Part shown: positions 1-55,264 of the stretch, one piece after another
Layout: the number at the start of each line of letters is the position of its first letter
Position numbering within the stretch: the first letter of the stretch is position 1
Origin: Pseudomonadota bacterium
Lineage (GTDB): Bacteria; Pseudomonadota; Gammaproteobacteria; Steroidobacterales; Steroidobacteraceae
Assembly: GCA_025357635.1 (NCBI GenBank)
Contig: JANXOV010000150.1
Span: forward strand, 1 to 55,264
DNA: 55,264 bases
Reading direction: 5' to 3'
Notes under the pieces: generated by a model
Told to the model about the DNA's origin: nothing
Database searches by the model: none
Seen by the model: the letters and a program-made list of their open reading frames with translations, nothing else
Translations under genes and position numbers: made by a program

Positions 1-517
1 CCGAAAGCCGCCGCCCGACGAGGTCCGCTTGGGGTCAAACCCGGAAATTGGAATCGGCCCGCCAGTTCAGCGCCGGCACGCTCCAACGACTGCTCGCCGC
101 GCCTGGGCGATGGCCCTGGAGCGATCCACGCTGACCGCTGAGGCGACGTAGGCTTCGCGGAGATGGCTGTACCGGGGGCCGGTCACGCGCTCCCGCCTGG
201 GGACTTCCTCGACGGTCTTGTGAGCGATGCTGACGACCTCGGCCTGGACGCCGTCGATGGCATGGACCCGGATGGTCACGGCGCTCTTGGCGCGCTCGGC
301 GGTCGCGAGGAACATCGTGGGACATTGCACGGGGACCGAGTATCGGCGACCCGGATCGCCGCGTTCAAGAAAGGCTCACCGGACGAGAATCGCCGGCTTC
401 TCGCGTCACACTGGCGTCACACTTACGGCCACAAATCGACACTTATCCACACCGACCCACACCGCTAAGTACTTGAGTCTATTGGTGTAGGGTGGTGTAT
501 AGTTGTGCCCTGGCGGC
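1..517. other. Accessory-looking flank without a recognisable gene
   Basis: No reading frame here resembles a known family. The best candidate is a leftward frame at 67-330 (GTG start, 87 codons), but it has no convincing ribosome binding site and no motif I recognise. The right part holds short repeats: GCGTCACACT occurs twice with 11-bp periodicity (403-412, 414-423), and CCACACC-type motifs at 443-464 are mirrored in imperfect inverted orientation at 484-500. The stretch ends exactly where a tRNA fragment starts, so I infer it is the end of an integrated element. No integrase is visible. Confidence 0.4.
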
Positions 518-563
518 ACTGTTAATCCGTTGGTCGGCAGTTCGAATCTGTCCCGGGGAGCCA
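518..563 (+). other. 3' fragment of tRNA-Asn(GTT), probable attachment-site scar
   Basis: The sequence reads anticodon loop (CTGTTAA, anticodon GTT at 521-523), 3' anticodon strand TCCGT, variable loop, a T-arm with stem GGCAG/CTGTC and loop TTCGAAT, 3' acceptor strand CCGGGGA, discriminator G and encoded CCA. The 5' half is missing: no TCCCCGG acceptor strand or D-arm lies upstream, and the bases before the anticodon loop do not pair with TCCGT. A duplicated tRNA 3' end starting at the anticodon loop is what tyrosine-recombinase elements leave at their distal boundary. It is not a functional tRNA gene. Confidence 0.8.
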
Positions 564-596
564 CATTACCTCAGGTTCATTTCGGCGCAGCTCCCT

Positions 597-2135
597 ATGA
601 CCTCACCCATCCTGATCGCCAAGCACGACACCATCGAATGCTTCCTCCTGCCCGAATTGGCAAATCGTCACGGGTTGATCACCGGCGCCACCGGCACCGG
701 CAAGACCATCACTCTGCAATCCATGGCGGAGAACTTCAGTCGCATCGGCGTTCCGGTTTTCATGGCAGACGTCAAAGGTGATCTGACCGGAATCACTCAA
801 GCCGGCAAGATCGGCGAGAAGCTGGCTGCCGTGCTCAAGGAGCGTGGCCTGGATCCGCCGGAGTCCCGATCATGCCCCGCCACGCTATGGGACGTGTTCG
901 GTGAGCAGGGTCATCCCTTGCGCGCAACGATCAGCGACATGGGTCCGCTGTTGCTGTCCCGCATGCTGGCGCTCAACGAAACCCAGCAAGGCGTCTTGCA
1001 ACTCGTGTTCAAGCTGGCGGATGACCGCGGCATGCTGCTGCTGGATCTGAAAGATCTGCGCGCCATGCTGCAGTTCGTGGGCGATTCCGCCAGCCAGTTC
1101 ACCACGGAGTATGGCAACGTCAGCGCGGCAAGCATCGGCGCCATTCAGCGCGGCCTGCTGCAGATCGAGACCCAGGGTGGGGACAAGTTCTTCGGCGAAC
1201 CCATGCTCAACATCGCCGACTTTCTGCAGACGCAATCAGGCGCCGGCGTGATCAACATTCTGGCGGCGGACAAGCTCATGAATGCGCCGCGCCTGTATGC
1301 TGCCTTTCTATTGTGGATGCTGAGCGAACTGTACGAACGGCTCCCCGAAGTCGGCGATCTGGATAAGCCCAAACTTGTTTTTTTCTTTGATGAAGCACAT
1401 CTCCTGTTCGCCGACGTGCCCAAGGTGCTCTTGGAGCGGATCGAACTGGTCGTGCGGCTCGTTCGCAGCAAGGGCGTTGGCGTGTACTTCGCCACGCAAA
1501 ATCCACTCGACATTCCAGACACCGTTTTGGGCCAGTTGGGCAATCGTGTGCAACATGCTCTGCGCGCATTCACGCCTCGTGATCAGGCTGCAGTCAAAGC
1601 CGCTGCCACGACCATGCGGGTCAATTCAAAACTGAATATCGAATCCGCGATCACCGAACTTGCGGTAGGCGAGGCGCTGGTCAGTTTTCTGGATGCCGGC
1701 GGACGGCCGAGCATCACCGAACGGGTGTTCGTCATTCCGCCGGGCAGCCAGATCGGACCCATCACACCGGAGCAGCGCAAGGCACTGATCGACGGCTCAC
1801 TGGTCGCAGGTGTCTATGAAAAATTGGTCGACCGGGAATCAGCATACGAGAAACTCAAAGGCCGTGTGCTGGCCGGCGCCGCTGCGGCGGATTCTACCGC
1901 CGCGGGCGGCAAATCCGGTTCAGCCGATGCTCCGGCCCCGGCGGTTGATGACGGCGGCATGATGGGAAAGATCAAGGACGTTCTGCTGGGCACTACCGGT
2001 CCTCGCGGTGGCAAGCATGAAGGCTTGGCTGAATCGGCGGCTCGATCGGCGTTTCGGACCCTGGGCTCCAGTGTGGGACGGGAAATTGTGCGCGGTGTGC
2101 TGGGCGGTCTTTTGGGCGGGTCTCGCGGCCGCTGA
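597..2135 (+). CDS. HerA/YjgR-type P-loop ATPase (DUF853)
   Basis: A 512-residue ATPase of the HerA-FtsK superfamily, closest in layout to E. coli YjgR. Walker A GATGTGKT is at residues 30-37 and the Walker B motif, FFFDEAH, has its acidic pair at about 265-266. A '[11 protein letters not shown]' segment follows, as in HerA-like helicases. The C-terminal 100 residues are Ala/Gly-rich and end in a glycine-arginine tail. I chose ATG 597; the frame stays open upstream but would run through the tRNA fragment. No strong ribosome binding site precedes it. It is the first chromosomal gene after the element boundary. The cellular role of YjgR is not established. Confidence 0.88.
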
Positions 2136-2271
2136 GGCGGGAGTTTGCGCTGGGTCCGCCGATTGCGCCCGGGAGTGTGACTGCGCGCACATCGATTCCA
2201 CGGCGCCACATTTATCTTGATCCGTATCGGCAATGATTCGCTCTTCGAGCGTACCGCCAACGGTGAAGTCC

Positions 2272-2913
2272 ATGCAAACCTCAAGTTTCCGTCAATTGCT
2301 CCGCGCAACGCTTGCGGTCTCGACGCTCGTCCTGGGCGCCTGCTCGAGCATGAGCGCCAAGGAATGCAGCGTGGTGGACTGGCGCAGCATCGGCTACGAG
2401 GACGGCGTCAACGGTCGCTCGGGCGATCATATCGGACAGTATCGCAAGGCCTGTGCCAAGCACGGCATCGGAACGGATTTAGCCGGCTATCAGGCGGGGC
2501 GAGAAGCGGGATTGCGCGAGTATTGCCAACCCGCGAACGGCTATCGGGTCGGCGCCAACGGCGGCGAATACGGCGGGGTCTGCCCTGCGCCGCTGGAGCA
2601 CGCTTTCCGCGGCGCCTATGAGGCCGGCCGCGAGCTGTACACGCTGGAATGGCGCGCCAGCAATGCGGCCCATCAACTCGCGGCAAAGCGCCATGAGCGC
2701 AACCACATCGAACAGGAAATCATCAGCAACGCTGCGGCGATCGTCAGCGTTGAATCCACCGTCGAAGGCCGAGCGCATGCGCTGGTCGCAACTCATCAGC
2801 TCGTCGAGCGTGCCGGGCGCGTCGAATCCGAGATCGCGCAGATTGAGCAAGACAAGGTTCAATTCGAACGGGACCTGCAAGACTATCGCGCGCGCGTCGC
2901 CGTCAATCACTGA
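2272..2913 (+). CDS. DUF2799 lipoprotein
   Basis: A 213-residue predicted outer-membrane lipoprotein. ATG 2272 follows GGTGAAG at good spacing and opens a short signal peptide ending in lipobox LGAC, with the lipidated Cys near residue 23. The next 80 residues carry the DUF2799 pattern (DWRSIGYEDG, GYQAGREAGL, GYRVGANGG). The C-terminal third is an acidic/basic helical stretch, probably coiled coil. An in-frame ATG at 2233 would put 13 residues before the signal peptide and is less likely. The 3' end overlaps the convergent exporter gene by 11 bp. Function unknown. Confidence 0.85.
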   Translation: MQTSSFRQLLRATLAVSTLVLGACSSMSAKECSVVDWRSIGYEDGVNGRSGDHIGQYRKACAKHGIGTDLAGYQAGREAGLREYCQPANGYRVGANGGEYGGVCPAPLEHAFRGAYEAGRELYTLEWRASNAAHQLAAKRHERNHIEQEIISNAAAIVSVESTVEGRAHALVATHQLVERAGRVESEIAQIEQDKVQFERDLQDYRARVAVNH

Positions 2914-3760
2914 GCCGTGGCGGTGATTCGTGGGTCACGACGATCCCCACGGATGCGACGACGATTAAGACGATCGCGATCACCTGAGTCATCGATAGCC
3001 GCTCTTTGAGCAACAGCAGGCCGGCGATCGCGCCGATGCCTGGTTCTGCGCTCATCAGCACGCCAAACGTCTTTGCCGGCAGGCGGGTCATCGAAATCAT
3101 TTCCAGCGAATAAGGAATGGCGCTCGACAGCAGCGCCAAGGCGAGGGCGGCCGGCAGGATAGTTGTCGCAAACATGGCGCCACCGCCCTGCGCGACACCA
3201 AAGGGCGCCACGATGGCCGTGGCGATCAGCGAGCCATAGGCGACGGCGGGTCCGCTCGCGCCGGCACCCGCGCCGGCACGCTGACCGAATACGATGTAAC
3301 CCGCCCAGAACAAACCCGCAGCGAGCGCGAATGCTACGCCGATGGAGTCAAGCCGCGCCGTGCCGGCCCCCATGGGAAGCAGGAGAAGGACACCGGCAAT
3401 CGCCAGTACGACCCATAAGTAGTCGCTGGAGCGCCGCGATGCCAACAGCGCCACTCCCAGCGGACCGGTGAACTCAAGTGCGACGGCAACGCCCAGCGGA
3501 ATGCGGCTCAAGGCGGCATAAAACGATGCGTTCATACACCCCAGAGCGATTCCGTAAGCGAGGATGAAGCGCCGATTCTCGCGCCGCACCGGCGTGCGCC
3601 AGGGCCGCCAGATTCCCAGCATCATCAAGGTTGCAAACCCCAGGCGCAGCGTCGTGACAGCCACGGGGCCGATGACCGGAAACAACCCTTTTGCAACCGA
3701 CGCGCCCGCCTGAATGCAGCACATCGCCAGCAACGCTGCGGCAACCGGCAGCGCCAACAA
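2903..3760 (-). CDS. EamA/DMT-family inner-membrane exporter, RhtA-like
   Basis: About 285 residues with ten predicted membrane segments in two EamA repeats, closely patterned on RhtA (threonine/homoserine exporter): CIQAGASVAKGLFP near the N-terminus, ALEFTGPLGVAL in repeat one and EPGIGAIAGLLLLKERL in repeat two. Transport of amino acids out of the cytoplasm is inferred from family, not specific residues. The start is uncertain: TTG 3760 gives the family's usual N-terminus, but the frame remains open upstream to about 3835 with no ATG. A LexA-like inverted repeat lies about 80 bp upstream. Confidence 0.82.
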   Translation of the reverse strand: MLALPVAAALLAMCCIQAGASVAKGLFPVIGPVAVTTLRLGFATLMMLGIWRPWRTPVRRENRRFILAYGIALGCMNASFYAALSRIPLGVAVALEFTGPLGVALLASRRSSDYLWVVLAIAGVLLLLPMGAGTARLDSIGVAFALAAGLFWAGYIVFGQRAGAGAGASGPAVAYGSLIATAIVAPFGVAQGGGAMFATTILPAALALALLSSAIPYSLEMISMTRLPAKTFGVLMSAEPGIGAIAGLLLLKERLSMTQVIAIVLIVVASVGIVVTHESPPRLSD

Positions 3761-3838
3761 AGAACGGTGAATGTTGATGAAAATCCCTGCTTGAGTTGGT
3801 GTCCAAACCCCGTTCAGCCGGTACGCCTGGACTTAGGA

Positions 3839-3856
3839 ACTGTAAACCTGTACAGT
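3839..3856. promoter_or_regulatory. LexA-like box (CTGT-N8-ACAG)
   Basis: ACTGTAAACCTGTACAGT is an inverted repeat with perfect ACTGTA/TACAGT arms and the CTGT-N8-ACAG layout of the gammaproteobacterial SOS box. It lies between the leftward RhtA-like gene and rightward rhlE, nearer the former. The match is direct; binding by LexA is inference. Confidence 0.45.
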
Positions 3857-3876
3857 GACCGCAGCTAGAACAAATT

Positions 3877-3893
3877 GGTACTCGGTCAGTACC
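3877..3893. promoter_or_regulatory. Perfect dyad, possible operator
   Basis: GGTACT-CGGTC-AGTACC is a perfect 6-bp inverted repeat with a 5-bp spacer in the same divergent region as the LexA-like box, 20 bp to its right. Which regulator would bind it cannot be told from sequence. Confidence 0.3.
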
Positions 3894-4016
3894 CATCCTA
3901 CGCTCGCGGTCAGTCAACGACGACCTTCGTTTTTTTTAACCCCCCCTCGCGACTGACCGCTGCGCATTGCCCTTAACGGCTGCGTCGTGCGAGTCCAAAG
4001 ATTTAAGGATTTTTAC

Positions 4017-5306
4017 ATGTCTTTTACCGATCTCGGGCTATTGCCTGAAATTTTGCGTGCCGTTTCTGAAAAAGGTTACGACACTCCCACCCCTGTGCAA
4101 AAAGAAGCGATTCCGGCCGTATTGAGCGGCCGCGACGTCCTTGCCGGCGCTCAAACCGGCACCGGCAAGACGGCCGGCTTCGTGCTGCCGATTCTGCAGA
4201 AACTGACCGCCGATCAGGATGCCGCTCACCGCGCCCCCAGGGCGTTGGTCCTCACGCCCACGCGCGAGCTGGCGGCGCAGATTGCGGACAATGCCAAAAG
4301 CTACGGCCGCTACCTCAAGATCCGCAGTTTCGTCGTCTTCGGCGGCGTGAACATCAACCCGCAAATCACCACCCTGCGCAGCGGCTGCGACTTGCTCGTC
4401 GCCACCCCGGGGCGCCTGCTGGATCTGGCGCAGCAGCGCGCCGTGGACCTGTCGCGGGTCCAGGTGCTGGTGCTGGATGAGGCCGATCGAATGCTCGACA
4501 TGGGCTTCATCAATGACATTCGCAAGATCATCAAGCTGTTGCCGCAGAAGCGGCAGAACCTGCTGTTCTCGGCGACGTACTCGGACGACATCCGGGCGCT
4601 CGCGGAACGCCTGTTGAGCAACCCCGTAGCCATCCAGGTGGCGCCGCGCAACGCCGCCATCGAGATCGTCGAACAGCGTTCTTATCGCGTGCAAAAAGAA
4701 CAAAAGCGCCACCTGCTGGTGCACCTGATCAAAGAGGGCAACTGGCAGCAAGTGCTTATCTTCACGCGCACCAAGCATGGCGCCAATCGTCTGACTCAGC
4801 AATTGGAAGGCGCCGGCATTGCCGCCGCCGCGATTCACGGCAACAAGAGTCAGGCGGCTCGCGTAAAAGCGCTGGAGATGTTCAAGAACAGCAAGATCAC
4901 CGCGCTGGTGGCAACCGAAGTGGCGGCGCGCGGGCTCGACATCAAGGAACTGCCGCACGTGGTGAACTACGAACTCCCCAATGTTCCCGAAGACTACGTG
5001 CATCGCATCGGCAGGACAGGGCGCGCAGGAGCGGGCGGTGAGGCGACATCGCTCGTATCCTCCGATGAAACCGGATTGTTGCGGGACATCGAACGGGTTC
5101 TGCGCCGCAGTATTCCCACCCTGCCGACCCCGGCCTTCAAGATTGTCGAATCAGCGCCTGTGCCGGCCCGAGCGGAGTCTCAAGGTTCTCATTCCGGCTC
5201 GCGTCCCCAGAACCGCGGCGGATCACGGCAGGGCAGTCGCTCGGGCGGTCATTCGGAGCGCGGACGCCCTCAGCGATCGCAATCCAGTGCGGGCAGATAT
5301 CGCTGA
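4017..5306 (+). CDS. rhlE: DEAD-box RNA helicase RhlE
   Basis: A 429-residue ATP-dependent RNA helicase acting in ribosome assembly and RNA turnover. Visible motifs: Q motif (GYDTPTPVQ, 20-28), Walker A AQTGTGKT (45-52), PTREL (81-85), DEAD (154-157), SAT (185-187) and [10 protein letters not shown] near 327. After about residue 370 the tail is low-complexity and rich in Ser, Arg, Gly and Gln, as in RhlE orthologues. ATG 4017 is supported by AAGGA seven bases upstream; an earlier in-frame ATG at 3987 lacks one. The gene stands alone and ends at a strong hairpin pair facing galU. Confidence 0.93.
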
Positions 5307-5315
5307 AGTAATGTT

Positions 5316-5336
5316 GCCGGCGCGGACTGCGCCGGC
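5316..5336. terminator. GC-rich hairpin after rhlE
   Basis: GCCGGCGC (5316-5323) pairs with GCGCCGGC (5329-5336) around a 5-base loop, ten bases after the rhlE stop. No T-run follows, so it is more likely a pause or stability hairpin stacked on the next terminator. Confidence 0.5.
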
Positions 5337-5341
5337 TGACG

Positions 5342-5378
5342 AACGGCCTCGGATTCAAGGAGCGAATCCGAGGCCGTT
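5342..5378. terminator. Bidirectional terminator between rhlE and galU
   Basis: A perfect 15-bp stem (AACGGCCTCGGATTC at 5342-5356 with its complement at 5364-5378) and a 7-base loop sit between the convergent genes. The T-tract is short on both strands, so efficiency is uncertain. Confidence 0.7.
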
Positions 5379-5387
5379 TGACCGGGT

Positions 5388-6272
5388 CTACAGCGTCTTA
5401 CTGAGTTGCTTGAGGTAGGCGCGGAAGTCCTTGCCCAATTTGTTGTGATTCAGACCGAACTCGACGGTCGCCTGCAAATAACCCAGTTTGCTGCCGCAAT
5501 CGTAGCGTTTGCCTTCGAACTCGTAGGCGTAGACGGGCTCTTTCTTCAACAGCCGCGCGATGCCGTCGGTGAGTTGAATCTCCCCGCCGGCGCCCTTCCC
5601 CACCTGCGTGAGTTCTTCGAAAACCTGCCCGGTCAGCAGATAGCGTCCCACCACGGCGAGATTTGACGGCGCTTTCGCCGGCTTTGGCTTTTCCACGATG
5701 TGGGAAATCCGGCTGACGCGCGGCGCGATGGGATCCTCGACGGACACGATGCCATATTTGTCGGTCTCGGACTTGGGCACGGTCTGTACGCCCAGCACGC
5801 TGCCACCGTGCGTGGCATGCACTTTGACCATCTGCCGCAGACACGGCACTTTCGCATCAATCAAGTCATCGGCAAGGTGCACCATGAAGGGAGCGTTGCC
5901 CACGACGGGCTTTGCGCACAACACCGCGTGGCCAAGCCCCAGCGGCGCGGACTGGCGGATGTAGACGCAGGCGGCCCAGCTCGGAAGAATGCCGCGCAAG
6001 GTGTCGAGTAAATCCTGTTTGCCCTGAGCCAGAAGTGCCGCGTCAAGTTCAGGGTCGGTGTCGAAGTGATCTTCAATCGCACGCTTGGAACTGCCGGTGA
6101 TGAACACCAACGTCTCGGCACCGGCGGACAACGCCTCTTCCGCCGCATACTGAATGAGAGGCTTGTCGACGATGGGCAGCATCTCTTTGGGACTTGCTTT
6201 CGTGGCCGGGAGGAACCGCGTGCCACGCCCTGCCACCGGAAACACGGCGGTTTTGACGTTGTAGATACTCAT
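5388..6272 (-). CDS. galU: UTP-glucose-1-phosphate uridylyltransferase
   Basis: A 294-residue cytoplasmic nucleotidyltransferase making UDP-glucose from UTP and glucose 1-phosphate for envelope polysaccharides. The N-terminus carries the family signature [13 protein letters not shown] followed by [15 protein letters not shown] lies mid-protein and EIQLTDGI in the C-terminal half. Length matches bacterial GalU (about 295-300). I start at ATG 6272 ([15 protein letters not shown]); a 15-residue upstream extension is unlike the family. No strong ribosome binding site is visible. It stands alone, facing rhlE across a shared terminator. Confidence 0.95.
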
Positions 6273-6326
6273 GGTCCGGCAATGATACCGGAGAGTTATG
6301 TTTAATCTGCGGCGCAATGCACAAAA

Positions 6327-6356
6327 TGTGCTGGGCCGTTCGAGCGGCCCAGCACA
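6327..6356 (-). terminator. Intrinsic terminator of the ComEA-like gene
   Basis: A perfect 12-bp stem (TGTGCTGGGCCG at 6327-6338 with its complement at 6345-6356) and a 6-base loop follow the ComEA-like stop by 6 bases. On the minus strand TTTTG follows the stem. Confidence 0.75.
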
Positions 6357-6362
6357 CTGTAA

Positions 6363-6683
6363 TTACTGCCCTTCCCCTCCCATTGCATCAGTCGCCGCCT
6401 GCTTTGCCGGCTTGGCATTGTTGGTGCGGATGTTGGCGCGGTTGCGCTCCAGCATCTTCGGACCAAACCCCTTGACCTTGCGCAGATCGTCGGCCGACTT
6501 GAATGGTCCGTTCTTGTCCCGGTATTGGACGATGGCCTGTGCCTTCGAAAGGCCGACGCCCTTGAGTTCCTTGGCGATCTGAGCGGCATCAGCGGAGTTT
6601 ACATTGACCGGCCCCGCCATGACCGCAAACGGTGTGCACAGCACCAGGCTCAGCAGCAGCTGAGGCTTGAATGGAATTTGCAT
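6363..6683 (-). CDS. ComEA-like exported helix-hairpin-helix protein
   Basis: A 106-residue protein with an N-terminal signal peptide (hydrophobic LLLSLVL, likely cleaved after VMAG near residue 24) and a ComEA-type double helix-hairpin-helix domain: VNVNSADAAQIAKELKGVG, then KVKGFGPKML. ComEA proteins bind DNA in the periplasm during uptake; many short relatives are only annotated 'helix-hairpin-helix domain protein'. ATG 6683 follows a textbook AAGGAGGAAC. That Shine-Dalgarno can pair with an upstream complement (6725-6733). The C-terminal 20 residues are Ala/Gly/Lys-rich and probably disordered. Confidence 0.85.
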   Translation of the reverse strand: MQIPFKPQLLLSLVLCTPFAVMAGPVNVNSADAAQIAKELKGVGLSKAQAIVQYRDKNGPFKSADDLRKVKGFGPKMLERNRANIRTNNAKPAKQAATDAMGGEGQ

Positions 6684-6684
6684 G

Positions 6685-6733
6685 AGTTCCTCCTTGAACA
6701 AAAGAAGACAGCTGACTGCTGTCGGGAGGAACT
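6685..6733 (-). promoter_or_regulatory. Leader fold that can sequester the Shine-Dalgarno of the ComEA-like gene
   Basis: On the minus-strand transcript AGUUCCUCC (6733-6725) is exactly complementary to GGAGGAACU (6693-6685), which contains the Shine-Dalgarno. Between them a smaller hairpin GACAGC-AGTCA-GCTGTC (6723-6707) is followed by TTCTTTTG, resembling a weak terminator. Complementarity is direct; a regulatory role is inference. Confidence 0.5.
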
Positions 6734-6792
6734 ATAGGAGATCCGATGCGGGACAACAGGCGAGAAAACCGCCGGATCATCCAGAAACACCG

Positions 6793-7095
6793 TCAGTCGC
6801 GGATCGGCTGTCCGGCGCCCTCGTTCACGCGCTCACGCAGGTCCTTGCCAGGTTTGAAATGCGGAACGTATTTTCCTGCCAACGCCACCGCCTCTCCGGT
6901 CTTGGGGTTGCGCCCCTGCCGCGGCGGACGGAAGTGCAGAGAGAAACTGCCGAAGCCACGGATCTCGATGCGCTCACCCGTGGCCAATGCGTCGCTCATG
7001 ATTTCCAGGATCTGCTTGACGGCCAGCTCCACATCTTTCGCCGGCAAGTGTTTTTGCTTCGCCGAGATGATCTCGATGAGCTCTGATTTCGTCAT
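6793..7095 (-). CDS. ihfB: Integration host factor subunit beta
   Basis: A 100-residue DNA-bending protein of the HU/IHF family. It starts MTKSELIEI, carries the arm region GRNPKTGE (with the Pro that intercalates DNA) and the core [14 protein letters not shown], all diagnostic of IHF beta. The C-terminal GAGQPIRD is a short extension. Position directly after rpsA is the standard gammaproteobacterial order. I start at ATG 7095; the open frame extends 26 codons upstream through a strong hairpin and is unlikely to be translated. It works as a heterodimer with IHF alpha, whose gene is not in the window. Confidence 0.95.
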
Positions 7096-7135
7096 GATCG
7101 ACCCGTAGTTTTCGTTAATCATACGAACCTGGGAC

Positions 7136-7166
7136 CTGATGCTGCGCCTTATTGGCGCAGCATCAG
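7136..7166. other. Strong hairpin between rpsA and ihfB
   Basis: CTGATGCTGCGCC (7136-7148) and its exact complement (7154-7166) form a 13-bp stem with a 5-base loop, ten bases after the rpsA stop. No T-run follows on the minus strand, so an attenuating or mRNA 3'-end-protecting hairpin is more likely than a full terminator. Confidence 0.6.
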
Positions 7167-7176
7167 ACTCCATTGC

Positions 7177-8847
7177 TCAATCCTGACCTGAGATCTGTTC
7201 TTTCAACAGATCGCCAAGGCTCGTACCGGTGGGAGAATCGGTCCGATAGTTCTGCATGGCTTCCTGCTCTTCGTGGATGTCTTTCGCCTTGATCGACAGC
7301 GCGATGCTTCGACCCTTGCGATCGACGCCGGTGAACTTGGCTTCAATCTCCTCGCCGACCTTGAGCAGCACCCGCGCATCCTCGACGCGATCCCGGGAAA
7401 GTTCAGACGCCCGCAGCTGGCCATCGACACCGTTGCCCAGATCGATGATGGCGCCCTTGGCGTCGACCTCGCGGACCACGCCCTTGACGATAGTGCCCTT
7501 CGGATGTTCGGCGATGTAAGCGGAGAAGGGATCCTTGGCCAGCTGCTTGACTCCCAGGCTGATGCGCTCACGCTCCGGGTCGATGGACAACACCATCGCT
7601 TCAAGCTGCTGTCCCTTCTGGTAGCTGTGCACGGCTTCTTCGCCCGGTATGTCCCAGGAGATGTCGGACAGATGCACCAGACCGTCGATGCCACCGGACA
7701 GGCCTATGAAGATACCGAAATCGGTGATGGATTTGATCTGGCCGCTGACCTGGTCGCCGCGATTGTAATTCTCGCCGAATTCCTTCCAGGGATTGGTCTT
7801 GCACTGCTTCACGCCCAGGCTGATGCGACGCCGCTCTTCGTCGATGTCCAGCACCATGACTTCCACTTCCTGGCCGACATGCACCACCTTGGCGGGATTC
7901 ACGTTCTTGTTGGTCCAATCCATTTCCGAAACGTGCACGAGGCCTTCCACGCCTTCTTCGATTTCCACGAAGCAGCCGTAATCGGCGATGTTGGTGACCT
8001 TGCCGAACAGACGCGTGTTGGCCGGGTAGCGGCGCGCGATGTTCTGCCAGGGATCGGAGCCCAGCTGCTTCAAGCCGAGTGAGACGCGCTGACGCTCGCG
8101 ATCGAACTTCAGGATGCGCACGTCGATTTCATCGCCCACCTTGACGACTTCAGAAGGATGCTTGACTCGCTTCCACGCCATGTCCGTGATGTGCAACAAT
8201 CCATCGATGCCGCCGAGATCGACGAACGCCCCGTAATCGGTGAGGTTCTTGACCACGCCCTTGACCGCGGCGCCTTCCTGCAGATTGTCCAGCAGCGCCG
8301 AACGCTCTGCGCTGTACTCTTGTTCAACCACGGCGCGGCGGGACACGACCACGTTGTTTCGCTTTTGGTCGAGCTTGATGACCTTGAATTCGAGAGGCTT
8401 GTTTTCGAGGTAGGAAGGATCGCGAACCGGGCGGACATCGACGAGCGAACCGGGCAGAAATGCCCGCACGTTGTCGATCTCCACCGTGAACCCGCCCTTG
8501 ACGCGGCCGGTGATGATGCCGTTGACGATTTCCTGCTTCTCAAAGGACTGCTCCAGGCGCGTCCAGGTACGGGCCCGCTTGGCCTTCTCGCGCGACAGGC
8601 GCGTTTCGCCGGAGCCGTCTTCGACGCTATCGAGCGCGACTTCGACTTCTTCGCCGACCTTCGCCTCCATCTCGCCTTTTTCATTCTTGAACTGCTCGGC
8701 CGGTATGACCGCTTCGGATTTCAAGCCGACGTTGACGACCACATAGTCCTGGCCGACTTCGACGATCAATCCGGTGAGAATGGTGCCAGGCCGTATACGT
8801 TGGCTGGCGATGCTCTGTTCGAACAGTTCTGCAAAACTTTCTGTCAT
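7177..8847 (-). CDS. rpsA: 30S ribosomal protein S1
   Basis: A 556-residue protein, one residue shorter than E. coli S1. It contains six S1 (OB-fold) repeats, several closing with variants of '[13 protein letters not shown]'. The first two repeats are the divergent ribosome-binding pair; repeats three to six bind mRNA. ATG 8847 gives [12 protein letters not shown], the conserved N-terminus; the open frame upstream covers the untranslated leader. The gene sits between cmk and ihfB as usual. The ribosome binding site is weak, as is normal for S1 mRNA, which in E. coli is autoregulated through a folded leader. Confidence 0.97.
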
Positions 8848-8950
8848 GTTTTCTCTGCTTGGAGCAGTGCGCTCCGCTCTTAAGCCCTCGCGCTGTTCCT
8901 GCGCGCATAGGGGTTGTACAAAAAAAGACGCCCCCGTCCGTAAGTGCGTC
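8848..8950 (-). promoter_or_regulatory. rpsA leader: terminator-like hairpin plus two downstream hairpins
   Basis: On the minus strand a stem GACGC/GCGTC (8950-8927, with a loop of about 14 bases) is followed by seven T (8926-8920), an intrinsic terminator or attenuator after cmk. Below it come two small hairpins: CGCGC-n7-GCGCG (8905-8889) and GGAGC-n5-GCTCC (8875-8861). The start codon then follows AGAGAAAAC, with no clear Shine-Dalgarno. E. coli rpsA has a comparably structured, S1-autoregulated leader; extending that here is inference. Confidence 0.5.
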
Positions 8951-8969
8951 ACGTTCAAAAAAACAAATC

Positions 8970-9650
8970 CTACAGACGATCCTTCGCCAGTTGCATGATC
9001 CGCGCAACCACTGCGTCTATCGTCATTCCAGTCGAATCCAGAACCACCGCGTCGGCGCTGGCACGAAGCGGGGACACTGCGCGCGACGCATCGCGACGGT
9101 CGCGCTCGGCTATGTCCTCGGAAAGGCGGGGAAGGCTAGCAGGAAGTCCCTTTTCTTTCAACTGCTTATAGCGCCTGAGCGCGCGTTCTCCGGGCTCCGC
9201 TATCAGAAAAATCTTCAGTTGCGCCTGCGGGAAAACCACGGTCCCCATGTCGCGCCCGTCGGCGACCAGACCCGGCGCGGCCACAAAGCGCCGCTGCCGC
9301 TCCAAGAGCGCCTCTCGCACCGGTAAAAGGACTGCCACCCGGGAGGCATCATTGCCGGCCTCCTCGGTCCTGATGGCGTTGGAAACGTCCTGGCCATCCA
9401 GCCAGATCTGCTCCCCGCCCGCGGGGTTGGCCCCGAATCGGATATCCAGGCCGGTGGCCAACGCGGCAAGACCCTGCCCGTCTCCCAGGTCCACGCCGGC
9501 CTTGCGCCCCGCCAGGGCCACCAGCCGATACAGCGCGCCGCTATCGAGCAGCGCCCAACCCAGTGTATGCGCCACGGCGCGGCTGACAGTGCCCTTGCCA
9601 GACCCGGAAGGCCCGTCGATCGTAATGATGGGGGCATTGGTACGGGTCAT
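8970..9650 (-). CDS. cmk: Cytidylate kinase
   Basis: A 226-residue nucleoside monophosphate kinase phosphorylating CMP and dCMP with ATP. The P-loop GPSGSGKGT is at the N-terminus, with LLDSGALYR and [12 protein letters not shown] as in bacterial CMP kinases and a C-terminal [13 protein letters not shown] lid segment. ATG 9650 lies 10 bases after the aroA stop; a GTG at 9671 would overlap aroA and add seven residues unlike the family. It is in the aroA-cmk-rpsA order found widely in Proteobacteria. Confidence 0.96.
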
Positions 9651-9660
9651 ACGGGCGTGC

Positions 9661-10974
9661 TCAGGACTCACTCAGGTCAAGCCCAGCCGACCGTGCCAAT
9701 GGGACGAACCCTGGAAACGAGGTGGCAACATTGGCCACGTCTTGAATGCGAATCGGTTCGGCAGCGCGCAGGCTGGCCAGGGCGAATGACATGGCGATAC
9801 GGTGGTCACCGTGACTGTCGATGACGCCACCGAGAAAGGCCGGCCCAGCCTGGCGGCCCAGTATCCGCATCCCGTCCGCGAAGACCTCGTGCTCCACTCC
9901 CAAGGCCTGAAGGCCCTCGGCCATGACGGCAATGCGATCGCTTTCTTTCACGCGCAGCTCCTGCGCTCCGCTGACCCAGGTTTCCCCGTTGGCGCAGGCG
10001 GCGGCAATGAACAGCGCCGGAAACTCATCGATTGCCAGCGGCACAAGGGCAGGCGGAACGCGGATGCCCTGCAGTTGCGAACGCCGCACCAGCAGATCGG
10101 CGACCGGCTCGGAACCTGCGCTGCGCGGGTTTTGCGTTTGAATCTGAGCACCCATGCTGCGCAGAATCTCCATCAGGCCGGTGCGCGTGGGATTCAATCC
10201 GACATTCTGGATGAGCAGCCCTTCGGGTCCTGCCCCGATGAGGCCGGCGATGATGAAGAACGCCGCGGATGAAAAGTCCCCTGGCACGCGCATCTGCTGG
10301 CTGTGGAGGCGATCCGGCGGTTGCAGCTCGACCCGCAGCGGCGATTGCCGCAGCCGCACACCCATGGCCTGAAGCATGCGCTCACTGTGGTCGCGCGAGA
10401 TGGCGGGTTCGATGATGGTGGTTGGCGAGTCGGCAAACAGGCCCGCCAGCAGCAGGGCCGACTTCACCTGTGCGCTGGCCACCGGCATCGCATACTCAAT
10501 GCCGTGCAGCGCGCGCACGCTGCGAATCTGGACCGGTGGCGTGCCCCCGGTGGTCTGCACATCCGCACCCATCAACCGCAACGGTTTGGCCACCCGCTCC
10601 ATCGGCCGTTTGCTCAGACTGACATCGCCGATCAGCCGCGAATCGAAGGACTGACCCGCCAGGAGTCCGGTGAACAGGCGCATCGCAGTTCCCGCGTTGC
10701 CCATATCCAGCGCATCCACGGCCCCTTTCAGCCCGCGCAGGCCCACGCCTTTCACAATCACCTGATCGGGCTGCGGCTGCCGTACCTCGACACCCAGCGC
10801 ACGCATCGCGCGCATGCTGGCCAGGCAGTCTTCGCTGGGCAGAAAGCCGTTGATCTCACTGGTTCCATCGCACAGGCTCAACAGCATGACCGAGCGATGA
10901 GAGATGGATTTATCGCCCGGCACAGTGATCGCGCCCGACACTTGCGAGGCTGGAAGAGCGAAGTAATGGCGCAC
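9661..10974 (-). CDS. aroA: 3-phosphoshikimate 1-carboxyvinyltransferase (EPSP synthase)
   Basis: A 437-residue enzyme joining shikimate 3-phosphate and phosphoenolpyruvate on the way to chorismate. Motifs: PGDKSISHR (19-27), GNAGTAMR with Gly at the phosphoenolpyruvate-site position, SLSKRPMERV, the catalytic-region sequence PLAIDEFPAL, and ELRVKESDRI. The overall pattern resembles the Bacillus/Pseudomonas-type enzyme rather than the enteric one. Translation starts at GTG 10974, 11 bases after the pheA stop. It lies directly below pheA, so the two branches of aromatic synthesis are cotranscribed. Confidence 0.96.
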   Translation of the reverse strand: MRHYFALPASQVSGAITVPGDKSISHRSVMLLSLCDGTSEINGFLPSEDCLASMRAMRALGVEVRQPQPDQVIVKGVGLRGLKGAVDALDMGNAGTAMRLFTGLLAGQSFDSRLIGDVSLSKRPMERVAKPLRLMGADVQTTGGTPPVQIRSVRALHGIEYAMPVASAQVKSALLLAGLFADSPTTIIEPAISRDHSERMLQAMGVRLRQSPLRVELQPPDRLHSQQMRVPGDFSSAAFFIIAGLIGAGPEGLLIQNVGLNPTRTGLMEILRSMGAQIQTQNPRSAGSEPVADLLVRRSQLQGIRVPPALVPLAIDEFPALFIAAACANGETWVSGAQELRVKESDRIAVMAEGLQALGVEHEVFADGMRILGRQAGPAFLGGVIDSHGDHRIAMSFALASLRAAEPIRIQDVANVATSFPGFVPLARSAGLDLSES

Positions 10975-10985
10975 GCGCTGTGCCG

Positions 10986-12131
10986 TCAGAGAACGGCTTT
11001 GGGATAGGAACCCAAGACCTTGTACAAGGAGGCGACCGCTTCGACATCAGCCAGCGCCGCGGCAACCGGCGCTTCAGAGACATGCCCCTCGATATCGAGA
11101 AAAAAAACATAGTCCCACTTGCGCTTGCGCGAGGGCCGGGACTCAATGCGCGTCATGTTGACTTTGTGTTTCGCCAATGGCTGAAGCAAGCGGAACAGCG
11201 CGCCCGCATCGTCAGTGCCGCGGGTGGAGACCAGCAGAGTGGTCTTATCAGCGCCGCTGCCGGCAAACAGTTTGCGGCCGATGACGAGGAATCGCGTGCT
11301 GTTGTCGTCACGGTCTTCGATCTCCTTGGCGAGCACCGTCAACGCGTAGAGTTGCGCGGCAGACTCACCTGCAATGGCCGCCGTGCCGCGCTCGTCGCGA
11401 GCCCGGCGGGCACCTTCGGCATTGCTCGACACCGGCACGCGTTCGATGTCCGGCAAGTGTTCATCCAGCCAGCCCCGGCATTGGGCCAGGGCCTGCGGAT
11501 GAGCGCAGATCCTTTTTACGGTGCCGAGGTCGTTGGTCCGCGCCATGAAAAAGTGATGGATGCGCAGCTCGATCTCGCCGCAAATTTTCAGCGGCGAATT
11601 CAAGAATAGATCCAGCGTGTGGTTGATCGTTCCCTCGGTGGAGTTCTCGATCGGCACCACGCCAAAGTCGGCCACGCCGCCCTCGACCTCGTGAAACACC
11701 TCGCCGATCGCCGGCAACGGCAGGGCGCGCACGGAGTGCCCGAACTGCTTGAACACCGCCGCCTGCGTGAAGGTGCCTTCAGGACCCAGAAACGCCACTT
11801 TCAGCGGCTCCTGCTGGGCGAGGCAGGCCGACATGATCTCGCGGAACAGGCGCACGATTTCCTCGTTGCGCAGCGGACCCTGGTTGCGCTGGATGGCCTT
11901 GCGCAGCACGTCGGCTTCCCGCTCGGGCCGGTAGTAGTCAACGGTCTTGCCCGACGCCGCCTTGGAGATGCCGACCTGCTGTGCCAGGCGGGCGCGCTCG
12001 TTAATCATCCCATGAATTCGCGCGTCGATCTGATCGATACGCTCGCGGATCGCGTTCAGGTCGATCGGCGCAGGCGCCGCAACGCGCGCAGCGCGAAGGG
12101 TCTTTTTGGGCTTTGATTTTCGCGCCGGCAT
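10986..12131 (-). CDS. pheA: Bifunctional chorismate mutase / prephenate dehydratase (P-protein)
   Basis: A 381-residue enzyme converting chorismate to prephenate and then phenylpyruvate for phenylalanine. An Arg/Lys/Ala-rich N-terminal tail of about 20 residues precedes the AroQ mutase domain (IRERIDQIDARIHGMINERA). The dehydratase domain starts KVAFLGPEGTFTQAA and contains the signature DDNSTRFLVIG. A C-terminal ACT domain with the phenylalanine-binding ESRPSRKRKWDY segment follows, so feedback control is expected. ATG 12131 is 17 bases after the serA stop, with GAGAG upstream. Confidence 0.96.
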   Translation of the reverse strand: MPARKSKPKKTLRAARVAAPAPIDLNAIRERIDQIDARIHGMINERARLAQQVGISKAASGKTVDYYRPEREADVLRKAIQRNQGPLRNEEIVRLFREIMSACLAQQEPLKVAFLGPEGTFTQAAVFKQFGHSVRALPLPAIGEVFHEVEGGVADFGVVPIENSTEGTINHTLDLFLNSPLKICGEIELRIHHFFMARTNDLGTVKRICAHPQALAQCRGWLDEHLPDIERVPVSSNAEGARRARDERGTAAIAGESAAQLYALTVLAKEIEDRDDNSTRFLVIGRKLFAGSGADKTTLLVSTRGTDDAGALFRLLQPLAKHKVNMTRIESRPSRKRKWDYVFFLDIEGHVSEAPVAAALADVEAVASLYKVLGSYPKAVL

Positions 12132-12147
12132 GGTTCGGACTCTCAAG

Positions 12148-13317
12148 TTAGATGAGGCGGGCTTTGAGCACGCCGGGAATGGCGCGGATTTTTTCCATGA
12201 CCGGCCGCGCGACTTCACCGTCGACGTCGATCAGCGTGTAGGCAACCTCACCTCGCGACTTGTTGAGCAGGTCGGCGATATTGAGCCTGGCCTCGGCCAG
12301 ACAGGTGGAAATCTGTCCGACCATGTTCGGCACGTTGTCGTTGGCGATGGCGATGCGACTGGCTCCCGGGATGCGCAACAGCACGCTCTCTGGAAAATTC
12401 ACCGAATTGCGAATGTCGCCGGTCTCCAGATAATCGCGGATCGCATCCGCCACCATCACGGCGCAATTCTCCTCGGCTTCATGGGTTGAGGCGCCAAGAT
12501 GCGGCAGCGTGATGACCTTCGGATGATCCTTGAGTCTGGCGCTCGGAAAGTCGCACACATAGGACGCGAGCCGGCCTTCGTCCAGCGAAGCCAGCACAGC
12601 GCTGTCATCGACGATCGACGCGCGCGAGAAATTCAAGATCACCCCGCCCTTTTGCATCAGGCGGATGCGCGACTCGTTCACCAACCCGCGAGTCTTGTCG
12701 TTCAGAGGCACGTGCACGGAAATCAGTTGCGAGCGGGCGAATAGATCGTCCAAGGAAACAGCCTGTTCCACGGCCGACGACAACTGCCAGGCGCGCTGCA
12801 CGGTGATCAACGGATCATAGCCGAGGACTTTCATTCCCAGGCTCAGCGCCGTATTGGCGACTTCGACGCCGATTGCGCCGAGCCCCACCACGCCCAGAGT
12901 ACGTCCCGGAAGTTCGAAGCCGACAAAGCTCTTCTTGCCTTTTTCCGCAGCCTCTTCGATGGTGTGATCGTCGCCCTTCAATCCGCGCACGAAGGACCAT
13001 GCCTGGCAGATGTTGCGCGCCGCGAGAAACATGCCCGCGATCACCAGTTCCTTGACCGCATTGGCGTTGGCGCCGGGAGCGTTAAACACCGGGATGCCGC
13101 GCTTGCTCATGGCCGCGACGGGAATATTGTTGGTGCCCGCACCGGCGCGGCCGATGGCCTGCACCGATTCGGCAATGACCATGGAATGCAGATCTGCCGA
13201 GCGGACAATGATCGCATCGGGCGATCCGATTTCGGAGGCCACCTCGAATCGATCGCGAGGCAGCCGTTCCAGGCCCTTGACCGAGATGCTGTTGATTGTC
13301 AGTACCTTGAAACTCAT
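12148..13317 (-). CDS. serA: D-3-phosphoglycerate dehydrogenase
   Basis: A 389-residue NAD-dependent dehydrogenase oxidising 3-phosphoglycerate to 3-phosphohydroxypyruvate, the first step of serine synthesis. The nucleotide-binding motif is VVGLGAIGVEVA; the catalytic Arg lies in NFSRASIVDD, the Glu in HEAEEN and the His in LPHLGAS. An ACT domain follows (about 320-389, NMVGQISTCLAEARLNIADL), so serine feedback is likely. It is the short ACT-containing form rather than the long intervening-domain form. It sits between serC and pheA and shares a transcript with serC, the next enzyme in its pathway. Confidence 0.93.
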   Translation of the reverse strand: MSFKVLTINSISVKGLERLPRDRFEVASEIGSPDAIIVRSADLHSMVIAESVQAIGRAGAGTNNIPVAAMSKRGIPVFNAPGANANAVKELVIAGMFLAARNICQAWSFVRGLKGDDHTIEEAAEKGKKSFVGFELPGRTLGVVGLGAIGVEVANTALSLGMKVLGYDPLITVQRAWQLSSAVEQAVSLDDLFARSQLISVHVPLNDKTRGLVNESRIRLMQKGGVILNFSRASIVDDSAVLASLDEGRLASYVCDFPSARLKDHPKVITLPHLGASTHEAEENCAVMVADAIRDYLETGDIRNSVNFPESVLLRIPGASRIAIANDNVPNMVGQISTCLAEARLNIADLLNKSRGEVAYTLIDVDGEVARPVMEKIRAIPGVLKARLI

Positions 13318-13332
13318 ATCCGCTGCGCCGCC

Positions 13333-14409
13333 TTAAACATTGGTCCGTTCAAATTCTTTCATGTACGAAATCAAGGCATCGATGCCCGCGGACGGCATCG
13401 CGTTATAGATGCTGGCACGCATGCCGCCGACGGAACGATGACCTTCCAGATTCGTCAACCCGGCCTTGGCAGCGCCTTGCAGGAACGCTTTCTCCAGATC
13501 GGGTTTTGCCAGCGTGAACGGCACATTCATCCAGGACCGCGATTGCTTCTCCACTGGATTCGCATAAAAAGTCGATGCGTCGATGGCGGCATAGAGTTTT
13601 TTGGCCTTGAGCCGGTTGCGATCGCCGATCGCGGCCAGTCCGCCCTGTCGTTTCAGCCACTGAAACACCAGACCGGCCATGTACCAGCTGAAAGTCGGCG
13701 GTGTGTTGAGCATGGAGTTGTCATCGGCCATGGCCTTGTAGTCGAACACGGAGGGCGTGCCCGGCCGGGCCTTGCCGATGAGGTCATCGCGCACGATCAC
13801 CACCACGAGTCCGGACGGGCCGATATTTTTCTGCGCCCCGGCGTAGATGAGTCCGAACTTCGACACGTCGATGGGGCGCGACAAAATGGTGGAGGAAAAA
13901 TCCGCCACCAGCGGCACGCCGCCCGTTTGGGGCACGTAGTTGAACTCGACCCCGCCAATGGTTTCATTGGGCGTGTAATGGACGTACGCCGCGCCATCCG
14001 TGAACTGCAAAGCCGACTGCACAGGCACGGTTGAATAGTTTGCGCCTGCATCTGCGGCAACGTTTGCCTTGCAGTACCGCCTGGCTTCCCCGACGGCTTT
14101 TTTCGACCATTGGCCCGTGATCAGGTAATCGGCGCTGGACTCGGGCCGCGCCAGATTCATGGGGATGAAGGCGAACTGCCCGGTTGCGCCACCCTGGAGA
14201 AATAAAATCTTATAGTTGCCGGGAACCGCCAGAAGCTCGCGCAGGTCGTGATGCGCCTGCTCAGCCGCCGCCACGAAAGCCTTGCTTCGGTGGCTGACTT
14301 CCATGACGGACATGCCGCTGCCGTTCCAATCGATCAATTCGTTGCGGGCCTGCTCCAATACTTCCAGCGGCAAGGCTGCGGGCCCTGCCGCGAAATTAAA
14401 AACGCGCAT
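13333..14409 (-). CDS. serC: Phosphoserine aminotransferase
   Basis: A 358-residue class V PLP-dependent aminotransferase making 3-phosphoserine from 3-phosphohydroxypyruvate and glutamate; it also serves pyridoxal phosphate synthesis. The N-terminus RVFNFAAGPAALP is diagnostic. The PLP lysine is in YAGAQKNIGPSG, HRSKAF binds the phosphate region, and FLQGGATGQFA is conserved. ATG 14409 fits the family N-terminus. The 15-base gap to serA and shared direction indicate cotranscription. Confidence 0.96.
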   Translation of the reverse strand: MRVFNFAAGPAALPLEVLEQARNELIDWNGSGMSVMEVSHRSKAFVAAAEQAHHDLRELLAVPGNYKILFLQGGATGQFAFIPMNLARPESSADYLITGQWSKKAVGEARRYCKANVAADAGANYSTVPVQSALQFTDGAAYVHYTPNETIGGVEFNYVPQTGGVPLVADFSSTILSRPIDVSKFGLIYAGAQKNIGPSGLVVVIVRDDLIGKARPGTPSVFDYKAMADDNSMLNTPPTFSWYMAGLVFQWLKRQGGLAAIGDRNRLKAKKLYAAIDASTFYANPVEKQSRSWMNVPFTLAKPDLEKAFLQGAAKAGLTNLEGHRSVGGMRASIYNAMPSAGIDALISYMKEFERTNV

Positions 14410-14448
14410 GTACCATCCGAATCGCCAGTAAAAGGAGACCTGAGTTTA

Positions 14449-17040
<2,592 letters not shown>

Positions 17041-17122
17041 GAGCGAGAGTCCGGTGAGCCTACGGGAGGCCGTTAGTAAATGGGGTTAAGGGAGACGAAA
17101 CGATGCATCATCATGGGTGCAA

Positions 17123-17131
17123 ATTCTACCA
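17123..17131 (-). promoter_or_regulatory. Probable gyrA promoter (extended -10)
   Basis: On the minus strand TGGTAGAAT provides a TG-n extension and a -10 hexamer TAGAAT (17128-17123). No convincing -35 is visible at standard spacing, as is common for extended -10 promoters. It would give a leader of about 75 bases. Confidence 0.45.
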
Positions 17132-17202
17132 CAGCATCGCCTCGGACGCCCCAAAAACGGGCCCCTTATCCGACCAGAGCTGATCGCTGTGAGCGCGAGC
17201 GA

Positions 17203-17208
17203 TATACT
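17203..17208 (+). promoter_or_regulatory. Probable mtaD -10 element, start-proximal
   Basis: TATACT ends eight bases before the mtaD ATG, with CTGATC (17180-17185) a weak -35 at 17-bp spacing. Initiation would fall at about 17215-17216, at or next to the start codon. No Shine-Dalgarno is present, so a leaderless mRNA is plausible. Confidence 0.4.
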
Positions 17209-17215
17209 GCGCCCT

Positions 17216-18538
17216 ATGCCGCAATCAACCGCCGACTGGGTCATCGAGGCCCGCTGGATTTTGCCCATGACCGACGCGGGTCAGGTCCTGGAGGACCATT
17301 CGCTGATCATGGGCAACGGACGCATCCTGGGGGTGCTGCCGCAGTCGACGGCGAGGTCCCGGTATCCCCAGACGCCGATCCTGCAAAGACCCCATCACGC
17401 ACTGCTGCCGGGACTCATCAACGCGCACACGCATGCTGCGATGTCCTTGTTTCGCGGTTTCGCCGACGGTCTGCCCTTGATGCAATGGCTCACGCAGGAG
17501 ATATGGCCGATGGAGCGCCGATTCGTCACTGCGCAGTTCGCGCGCGACGGCGTGCTGCTGTCCGTCGCAGAGATGCTGCGGGCCGGCATCACCTGCTTCG
17601 GCGACATGTACTTTTTCCCCGATCAAACTGCCAAAGCCGCCGCCGAGCAGGGCATTCGCGCGGTCGTCGGCATGCCGGTGGCGGATTTCAAGAGTCCCTG
17701 GGCGCAATCGCCCGAGGAGTATCTGAGCAAGGCATTGAGTGTCCGGGACGAATACAGGGGCCATCCATGGATCACAACGGCATTTGCTCCGCATGCGCCC
17801 TATACGGTCGCCGATGAGACCTTCGTGCGAATCCGCACGCTGGCCGACGAACTCGACAGCCCCGTCATGATTCATCTGCACGAATCCGCGCACGAAGTCA
17901 GCGAATCCTTGCGCACACATGGCGTGCGGCCCATCGAAAGGCTGGAGCGACTGGGCATGCTGAACCCTTCGATGAACGCCGTGCACATGGTGCATGTGAG
18001 CCCTTCGGACATCGAACTGGCGCAGCGCAGCGGCATCTCGGTCACTGTGTGTCCCGAATCCAATCTCAAGCTCGGCAATGGTGCCCCGCCTGTCTCGCAG
18101 TGGCGGCAATCGCAGGTGCCGGTGGGTGTGGGGACGGATGGCGCCGCCTCCAACAACGATCAGGATCTGTGGCCGGAGATTAAACTGGCGGCGCTGTTGT
18201 CCCGCGCCAGCAGCGACTCAGCGCCGACGGTGAGCGCATGGGATGCGCTCGCCATGGCGACCCGCGGCGGGGCGGCCGCATTGGGATTGAGCGATCAAAT
18301 CGGCACACTCGAGCCTGGCAAGTGGGCTGACCTGTGTTGCGTGAACTTTGATCACCCGGCGATGCAGCCGGTGTATGACCCCTGCTCGCAGCTGGTGTAC
18401 TGCGCCGGCCGCGATCTGGTGAGCGATGTGTGGGTTGCGGGGCGGCATCTGCTGAGCGATTCGCGGCTGACCCGGCTCGATTGGGCCGATGTGCGCGACC
18501 GCGCGCAAGGCTGGGCTTTGCGCATGCGGCGGCGATGA
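17216..18538 (+). CDS. mtaD: Methylthioadenosine/S-adenosylhomocysteine deaminase (TRZ/ATZ amidohydrolase)
   Basis: A 440-residue metal-dependent amidohydrolase that deaminates 5'-methylthioadenosine and related adenosines. Metal ligands are visible in NAHTHAAMSLFRG (HxH), HLHESAHE and GTDGAASNND. The order mtaD-ubiG-mupP-yciK next to gyrA matches Pseudomonas, where the orthologue is a methylthioadenosine deaminase; that naming rests on family and context. ATG 17216 (MPQSTADW) has no Shine-Dalgarno and is close to a -10 element. The frame is open upstream but would cross the promoter region. Confidence 0.88.
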   Translation: MPQSTADWVIEARWILPMTDAGQVLEDHSLIMGNGRILGVLPQSTARSRYPQTPILQRPHHALLPGLINAHTHAAMSLFRGFADGLPLMQWLTQEIWPMERRFVTAQFARDGVLLSVAEMLRAGITCFGDMYFFPDQTAKAAAEQGIRAVVGMPVADFKSPWAQSPEEYLSKALSVRDEYRGHPWITTAFAPHAPYTVADETFVRIRTLADELDSPVMIHLHESAHEVSESLRTHGVRPIERLERLGMLNPSMNAVHMVHVSPSDIELAQRSGISVTVCPESNLKLGNGAPPVSQWRQSQVPVGVGTDGAASNNDQDLWPEIKLAALLSRASSDSAPTVSAWDALAMATRGGAAALGLSDQIGTLEPGKWADLCCVNFDHPAMQPVYDPCSQLVYCAGRDLVSDVWVAGRHLLSDSRLTRLDWADVRDRAQGWALRMRRR

Positions 18539-18582
18539 TAAACTCGGCGCCAGTTCAAACCTCTGGAAGGAACCGCAACAGC

Positions 18583-19287
18583 ATGTCCGCGAATGTCGAT
18601 GCCGCAGAATTGGCGAAGTTCAACTCGCAGGCGCAAAGCTGGTGGGATCCGCGCGGTTCATTCCGCCCGCTGCACGATCTGAATCCGCTGCGATTGGCTT
18701 ATATCGCAACCGGCACCAGAATGGTCGGCCAGGAAGCCCTCGACGTGGGTTGCGGCGGCGGGATTTTGTCAGAAGGGCTGCACAATGCAGGCGCACGGGT
18801 GACCGGCATCGATCTGGCGAGCGATGCACTCGACGTCGCCAAGTTGCACGCGCTTGAATCGGCGTTGCGCATCGACTACCGCCTGGTCAGCGTGGAAGAT
18901 CTCGCCGCCGATCGGCCGGCCGGCTTCGATCTGGTCACGTGCATGGAAATGCTCGAGCATGTTCCGGACCCTGCGCTGTCGCTGGCCGCCATGAGCAAAC
19001 TGGTCAGGCCGGGAGGATCAGTGTTCGTCTCGACCTTGAACCGCAGTCTCAAGGCATTCGCGCTGGCAATCGTGGGCGCGGAGTATCTGCTGCGCATGCT
19101 GCCCCGCGGCACCCATGACTATCGCAAGTTCATCCGCCCATCCGAGCTTGCCCGCTGGGCGCGGCACACCGGACTGGAGCTGGTGGATATGACCGGCGTC
19201 ACCTACAACCCGCTCACGCAGTCCTTCCGTCTTTCCGAGGACACCAGCGTCAACTACATCGCCCACTTCCAACGCAATGAGCCTTGA
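18583..19287 (+). CDS. ubiG: Ubiquinone biosynthesis O-methyltransferase
   Basis: A 234-residue S-adenosylmethionine-dependent methyltransferase carrying out both O-methylations of ubiquinone synthesis. The N-terminus AKFNSQAQSWWDPRG with FRPLHDLNPLR is the UbiG signature. Motif I is DVGCGGGILSEGL and the catalytic region contains CMEMLEHVPDP. HDYRKFIRPSEL is conserved near the C-terminus. ATG 18583 follows GGAAGGAA at a long spacing. Its last 11 bases overlap mupP, indicating translational coupling. Confidence 0.95.
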   Translation: MSANVDAAELAKFNSQAQSWWDPRGSFRPLHDLNPLRLAYIATGTRMVGQEALDVGCGGGILSEGLHNAGARVTGIDLASDALDVAKLHALESALRIDYRLVSVEDLAADRPAGFDLVTCMEMLEHVPDPALSLAAMSKLVRPGGSVFVSTLNRSLKAFALAIVGAEYLLRMLPRGTHDYRKFIRPSELARWARHTGLELVDMTGVTYNPLTQSFRLSEDTSVNYIAHFQRNEP

Positions 19288-19960
19288 GCCGCGATTGCCG
19301 CTGCAGGCCGTACTGTTCGACCTGGACGGCACGTTGCTCGACACGGCACCGGACATGATCGGTGCGTTGAACCGCTTGCGCAGCGAGCATGGACGCGACC
19401 CCCTTCCCTACGATTCATTGCGCTGCAGCGTCAGCCATGGCTCCGCTCGCCTGGTGCGGCTCGGCTTTGCCGATGCCGCCGAGTCGGAGTTGCCGGCACT
19501 TCAGCAGCGCTTCCTGGAAATCTACCGCGTCCACCTGAGCGGCGGCACGCAACTGTTCGCCGGCATGGACCCTGTGCTGCGCGAATTGAGCCGGTTGCGG
19601 CTCGCTGTCGCGATCGTCACCAACAAGCCCGGCTGGCTGACGGCGCCGCTCCTGACGCAGCTGCAATTGGACGGCCGTTTTGCGTGCGTGGTCAGCGGCG
19701 ACACCCTGCCCGAACGTAAACCGCACCCCCTGCCCTTGCTGCATGCCGCCCGGGTGGCCGGTGTTGAGCCAGGCCGCTGCGTGTATGTCGGCGACGCCGA
19801 GCGCGACATTCAAGCCGCACGCGGCGCGGGAATGACTGCGCTGATCGCCGGCTACGGCTACATCGGCGCGCAGGAGCCGATCGAGGCGTGGCACGCCGAC
19901 GGAACGCTTGCATCTCCAGCGCATTTGCTTCCCTGGCTGCGCGCGAACGGGCAGTTATGA
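19277..19960 (+). CDS. mupP: N-acetylmuramic acid 6-phosphate phosphatase (HAD family)
   Basis: A 227-residue haloacid dehalogenase-like phosphatase with nucleophile motif FDLDGTLLDTAPD (about 14-26), motif II IVTNKP and motif III/IV YVGDAERDIQAA. Similar to phosphoglycolate phosphatase, but placement between ubiG and yciK matches Pseudomonas MupP, which dephosphorylates MurNAc 6-phosphate in cell-wall recycling. The specific substrate is inferred from that synteny. It overlaps ubiG by 11 bp and yciK by 4 bp (ATGA). Confidence 0.85.
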   Translation: MSLEPRLPLQAVLFDLDGTLLDTAPDMIGALNRLRSEHGRDPLPYDSLRCSVSHGSARLVRLGFADAAESELPALQQRFLEIYRVHLSGGTQLFAGMDPVLRELSRLRLAVAIVTNKPGWLTAPLLTQLQLDGRFACVVSGDTLPERKPHPLPLLHAARVAGVEPGRCVYVGDAERDIQAARGAGMTALIAGYGYIGAQEPIEAWHADGTLASPAHLLPWLRANGQL

Positions 19961-20706
19961 GCGACCCGAAAAACTATTCGGCACCGCCGGATCTATTGCG
20001 CGACAAGGTCGTGCTGATCACCGGCGCAGGCGGCGGGCTGGGCCGGGCGTTGGCCCTGCAGGCAGCGCGGGCCGGCGCACAAGTCATCCTCAGTGGACGA
20101 CAGAAACTCAAGCTCGAACGGGTCTACGATGAAATCGAAGCGGCCGGCGGACCCACGCCGGCGCTTGCGCCGCTGGATCTCACCACGGCAACGGCGGTGC
20201 AATACGACCAGCTGGCCGAGGTCATCGACGGTGAGTTTGGCCGACTCGATGGCCTCGTCCACGCCGCCGCCCTGCTCGGCGACCGCACACCCATTGATCA
20301 ATACGACGTGCCAACCTGGTGCAAGGTGCTGCACGTCAATCTGACTGCGCCGTTCATTCTTACGCAAGTCCTGCTGCCGGCGCTGCGCAAGTCCACCGCA
20401 GCGTCGGTTATTTTCGTAAGCAGCAGCGTGGCCCGAAAAGCCAAGGCCTACTGGGGCGCCTATGCCATATCCAAGGCGGGCCTGGAAGCATTGAGCGCAA
20501 TGCTCGCCGTCGAGGTCGACAATCAACCCAATCTGCGGATCAATACCGTGAATCCCGGCGCAATCCGCACGGCCATGCGCGCAGCCGCCTATCCTGCTGA
20601 GAAGCCGGAATCGGTGCGCACGCCGGACAGCGTCACGGGGACATTCCTGTATCTGCTGGGCCGGGAGAGTCATTCAGAGAGCGGGCGGCATTTCGACGCG
20701 CAATAA
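19957..20706 (+). CDS. yciK: YciK-family short-chain dehydrogenase
   Basis: A 249-residue oxidoreductase with Rossmann motif TGAGGGLGRALAL, the NAAG-equivalent VHAAALLGDR and the catalytic Ser-Tyr-Lys set (FVSSSVARKAK, then YAISKAG). Length and the conserved RTAMRAAAYP segment match YciK, whose physiological substrate is unknown. ATG 19957 overlaps the mupP stop (ATGA). The operon ends here; the next gene is convergent and no terminator hairpin is evident in the 37-bp gap. Confidence 0.9.
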   Translation: MSDPKNYSAPPDLLRDKVVLITGAGGGLGRALALQAARAGAQVILSGRQKLKLERVYDEIEAAGGPTPALAPLDLTTATAVQYDQLAEVIDGEFGRLDGLVHAAALLGDRTPIDQYDVPTWCKVLHVNLTAPFILTQVLLPALRKSTAASVIFVSSSVARKAKAYWGAYAISKAGLEALSAMLAVEVDNQPNLRINTVNPGAIRTAMRAAAYPAEKPESVRTPDSVTGTFLYLLGRESHSESGRHFDAQ

Positions 20707-20743
20707 CTTCACTCATCAACGATCCATCCCGCTGAATCCGCGC

Positions 20744-21595
20744 CTATTCGACCGGCGTTGCCGCCGCGCGTTCCAACGCCAGCGCGGCTTGCGCCGCATC
20801 CACTTCATTGAGCAGTGCATTGCGCTCGCCCAACGCCATTTCACGCAAATGCCCGCGCGGCAGTTCGCGCGTCAGGTGCACCGGACCGAAGCGGACTCGA
20901 ATGAGGCGGCTGACGATGATGCCGCGCGCCGCCAGCCAATGGCGGACCTGCGCCGGCCGCGTCGCACGCACCGTCACGTTGAGCCAGTGGTTGAGTCCTT
21001 CGCCGAATTGGGCGCTGGCCTCGATGATGCTCATCGACTCACCCTCAACCTCCTGCGTGGCCTTCAGTTCCTCAATCAGTGACTGGCTGAGTGGACCGCG
21101 CACGCGCAGTACGAAGTCCGTGGTGAGCGCATGCACCCCGCGCGCAATGCGCTGCTGCAAGGAGCCATCGTCGGTGAGGATTTCAAGTCCGCCATCGACC
21201 GGAGGCAGAGGCTGGATGGCAAGCCAGCGACGCGTCGCTCGCGGCGTCTCCAAATGATCGGCCGCCCGCGCCGCAGCGTCCTTCAGATCCAGCGCGGTTC
21301 CGGGTGAGCGATGCAGGAGCAGCAGATGCGCGGGCTTTTCCTCGGTCTTGCTTCGCAGGCGCACGGGCCGGCCATCCAGGGTGATCCGGTCGCGCGCGCC
21401 CAATTTCGTCCCGGGCAGCGGAACCACCCCGTTGACGAGCAGGCGGCCACCTTCGATCCAGCGTTCGATTTCCCGGCGCGAGCCCAGACCCGCTGCAGCG
21501 AGAACTTTTTGAATGCGCTCGCCTGGTCCTTCCTCGGGCGGTGAGGGTGAGCGGCCGCGTGCACGGCTCGAGCCGCGCGGAGAACGAGGACGCAT
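20744..21595 (-). CDS. rluB: RluB-like pseudouridine synthase homologue with degenerate active site
   Basis: A 283-residue RsuA/RluB-family protein. A basic, Pro/Arg-rich start leads to an S4 RNA-binding domain (RIQKVLAAAGLGSRREIERWI, then LLVNGVV) and a pseudouridine synthase fold ending VSRLIRVRFGPV. In the family the catalytic Asp sits in GRLDxxTSGLL; here the aligned stretch is QPLPPVDGGLEIL, so the Asp is either replaced by Pro or displaced by a three-residue deletion. NREVRRL is also altered (PAQVRHWL). Placement after scpB is the usual RluB position. It may be inactive or act only in RNA binding. Confidence 0.8.
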   Translation of the reverse strand: MRPRSPRGSSRARGRSPSPPEEGPGERIQKVLAAAGLGSRREIERWIEGGRLLVNGVVPLPGTKLGARDRITLDGRPVRLRSKTEEKPAHLLLLHRSPGTALDLKDAAARAADHLETPRATRRWLAIQPLPPVDGGLEILTDDGSLQQRIARGVHALTTDFVLRVRGPLSQSLIEELKATQEVEGESMSIIEASAQFGEGLNHWLNVTVRATRPAQVRHWLAARGIIVSRLIRVRFGPVHLTRELPRGHLREMALGERNALLNEVDAAQAALALERAAATPVE

Positions 21596-21611
21596 GCTGC
21601 GCGCCTTCAGA

Positions 21612-22307
21612 TCAGGATTCGTCGTCGGGACCGGAGGCGACCAGACCCTGCGGCCGGGCTTCGAGGACTGGGTTGTCCTGTTCATCCTCAGGATCGGAGT
21701 CAGCCTCGACGCTTGCCTCGACGCTTGCCTCGACGACCACCGGCTCCGCTCCGGGGAGCGCCAACTGAAGGCGAAGGTCTTCCATTTCCTTCAGCTGCAC
21801 CAGGGTGGGCAAATCATCCAGTTTCTTCAGGTTGAAATAATCCAGAAAGTCCGAGGTCGTGCCCAGCAGTTCGGGTTTGCCCGGAACGTCGCGATGTCCA
21901 ACCACCCGTATCCAGCTGCGCTCGAGCAGCGTCTTGATGATGTTCGGATTGACGGTCACGCCTCGAATCTGCTCGATCTCACCGCGCGTGAGGGGTTGCC
22001 GATAGGCAACCAGCGCCAGTGTCTCGAGCAACGCGCGTGAATACTTGGCCGGCCGCTCCTGCCAAAGCTTGGAGACGGGTTCAGCGACGCTGGAGCGGAT
22101 CTGAATGCGATAGCCGCTGGCGACTTCCTTCAGTTCCAGACCGCGATCCTGATATTCAGCTTCCAGCGTGCTTAATGCAGCGCGAACCTCTTCCTCATTG
22201 GAGGTCTCCGACACGCCGAATAATTCGGTCAGTTCCTCCACGGACAAGGCGCGGCCCGCCGCCAGCAGCGCCGCTTCAATCACATTGCGTACATATTGTT
22301 CATTCAT
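21612..22307 (-). CDS. scpB: Condensin subunit ScpB
   Basis: A 231-residue kleisin-associated protein with two winged-helix domains (EAALLAAGRALSVEELTELFG; SRALLETLALVAYRQPLTRGEIEQIRGV). It forms the SMC-ScpA-ScpB complex that organises chromosomes. The C-terminal 45 residues are acidic and include VEAS-VEAS-VEA, encoded by a 12-bp tandem repeat (21703-21735). ATG 22307 lies nine bases after the scpA stop, so it is in one operon with scpA and trpS. Confidence 0.94.
   Translation of the reverse strand: MNEQYVRNVIEAALLAAGRALSVEELTELFGVSETSNEEEVRAALSTLEAEYQDRGLELKEVASGYRIQIRSSVAEPVSKLWQERPAKYSRALLETLALVAYRQPLTRGEIEQIRGVTVNPNIIKTLLERSWIRVVGHRDVPGKPELLGTTSDFLDYFNLKKLDDLPTLVQLKEMEDLRLQLALPGAEPVVVEASVEASVEADSDPEDEQDNPVLEARPQGLVASGPDDES
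21703..21735. repeat. 12-bp tandem repeat in scpB
   Basis: GCCTCGACGCTT occurs twice and a third copy is partial, encoding the VEAS repeats in the acidic ScpB tail. In-frame, so length variation would be tolerated. Confidence 0.85.
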
Positions 22308-22316
22308 GATGATCTC

Positions 22317-23207
22317 TCAAGACTGTGCGGCATCGGAAACCAAGGCCAGATGACGCGCACTCGGATTACCTTTGCGAACATGCAGGGGCGCGTACGCCTC
22401 CGATTGTGCGATATCGATCAGGCCTTCGCGAAGCAGTTCCAAAATGGCGACAAATGTGACCGTCACGCCGCGCCGGCCTTCTTCCGGGCGAAACAGTTTG
22501 ACGAATTCGACGAACCCGCCCGCCTCCAGCGCCGACAGCACCTCGCTCATGCGCTGCCGCACCGACAAGGGCTCGCGCTGCACATGGTGGTGCGCGAACA
22601 TGTCGCTGCGCGCCAGGACGTCCTGAAACGCCACCAGCATTTCCTGCAGACTCACCTGCGGCAGGAGGCGCACGATTTTTTTTTCCACCAGATCGGCATT
22701 GGCAACCCAATAGTCGCGATCCTGCCGCGGGATGCGGTCGATATTCTCCGCTGCGCGCTTGAAGCGTTCGTATTCTTGCAGGCGTCTGACCAACTCGGCC
22801 CGTGGATCAGCCTCTTCGGCATCGCTCTCGTGCCTGGGGCGCGGCAGCAGCATGCGCGATTTGACCTCGGCCAGGGTCGCCGCCATGAGCAGGTACTCCC
22901 CGGCCAATTCCAGCTGCAGCACCTGCATGAGTTCGATGTACTGCATGTACTGCCGCGTGATCTCGGCAATCGGAATATCTAGGATGTCCAAATTCTGCCG
23001 CCGGATCAGATACAGCAGCATGTCCAGAGGGCCTTCGAAGGCCTCGAGGAAAATTTCCAGCGCCTGCGGTGGAATGTACAAATCGCGCGGCATTTCCGTG
23101 ACGGGCTCGCCCTCCACCATCGCAAAGGGCATTTCTCCCTGCGCCGGCGGCACCGGAGCCGTGTACACCGGCGGATTGTTCGGGACCAATGTCAGTTCGG
23201 GTTTCAT
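22317..23207 (-). CDS. scpA: Condensin kleisin subunit ScpA
   Basis: A 296-residue kleisin bridging the SMC heads. A disordered 40-residue N-terminus precedes the conserved FEGPLDMLLYLIRRQNLDILDIPIAEIT helix region and EYLLMAATLAEVKSRMLLP, both diagnostic. The C-terminal winged helix contains VTVTFVAILELLREGLI. The start codon overlaps the trpS stop (ATGA at 23204-23207), implying coupled translation. Its partner smc is also in the window, about 7 kb away in a different operon. Confidence 0.95.
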   Translation of the reverse strand: MKPELTLVPNNPPVYTAPVPPAQGEMPFAMVEGEPVTEMPRDLYIPPQALEIFLEAFEGPLDMLLYLIRRQNLDILDIPIAEITRQYMQYIELMQVLQLELAGEYLLMAATLAEVKSRMLLPRPRHESDAEEADPRAELVRRLQEYERFKRAAENIDRIPRQDRDYWVANADLVEKKIVRLLPQVSLQEMLVAFQDVLARSDMFAHHHVQREPLSVRQRMSEVLSALEAGGFVEFVKLFRPEEGRRGVTVTFVAILELLREGLIDIAQSEAYAPLHVRKGNPSARHLALVSDAAQS

Positions 23208-24421
23208 CGATAGTTAAGCGACATCGCCTGCCGTACGGCATCCATGGTTTCGCGGGCGACGGTGCGCGCCTTTTCACAGCCTTCCGCGATGATACCGCGG
23301 ACGAGTTCGGGATTCTCTTCAAACTCCTGCGCGCGCTTGGAGATGCCGGAGATTTCTTCAACGACCTTCTCGATCAGCGGTTTTTTGCAATCCAGGCAGC
23401 CGATGCCGGCCGAGCGGCAACCCTCATTGGCCCATTTCTGCGTGGCGTCATCCGAATAGATCCTATGCAGATCCCACACCGGACACTTTTCCGGGTCGCC
23501 CGGATCGGTGCGCCGCGCGCGTGCCGGATCGGTCTGCATGGCCTTGAGCTTTCTCGTCACGCTGTCAATGTCCTCGCGCAGACCGATGGTATTGCCGTAG
23601 GACTTGGACATCTTGCGTCCATCCAGGCCGGGCACCTTGGGGGTGGACGTAAGCAGCACCTCAGGCTCCGTCAGAATGGCAATGCCACTGCCTTCCAAAA
23701 AGCCCAACAGCCGGTCACGGTCAGCCACCGTCAGCCGCGCGTTGGATTCCACCAGCGCGCGCGCGCGCAAGAGCGAATCGCCGGAACCTTTTTCCTGAAA
23801 GTCCTTGCGCAGGGTACGATAAAGTGTCGCGTTGCGAGCACCCAGGCCCTTGATCGCCTTTTCGACCTTTTGCTCAAACTCAGGCTCACGCCCGAAAATG
23901 TGATTGAAGCGCCGCGCCACCTCGCGCGTGACTTCGACATGCGCCACCTGGTCCTCGCCCACCGGGACGAACTGCGGACGATACAAAAGAATGTCGGCAG
24001 ACTGAAGCAAGGGATAGCCGAGAAATCCGTAAGTTGCGAGATCTTTCTCAACCAATTGCTCTTGCTGGTCTTTGTAGCTCGGCACACGTTCAAGCCAGCT
24101 CAGCGGAGTGATCATCGACAGCAGCAAATGCAATTCGGCATGCTCGGGCACACGCGACTGAATGAACAAAGTCGCCACGCCCGGATTAAGGCCCACGGCC
24201 AGCCAGTCGATGACCATGGTCCAGACGTACTCCTCGAGCCTGGAGGTGTCATCGTAGCCGGTCGTCAGCGCATGCCAATCGGCGACGAAAAAATAGCAGT
24301 CGTATTGATACTGCAGCTCGGTCCAGTTCTTCAGCGCGCCATGATAGTTGCCGAGGTGGAGCTGGCCGGTGGGCCGCATGCCGGACAGGGTGCGCCGGTT
24401 TTGGATGGGACCCGGCATCAT
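23204..24421 (-). CDS. trpS: Tryptophanyl-tRNA synthetase, long form with a cysteine cluster
   Basis: A 405-residue class Ic synthetase charging tRNA-Trp; E. coli TrpRS has 334. HIGH-equivalent HLGN is at 22-25 and KMSKS at 270-274. An insertion around 190-260 explains part of the extra length. The C-terminal domain has Cys313, Cys335, Cys342 and Cys345 (C-x21-C-x6-C-x2-C), very close to the spacing that binds a [4Fe-4S] cluster in Thermotoga maritima TrpRS. ATG 24421 has no strong ribosome binding site; its leader is AT-rich. The stop overlaps scpA. Confidence 0.95.
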   Translation of the reverse strand: MMPGPIQNRRTLSGMRPTGQLHLGNYHGALKNWTELQYQYDCYFFVADWHALTTGYDDTSRLEEYVWTMVIDWLAVGLNPGVATLFIQSRVPEHAELHLLLSMITPLSWLERVPSYKDQQEQLVEKDLATYGFLGYPLLQSADILLYRPQFVPVGEDQVAHVEVTREVARRFNHIFGREPEFEQKVEKAIKGLGARNATLYRTLRKDFQEKGSGDSLLRARALVESNARLTVADRDRLLGFLEGSGIAILTEPEVLLTSTPKVPGLDGRKMSKSYGNTIGLREDIDSVTRKLKAMQTDPARARRTDPGDPEKCPVWDLHRIYSDDATQKWANEGCRSAGIGCLDCKKPLIEKVVEEISGISKRAQEFEENPELVRGIIAEGCEKARTVARETMDAVRQAMSLNYR

Positions 24422-24529
24422 GCGCTGAGAGTCCGATTGTACGAGAATTTAAATCTAATAAAATCCAAAACTTACACTCACTTTTTATAAATCACTTGAA
24501 TATCTGTTTACGGCCGACCGCGCATTATA
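24422..24529 (-). promoter_or_regulatory. trpS-scpAB promoter and AT-rich leader
   Basis: A perfect -10 TATAAT (24529-24524, minus strand) overlaps the TAA stop of yciO and is followed by GCGCGG. No good -35 is seen. The resulting leader of about 95 bases is AT-rich, unlike surrounding DNA, with no obvious terminator or tRNA-like element. Confidence 0.45.
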
Positions 24530-25160
24530 CGGGTGAGCCGCGCATAAATGGACTCACATCGCCGCGCCCTTCCCGGACCACCATCGTCCGATCGGTGGAC
24601 AGATCGATGACGCTGGTGGGGACGAGGCCGCAGCTTCCACCATCGAGCACCAGGTCGACCGAACGGTCCAGCCGCTCATGGATTTCGCGCGCGTCCGTCA
24701 GCGGAAACTCGTCGCCGGGCAGGTGCAGCGTCGAGCTCATGATGGGTTCGTTCAACTCCTGCAGCAGCAATTCAGTCACCGGGTGACCCGGCACCCGCAA
24801 GCCGATGGTGCCGCTGCGCTCGTGTTTCAGGCGCCGCGGGGTTTCTTTGCTGGCCTTGAGCAGAAACGTATAGGGCCCCGGCGTATGCGCGCGCAGCAGC
24901 CGGTACTGCCAGTTCTCCACGTGCGCATACTTGGCCACCTCGGATAAATCACGGCAAACCAGCGTGAAATGATGATTGCGATCGGTCTGCCGGATTTCGC
25001 GAATGCGGTCCAGCGCGTCCTTGTCGCCGATGTGGCAACCCAGCGCGTAGCACGAATCCGTCGGGTAGACGATCACGCCGCCCGCGCGCAGAGCCTCCAC
25101 CGCCTGCCGGATGAAGCGTTTCTGAGGGGAGACCGGATGCAGTTCCAAATAGATGCTCAT
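24525..25160 (-). CDS. yciO: YciO-family (Sua5/YrdC fold) protein
   Basis: A 211-residue protein with the YrdC fold. VIVYPTDSCYALGCHIGDKDA and REIRQTDRNHHFTLVCRDLSE follow YciO closely, rather than TsaC, which makes threonylcarbamoyl-AMP for tRNA t6A. The C-terminal PTSVIDLS and VVREGRGD are conserved. YciO has been linked to threonylcarbamoyl-AMP chemistry, but its role is unclear. AAGGT sits just before ATG 25160. Only 23 bp separate it from divergent yciB. Confidence 0.9.
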   Translation of the reverse strand: MSIYLELHPVSPQKRFIRQAVEALRAGGVIVYPTDSCYALGCHIGDKDALDRIREIRQTDRNHHFTLVCRDLSEVAKYAHVENWQYRLLRAHTPGPYTFLLKASKETPRRLKHERSGTIGLRVPGHPVTELLLQELNEPIMSSTLHLPGDEFPLTDAREIHERLDRSVDLVLDGGSCGLVPTSVIDLSTDRTMVVREGRGDVSPFMRGSPV

Positions 25161-25183
25161 ACCTTATTCGCTATGATACGCGG

Positions 25184-25753
25184 ATGAACTCCCTGCTCGA
25201 ATTGCTTCCGCTCGCTGCCTTCTTCATTGCTTACGTTGCCGCAGGGCTGTATTGGGCCACCGGCGTGTTGATGATCGCAAGCGTAGTACTGATGTTTGTG
25301 CATCGTTGGCGGACCGGAAAATTCAAGGACCTGCACGTGGTCACCGCCATTTTGGTGGTGGTCCTCGGGTCTGCAACACTGCTGCTGCATGACAAGCGCT
25401 TCATCCAATGGAAGCCCACCGTCCTGTTCGGATTGCTGGCGGCGGCGCTGCTGGTCAGCGGCATCATGAGCCAGCGGCCACTCATACAGCGCATGTTCCA
25501 GTCAGTGATGCCGGAGGGAATCGCCCTGGGCCGGCGCGGCTGGCAGGTGCTGAACAGCGTGTGGGCCGGCTGGTTCGCCCTCGTTGCGTTCGCCAATTGG
25601 TATATCGCCCAGAGTTTTTCGGAGCAAGTCTGGGTGCACTTCCATACCTATGGCGTTTCCGTGGCGACCATGATTTTCATGGTTCCGCAAATTTTTTGGC
25701 TGAGTTCCAAAACTTCGCAGGATCCTGACGGTCACAATTCGGGTGACGCATGA
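25184..25753 (+). CDS. yciB: YciB-family inner-membrane septation protein
   Basis: A 189-residue inner-membrane protein of the YciB/IspZ family with five or six membrane segments (LLPLAAFFIAYVAAGLYWAT at the N-terminus). Conserved family residues include FIQWKPT and WVHFHTYG. It is connected with cell-envelope synthesis and septation in enterics; the mechanism is unknown. ATG 25184 has no Shine-Dalgarno, and TATGAT (25172-25177) lies so close that a leaderless start is possible. The stop overlaps the next start (ATGA). Confidence 0.92.
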   Translation: MNSLLELLPLAAFFIAYVAAGLYWATGVLMIASVVLMFVHRWRTGKFKDLHVVTAILVVVLGSATLLLHDKRFIQWKPTVLFGLLAAALLVSGIMSQRPLIQRMFQSVMPEGIALGRRGWQVLNSVWAGWFALVAFANWYIAQSFSEQVWVHFHTYGVSVATMIFMVPQIFWLSSKTSQDPDGHNSGDA

Positions 25754-26031
25754 ATAAACCCAGCAGAACGGAAAAGATTCGCTCCCGGCTCGAAGTCGAG
25801 TTCAATCCGACTGCGTTGGAGATAGAAGACGAGAGCCACCATCATGCCGGTCACGCCGGCGCAGCCGGTGGCATGGGCCATTTTCGCGTCCGCATCGTTT
25901 CGAACGATTTTAAGGGCCTGTCCGCTGTTTCGCGCCACCGGCGGGTCTACGCAGCGCTGGCCGAATTGCTCAAGACCGACGTTCATGCCCTTACCATCGA
26001 TGCGCGTGCGCCGGGCGACCTCTCAGGCTAG
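25750..26031 (+). CDS. BolA-family protein
   Basis: A 93-residue protein of the BolA fold: RSRLEVEFNPTALEIEDESHHHAGHAG at the N-terminus, then HFRVRIVSNDFKGLSAVSRHRRVYAAL with the helix-turn-helix-like segment. BolA proteins partner monothiol glutaredoxins in iron-sulfur trafficking; the His-rich SHHHAGH region can supply the cluster ligand. Whether it is BolA proper or the IbaG type cannot be settled; length and the H-rich loop favour BolA. It is translationally coupled to yciB by ATGA. Confidence 0.88.
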   Translation: MNKPSRTEKIRSRLEVEFNPTALEIEDESHHHAGHAGAAGGMGHFRVRIVSNDFKGLSAVSRHRRVYAALAELLKTDVHALTIDARAPGDLSG

Positions 26032-26066
26032 ACTCCCCGATCTGTTTTTTTGCGCAAAGGACGACC

Positions 26067-29989
<3,923 letters not shown>

Positions 29990-30001
29990 GTTGGCTGATC
30001 C

Positions 30002-33000
30002 TCAACTGGCTGCCATGCGCACCGCTTCATCCACGTCCACCGCCACCAGACGCGACACGCCGGGCTCATGCATGGTGACGCCAACCAACTGCGATGCCAG
30101 CTCCATTGTACTCTTGTTGTGAGTGATGAAAACGAACTGCACGCTGCGCGACATCTCGCGCACGATGTCGCAAAAACGCCCCACGTTGTTTTCGTCAAGC
30201 GGCGCATCGACTTCGTCCAGCAGACAGAAAGGCGCAGGATTCAGCTCGAAAATGGCGAACACCAGCGCAACAGCGGTGAGCGCCTTCTCTCCGCCGGAGA
30301 GCTGGCTGATGCTGCTGTTGCGTTTGCCGGGTGGACGCGCCATGACGGTAACCCCGGAGGCGAGCGAGTCTTCGCCCGCCATTTCAAGATACGCATGGCC
30401 TCCGCCAAAAAGGCGCGGAAACTTTTCCTTCAAGCCGGCGTTCACCCGGTCAAAAGTGTCCTGGAATCGCGTACGTGTCTCGCGGTCAATCTTGCGCATG
30501 GCGGATTCAAGCATCTCCAGCGCATCGGTGAGATCCTTGTTCTGCCGGTCGAGGTATTCCTTGCGCTCGGACTGTTCCTTGAATTCGTCGATCGCCGCCA
30601 GATTGACCTGACCCAGACGTTCTATCTTTTCCGTCGTCTCGGTCAGCTGGGCTTCCCAGGCTGGAATGGAGGACTCCGCAAGCAGTTGGCCGATGACGGC
30701 TTGCATTTCGAACCTCGTCGCCGCGAACTGTTCTGCAATGCCCTCGCGCCGGATGCGAACCTGCTGCGAGGCCAGCCGCGCGGATTCCATCTCGCCGCGG
30801 CGCTCCTCAAGCCGCCGTTCGGCGTCCGTGCGCACCGAATCGCGTTCGCGCAGCGCAGCCTCGAGTTCTTCCACACCAATGCGCGCTGCACGCAATTCGG
30901 ACTCGACCGCAAGGCGCTGTTCCAGCGCTTGATCCAATTCCACCTGCAGCTGCTGCAGCGGAGCGTCGCCATCGGCCAACTGCGCCGCCAGATCGTCGCG
31001 CCGCTGGATCAGCGCAAGCAATTGCTGCTCGATCCGCGCCAACGTGGTGAGGAGCGATGCATGCGCCGAGCGGCGCGATTCAAGCTGAACGGCAAGATCG
31101 CGCGCAAGCTGCTGGGCGGCCTGCGCTGTGGATCGCGCGGCACTCAATGCTTCGCGCAACCGGTCCCGCTCGGCCTCCAGCACTTGACAGTCAGGTTCCA
31201 GCCCAGCCAGCACTTCGATCGATGTTTGCATGCGGTTGCGTGCGCCATGCAGCTGCTCATCCGCCTGTACTATCTCGGCCTGTATGTCGGCCAACTGGGC
31301 GGTAATTTCCTCCACCCGGCGCGCCGAATCGTGCGCCCGGGCCTGCGCGGCTTCCAGCTGTGCGCGTTGATCCACATGCTGGCGGTGCAGTCGATTGACT
31401 TCGCTTTGCAGCTGCTCACGGCGATCCTCGAGGCTGTGAATGACCTCGCGCGACTGCTCGGACTGCCGATCCAGGACCTGGAGTTCCGCCCCAAGCCGCA
31501 CAACGTTCAATCGTGTCTCGCGCAGGGACTCCTCGCGTTCGATGACGCCAGAGCGCGGATCCTGGTCTCGCGACAATCGCAGCCAGTCCTGGCCCAGCCA
31601 GATCCCGTCCCGCGTCACCACGGACTCTCCGGGCTGCAGACGCCGGCGCATATCCAGCGCCTGGCTCAGATTGGCGGCCACGCGCACCGCCGCCATCAAG
31701 GAATGCAGCGCAGTGGCTCCCTGAACCTTCGACAGCAGCGATTCACCTGGCGCCACCGCCGCGGTTTCACCGCTCACCACCAGGGCGAGCTGTCCACCGT
31801 CAAAACTTTCCAGAACCGCCGCCACTGAATCAATGCCATCCACGCAAACGGCCTGCAGATACGATCCGAGCACGGTCTCCACGGCGCGCTCCCAGCCCCG
31901 GTCCACGCGCAGCTGCTGCGCCAGGCGCGGACGCTGATCCAGCGATTGCGCCGCGAGCCATTGCGTGACCTTGCCGCCGGCCTTGCCAAGCGCAGCCTGC
32001 TGCAAGGCATCGAGCGAGACCTGGGAGCCCTTGGCGTTTTGCCATCGCGCACGCAGCTCGTGCAGCGCGGTAGCGCGTTCACGTTCCTGCTCGCGAGCTT
32101 GGGACAATTCCGCGAGCAGCTCCTGCAGTTGAGCTTCCGCCGCACGCCCCGCCTCGCGCGCTGCGGTTTCTCTTGAGGCAAGAATGCCCAAATCCGCTTC
32201 GGGTTGCCGGTCTTTCAATGAGGCCAGTTCCGATTCGATACGCTCGCGCTGCGCCAGCAACCGGCGCTCCTGGTTTTCCAGCTGCTCAATGCGCGCGCGC
32301 TCCACCTGTGTCTCGCGCTGCGCCATCGACAGCGCATTGGCGTGTACATCCCACGCTTGCTGCCACTGAGTCAGCGCATGTTCGGCGGCGTCCCGGCCCT
32401 GCGATGCGGCGAGTTCACGCTCGTGCGCAGCGCCGGCCTCAGGGGTCATCGTCTCCAGCTCCGCAAGCAGCTCGCTCAGATGCAGCCGATCGCGCTGATC
32501 GACCGCCGTGAGCTCCAGAACCTGGCTCTGCGATTGCTGCAGATCCACCAGGCGGCGCTGGCGCAGCTCTCGCGTGTGCGCGATATTCTGCTCGATGCGC
32601 GTAACCTGCGCACCCGCTTCGTAGTAGCGGCCTTGAATCTGGCTGAGCGTCTCGCCCTTGACGGATTGATCGATGCGGATTCGCTCGATCTGGGTTTCGA
32701 CGGCGCGCAGATCGCTGAGCACGGACTGCATGTCGGTCTCGCAATGCTGCACCTTCGCATCGGTGGTCTGCGACTCGGCGTCCAGGCTCTGCAATCGCAG
32801 CACCAGCAATTGCGCATGCAGCTTGCGCTCCTCGTCCTTGAGCGCCTGGTAGCGGCGCGCCGTGGCAGCCTGTCGCTGCAGGTGGCGTATCTGCTTTTCC
32901 ACCTCCTCACGGACATCGTTCAGACGCTCGAGATTTTCACGTGTGTTCGCGATGCGGCTTTCAGTTTCGCGTCGCCGTTCTTTGTAGCGCGAAATGCCCG

Positions 33001-33502
33001 CCGCCTCTTCGAGGAAGGCGCGCAGGTCGTCGGGCTTGGCCTCGATGACACGCGAGATCATGCCCTGTTCGATGATGGCGTAGCTGCGCGAGCCCAAACC
33101 TGTGCCGAGGAACAGCTGCGTGATGTCCTTGCGCCGAACCTTGATGCCGTTGATGTAATAGTCGGAGGTGCCGTCGCGGCTGACCATGCGCCGCAGCGCC
33201 ACCTCGTTGTAGCTTGCGTACTGGCCGCCGATCTTCCCCTCGCTGTTGTCGAACACGAGTTCCACGGAAGCGCTGCCCAGGGGCTTTCGCGACGCTGAGC
33301 CGTTGAAGATGACGTCGGCCATGGAGTCGCCGCGCAAATGTTTGGCGGAAATCTCCCCCATGACCCAGCGCACCGCATCGATGATGTTGGACTTGCCGCA
33401 GCCATTGGGGCCCACGACCCCCGTCAGACTGCTCGGGAACGTGACGGTGGTCGGATCCACGAAGGACTTGAATCCGGCGATCTTGAGTTTGGTTAGACGC
33501 AT
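30002..33502 (-). CDS. smc: Chromosome segregation ATPase SMC
   Basis: A 1166-residue SMC protein. Walker A GPNGCGKSN is at about 32-40; an N-terminal coiled coil runs to about 490, the hinge lies around 500-640, and a second coiled coil leads to the C-terminal head with signature motif QLSGGEKALTAVAL and Walker B CLLDEVDAPLDENN. Length and motifs match bacterial SMC, not MukB. With ScpA and ScpB, also in the window, it forms the condensin complex. ATG 33502 is the only suitable start. It heads the smc-zipA-ligA operon, divergent from queF. Confidence 0.97.
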   Translation of the reverse strand: MRLTKLKIAGFKSFVDPTTVTFPSSLTGVVGPNGCGKSNIIDAVRWVMGEISAKHLRGDSMADVIFNGSASRKPLGSASVELVFDNSEGKIGGQYASYNEVALRRMVSRDGTSDYYINGIKVRRKDITQLFLGTGLGSRSYAIIEQGMISRVIEAKPDDLRAFLEEAAGISRYKERRRETESRIANTRENLERLNDVREEVEKQIRHLQRQAATARRYQALKDEERKLHAQLLVLRLQSLDAESQTTDAKVQHCETDMQSVLSDLRAVETQIERIRIDQSVKGETLSQIQGRYYEAGAQVTRIEQNIAHTRELRQRRLVDLQQSQSQVLELTAVDQRDRLHLSELLAELETMTPEAGAAHERELAASQGRDAAEHALTQWQQAWDVHANALSMAQRETQVERARIEQLENQERRLLAQRERIESELASLKDRQPEADLGILASRETAAREAGRAAEAQLQELLAELSQAREQERERATALHELRARWQNAKGSQVSLDALQQAALGKAGGKVTQWLAAQSLDQRPRLAQQLRVDRGWERAVETVLGSYLQAVCVDGIDSVAAVLESFDGGQLALVVSGETAAVAPGESLLSKVQGATALHSLMAAVRVAANLSQALDMRRRLQPGESVVTRDGIWLGQDWLRLSRDQDPRSGVIEREESLRETRLNVVRLGAELQVLDRQSEQSREVIHSLEDRREQLQSEVNRLHRQHVDQRAQLEAAQARAHDSARRVEEITAQLADIQAEIVQADEQLHGARNRMQTSIEVLAGLEPDCQVLEAERDRLREALSAARSTAQAAQQLARDLAVQLESRRSAHASLLTTLARIEQQLLALIQRRDDLAAQLADGDAPLQQLQVELDQALEQRLAVESELRAARIGVEELEAALRERDSVRTDAERRLEERRGEMESARLASQQVRIRREGIAEQFAATRFEMQAVIGQLLAESSIPAWEAQLTETTEKIERLGQVNLAAIDEFKEQSERKEYLDRQNKDLTDALEMLESAMRKIDRETRTRFQDTFDRVNAGLKEKFPRLFGGGHAYLEMAGEDSLASGVTVMARPPGKRNSSISQLSGGEKALTAVALVFAIFELNPAPFCLLDEVDAPLDENNVGRFCDIVREMSRSVQFVFITHNKSTMELASQLVGVTMHEPGVSRLVAVDVDEAVRMAAS

Positions 33503-33618
33503 TGGGCGGTAAAAACCTTCGGTCAGGGATTAATGAGGCCGCTTGAGCACTCGCGATCGGCGCTGCAAGCGCAGTAGTGTAAAGTAATCGTCACTTTCGT
33601 AAACCCCTGTGATTGAGC

Positions 33619-34005
33619 ATGAGTCAGCCCAGCACCGAGCTTGAGACATTCCCCAATCCCGCACCGGAGCGCGATTACACCATCCGCATGAACATTCCGG
33701 AGTTCAGCTGCCTGTGCCCGAAAACCGGCCAGCCGGATTTCGCCACGCTGAAGCTCGAGTACGTTCCCGATCAGCGCTGTGTCGAGTTGAAATCGCTGAA
33801 GCTTTATATCTGGTCTTTTCGGGATCACGGCGCTTTTCACGAGGCCGTCAGCAACGAAATACTCGGCAAGCTGGTCGCGGCCACCGCGCCGCGGTTCATG
33901 CGGCTGAGTGCGAAGTTCAATGTACGTGGCGGAATCTACACCACGGTGATCCTCGAGCACCGCAAGCTTGCCTGGAACCCCCAGGCGACGGTAACCCTGC
34001 CCTAA
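33619..34005 (+). CDS. queF: NADPH-dependent 7-cyano-7-deazaguanine reductase (short QueF)
   Basis: A 128-residue unimodular QueF reducing preQ0 to preQ1 in queuosine synthesis. The catalytic motif [12 protein letters not shown] places the nucleophile at Cys33 and the proton donor at Asp40. [14 protein letters not shown] contains the family's characteristic E(S/L)K(S/A)xK substrate region, and [10 protein letters not shown] is conserved. It is the short (about 130-165 residue) type, not the tandem enteric form. ATG 33619 is favoured over TTG 33613. It stands alone, divergent from smc. Confidence 0.94.
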
Positions 34006-34049
34006 TTTCCCTTTTAATTCATATATTTATGCTGATTGCGCTGCGACGC

Positions 34050-34077
34050 TGTACAGGTTGCGCCGCGTCGGTATAAT
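34050..34077 (+). promoter_or_regulatory. dksA promoter with GC-rich discriminator
   Basis: TGTACA (34050-34055) and a perfect TATAAT (34072-34077) are 16 bp apart. The bases after the -10, CGCGCGCTC, form a GC-rich discriminator of the kind seen at stringently controlled promoters. It would give a leader of roughly 30 bases before ATG 34113. Confidence 0.6.
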
Positions 34078-34112
34078 CGCGCGCTCTTGAAGGATAGTGG
34101 CGGAAAACCGAT

Positions 34113-34985
34113 ATGCCCTCGAAGAAGCCCAGCAAACCCGTGAAAAAGCCGTTTCGACCCGCTGCGAAAAAAGCAGTTGCATCCAAGGCGTCGGCGCCCA
34201 AGAAGGCAGTGCGCTCTGCGCCCGGTTCAAACTCCAAGGTCAAAGTGAAGTCGACGAAATCCGTTTTAAAAGCGCCTGTAAAAGCAGCCGTCAAAGCATC
34301 TGCCAAAGCCTCCCCCCTGAAAAGCGTTGCAACCAAGGTCGTACCGCTCAAGCCGGTCGCTGCTCCCAAGGTCGTGCCGGTCAAGCTGGCCGCTGCTCCC
34401 AAGGTTGTTCCGGTGAAGCCGGCCGCAAAACTCAAGACCGCCGAAGAAAAGTCGGCGCCAATCAAGTTCGATCCGCGCCCCCTGGTTGTTTCGCGTCCGT
34501 CGTCCATGGACGACGACGCGGATTCCGACGGCCCGGTACCGGCGAGCCTGCTGGCGGGCCCGCGCAACGTAAAGCCGTACATATCCAGGCGCGGCGAACA
34601 GTACATGAACAAGGAGCAGCTGCAGCATTTCAGCCGCATCCTGCGCAACTGGAAGCGAGATCTCATGGTCGAGGTGGACCGCACCGTACTGCACATGAAG
34701 GACGAAGCCGCCAACTTCCCCGATCCAAACGACCGCGCGACCCAGGAAGAGGAATTCAGCCTGGAGCTGCGGACACGCGATCGCGAGCGGAAACTGATCC
34801 GCAAGATCGACGAAGCCTTGAAGCGCACCGAAGACGGCAGCTACGGCTATTGCCTGGAGACCGGCGAAGAGATCGGCATCAAGCGCCTGGAAGCCCGGCC
34901 GGTGGCGACACTGTCCGTCGAAGCGCAGGAGCGGCGTGAACGCCGTGAAAAGCAATACGGCGACCGCGACGACCGATACCGCTGA
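34113..34985 (+). CDS. dksA: DksA transcription factor with long Lys/Ala/Pro-rich extension
   Basis: 290 residues against 151 in E. coli. Residues 1-120 are Lys/Ala/Pro/Val-rich with imperfect repeats (PKVVPVK), followed by an acidic stretch (SMDDDADSDG). The rest matches DksA: a coiled coil with tip motif DPND (Asp204, Asp207) and EEEFSLELRTRDRERKLI. Of the four zinc cysteines only Cys247 remains; the others read Thr250, Ser268 and Ala271. Such Cys-poor forms are known in other Proteobacteria. DksA works with ppGpp on RNA polymerase. A GC-rich-discriminator promoter lies upstream and gluQ overlaps the 3' end. Confidence 0.92.
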   Translation: MPSKKPSKPVKKPFRPAAKKAVASKASAPKKAVRSAPGSNSKVKVKSTKSVLKAPVKAAVKASAKASPLKSVATKVVPLKPVAAPKVVPVKLAAAPKVVPVKPAAKLKTAEEKSAPIKFDPRPLVVSRPSSMDDDADSDGPVPASLLAGPRNVKPYISRRGEQYMNKEQLQHFSRILRNWKRDLMVEVDRTVLHMKDEAANFPDPNDRATQEEEFSLELRTRDRERKLIRKIDEALKRTEDGSYGYCLETGEEIGIKRLEARPVATLSVEAQERRERREKQYGDRDDRYR

Positions 34986-35871
34986 GACTTTGGCCTACGT
35001 CGGGCGCTTTGCGCCCTCGCCGACCGGCGATCTGCATCTAGGTTCCCTGCTGACCGCGGTGGCGAGCTTTCTGGATGCTCGCGCAAATCAAGGCCGATGG
35101 CTGCTGCGCATGGAAGATCTGGACACGGAGCGCGAGGTCCCCGGTGCGGCGTCGCGCATACTGCGCTGCCTGGAGTTGTTTCAGCTGCATTGGGACGGTC
35201 CGGTCAGCTATCAAAGCCGGCGCGCCGGCCTGTACGAACACGCGCTGCAGGAACTGCAGGCGCACGACCGGACCTTCCGCTGCACCTGTTCACGGCAGCA
35301 ACTGCACAATGCGGCCATCTATCCGGGAACCTGCCGGCGCTCCGCGCCTTCACCCGACGCCACCGCGGCCGTGCGCTTCGCCCTGGAGCCCGGCGACATG
35401 GCGTTTGAAGATCGCATTCAAGGGCACATTGGCGCAGACCCGTCGCATAGCTTCGGCGACTTTGTCATCAGGCGGCGCGACGGAACCTTCGCCTACATGC
35501 TTGCGGTCGTGGTGGATGATGCAGCTCAAGGAGTCACGCACGTGGTTCGAGGCGCGGATCTGCTCAGCAGCACCCCCGCCCAGATCCAGATCCAGCGATC
35601 CTTGGGTTATCGGCAGCCGGTCTATGCGCATGTACCGGTTCTCACCGAACCCGACGGCAGCAAGCTGGCAAAATCAAAGCGCAGCCTGGCCGTGAATCCG
35701 GCCGCCACGGGCCGTGACCTGTGGAGCGTGCTGGATCTGATCGGGCTGCAGCCCCCGGTGGACATGCGTCGCGCGACCCTGCCGGAGTGCTGGAAATGGG
35801 CCCTGGCGGCCTGGAGCATCGCAAAAGTGGCCAAACGAGCCGAATTGCCCGCCCTGCCGCGCGTCTCATAA
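34936..35871 (+). CDS. gluQ: Glutamyl-Q tRNA(Asp) synthetase
   Basis: A 311-residue (from GTG 34936) GluRS-like enzyme that attaches glutamate to queuosine in tRNA-Asp. It has the GRFAPSPTGDLHLGSL signature, a zinc site (CTCSRQ and YPGTC) and KLAKS in place of KMSKS, and lacks the anticodon-binding domain. The start is uncertain: GTG 34936 overlaps dksA by 50 bp, while TTG 34990, four bases after the dksA stop, would give the E. coli-like N-terminus. Its position after dksA is conserved, and queF nearby fits a queuosine theme. Confidence 0.92.
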   Translation: MNAVKSNTATATTDTAETLAYVGRFAPSPTGDLHLGSLLTAVASFLDARANQGRWLLRMEDLDTEREVPGAASRILRCLELFQLHWDGPVSYQSRRAGLYEHALQELQAHDRTFRCTCSRQQLHNAAIYPGTCRRSAPSPDATAAVRFALEPGDMAFEDRIQGHIGADPSHSFGDFVIRRRDGTFAYMLAVVVDDAAQGVTHVVRGADLLSSTPAQIQIQRSLGYRQPVYAHVPVLTEPDGSKLAKSKRSLAVNPAATGRDLWSVLDLIGLQPPVDMRRATLPECWKWALAAWSIAKVAKRAELPALPRVS

Positions 35872-35875
35872 GCAT

Positions 35876-35903
35876 TTGCCTGGGCACCGCATTGCGCTAT
35901 TCT
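35876..35903 (+). promoter_or_regulatory. Possible phaR promoter
   Basis: TTGCCT (35876-35881) and TATTCT (35898-35903) are 16 bp apart just after gluQ, each matching four of six consensus bases. The 144-bp gap to phaR holds nothing else recognised. Confidence 0.3.
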
Positions 35904-36015
35904 TAGTGCACTGCGATCAACCACTTGGATTGGAACAGCCGATCTTACGAGCGCCGCCCAACGCACCGGGCCGGGCCACGGCGACACGTCGATCAGCACA
36001 AGCGAGGAGCCGATT

Positions 36016-36339
36016 ATGAGCGAACCGCGAGTGATCAAGAAATACCCCAACCGTCGTTTGTACGACACGTTCGAAAGCCGGTACATCACGCTGGCGGAAA
36101 TCCGCAAGCTGGTGATGGACAAGACCAATTTCGTTGTCGTGGACAAGAAATCGAACACGGACATCACCCGCAGTATCTTGCTGCAGGTGATCTCAGAGCA
36201 GGAGCATCAAGGATCGCCGGTCCTGAGCCAGGAATTTCTGGCGAATGTCATACGATCGTATGGCGATCCGATGCACGACATGGTCGGCGGAATCCTGGAC
36301 CAAAGCATGCGGGCGTTTGCCTCGCAGCATCAGCGTTGA
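36016..36339 (+). CDS. phaR: PhaR-type polyhydroxyalkanoate regulator, short form
   Basis: A 107-residue protein. Residues 1-62 are the PHB/PHA accumulation regulator DNA-binding domain (RVIKKYPNRRLYDTFESRYITLAEI is the hallmark). The remaining 40 residues correspond to one partial PHB-binding repeat, making it shorter than the 180-200 residues usual elsewhere. PhaR represses phasin and related genes and is released by polymer. GAGGAG precedes ATG 36016. No polymer synthase or phasin gene is in the window, so storage metabolism is inferred. Confidence 0.85.
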   Translation: MSEPRVIKKYPNRRLYDTFESRYITLAEIRKLVMDKTNFVVVDKKSNTDITRSILLQVISEQEHQGSPVLSQEFLANVIRSYGDPMHDMVGGILDQSMRAFASQHQR

Positions 36340-36357
36340 TAGCGTAACGCAAGGCAG

Positions 36358-36388
36358 ACAGCGGCGGCTCTTGGCGAGCCGCCGCTGT
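36358..36388. terminator. Bidirectional terminator between phaR and pnp
   Basis: A perfect 13-bp stem (ACAGCGGCGGCTC at 36358-36370 with its complement at 36376-36388) and a 5-base loop lie between the convergent genes. T-tracts are poor on both sides. Confidence 0.65.
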
Positions 36389-36405
36389 GTTCGCAAGGCG
36401 AAAAC

Positions 36406-38493
36406 TCAGGCGGCGTCGACGTTGCGCATGGACAGACGCACGCGTCCCTGGCGGTCCACTTCGAGCACTTTGACGCGCACCACATCGCCTTCCTTGAGCT
36501 TGTCACCGACGCGCTCCACGCGCTCCTCGCTGATCTGCGAAATATGCACCAGGCCATCGCGGCCGGGAAGGATGGTGACGAATGCACCGAAGTCCATCAA
36601 TCGGGCGACCTTGCCTTCGTAGATGCGGCCGACCTCGATATCTGCCGTGATCAACTCGATGCGTCGCTGCGCCTCGCGCCCCGCCTGGCCCTGCACGGAT
36701 GCAATCTTGACCGTGCCGTCGTTTTCGATGTCGATCGAGGTGCCGGTTTCTTCGGTGATCTGCCGAATGACCGCGCCGCCCTTGCCGATGACGTCGCGAA
36801 TCTTCTCCGGGTCGATCTTCAACGTGATGATGGTGGGCGCCCACTCGGACATGGATTCGCGCGGCTTGGACAGCACCTTGTTCATCTCATTCAGGATGTG
36901 CAGTCGGCCTTCGCGAGCCTGATCCAATGCAACCTTCATGATCTCGCGCGTGATGCTCGTGATCTTGATGTCCATCTGCAGTGCCGTGACGCCTTCTTTG
37001 GTTCCGGCGACCTTGAAATCCATGTCTCCGAGGTGGTCTTCGTCACCCAGAATATCGGTCAGCACTTGAAAGCGCGCGCCTTCCTTGACCAGGCCCATGG
37101 CGACACCGGCTACCGGCGCCTTGATGGGAACGCCTGCGTCCATCAGCGCAAGGCTGGTACCGCAGACCGAGGCCATCGAACTGGAGCCGTTGGATTCAAA
37201 GATTTCCGACACGACGCGAATGACGTAGGGAAACTTATCCAGCGGCGGCATGACAGCCTTGACACCGCGCTTGGCCAGATTGCCATGGCCGATCTCACGC
37301 CGCTTGGGCGAGCCGACCATGCCGGTTTCGCCAACGCTGAACGGAGGAAAGTTGTAGTGCAGCATGAACGGTTCTTTGCGCTCGCCGGTCAGACCGTCGA
37401 TGATCTGGGCGTCACGCCCGGTTCCCAGGGTCGTCACCACCATGGCCTGCGTTTCGCCGCGCGTGAACAGCGCCGAACCGTGGGTCCGCGCCAGAACGCC
37501 CGTGCGAATGCTGATGGGGCGCACAGTCTTGGTGTCGCGTCCGTCGATGCGGGCATGGCCATCCAGAATGCGCTCGCGCACCAGCCGGTATTCAAGATTG
37601 AAGAACTCACCGCCCACCTGCTCGGCAGTGAACTTCGGATTCTCACCGCTGCTCAAAGCCTCCAGCGCAGCCTTCTTGACCTCGCCGATCTTGGCATGAC
37701 GCTGCTGTTTTTCGGTGATGGCGTACGCGGCTGTCAATTGCTTTTCCGCGATGGCCGCAACGGCCGACTTTAACGCGGTGTTTGCTTCGGGAGCCGACCA
37801 TTCCCATTTCGGCTTGCCGGCCTCGGCAGCCAGTTCCTTGATGGCTTTGATCGCGGTCTGCATCGCTTCGTGACCGAACATCACCGCGCCCAGCATCACT
37901 TCTTCGGACAGGCAGTCGGCCTCGGACTCGACCATCAATACGCCTTCTTCGGTGCCGGCGACGACCAGGTCAAGATCCGACTCGGCCAGTTGAGTGGCCG
38001 TCGGATTCAACACGTACTTGCCGTTGATGTAGCCGACTCGCGCAGCGCCAATCGGACTGATGAAAGGCAGCCCCGAGATGGCAAGCGCAGCCGAGGCGCC
38101 AAGCAGCGCGGGGATATCCGAATCGACCTCGGCATTGACCGACAGAACGGTTGCAATGACCTGAACGTCATTGCTGAAGCCTTCCGGAAACAGCGGCCGG
38201 ATCGGCCGGTCGATCAGACGGGAGGTCAGGGTTTCCTTTTCGGTGGGCCGGCCTTCGCGTTTGAAAAATCCGCCCGGAATGCGCCCCGCGGCATAGGTCT
38301 TCTCTTGGTAATTCACGGTGAGCGGAAAGAAATCGCGGCCCGGAACGGCGCTGCGCTTACCCACCGCAGTGACGAGCACCACGGTTTCGTTCATCGTCAC
38401 GAGTACCGCGCCGTCGGATTGACGCGCCATTTCTCCGGTTTCGATGGTGACACTGTGCTCACCATAGCTGAATGTTCTCTTGATAGCAGTCAC
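36406..38493 (-). CDS. pnp: Polyribonucleotide nucleotidyltransferase (PNPase)
   Basis: A 695-residue 3'-5' phosphorolytic exoribonuclease. Two RNase PH domains (the second containing [14 protein letters not shown] and [15 protein letters not shown]), a KH domain ([15 protein letters not shown]) and a C-terminal S1 domain ([25 protein letters not shown]) are in order. GTG 38493 follows AAGGGGTAGG and gives an N-terminus like E. coli; an ATG 13 codons upstream has no ribosome binding site. It is downstream of rpsO, with a long hairpin between them. Confidence 0.97.
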
Positions 38494-38529
38494 GTGACCT
38501 ACCCCTTGAATTTCTGTGATTTTGGTGCA

Positions 38530-38559
38530 CACGCACTGCCGCGATGGCGGGAGTGCGTG
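38530..38559 (-). promoter_or_regulatory. Long hairpin in the rpsO-pnp leader (RNase III-like site)
   Basis: CACGCACT (38530-38537) pairs with AGTGCGTG (38552-38559); after one G/G mismatch CCGC pairs with GCGG around a 4-base loop. No T-run follows, so it is not a terminator. In E. coli RNase III cleaves a hairpin at this position and PNPase then represses its own mRNA; the same role here is inferred. Confidence 0.55.
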
Positions 38560-38568
38560 ATGCAGCGG

Positions 38569-38838
38569 TTAACGACGCAAGCCCAGGCGTTCGACGACTT
38601 GGGAGTATTTTTCTGGAGTCGTGTTCTTGAGGTAGTCCAACAATTTGCGTCGTTGATTTACCATCTTGAGCAAGCCTCGACGCGAGGCATGATCGGCCTT
38701 ATGCGCAGTGAAGTGCTGGCTCAGACCATTGATTCTTTCGGACAGCAAGGCAATTTGAACTTCCGGCGAGCCGGTATCCGAGGCGGAGCGCTGGAATTTA
38801 CCGACGACTACCGTCTTTTGTTCGCGATTAAGTGGCAT
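38569..38838 (-). CDS. rpsO: 30S ribosomal protein S15
   Basis: An 89-residue ribosomal protein, the exact length of E. coli S15, binding the central domain of 16S rRNA. Conserved [21 protein letters not shown] and [22 protein letters not shown] are visible. ATG 38838 follows GAGG; a five-codon upstream extension is unlikely. A promoter lies about 50 bp upstream, overlapping the truB stop, so it can be expressed apart from the rimP operon. Confidence 0.98.
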
Positions 38839-38884
38839 TAAATCAAACCTCAATCAATAACTTAGACCCTTTAAGAAGGCGCGC

Positions 38885-38913
38885 ATTGTACCCGCCGGCC
38901 CCCCTCCCCTCAA
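38885..38913 (-). promoter_or_regulatory. rpsO promoter overlapping the truB stop
   Basis: On the minus strand TTGAGG (38913-38908) and TACAAT (38890-38885) are exactly 17 bp apart, matching four and five of six consensus bases. The -35 covers the truB stop codon. Comparable internal rpsO promoters exist in enterics. Confidence 0.6.
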
Positions 38914-39833
38914 GCTCGATTCGCACCAGAGCTGCATATCAGGCGGCGTGGCATCAGGCGGCCGGACGCCTGCACCTCGCCCAATCCTAGAAATTGCGCT
39001 TCCGGGCCGTAAATTCGCACGTTCGGCAGGCAGTCGGCGCGCACATCGACCTTGCGCCCCAGCCGCAGATCGGCGGCCTGCGTAGCGTCCACGTCGAGCC
39101 GCGGTACGTCGCGCAGCGCCTCATCCACGGGTAGCAAATGCTGCCATCTTTCGGCGGGAACCATGGATTCGAGCGCCTCCAGTTTCACCATGCCATGCTC
39201 CTCAAAGGGCGCCACGGAGAGGCGTCGAAGCCCAGTCAAATGACCGATCGTGGAGAGCCGGGCGGCGATATCCTCCGCCAGAACCCGGATATAGGTGCCT
39301 TTGGAACAGTGCACATCGAAGCACAGATCAGGGCTGTTCCAGTTCAGCATCTGCATGCCGTAGATGGCGACTTTGCGAGGCACTCGATCCAGCGTTATGC
39401 CCGCTCTGGCATAGGAATACAGCGGCTTGCCGCCGTGTTTGAGCGCGGAATGCATTGGCGGCATCTGCTCATACTCGGCTGGAAAACCGGCCAATGCGGA
39501 CCGCAGAATCTCGGCCGACAACGCCGGCAGCGGTTGGCGTTCGCACACGGCGGTTTCCTGGTCGCCGCTGGGCGTGCGCTCACCCAGGCGGACTGTGACG
39601 CGATAGGTCTTGTCCGCATCGAGCAGATGCGCGCCAAATTTGGTCGCCTCGCCGAAACAAATGGCGAGGAAACCGGTTGCCAGGGGATCGAGGGACCCGG
39701 TATGCCCGGTTTTGCGAGCGCAGAACAGTCGCTTGAGCCTGGCCACCGCCGCCGCCGAGGTCAGAGCCAGAGGTTTGTCGAGCAATAAGATGCCGTGAAC
39801 GTCCGCGTTCGTGCCGAAGCGGCCTTCACTCAT
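38910..39833 (-). CDS. truB: tRNA pseudouridine(55) synthase
   Basis: A 307-residue enzyme making pseudouridine 55 in the T-loop of all tRNAs. The catalytic Asp49 is in KTGHTGSLDPLATG; MPPMHSALKHGGKPLYSYAR and the PUA-adjacent CSKGTYIRVLAEDIA segment are characteristic. ATG 39833 overlaps the rbfA stop by 8 bp, implying coupling. It is in the standard rbfA-truB-rpsO order. Confidence 0.97.
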   Translation of the reverse strand: MSEGRFGTNADVHGILLLDKPLALTSAAAVARLKRLFCARKTGHTGSLDPLATGFLAICFGEATKFGAHLLDADKTYRVTVRLGERTPSGDQETAVCERQPLPALSAEILRSALAGFPAEYEQMPPMHSALKHGGKPLYSYARAGITLDRVPRKVAIYGMQMLNWNSPDLCFDVHCSKGTYIRVLAEDIAARLSTIGHLTGLRRLSVAPFEEHGMVKLEALESMVPAERWQHLLPVDEALRDVPRLDVDATQAADLRLGRKVDVRADCLPNVRIYGPEAQFLGLGEVQASGRLMPRRLICSSGANRA

Positions 39834-40182
39834 TCGGTTTGGTCACCGAGTCGATGAGCTGGGTCAGTCGCACACCGCGCTCGATCGATTCGTCCAACTC
39901 GAAGGCCAGCGTGGGCGTATAGCGAATCTGCAGCGCCCGGGTCAAGGCGCTGCGCAAAAACGGCGCCGCGCTGTCCAGACCCTTCTGCACCCGCGGGTCA
40001 GGCCCATCATGGCCGAACACCAGATAAAAAACCTTGGCGGTGCGTAGATCCGCCGCCACGTCCACAGCCGTGATGGTCACGTTGCCGATGCGCGCGTCCT
40101 TGACGTCGCGCCGCAGCAGATCGGCCAGTTCGCGCTGAATCTGTTCACCCAGTCTCTTGCGGCGCTGATTTTCCTTGGGCAT
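39826..40182 (-). CDS. rbfA: 30S ribosome-binding factor A
   Basis: A 118-residue KH-fold protein needed for late 30S maturation and cold adaptation. Conserved features include RKRLGEQIQRELADLLRRDVKD at the N-terminus, ITAVDVAADLRTAKVFY, and LQIRYTPTLAFELDES. The start is 18 bases after infB, and the 3' end overlaps truB. Confidence 0.95.
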   Translation of the reverse strand: MPKENQRRKRLGEQIQRELADLLRRDVKDARIGNVTITAVDVAADLRTAKVFYLVFGHDGPDPRVQKGLDSAAPFLRSALTRALQIRYTPTLAFELDESIERGVRLTQLIDSVTKPNE

Positions 40183-40200
40183 GCAGCACCGGTGCGCACG

Positions 40201-42705
40201 CTACAGCGTGCGCGCCACTTCCACCCGCGAATAGCATTCGATCTGATCGCCTTCGCGCACGTCGTTGTAGTTCTTCACACCGATGCCGCATTCGGTGCCG
40301 GCACGGACTTCGTTGACATCGTCCTTGAAGCGCTTCAGTGATTCCAACGCTCCTTCGAAGATCACCACGTTGTCGCGTAGAACGCGGATCGGGAAATTGC
40401 GGCGAACATAGCCGTCCGCGACCATGCAGCCGGCCACCGTGCCAAACTTGCTGGAGCGGAACACGTTGCGCACTTCGGCAAGACCCACGATCTGCTCCTT
40501 GACCTCCGGCGCCAACAGCCCGGTCATGACGGCGCGGATGTCGTCGATGGCTTCATAGATGATGCTGTAATAGCGGACATCGACACCGTTGTCCTTGATC
40601 GACGTGCGCGCCGCGGAATCGCCGCGCACGTTGAAGGCAATGATGCGCGCCTTGGAGGCGGCCGCCAGCGTGACATCGGATTCGGTCAACCCGCCCACGC
40701 CCGATGCCACGATATTCACTGCGACTTCCGAGGTGGAGAGCTTCTGCAATGATTCGCGCAATGCCTCCACGCTGCCTTGAACGTCGCCCTTGATGAGGAT
40801 CTGCACCAGGTTGGCCTTGGCTTCGCCAAGCGTGGAGAAGACGTCCTGCATGTTGGCGCTTTGCTTGGCGAGCTTCACTTCGCGCAGCTTCGCCTGACGA
40901 TGCATGGCGACTTCGCGGGCCCGGCGCTCGGTTTCCACGACCAGCAACTCATCGCCCGCATTGGGCGAACCGGACAGGCCGAGGACGACGACCGGAATTG
41001 ACGGCCCGGCGCTTTCGACCGGCCTCCCCGCCTCATCGAACATGGCGCGCACGCGGCCGAATTCCTGACCGACAAGCAACGGGTCGCCCAGCTTCAAAGT
41101 GCCGCGCTGCACGAGCACCGTGGCAACCGCGCCACGCCCCTTCTCCAGACTGGATTCGATGACGAAGCCGCCCGCCAACCCATCGGTCGGCGCCTTGAGT
41201 TCCAACACTTCGGCCTGCAGCAGGATGCTGTCGAGCAGCTGATCGATGCCCTGTCCGGTACGTGCCGAAACGGAAACGAAAATATTCTCCCCGCCCCACT
41301 CTTCGGGAATGACGCCGTGTTTGGTGAGTTCCTGCTTGACTTTTTCGGCGTCCGCCTCGGGCTTGTCGATTTTGTTGACTGCCACGACGATCGGTACACC
41401 GGCAGCCTTGGCATGCTGAACGGCTTCGATGGTCTGCGGCATGACGCCATCGTCCGCACCGATCACCAGAATCACGATGTCGGTCACCTGGGCGCCGCGG
41501 GCGCGCATCGAGGTGAAGGCGGCGTGACCCGGCGTATCCAGGAACGTGACCATGCCTTTGCTTGTTTTCACGTGATAGGCGCCGATATGCTGCGTGATCC
41601 CGCCCGCCTCGCCGTCAGCGACCTTGGTGCGCCGGATGTAGTCGAGCAGTGAGGTCTTGCCGTGATCCACGTGACCCATCACGGTCACGACCGGCGGACG
41701 CGGCACGCCTTCACGGACTTCCTCTCCGACCAGGCCCTGCAGGTCCTGCTCGATCACGTTTTCCTTTCTCAGCACTGGCGTGTGCCCAAACTCCTCGACC
41801 ACCAGAACAGCCGTATCCTGATCGATCATCTGATTGATCGTCGCCATGACGCCCATGGTCATCAGCGTCTTGATCACTTCAGTGGCTTTGACCGCCATCT
41901 TTTGAGCCAGCTCGCCGACGCTCAGCGCCTCACCGATCGCCACTTCGCGCACGACCTTGGCGGTCGGCATTTCAAAGCCATGCTTGCTGTCGGAGTCGCC
42001 CATCGCGCGGCGGCGGCCATCGCGCGACTTCTTCTTCTTGTGCCGCGCGCTTACATCGCCTGCGATGTGAAGTTCCTGGCGTCCATAGCGAGTGGACTTG
42101 TCGTCATCGGGGGCCCGCGCTGCCTTGACGGGTTTCGCCACCGTAGGCTTGCGCTCACGCTCGGCCTGATCGCGGGCCTGTTGCTCCACCAGGCGCCGCG
42201 CATCGTCTTCTGCGGCGCGCTTCTTGTTTTCTTCATCGGAGCGGCGACGGGCTTCTTCTTCCTGCCGCTCGCGATCCAGGCGCTCGCGCTCGCGCCGCCC
42301 TGATTCCTCGGCCTCCAACGCCGCCTTGGCCTGTTCCTCGAGTTCGCGCTGCTTGTCGAACTCCTCCTGTTGGTGCCGGGCCTGGTCCTCCAGCACCTCG
42401 CGCTTGATGTAGGTGCGTTTGCTGCGAACCTCGACATTTACCGTGCGCGCACGTCCTTGTGGACTTGCCAGCTTCAGTTCGGATTGCGACTTGCGGCGAA
42501 GCGTGATCTTGCGAGGCGCCGCGTCGGCCTGCTCCTCGTTGCCGTGGCTGCGGCGCAGATGCGTCAGCAGCTCGTGTTTGGCTTCTTCGCTGATCATGTC
42601 CTGCGCGTTGGTCACCTTGATGCCCGCTTGATCGAGCTGCAGCAGCAGCCTGTCGACCGGAACCTTCAGCACCTCTGCAAATTGAGCGACCGTAACATCC
42701 GCCAT
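40201..42705 (-). CDS. infB: Translation initiation factor IF-2
   Basis: An 834-residue GTPase delivering fMet-tRNA to the 30S subunit. An N-terminal IF2N domain ([23 protein letters not shown]) is followed by a long charged Glu/Arg/Ala-rich linker (about 90-230), the GTPase domain (G1 GHVDHGKT, G3 DTPGHAA, G4 NKID), and the C-terminal domains II-IV ending [20 protein letters not shown]. Internal initiation giving shorter isoforms, known in enterics, cannot be judged here. It follows nusA by 11 bases. Confidence 0.97.
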
Positions 42706-42716
42706 AGCTTTCTTCC

Positions 42717-44213
42717 TCAGGCCTTCGCTTCGTCAGCGAACCAATGTTTGCGCGCTTCCATGATGAGTTCCGCCGCTTTCGTTTCGTCCAAGCCGGCCAG
42801 CTCCACCAGTTCATCGACGGCCAGGTCCGCCAGGTCATCGCGCGTGCGAACGCCCTTGCGCGCCAGCATCTTGGCGAGCGCGTCGCCGACGCAGGTGATC
42901 AGATCGGCCGAACCTTCCGCCCCGTCCAGCGACTCTTCGCTGGCGATCGCCTGGGTCAGCAGAACATCGCGAGCACGGTTGCGCAGCTCCTTGATGATTT
43001 CCTCGTCGAACTCTTCGATGCCGTTGAGTTCGCTGGCCGGAACGTAGGCGATTTCTTCGATCGTGGAAAAGCCTTCCTGAACCAGAATGCTGGCCACGTC
43101 GGCATCAACGTCGAGCTGCTTCATGAAGGTTTCGCGCAACGCGAGGGATTCGCTTTCGCTCTTCGCCTCCGCCTGGGACTCGCTCATCACGTTCAGCTCC
43201 CAGCCGGTGAGTTCGCTGGCAAGCCGGATGTTCTGCCCGCCGCGGCCGATGGCCTGCGAGAGCTTGTCTTCGGAAACAGCGATGTCCATGGAGTGAGAAT
43301 CCTCGTCGACGACGATGGAGGTGACCTCAGCCGGGGCCATCGCGTTGATCACGAACTGCGCATTGTTGTCATCGTAGGGAATGATGTCGACACGCTCGCC
43401 GGCGATCTCATTGGAAACGGCTTGAACGCGCGAACCACGCATGCCGACGCACGCGCCCACCGGATCGATGCGCGGGTCGTTGCTGCGGACTGCGATCTTG
43501 GCGCGCACGCCTGGATCACGGGCGGCGCCGAGGATGTTGATCAGCCCCTGGCCGACCTCCGGCACTTCGAGTTTGAACAACTCGATCAGAAACTCAGGCG
43601 CAGTGCGCGACAGGAACAGCTGCGGGCCGCGAGGCTCGGGGCGGATCTCCTTCAAGAAGGCTTTGATGCGGTCCTGCGAACGCACCGGCTCACGCGGTAT
43701 CATTTCCTCGCGCGGAATGAAGCCCTCGGCATTTGCGCCGAGATCGACGTAGATGCCATTGCGGTCGACGCGTTTGACAATGCCGCTGACCAGCGAACCG
43801 GCGCGGTCCTTGTAAGCATCGACGACCTGGGCGCGCTCTGCCTCGCGCACCTTCTGCACGATGACCTGCTTGGCGGTCTGCGCGAGAATGCGCCCGAATG
43901 GAACGGATTCCAGCGGCTGTTCCACGAATCCGCCCGGCTCCACATCCGCGTCAATGTCCTTGGCATCGTCCAGGCGAAGTTCGCGCTCGGTGAATTCGAG
44001 CTCCTTGGAGTCATCGGCAAAAACTTTCCAGCGGCGATAGGTGTCGTAGCCGCCGGTCTTTCGATTGATGGCAATCCGCACGTCGAATTCCTCGCCGTAT
44101 TTCTTGCGCGTAGCCGATGCCAGCGCCGCTTCGAGCGCCTCGAAAATGATTTCTTTGTCGACGCCTTTTTCGTTCGAAACCGCATCGACAGCCAGTAAGA
44201 TTTCTTTGTTCAT
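42717..44213 (-). CDS. nusA: Transcription termination/antitermination protein NusA
   Basis: A 498-residue RNA polymerase-binding factor. The N-terminal polymerase-binding domain (about 1-125), S1 domain ([21 protein letters not shown]), two KH domains ([17 protein letters not shown] and [18 protein letters not shown]) and two C-terminal acidic repeats (both including a helix-hairpin-helix-like segment) are all present, so it is the long, E. coli-like form. It lies between rimP and infB in the usual operon. Confidence 0.97.
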
Positions 44214-44264
44214 CGGCCAGACTCCTGAATCCTATCCTCGCGCCGCTCCCGCGGACCGATCATT

Positions 44265-44708
44265 TCAATTGGGCTTCAATTTCGCTTTTTGAATCCGATC
44301 CAACGGCAGTGTGCATTCCTGCCCATCCACTTCAACCACTATCGAGTCCTCGGTCAGGACGCGCAGCAGCCCTGCAAAGCGCCGGCGCCCATTCAACGGC
44401 AGCTTCAACTCGACAAATATCCGCTCTCCGATAAAGCGCTCGAAATGGGCGCGTTTGCGCAAGACCCGATCGAAGCCCGGAGAGGACACTTCAAGTGTGT
44501 AATGACCCGGGATCGGATCCTCCACCTCGAGCATCTCGCTGACCGCGTGGCTGACCCGCGCACAATCTTCGACCGTGACTCGTTGCGCGGAATCAATGTA
44601 CAGCCGCAACACGCCGCTGCGCCCGCTCTGCGCAAACTCGACGTCGACCAATTCGTAACCCATGGCCTCTGCCAAAGGCTCCAACATCCGAAGGAGAGCT
44701 TCGCGCAT
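44265..44708 (-). CDS. rimP: Ribosome maturation factor RimP
   Basis: A 147-residue protein for 30S assembly. EPLAEAMGYELVDVEFAQSG and VLRLYIDS mark the N-terminal domain; HYTLEVSSPGFDRVL with an SH3-like C-terminal domain completes the family pattern. It is the first gene of the rimP-nusA-infB-rbfA-truB operon. Its leader contains an intrinsic terminator, suggesting attenuation of the whole operon. Confidence 0.96.
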   Translation of the reverse strand: MREALLRMLEPLAEAMGYELVDVEFAQSGRSGVLRLYIDSAQRVTVEDCARVSHAVSEMLEVEDPIPGHYTLEVSSPGFDRVLRKRAHFERFIGERIFVELKLPLNGRRRFAGLLRVLTEDSIVVEVDGQECTLPLDRIQKAKLKPN

Positions 44709-44733
44709 AGCTGCCTAAAGACACTCGCTAAAC

Positions 44734-44756
44734 AAAAAAGGGGACCATCGGCCCCC
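44734..44756 (-). terminator. Intrinsic terminator in the rimP leader (attenuator)
   Basis: On the minus strand GGGGGCC-GAT-GGTCCCC forms a 7-bp stem (one G-U) with a 3-base loop, followed by TTTTTTG. It lies 26 bases before the rimP start and downstream of the operon's promoter, with no gene between to terminate. Confidence 0.75.
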
Positions 44757-44878
44757 TTCATCAACGCATCCGCCCAACAAGGCCTTCTGCGCAAAAAAGC
44801 TTATCTTCAGATTGACTGCGACCGCGCTACCCGCGTTGGATCTGTCGTGGGCACGCCAAACTGAGGGGCGCGATTATA
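44757..44878 (-). promoter_or_regulatory. rimP operon promoter and leader
   Basis: A perfect -10 TATAAT (minus strand, 44878-44873) is followed by CGCGCCCC; TTTCAT is a weak -35 at 17 bp. The leader of about 160 bases runs to rimP and ends in a terminator. Conserved rimP leaders with a terminator have been described in Gammaproteobacteria; assignment to that family is inference. I see no tRNA in this stretch. Confidence 0.6.
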
Positions 44879-44945
44879 GGCAAAACGCGCAAAAGATGAA
44901 AGCCAAAAAACAGGTGCCTTCGCGCATCGCCGTTCCTGAAAAGAC

Positions 44946-44970
44946 AAAGGCCGCGTAAAACGCGGCCTTT
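44946..44970 (-). terminator. Terminator of the RRM protein gene
   Basis: A perfect 10-bp stem (AAAGGCCGCG with its complement) and a 5-base loop lie 22 bases after the stop; on the minus strand GTCTTTTC follows. Confidence 0.7.
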
Positions 44971-44992
44971 GCTTGCGATCGATGAGACGCTG

Positions 44993-45304
44993 TTACCAGC
45001 GCTTCGGACCGCGCGAGCCACCACCACCGCCGCCGCCGCCGCCACCACCGCCGCCGCCGCCGGTACGTTCCTGTGCCTCGTTCACCTTCAGCGCCCGTCC
45101 GCCCACGTCATGGCCGTTGAGAGCTTGCATGGCGCGCGCCGCATCGGCGCTTGCCATCTCAACGAATCCAAAGCCGCGAGGACGGCCAGTGTCGCGATCA
45201 TTGATCAGCGCTACCGACTGAACGGCACCGTGCTTTTCAAACAGTGCGCGCACTCCGGCTTCGTCCATGGAGAACGGAAGATTGCCAACATACATTTTCG
45301 TCAT
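44993..45304 (-). CDS. Single-RRM RNA-binding protein with polyglycine tail
   Basis: A 103-residue protein: one RNA recognition motif (RNP2 MYVGNLPF near the start, RNP1 RGFGFVEM mid-protein) followed by TGGG, a run of 15 glycines and the end SRGPKRW. Such glycine-rich RRM proteins are cold-induced RNA chaperones in cyanobacteria and some Proteobacteria. The glycine run is encoded by a GGY trinucleotide tract (45017-45061), a likely site of length variation. ATG 45304 gives the standard MTKMYVGNL start. It has its own terminator. Confidence 0.9.
   Translation of the reverse strand: MTKMYVGNLPFSMDEAGVRALFEKHGAVQSVALINDRDTGRPRGFGFVEMASADAARAMQALNGHDVGGRALKVNEAQERTGGGGGGGGGGGGGGGSRGPKRW
45017..45061. 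repeat. Trinucleotide tract encoding 15 glycines
   Basis: Fifteen consecutive GCC or ACC triplets (plus strand) in frame with the RRM gene. Codons are mixed GGC and GGT in blocks, so slippage in multiples of three would keep the frame. Confidence 0.9.
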
Positions 45305-45483
45305 GTGAAGAATACCTGCTACAAATACCAAACAAAGGCCGGTCACGAAAATTCGCGCCGGTCACCTGGATCGATAAAACCTGCTTTGTGGGTTGCGGCC
45401 AAGCAGACGCCAAAAGGCGTGGTGACCAGATACAACGGACAAGGGAAAGTTCCCGAACCTGAGATCAATATACAGGAAATAAT

Positions 45484-46278
45484 TTAATGCCGCCAATAAC
45501 TTGCCACCGGTGGCTGAGGTCTGGGACGAAGTGGCTGCGAATCCATCCACTGCCATTGACGGGTTAAACCGGCGGCGGCGCACAGCTCAGCTGCACTGCG
45601 CGCCTCCTCGCTGCCGTGATTGACCATCAGCAAAGCGCCACCAGGTTTCAGATTACCTGCCATGCTGCGCACTAATTCATTGGGTTTCAATAAGTTAAGA
45701 GACAGTCCCCAGGCGAGAATGGGCTCCGGAGAAACAAACGGAAACCAGCAAGTGATCAGTTCGGCGGATTCGGTCTCGTACAGGTAGTCCTGTGCGCGGA
45801 AGGCAGTCGCCGGCCAGGCCCCGGCATATCCTTGGGCGTAATCCTGCCGCGTATAGCCATTGGCATAGCGCCGATAGGCCTCCAACTCGTAGCCCGTCAG
45901 CCGTCGCGGCCGAAAAAAAGTCTGCAGGGCCGCCGCGTACCAGAAGCTTGCGCATCCCACATCGGCCATCACCAAACCGGCGGGCGGCGCACCGCCGGCA
46001 GCGACCCAGGCTCGATCGAGAAAATCCAGGTACGCGTAATTGTTGAGACTGGTCTCTTCGCTGAGCAGCGATTCGAACGCGAAGCCATATTTGCGCCGCA
46101 AGCCGGTGACCCGCACCTGCTGCGCCGGACTGAGCCCATCGATGCGCCCACAAGGCTGCTCGATGTGCAGGCCGCGCGAATAGCGGATGCGATTCGCGAC
46201 GAGCAGGGAAATCCGGTTGCGCAATGAGCGCAATCGTTGGGTCCACGATCGCATCGGAGTAACCTGCATCGCCTGCAT
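45484..46278 (-). CDS. Methyltransferase-like protein of unknown function
   Basis: About 264 residues. The central part resembles a class I methyltransferase: motif I-like MADVGCASFWYAAAL, acidic GYELEAY in the motif II position, and a later NLKPGGALLMVNHG like motif V/VI. The N-terminus is basic (RLRSLRNRISLLVANRIRY), possibly membrane-associating. I recognise no closer family. Starts at ATG 46278, 46269 or 46254 are all possible; the last has AGG eight bases upstream. It lies 46 bases after the phosphoesterase gene in the same direction and may be its operon partner. Confidence 0.6.
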   Translation of the reverse strand: MQAMQVTPMRSWTQRLRSLRNRISLLVANRIRYSRGLHIEQPCGRIDGLSPAQQVRVTGLRRKYGFAFESLLSEETSLNNYAYLDFLDRAWVAAGGAPPAGLVMADVGCASFWYAAALQTFFRPRRLTGYELEAYRRYANGYTRQDYAQGYAGAWPATAFRAQDYLYETESAELITCWFPFVSPEPILAWGLSLNLLKPNELVRSMAGNLKPGGALLMVNHGSEEARSAAELCAAAGLTRQWQWMDSQPLRPRPQPPVASYWRH

Positions 46279-46324
46279 CCTAGCGCGACACAAGCGTTGC
46301 GCACACGAGAGCGGCCACGCAACC

Positions 46325-48004
46325 CTAGAATTGCAGCGAGCCGGTCAAGTCCCCCATCGGGCTTGCGCCGTGCGCGCTCAGGGCCGCATCGCGCGCGGCA
46401 AGGCCCGGCAATAGCGGCAACTCGAAGCGCCGCGTGATCAGCCGCAATACCGATCCGGTGTCGTAGGGCGTGTGATCGATGAAGCCGCGGCGCGCGAACG
46501 GCGAAATGATCAACGCCGGTATGCGCGTCCCCGGCCCCAGCAAATCACCCCTGGGCGGCGGCACATGATCCCAAAAACCGCCGTACTCATCGTAGGTAAT
46601 GACGATGACCATGTGCGCCCACTGCTTTGAGGCCTTGAGCTTGCGCACCAGGGAGGCCAGATGCGCATCGCCGTCGGCGATGGAGGCGTAACCGGGGTGC
46701 TGATTCAGATTGCCCTGCGGCTTGTAGAACACCACGGGAGGCAGCCGCCCGGCCGCTGCGTCGGCCAGCAGATCACCGTAATCCTTCAGATGCTCAGCAC
46801 GCGCCGCAGCGCCGGTGGCCGGATCGAAACCCGTGTAGTAATTAAAGGGTTGATGATGCGGCTGAAAGTCCGGCGCACCGGCCGGTGTATCCGGCGCGTA
46901 GATCACCTTGCGCGTATCACCCGGTGCCCGCATGCCATCCGCGAGCGCGGCATTCCACGCTCCCGCATACCAGCGCCACTGCAGGCCCTTGGCACTCATC
47001 AGTTCACCGATCGTAGTTCCGGTCTGCGGCGGCAGCGTAGTCGGCAGAACAGGATCCGCGTACGTGCGAGTGGCATCGTCCGCAGCGGGCGGGGAGCCGC
47101 TGGGCTGATACGGCGGCTGCAGGGTGTTGATCGCATAGAACCGGCCGTCACCGAAGTAATCGGCCGGCGCGACGCTGCTGCTGATTGTGAACTTCGGCGG
47201 TCCCGTCAACGCCGAGGCGGGAGAGGCCGGATCCAATGCCAGCCGCGGCAGCGGGCGCCCACCGGCATCGCGCTCCAGCTCGGTGATGCGCGGCTTGGCC
47301 GGGGAAGTGTCCGCGTGCGGATACTCGGGCGCGCACGCGCAGATCAGATACTGGTGATTGAGAAAGGAGCCGCCGAACGCGCCCTGAAAGAAGTTGTCGG
47401 CCACCGAATAGCGCTTCGCCAGGTCCATCAGAGCCGAGTGACCGCCATCGTAATGCCCCATGGTCAGGCCACCCGCGTCCGACCACGCCGCAAAACCCTC
47501 ATTGCCGCCCTGCCCGATCTGCATTTGATTCTCGAAGAAGCGGTGATACAAGTCGCGCGTGACCACGGAGACATCCAGCCTCACATTGGATCGTGGCGTG
47601 AAAGCCGTTTCGATCGGAAACGGCGCATTTGGCAGTCCTGCACTTTGCATCTCACTCACGACCGGCGACGCCCCGTGCGCCGTGACGCCACCCCAGGTCT
47701 GCGGCAGTTCAGGCAGGACGCTGCCGTCGCGGTCCAGTTGCGCCACATAGGCGGCGCCCGGCGTTCCATCGGGCTTGAGCACCTCGCCGACGCCGCGCGC
47801 GCCGGGAAAGCGGCCGAACAGATTGTCGAAGGAGCGGTTCTCCGCATAGATGACCACGATGGTGTCGACCTTGGCGCGCAGCTCGCGTGTGATCTGCGCC
47901 GCCGCATCCGGCGGCAGGATGCGCAGGTCGCGGCTGACGCAGCCGCCCAGCGCCAGCAGCAGCGCCGCGGCGGCGGACCGCTGCGCCAACCGCATTGGGC
48001 TCAT
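46325..48004 (-). CDS. Phospholipase C / acid phosphatase-like lipoprotein
   Basis: A 559-residue member of the phosphoesterase family that includes phospholipase C and AcpA (PF04185-type). A signal peptide ends in lipobox LGGC. The metal/nucleophile region is VIYAENRSFDNLFGRFPG, and the C-terminal part has VIVITYDEYGGFWDHVPPP, both diagnostic. It should hydrolyse a phosphoester (phospholipid head group or phosphomonoester) at the outer membrane or periplasm; the substrate is unknown. ATG 48004 overlaps the receptor stop (ATGA), so the two are translationally coupled. Confidence 0.85.
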   Translation of the reverse strand: MSPMRLAQRSAAAALLLALGGCVSRDLRILPPDAAAQITRELRAKVDTIVVIYAENRSFDNLFGRFPGARGVGEVLKPDGTPGAAYVAQLDRDGSVLPELPQTWGGVTAHGASPVVSEMQSAGLPNAPFPIETAFTPRSNVRLDVSVVTRDLYHRFFENQMQIGQGGNEGFAAWSDAGGLTMGHYDGGHSALMDLAKRYSVADNFFQGAFGGSFLNHQYLICACAPEYPHADTSPAKPRITELERDAGGRPLPRLALDPASPASALTGPPKFTISSSVAPADYFGDGRFYAINTLQPPYQPSGSPPAADDATRTYADPVLPTTLPPQTGTTIGELMSAKGLQWRWYAGAWNAALADGMRAPGDTRKVIYAPDTPAGAPDFQPHHQPFNYYTGFDPATGAAARAEHLKDYGDLLADAAAGRLPPVVFYKPQGNLNQHPGYASIADGDAHLASLVRKLKASKQWAHMVIVITYDEYGGFWDHVPPPRGDLLGPGTRIPALIISPFARRGFIDHTPYDTGSVLRLITRRFELPLLPGLAARDAALSAHGASPMGDLTGSLQF

Positions 48005-50460
48005 TGCCGGAAGCTGGCGCTGATGCCGATCGTCCGTGGCCGGAAGGTGAAATTTGAGTACATCGGCCCCGGCGGATTGTCGCCGGGGAAGTACGGGTCC
48101 ACCACGGTGTTGAGATAGTTGGTGGTGGTTCGAGAATCGAACAGGTTGTCTATGAAGAGAGAAAAGTCCCAGCCCTTGAATGCCGCGCCGGCTCGCAGGG
48201 AGGCAAACTTATTGGCCGAGATCGTATACGTATAGGGTGAGTACTGAGAGGATCGTGGATCCTGGCTGGCCGCAGGCCAATTGTTCCTGCTTTGATACTG
48301 GTAGTCGAAGCGAACAAACCCGCCATCGCCGATGCCATCAAACTTGTATTGCAGGCCCAGTGACGCGGTCCACGGCGCAATGGCGCCCGGGCTGCCGCCG
48401 ATGGCAGCCTCGCCCGAAATCGCATCGCCGGTGATCGCCAGTCCCGCCTTGGAATCCTGGGTGTAGCGCGCACTGGTGTAGCCCACCGCGGCCTCCAGAT
48501 CAATGTGCTGGCCGAGCTTGGCTTCGGCCTGCAGATCGAAGCCCTTGGACACGGCCGTGCCGAGATTGTCAGTGAACTGCAGACCACAAGACGACACATA
48601 GACGTTCTGCTGAATGCCGTTCCACTTGATGTAGTAGATGCTGCCGGCAACCCTTACGCGGTTGTCGAAATTGCTTTTCGACCCGATCTCGAAACTATTG
48701 GTCTTGTCCGAGCTGTATTGAGCGGGGGCCTTGCCGTCGGCATAACCCAGATCGACCAGACCACTGGAGCACTGGTCGATCAATGGCGGATTGCCGCCAC
48801 CGGGCCGGAAACCCTTGGCGTACGTGGCATAGAACAAATTGTCCGGATTCATCTGGAAGGACATGCTCACCTTGGGTGTGAAAGCGCTCTCCGACTGGGT
48901 GGCATACGACTGATCGGGACCGAAATTCTGCAAGCCGTCGGCGAAGTGGTTCAAGTCGAAGGTCATTTTTGCGATGCGGCCGCCCAGCGTCAGCTTCCAC
49001 TGGTCGGTGAACGAATACGTGGCTTCGCCGAAGCCTGCAATCTGCCGGTCGTGGACCACATTGCGGTTGTAGTAGGAATCTCCGTTCGGCAGCAATCCGA
49101 AGCCAAACGCATCTTCAGCGTTCACGCCGTACACGGCCTGAAAGAACTGATCCACCTGCGGATCGTTGATCTGCTCGATGCTCTCCTCGCGCGACAGCGA
49201 GAAGAACGCGCCGACCGTCCAGCGCAGTTTCGAGGGGCCATCGTTCGACTGCAGGCGCAGTTCCTGCGCGATGCTCTCCTGCTTGTTGGTGATGCTGGCT
49301 GGCGAGCGATAGTTCTGCAGCGCCGGCGGCAGGTGATAGCCGTTGGTATCGAGGAGCGGGTAATCGGACGGATTGAGAAACGACAGTCCAAAACCTGCAT
49401 TTTCCCAGCCGAGGGATTGATAAAAAGCAACGTTGTACTGCGTGCCTTCGTAGCCGGTGATTTCGTCGCGATGGAACAGCGAGGTGTTGGAGATCAGGGT
49501 GGCGCGGCCCAAATCCGCCTCGATCTTCAACGCCGGCAGGTAGAACTTGTCGGGTACCGGCAGCTGGCTCGGATTTGCATTGTTGAACCTGCCGGCACTC
49601 ACATCCGAATACACCTCCTGGTAATTGGAGACATCGTGCCGCTTGCTGTTCTGATAAAGGATGCTCGGCGTCACTTTGAGGCTGTCCATCGGTTTCCAGA
49701 TGGCCGCCAGCCGCAGCACCACCGTGTTGACGTGATTGGCGTGTTTGTCGACGACTTCGCGCGTGGTCGGATCCACGCGGTCCATCCAGCCGCCGTCGTA
49801 CCGGTACCACACACTGGCGCGATACCCCAGCACATCGTCCTTGATGGGTCCGCCATGCGCGATGCCGGCTTCATAGCTGGCCTCGCCATTGCGCGTGAAG
49901 GACAGTTCGCTGCGCATGTAAGTGGAATCCTGCGTCAGGCTGGGCTGCGCCAGAATGTAGCGCACCGTGCCGCCCTCGGAGCCCGACCCGAACAGCGTGC
50001 CCTGCGGGCCGCGCAGCACCTCCACTCGCTCCAGATCGAAGGTCTTGGGCAACGTGTCGTCGGGATTGAAGCCCAGCGCGCGCATTTGAATGGGCGTATC
50101 GTCGATGTAGATGCCGGTGGTGCCCGCGCCGCCCGAGGACGAAATGCCGCGGATGGAAATGGCATTGGTGCCGGAATTATCGATGGACAGTCCGGGTGTG
50201 AAGCGCACCACGTCATTGATGTCCTTGATGCCCTTCTGATCCATGGTCTCCTGACTGAAGGCGCTGATGCTCAAGGCAACCCGGCTGATGGTTTCCTCAT
50301 GCCGCGTCGCGGTCACGACGATTTCCTGCAATCCACCCTCCTCCACCTGCGCCGCCCGCACCGGCAGTTGCGTCAGCGCGCCGGCAGCCAGCACGCAAAC
50401 GGCCAGGCCGCTGCGCCGGGTTGCCTGAATGAGGGACACCGCATGATTGTTCTTGAACAT
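48001..50460 (-). CDS. TonB-dependent outer-membrane receptor
   Basis: An 819-residue receptor. The signal peptide (SGLAVCVLAAGALTQLPVRA) precedes a TonB box-like QEIVVTATR, a plug domain (FTPGLSIDNSG, IRGISSSGGAG, VEVLRGPQGTLFGSGSEGG) and a beta-barrel with repeated aromatic-alternating strands. It resembles the large receptor family of Caulobacter, Sphingomonas and Steroidobacter rather than a siderophore receptor of known ligand. ATG 50460 follows GGGAG. A plausible promoter lies in the 124-bp gap upstream. The ligand is unknown; neighbours suggest an amine-containing compound. Confidence 0.92.
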   Translation of the reverse strand: MFKNNHAVSLIQATRRSGLAVCVLAAGALTQLPVRAAQVEEGGLQEIVVTATRHEETISRVALSISAFSQETMDQKGIKDINDVVRFTPGLSIDNSGTNAISIRGISSSGGAGTTGIYIDDTPIQMRALGFNPDDTLPKTFDLERVEVLRGPQGTLFGSGSEGGTVRYILAQPSLTQDSTYMRSELSFTRNGEASYEAGIAHGGPIKDDVLGYRASVWYRYDGGWMDRVDPTTREVVDKHANHVNTVVLRLAAIWKPMDSLKVTPSILYQNSKRHDVSNYQEVYSDVSAGRFNNANPSQLPVPDKFYLPALKIEADLGRATLISNTSLFHRDEITGYEGTQYNVAFYQSLGWENAGFGLSFLNPSDYPLLDTNGYHLPPALQNYRSPASITNKQESIAQELRLQSNDGPSKLRWTVGAFFSLSREESIEQINDPQVDQFFQAVYGVNAEDAFGFGLLPNGDSYYNRNVVHDRQIAGFGEATYSFTDQWKLTLGGRIAKMTFDLNHFADGLQNFGPDQSYATQSESAFTPKVSMSFQMNPDNLFYATYAKGFRPGGGNPPLIDQCSSGLVDLGYADGKAPAQYSSDKTNSFEIGSKSNFDNRVRVAGSIYYIKWNGIQQNVYVSSCGLQFTDNLGTAVSKGFDLQAEAKLGQHIDLEAAVGYTSARYTQDSKAGLAITGDAISGEAAIGGSPGAIAPWTASLGLQYKFDGIGDGGFVRFDYQYQSRNNWPAASQDPRSSQYSPYTYTISANKFASLRAGAAFKGWDFSLFIDNLFDSRTTTNYLNTVVDPYFPGDNPPGPMYSNFTFRPRTIGISASFRQ

Positions 50461-50507
50461 TTTTTTCTCCCGCTGCAATAGCTGCAAGTCTGCATCTGCG
50501 ATCACAG

Positions 50508-50536
50508 ACAGTAGCACCGCCATTTGTCGCGCGCAA
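50508..50536 (-). promoter_or_regulatory. Possible promoter of the TonB receptor gene
   Basis: On the minus strand TTGCGC (50536-50531) and TACTGT (50513-50508) are 17 bp apart, the latter preceded by TGC as an extended -10. Matches are moderate. Confidence 0.3.
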
Positions 50537-50584
50537 ACCGCCGGTTCGCGATGCGCACGCGCAGCCCCCAGGCCTGGCGCCGCC

Positions 50585-51715
50585 TCAAGAGCCGGTCTTG
50601 AACTTGGTCCATTCACGCGTCAGGAAACGCGAATACTCCAGGGTCTTGGCAGGCTGGGTCTTGAGGCGCGCCCGTGTGGCCTCATCCGGATGGATGGCCG
50701 GATCCTTGACCAGGACTGCGTCGATGAAGGGCGTTGCGGCGAGATTGCCGTTCGGGTAGCCGATGATATCCGTGATGTGCGCGGTGACTTCGGGCTGCAT
50801 CAGATAGTTCATGAACCGTTGCGCATTGCGCGGGTGCGGCGCGTCCGCGGGAATGGCCATGGCATCCAGCGTCATGATGCTGCCCTCGCTTGGCACGAAA
50901 AACTCGAGCTGCACGCCATTGCCCGCCTCGCGTGCGCGGTTGCGCGCCTGCACTACATCTCCCGACCAACTCAACGCCAGGCACACGCTGCCATTGGCCA
51001 GTTCAGAGATGTACCGCTCTGAATCGAAGTTGCGGATATGGGTGCGGATTTTCTGCAAAGACGCAAAGGCAGCCAGCAGATCGCGCTCATCACCGCTGTT
51101 CGGATCCTTGCCCAGATAGATGAGTGCTGCGCCGACGACGTCAGGAGGCGCGTCCAGCACCGAAATGCCGCATCCTTGCAGCTTGGCCGCATTGTCCGGA
51201 TCGAACAGCAAGGACCAGCTCGGCGCGATGTGCGCACCCAAACGCCGGGTGATCTCCTGTTTGTTGTAGCCGATGCCCACCATGCTCCACAGGTACGGGA
51301 CGGCGTACTGATTTCCCGGATCGTGTAGTGCGAGCCGCCGCATGATGTCCGGGTCCATGTTGCCGAGATTGCCGAGCAGCTGCTTGTCGAGCTTGCGATA
51401 GACGCCCGCCTTCACTTGCCTTTCGAAAAAGTTCACCGTGGGTATGACGATGTCGTAGTTGGTCTTGCCGGTGAGAAGCTTGGTCTCTAGTATCTCGTTG
51501 CTGTCGTACGTGTCGTGGTGTACTTTGATGCCGGTGAGCTTTTCGAAATTAGTCACGGTGTCCGGCGGGATGTACAGCGACCAGGAATAGACATTGAGTT
51601 GATTGGACTCATCGCCGGCGCCGTCGGCAGCGGCTCCGTTGGATGATCCCCCGCCGCAGCCATGCAGCGCGATCGCCAGGCCCAGCATGCACATCCAGCC
51701 TGTAAAGAGCTTCAC
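50585..51715 (-). CDS. PotF/SpuD-like polyamine-binding lipoprotein
   Basis: A 376-residue periplasmic solute-binding protein. GTG 51715 opens a lipoprotein signal with lipobox LHGC. The mature part follows PotF closely: YSWSLYIPPDTVTNFEKLTG, TYDSNEILETKLLTG and GKDPNSGDE. Ligand-site residues of PotF appear conserved, including Trp and Asp in SWSGDV and Asp in TLDAMAIP. It should bind putrescine or spermidine. Unusually it is predicted lipid-anchored and no permease or ATPase gene is adjacent. It overlaps the Rieske gene's stop (GTGA), implying coupling. Confidence 0.9.
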   Translation of the reverse strand: MKLFTGWMCMLGLAIALHGCGGGSSNGAAADGAGDESNQLNVYSWSLYIPPDTVTNFEKLTGIKVHHDTYDSNEILETKLLTGKTNYDIVIPTVNFFERQVKAGVYRKLDKQLLGNLGNMDPDIMRRLALHDPGNQYAVPYLWSMVGIGYNKQEITRRLGAHIAPSWSLLFDPDNAAKLQGCGISVLDAPPDVVGAALIYLGKDPNSGDERDLLAAFASLQKIRTHIRNFDSERYISELANGSVCLALSWSGDVVQARNRAREAGNGVQLEFFVPSEGSIMTLDAMAIPADAPHPRNAQRFMNYLMQPEVTAHITDIIGYPNGNLAATPFIDAVLVKDPAIHPDEATRARLKTQPAKTLEYSRFLTREWTKFKTGS

Positions 51716-52953
51716 GATGCCCAATCGCCCGCCGCGCGGCCCTCGGCTCCCCTCGACAGCTCCTGCAGGTACCAGTCGACAAAACGACCGGCATAGGTTT
51801 CCTGCAGTGAATACGGGCCGGGACAATAGAAGCGCGAGTTCACGCCGGCCTGATTCATTTCCACGATCTTTTTATCCTCCGCGCTGGTGGTTCGCCACAG
51901 CCAGGTCAGGCGCCCAACATCGTAGTCCACGCCTTCCACGGCGTCCTGATGGACCAGCCACATGACTTCCATTTCAGTATGGTCAACCGTCCGGGGAATG
52001 AACCGATAGATGACCCCATGATCCGGATAAGCAAGAAAATCGCTGATGGGCCCGATATCAAAGTAGGTCGAGTTGCCGTCAGAGGCCGAAAACGAGCCCA
52101 TCAACCGGGACACCGACCGGCCGTCATCCGTGGCGCTGACCATGCCATCGTGCAGCGCGCTGCGCATGACGGCGACCGATTCGCGTCCCGCACCGGCGGC
52201 GCATCCATAGTGATCGATGTCCGGCACGACGATTCCAAGTGCCGCCGCGCGTGACCGCCCTGCCAGTTCCAATTCTTGATTGTGCTGCGCCGGGCGTGCA
52301 TACACGTGACGCTTGGCAAACTCAGGGTGCGCCGGCGTGCAGTGGTAGCACTCCATGTAGTTTTCCACGGCGAGTTTCCAGTTGGCCTTGATCGAGTACA
52401 TTTCCCGATGTGCAACCTTGGCGCTCGCCCAGCCATGAACTCCGGCCGAACGGGCCAGCGCGTCCGCCGCGCCCGCAAGCTCCAGCGGTTCCTCGGCGAA
52501 CGTGATGAACACCAGTCCTTCCATGATCCGGACGGGGAGTGATTTCAAAGTGAACTCGGCGCGTTGAAACGAATCCGGCATCTGGCGCGCAACCATCAAC
52601 CGGCCGTCCAGATCGTAGCTCCACGCATGATAAGGGCAGGTCAGCCGTCCGGACTGGACTTTCCCGGAACGCCCCGAACAGATCCGCGAACCGCGATGTC
52701 GGCAGACATTGAGCAGGGCGCGAACCTCACCGGACTGGGTTCGAACGATGATGACCGACTCCGCTCCGAGATCGACCAGCCAGTAGTCACCGGCGTTCGG
52801 GATGCTGCTGGCATGGCCTGCGCAAAACCAATGCCGCAGCAGCATGTCCTGCATATCGCGCTGGAAGATGAACGGGTCGGTGTAAAACTCCCGAGCCAGC
52901 GCGCGTCCGGGCTGACGGTCGCGGATGCGCTGCGCTAAATCTCCGGCCATCAT
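51712..52953 (-). CDS. Rieske non-haem iron oxygenase, quaternary-ammonium type
   Basis: A 413-residue oxygenase alpha subunit. The [2Fe-2S] ligands are Cys84, His86, Cys106 and His109 (CRHRG, CPYHAW). The catalytic iron ligands are His204 and His209 in NWKLAVENYMECYHCTPAH, and the bridging position is Glu201 rather than the Asp of aromatic dioxygenases. Glu there is known in carnitine oxygenase CntA; GbcA and choline-type enzymes are other relatives. It should hydroxylate or demethylate an amine. No reductase gene is adjacent. ATGA overlap with the upstream oxidase gene. Confidence 0.88.
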   Translation of the reverse strand: MMAGDLAQRIRDRQPGRALAREFYTDPFIFQRDMQDMLLRHWFCAGHASSIPNAGDYWLVDLGAESVIIVRTQSGEVRALLNVCRHRGSRICSGRSGKVQSGRLTCPYHAWSYDLDGRLMVARQMPDSFQRAEFTLKSLPVRIMEGLVFITFAEEPLELAGAADALARSAGVHGWASAKVAHREMYSIKANWKLAVENYMECYHCTPAHPEFAKRHVYARPAQHNQELELAGRSRAAALGIVVPDIDHYGCAAGAGRESVAVMRSALHDGMVSATDDGRSVSRLMGSFSASDGNSTYFDIGPISDFLAYPDHGVIYRFIPRTVDHTEMEVMWLVHQDAVEGVDYDVGRLTWLWRTTSAEDKKIVEMNQAGVNSRFYCPGPYSLQETYAGRFVDWYLQELSRGAEGRAAGDWAS

Positions 52954-54809
52954 CCGCTAAGCTCGGTCACCGCGCGATGCGCCTGATCGATGGCCACGTG
53001 CGTGTAGGCGTCCCAGCCCGAATCCGAGTTGGCAATGGCGATGCGCCCGACGCGTTTGCGCGCAGTCTTCGCCAGCTTCTGCATCTGGTCCATGTCATCG
53101 TACAGCGGCGTTGGCGTGTAGGCATAACCGTGCGGCCATCGGTTCACGGTGATCGCTGCCACGTCACGGTCGAAGTCGAAGCCTCCGCCCTGCAGCATGG
53201 CCGACAGCTCCAGGCGAATCTGTTTTTCGAAATCCGCGAAACTCATGGAGTACAGCGTGGAGCGTCCCAACCGGTATTGTTCGCGCATGTTCAGTCCCTG
53301 ATTCGGTGCACCGGGCATGTACTCCAGGTGGGCGCAGATGGGCTGGGAAGGATCGGCCGAAAATCGGTAGTCGCCGAGGCTGACCGGAAAGTCCAGATAC
53401 GCATCGAACATGCCGCCGGCATTGGCGATGTAGGCGACTCCCAACTTGTGCCAGGCCTGCCAGTTGCGCAGGATCACGTTCACATACACCAGCGGCGCAC
53501 GCACATTGGAATGCATCGCAGCTTTCTGCGGCGCACTGAGTTCCGGTGCGATGTAGGGCATCATGGCGTGATAGCAGGCGAGCACGCAGTCATGCGCGGC
53601 AGCCCGCACGGACTTGCCGTCTCTCACATACGCCACCTGCACTTCTTTGTCGGCATTGCGAACCTCGACGGCGGTGGAGTTGAGCCGGATGCGAACGGCC
53701 TGATCCTGCAGATCGAGCCGGGAATAGTCGAAGCGCGCGCTGACGATGTCCTCCATCGAATCGCCTGGCGCTATGCCTGGAATCAAGCGCCGCACCAGCA
53801 TGCGCGCGATCGAGGCATTGCCGTCGGGGAAATGATAAATGTAAGGTTCGGGCGTCTCCGCCAGTCCGGCTTTTTCCAGGAAGGCACGCTGTGCCGCCAT
53901 TCCCGGCAGCGACAGCGATTCGCTCGCCGGCACCGCATCGATTCCGACGGCCCACAATCCATGCGTGCGCTTCTGCAGGAACTTGAGCACGTCCTCATCC
54001 GCCTGCCAGTACTGCTTGAGGAAGTCGCGATAACTGGTGTGCTCGAGAATCATGCGCCGCCGCTCAGTCGTGGTGCCGGCGAGCACGTCGCGCTTGGAAC
54101 CGTACATCTCGATGAGTTGCGCACGGGCGCGCTCGTTCAGGGGAAACTGATCGATATAGGCGCGCAGCGATTGAGCATCGCGCGCCTGTTCGTCCCAATC
54201 ACCCCATTGTCCGAAGGGCTGCCGCACCAGCTTGTCCACCCCGAATCCGGCCGTATTGAAGAACACGCCATGGTTCAATCCCCAACGGCTGTAAAATTCC
54301 TGATCAAAAGCGCTCTTGAAGCGGTCGACATCGATGTTCAATTCCGAAAGAAGCGCCTGCGCCACTTTGCTCCAGTGATGCTTGGGCGAATCGATGGACT
54401 GCGTGCCGCCGTAACCCAGGATCATCCGCCCGTCGATCTGGAATTCGTTGCGCTTGGCATGGCCGCCGAAATCATCGTTGGTGTCGAGCACCAGGATGCG
54501 CGCCTTGGGGTTGCGCTTGATGTAGTAGTGCGCGCTGGCCAGACCGCTGATGCCGGCGCCGACCACGATCAGGTCGTAGCGCTCCTCGACCTTGGCGCCG
54601 GAGAGGTCAAAGGGCAGACCGTCGCGCAACCGGTGTGCCGCTTCGAACGACCCGGCGTGGCTGCCACGCAGACCTGCGCGGGAGGGCGGATAGTAGGCGG
54701 CGGCGGGTTCGTCCGCAGCCCCGGCCTTTGCCCAGCCGATGCTGCCGACACCGGTGACCGCCAGCGCGACACCGTTCATGAAGTCTCTGCGGGTAATCGT
54801 GTCTTTCAT
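52950..54809 (-). CDS. Tat-exported FAD amine oxidase, spermidine dehydrogenase-like
   Basis: A 619-residue flavoprotein. The Tat motif TRRDFM (6-11) and a weakly hydrophobic [12 protein letters not shown] precede the FAD-binding [14 protein letters not shown] (about 82-95) and [10 protein letters not shown]. Further sequence ([29 protein letters not shown]) and length match the family of Pseudomonas SpdH, which oxidises spermidine; assignment is from family memory and the adjacent polyamine-binding gene. It should act in the periplasm. ATG 54809 has AGG abutting it within a hairpin; TTG 54845 is an alternative. First gene of the cluster. Confidence 0.8.
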
Positions 54810-54837
54810 CCTTCGATCTTGGCAGCGTTGCCGAAGG
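54810..54837 (-). promoter_or_regulatory. Hairpin abutting the start codon of the FAD oxidase gene
   Basis: CCTTCG (54810-54815) and CGAAGG (54832-54837) are complementary around an inner GGCA/TGCC pair. On the minus-strand transcript the GAAGG immediately before AUG would be paired, possibly limiting initiation. Confidence 0.35.
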
Positions 54838-54907
54838 TTCGTCAAACATCGACCGGACCGATCGAATCGATCAGAATATCGATCTGTTCATCCATGCCGG
54901 CGGTGAC

Positions 54908-55264
54908 ATGCAGGAAATCAGACGCAGCAATGAGCGAGGCTATGCCGATCACGGCTGGCTCAAGTCCTATCACACGTTTTCGTTCGCGGATTACCATGAT
55001 CCGCAGCACGTGCAATTCGGGCCCTTGCGTGTGATCAACGAAGACCGGGTGAGCGCCGGCGCCGGCTTCGGCACGCACGGTCATCGCGACATGGAGATCA
55101 TCAGCTATGTCCTGGATGGCGAGCTGGCGCACAAAGATTCGCTGGGCAACGGTTCGACGATTCGTCCGGGCGACGTTCAGCGCATGAGCGCCGGCACGGG
55201 TGTGCAGCACAGCGAGTTCAATCCGTCCTCAACCCAGCCGGTTCACTTCTTGCAGATCTGGATC
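54908..55264 (+). CDS. Pirin-family cupin protein (3' end beyond window)
   Basis: At least 119 residues, running off the right edge. The frame starts [20 protein letters not shown] and contains the pirin/YhhW signature: [27 protein letters not shown]-like sequence, then [20 protein letters not shown] with the cupin metal-binding His-x-His and Glu residues, and [15 protein letters not shown] with a further His and Glu. Bacterial pirins include quercetinases and regulators of central metabolism. It is divergent from the amine cluster across 98 bp and may share its regulation. Confidence 0.88.

What the first reader, a model, noticed from the sequence alone, without database searches (positions are those of the whole stretch)
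45484..54809. Candidate amine-scavenging locus combining periplasmic oxidase, Rieske oxygenase, polyamine-binding lipoprotein, TonB receptor and phosphoesterase
Six leftward genes with ATGA/GTGA overlaps between the first three and between receptor and phosphoesterase. Functions converge on amines: a spermidine-dehydrogenase-like Tat flavoprotein, a quaternary-ammonium-type Rieske enzyme and a PotF-like binder, plus outer-membrane uptake and a phospholipase C-like enzyme that could release phosphocholine or similar head groups. I know no described system with this combination. One possible model: the phosphoesterase or receptor supplies an amine compound, the lipoprotein captures it, and the oxidase and oxygenase degrade it.
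Basis: partly seen in the sequence, partly recalled or inferred. Interest (0 to 1): 0.7.

Follow-up and report, generated by a model that had tools for sequence, protein, structure and literature searches.

The report
Amine-scavenging operon with TonB receptor
A bacterial gene cluster pairs an outer-membrane receptor with enzymes that break down amines, and relatives of that receptor often lie beside polyamine or quaternary-amine genes, which suggests that it is an import gate for such compounds.

Summary
The functions partly hold. SpdH keeps both heme ligands, the Rieske enzyme has the Group V motif of quaternary-ammonium oxygenases, and the binder is PotF-like. The phosphoesterase is an acid phosphatase (TIGR03397), not a phospholipase C.

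The six-gene set is not conserved: the one genus-mate found has SpdH-PotF-receptor-phosphatase without the Rieske gene, and a shortened last gene. But the receptor's link to amine genes recurs. Of 118 clade receptor rows (200 genomes of the family), 26 have an SpdH within 5 kb, against 0 of 37 more distant receptors. Others sit with Pot transporter and Rieske genes, or with an MttB-type methyltransferase. Three related Sphingobium plasmids, outside the family, also pair this receptor type with spdH.

Best reading: an amine-scavenging operon whose receptor belongs to a family tied to amine catabolism, with a probably inserted N-demethylase. The PotF pocket is altered at D39, E185 and F276, so the ligand is probably not plain putrescine. 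Nothing here shows the substrate, and 42 of 91 receptor loci carried none of the amine markers.

The parts
52950..54809 (-). SpdH: Tat-type spermidine dehydrogenase (FAD + heme b family), first gene of the operon
   Evidence: 7d9i 634 bits over residues 16-629; heme ligands His54/His562 of PaSpdH align with His; TRRDF near the N-terminus (Tat consensus recalled); ATG at 54809
51712..52953 (-). Group V (quaternary-ammonium type) Rieske oxygenase, alpha subunit only; absent from the genus-mate's operon
   Evidence: ECYHC with H-x4-H and CRH...CPYH in the translation; Group V criterion from passages of PMC10952381; absence in L009/G001
50585..51715 (-). PotF-type solute-binding lipoprotein (lipoprotein by signal sequence), with no Pot ABC genes in this operon
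   Evidence: GTG start overlapping the Rieske stop; the sibling copy has a clear lipobox LAAC, the window copy a weaker one, LHGC
48001..50460 (-). TonB-dependent receptor of the amine-linked clade
   Evidence: PF07715, PF00593; model pLDDT 85.9, TonB-receptor fold; clade links
46325..48004 (-). acid phosphatase of the TIGR03397 subfamily, not phospholipase C
   Evidence: TIGR03397 666.3 against cut-off 362.75; TIGR03396 107.7 against 580.25
45484..46293 (-). unassigned protein; methyltransferase-like motifs by eye only (VMADVGC, LKPGGALLMV); only its C-terminal half matched in the genus-mate
   Evidence: no family; no useful structure hit; model pLDDT 39; sibling matches residues 144-268 only
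52950..52953 (-). ATGA overlap, SpdH stop / Rieske start
51712..51715 (-). GTGA overlap, Rieske stop / PotF start
48001..48004 (-). ATGA overlap, receptor stop / phosphatase start

Best explanation
This is an amine-scavenging operon. Its core, shared with the genus-mate, is SpdH, a PotF-type lipoprotein, a TonB-dependent receptor and an acid phosphatase. The receptor would bring a polyamine-type or N-methylated amine through the outer membrane (inferred from gene neighbourhoods in relatives). The lipoprotein would catch it, and Pot permeases encoded elsewhere would take it in (inferred). SpdH would cleave C-N bonds in the periplasm and pass electrons from FAD to heme b (family knowledge; the heme ligands are conserved here). 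In this genome a Group V Rieske oxygenase sits between SpdH and PotF with overlapping start and stop codons, most likely by insertion. It would remove N-methyl groups as formaldehyde, using a reductase encoded elsewhere (inferred from the family and from one orthologue beside formaldehyde-detoxification genes). The phosphatase may remove phosphate from a conjugate or may be a passenger (inferred).
For: Receptor-SpdH linkage: 26 of 118 clade rows within 5 kb against 0 of 37 controls (Fisher p 6.5e-4, and 0.74 expected by position alone). By the genus labels the 26 are in genera g1, g6, g9, g18 and g23; fragment-level cases in g5 and g7 fell below the cut-off. Orientation varies (divergent in g23 loci such as L191, codirectional in L210 and L225 of g18, convergent in L186), so the link outlives rearrangement. 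In 12 of 91 loci SpdH comes with genes that I call PuuA-, PuuB- or SpuC-like; the PuuA-like ones are glutamine-synthetase family below NCBI's PuuA cut-off, the PuuB label is mine for a DAO-family oxidase, the SpuC-like one passes only the general aminotransferase model PRK07480. Clade receptors also sit with Pot transporter genes (27 of 91), MttB (2 of 91) or a Rieske gene alone (1 of 91). Three related Sphingobium plasmids carry receptor, then spdH (two annotated, with one small gene between; the third by coordinates). Window Rieske orthologues at 54% identity or more: 5 of 21, window included, lie within 5 kb of a clade receptor. Genomes with the SpdH orthologue (56% or more) carry the Rieske orthologue in 8 of 13 cases, the rest in 13 of 187. 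One Rieske orthologue (G013:C26) lies with S-(hydroxymethyl)glutathione dehydrogenase and S-formylglutathione hydrolase, both above cut-off.
Against: 42 of 91 clade loci show none of the markers; seven of these are under 8 kb, and L148 holds an SpdH fragment at its contig end. The receptor-Rieske excess over controls is not significant: 6 of 118 against 0 of 37, p 0.34. PotF itself is rarely near a clade receptor (3 of 59 rows within 6 kb: window, G001, G009) or near SpdH (2 of 59: window, G001). The formaldehyde link is one case; no other Rieske row shares a contig with a listed FghA hit. Outside the genus the closest SpdH orthologues (56-71%, 11 genomes) have no clade receptor within 5 kb on their contigs, and the closest Rieske orthologues (77-84%) have none either. 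Small polyamines are generally held to cross porins (recalled). The PotF pocket departs from the putrescine site. The operon has no reductase or ABC genes. Counts are not corrected for shared ancestry.
Confidence: 0.55

Rival explanations
1. Accretion without joint function: SpdH, PotF and receptor were brought together by rearrangement and the Rieske gene is a passenger using the operon's promoter.
For: The full set was found only in this genome; the sibling lacks the Rieske gene. The nearest SpdH and Rieske orthologues are not near clade receptors in other genera. PotF-receptor and PotF-SpdH proximity is rare. The Rieske protein is 77-84% identical to four g6 copies while SpdH is 68-71% identical to the copies in the same genomes, as if acquired separately.
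Against: Receptor-SpdH and, less strongly, receptor-Rieske links recur with other subclades; the sibling has a 2-base SpdH-PotF gap; SpdH and Rieske orthologues co-occur across genomes even on different contigs.
Confidence: 0.25
2. The receptor takes up a metal complex, such as a siderophore with a polyamine backbone, and the enzymes recycle or degrade its amine part.
For: Best fold matches are siderophore receptors (FyuA, FhuA, FoxA); sub-threshold TonB-siderophor hit. A 33% homologue in Sphingobium yanoikuyae lies beside a FecR/sigma-factor pair and is annotated for siderophore transport. Polyamine production feeds siderophore diversity in Serratia (title in the listing, PMC7962358).
Against: Such fold matches hold for most TonB receptors (recalled). 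Many clade receptors neighbour amine-catabolism genes. I did not search the loci for iron genes.
Confidence: 0.12
3. Phospholipid head-group scavenging: the phosphoesterase frees phosphocholine, which the other enzymes degrade.
For: The phosphoesterase family PF04185 matches it and solved phospholipases C are weak relatives; the Rieske enzyme is of the quaternary-ammonium type.
Against: Acid phosphatase model well above cut-off, PC-PLC far below; close phosphatase copies in only 2 of 59 genomes; no choline oxidation genes in the operon.
Confidence: 0.05

Closest known systems
Pseudomonas aeruginosa spermidine dehydrogenase SpdH (7d9f-7d9j)
   Same: Full-length homology, RR motif near the N-terminus, both heme b histidines aligned
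   Different: Here in an operon with a PotF-type lipoprotein, TonB receptor and Rieske gene
Group V Rieske oxygenases: stachydrine demethylase Stc2, carnitine CntA, glycine betaine GbcA
   Same: ECxHC motif at the mononuclear iron; the solved structures of that group are among the best matches
   Different: 306.7 bits to GbcA against a cut-off of 670; no reductase beside it
E. coli PotF polyamine-binding protein
   Same: 47.9% identity; W37, S38, A182, W244, D247 and D278 kept
   Different: D39L, S85T, S87N, E185D, F276T, L348Q; lipoprotein; no ABC genes beside it
Gamma-glutamylated putrescine (Puu/Spu-type) catabolic gene clusters
   Same: SpdH-linked relatives of the receptor lie beside genes resembling PuuA, PuuB and SpuC (labels mine)
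   Different: Those genes are absent from the window operon; I recall no TonB receptor in known clusters
TonB-dependent siderophore receptors (FyuA, FhuA, FoxA)
   Same: Plug and barrel fold
   Different: About 16% identity in the fold alignments; neighbours in relatives are often amine genes

Membership tests
Spermidine dehydrogenase (SpdH) | Full-length homology to the solved enzyme | tested here: met
   634 bits, query 16-629, chain 2-619
Spermidine dehydrogenase (SpdH) | Heme b ligands His54 and His562 | tested here: met
   alignment columns; residue numbers from passages of PMC12564564
Spermidine dehydrogenase (SpdH) | Oxidises spermidine or spermine | not testable with these tools
   needs enzyme assay
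Group V Rieske oxygenase | Rieske CxH...CxxH and 2-His motif with bridging Glu and the Cys pair (E-C-x-H-C) | tested here: met
   translation (ENYMECYHCTPAHPEF); criterion in passages of PMC10952381, which says the Cys pair is found in some Group V members
Glycine betaine monooxygenase GbcA | NCBIfam NF058607 cut-off | tested here: not met
   306.7 bits against 670
PotF-type polyamine-binding protein | Homology to PotF | tested here: met
PotF equivalog (putrescine) | NF007962 cut-off and intact putrescine pocket | tested here: not met
   379.8 against 636; D39L, E185D and F276T
TonB-dependent receptor | Plug and beta-barrel domains | tested here: met
   model and fold search
Acid phosphatase TIGR03397 | NCBIfam cut-off | tested here: met
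   666.3 against 362.75
Phosphocholine-specific phospholipase C TIGR03396 | NCBIfam cut-off | tested here: not met
   107.7 against 580.25

The most novel reading that the evidence does not exclude
The receptor belongs to an unrecognised family of TonB-dependent outer-membrane transporters for polyamines and N-methylated or quaternary amines, present in this bacterial family and, more distantly, in sphingomonads. In this operon it feeds a pathway in which a Group V Rieske enzyme demethylates a methylated polyamine that SpdH then cleaves.
Probability: 0.35. Interest if true: 0.75.

Novelty: new variant of a known kind. Interest (0 to 1): 0.55.

Why it matters
Polyamines and betaines are thought to cross the outer membrane through porins, so TonB energy is not usually considered for them (recalled). 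A receptor family that keeps pairing with SpdH, Pot transporter, Group V Rieske and MttB genes is a directly testable candidate for energised amine import, and gives a substrate hypothesis for a set of TonB receptors now named only by family.

Tried and rejected
Phospholipase C reading: rejected. GbcA as the exact identity of the Rieske enzyme: below cut-off. Formaldehyde genes as a general partner of the Rieske gene: FghA searched over 200 genomes; only G013:C26 shares a contig with a Rieske row (compared by eye). The 45484 gene as a methyltransferase: motifs by eye only; model unusable (pLDDT 39), PDB sequence search gave only an E of 1.5. Receptor ligand by fold: nearest structures are siderophore receptors at about 16% identity, not informative. 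Sigma-70 consensus pattern: 3 matches against 9 expected in the whole window, none in the operon. Loose marker hits (PotG at 33-37%, PuuB-like at 29-34%, SpuC-like at 27-39%) were dropped from the counts by the thresholds; Rieske hits down to 24% were kept there, so that label is loose in that call. For PotF proximity I used 59 of the 70 rows listed: ten from other families and one weak row were left out. Control receptors were meant to be annotated in full; only their coordinates could be used.

Literature: searches (TonB with spermidine dehydrogenase) found no paper, nor did 81 (TonB receptor, Steroidobacter, polyamine). One search found 1 paper, 57 found 14 (10 listed), 62 found 24 (10 listed); seen only as listings, and no listed title is about TonB uptake of polyamines. 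One search found 48 papers with at least two of five terms; the 15 listed had no occurrence of 'TonB-dependent receptor', the other 33 were not seen. Searches served the Rieske, SpdH and PotF questions. Only open-licence PubMed Central text is covered. Read as passages: PMC10952381, PMC8666671, PMC12564564.

Full report
What is there. The window's right end carries six leftward genes between 45484 and 54809. Reading 5' to 3' on the minus strand: SpdH (ATG at 54809), a Rieske oxygenase, a PotF-type lipoprotein (GTG at 51715), a TonB-dependent receptor (ATG at 50460), an acid phosphatase, and a protein without family. The three overlaps are exact: ATGA at 52953-52950, GTGA at 51715-51712, ATGA at 48004-48001. 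The phosphatase and the last gene are 31 bases apart by ORF coordinates; the start of the last gene is unclear. A divergent pirin gene begins at 54908.

What the genes are. SpdH is a full-length homologue of P. aeruginosa SpdH (634 bits); the two heme b ligands named in PMC12564564 (His54 and His562) align with histidines 71 and 572 of the 631-residue ORF. The Rieske enzyme carries ECYHC at the mononuclear iron, the feature described for the Group V enzymes CntA and Stc2 in PMC10952381, and its best structure matches are 3vca, 4qup and 3n0q. It is not GbcA by NCBI's cut-off. The binder is 47.9% identical to E. coli PotF. Of the pocket residues listed in PMC8666671 it keeps W37, S38, A182, W244, D247 and D278 but has L for D39, T for S85, N for S87, D for E185, T for F276 and Q for L348. 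That paper reports D39 and E185 conserved in 96% or more of 250 sequences. The sibling keeps D39 but shares T at 276 and D at 185; binders from Pot/Rieske loci of L179, L183, L214 and L158 also have both, though they lack D278. So the ligand is amine-like but probably not plain putrescine (inference). The phosphoesterase is an acid phosphatase by TIGR03397 and not a phosphocholine phospholipase C.

Is the set conserved? The genus-mate (G001:C521, of the same length as JAFEGC010000056.1, which is L009) has SpdH, PotF, receptor and phosphatase in the same order at 78, 68, 78 and 72% identity, but no Rieske gene there. SpdH and PotF are 2 bases apart, the last gene matches only over residues 144-268, and an amidohydrolase lies on the other strand. 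G001 is 82% complete and has no Rieske match at 1e-75 or better. Close copies of the phosphatase occur in 2 of 59 genomes (own and G001); five others have partial matches at 30-46% identity. So the six-gene set was seen only here, and the Rieske gene is an insertion or, less likely, a loss in the sibling. The Rieske protein is 77-84% identical to copies in four g6 genomes, whereas SpdH is 68-71% identical to its copies in the same four (one partial), which favours separate acquisition (inference).

Does the receptor-SpdH link recur? I searched 200 genomes of the family with the receptor and with SpdH. From the listed rows I took 118 clade rows (94 full-length at 47% identity or more, 24 partial); as controls 37 rows at 45% or less, 31 and 6. 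The listings were cut off, so these are the best-scoring rows, not all. SpdH lies within 5 kb for 18 of 94 and 8 of 24, together 26 of 118, and for 0 of 37 controls (Fisher p 6.5e-4, chance expectation 0.74). The p values treat rows as independent, which they are not. Seen from SpdH, 26 of 127 rows have a clade receptor within 5 kb. Orientation varies between loci, which argues that the link is maintained.

Neighbourhoods. Seventy-five clade rows were fetched with flanks and joined with 15 earlier loci and the window: 91 loci. By marker matches, 26 carry Pot transporter genes with a Rieske gene, 1 Pot alone, 1 a Rieske gene alone, 12 SpdH with PuuA/PuuB/SpuC-like genes, 7 SpdH without them (window included), 2 MttB with an amino-acid permease, and 42 none. 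Seven of the 42 are under 8 kb. The markers are my labels: the PuuA-like protein is of the glutamine-synthetase family, below NCBI's gamma-glutamylputrescine synthetase cut-off; the PuuB-like one is a DAO-family oxidase; the SpuC-like one passes only a general aminotransferase model. MttB there matches PF06253 and is below the cut-off of TIGR02369.

Tree. In a FastTree of 98 sequences, outgroup included, the window and sibling receptors fall, with support 0.996, in one clade with most receptors of Pot/Rieske loci and both MttB loci; that they are sister to all the rest of that clade is weak (0.45). This clade also holds one SpdH/Puu locus (L087) and nine tips whose loci have no marker. The other SpdH/Puu-linked receptors form a second clade with many marker-less loci; the SpdH-linked G000:C48 receptor is basal. 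The window operon thus unites a receptor of the first clade with an SpdH.

Rieske and PotF links. Among 21 orthologues at 54% identity or more (window included; the G063 row has five stops inside), 5 lie within 5 kb of a clade receptor (window, G153, G099, G121, G222) and none near a control; 1 of 30 lower rows does. Against controls this is not significant (6 of 118 against 0 of 37, p 0.34). SpdH lies within 12 kb of 3 of the 21 (window, G113 at 9 kb, G108 at 5 kb). Genomes with an SpdH orthologue at 56% or more carry a Rieske orthologue in 8 of 13 cases, the others in 13 of 187 (p 3.5e-6, or 2e-5 without the window's genome); outside the window the two are on different contigs (rows), and g6 and g13 dominate, so ancestry may explain part of it. 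PotF is seldom near a clade receptor (3 of 59 rows within 6 kb) or SpdH (2 of 59). In G013:C26 the Rieske orthologue follows S-(hydroxymethyl)glutathione dehydrogenase and S-formylglutathione hydrolase and precedes an aromatic aminotransferase, what an N-demethylase releasing formaldehyde would want; this was seen once. A 48% homologue on a Rhizobium plasmid has carnitine 3-dehydrogenase about 5 kb away; a Shinella homologue has no such neighbour.

Outside the family. In 72,556 plasmid records the receptor has 14 records with a match at 1e-40 and SpdH 12. The three best receptor matches (41%) are on Sphingobium plasmids with spdH close behind; the strains are related, so this counts as one independent case. 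Sphingobium is alphaproteobacterial; I take the window's family to be gammaproteobacterial, but no call names it. I looked at three further receptor neighbourhoods, none with SpdH adjacent: Novosphingobium US6-1 has a urea carboxylase/allophanate operon, EMRT-2 has SpdH 27 kb from its receptor, and S. yanoikuyae has a FecR/sigma pair and two peptidases. One Duffyella SpdH has no receptor within 7 kb.

Mechanism. Shown: gene order, family membership, motif and heme residues, recurrent receptor-SpdH linkage. Inferred: import through the receptor, capture by the lipoprotein, periplasmic oxidation by SpdH, cytoplasmic N-demethylation by the Rieske enzyme with a reductase from elsewhere, and Pot permeases from elsewhere (the genome has eight further PotF-like matches, and a PotF-PotG-PotH-PotI-like run at C132). 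Substrate unknown; a methylated or larger polyamine would use both enzymes and fit the altered pocket, but nothing here tests it.

Novelty. The searches listed under Tried and rejected showed no paper describing TonB-dependent polyamine uptake in the open library, as far as listings go. The enzymes are known kinds; the receptor link is the new part.

Noticed in passing
window 54908-55264 (+); L138:5811-6689: A pirin gene diverges from SpdH in the window, and another pirin lies near the SpdH orthologue in G013:C16 with one gene between.
   Followed up: no
L142:6164-9216, L146:299-3369: Clade TonB receptors directly follow an amino-acid permease and an MttB-family methyltransferase in two genomes of genus g13.
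   Followed up: partly
L183, L159, L163 and similar loci: A recurrent locus: Rieske gene, HemL-like class III aminotransferase, two FAD enzymes with weak CrtO matches, PotG, TonB receptor, in some with PotFHI and a BetI-like regulator. Its substrate is unknown.
   Followed up: partly
L123:9337-18299 (G000:C136): A second PotF-TonB receptor neighbourhood in the same genome, with two M20 peptidases, an AraC regulator and a gene clustering with the amidohydrolases.
   Followed up: no
L235:836-10217 (Novosphingobium pentaromativorans plasmid pLA3): A 39% receptor homologue follows UAAP1/2, urea carboxylase and allophanate hydrolase; such genes are linked to guanidine breakdown (recalled).
   Followed up: no
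L236:4110-9866 (Novosphingobium sp. EMRT-2 plasmid): An SpdH homologue about 2.6 kb from a two-subunit Rieske dioxygenase pair.
   Followed up: no
G000:C105:52652-53212: A partial SpdH-like copy with two stop codons inside, one of several SpdH paralogues in the genome.
   Followed up: no
window 39826-44708 (-): The operon lies close to a rimP-nusA-infB-rbfA-like block (names recalled from the ORF sequences).
   Followed up: no
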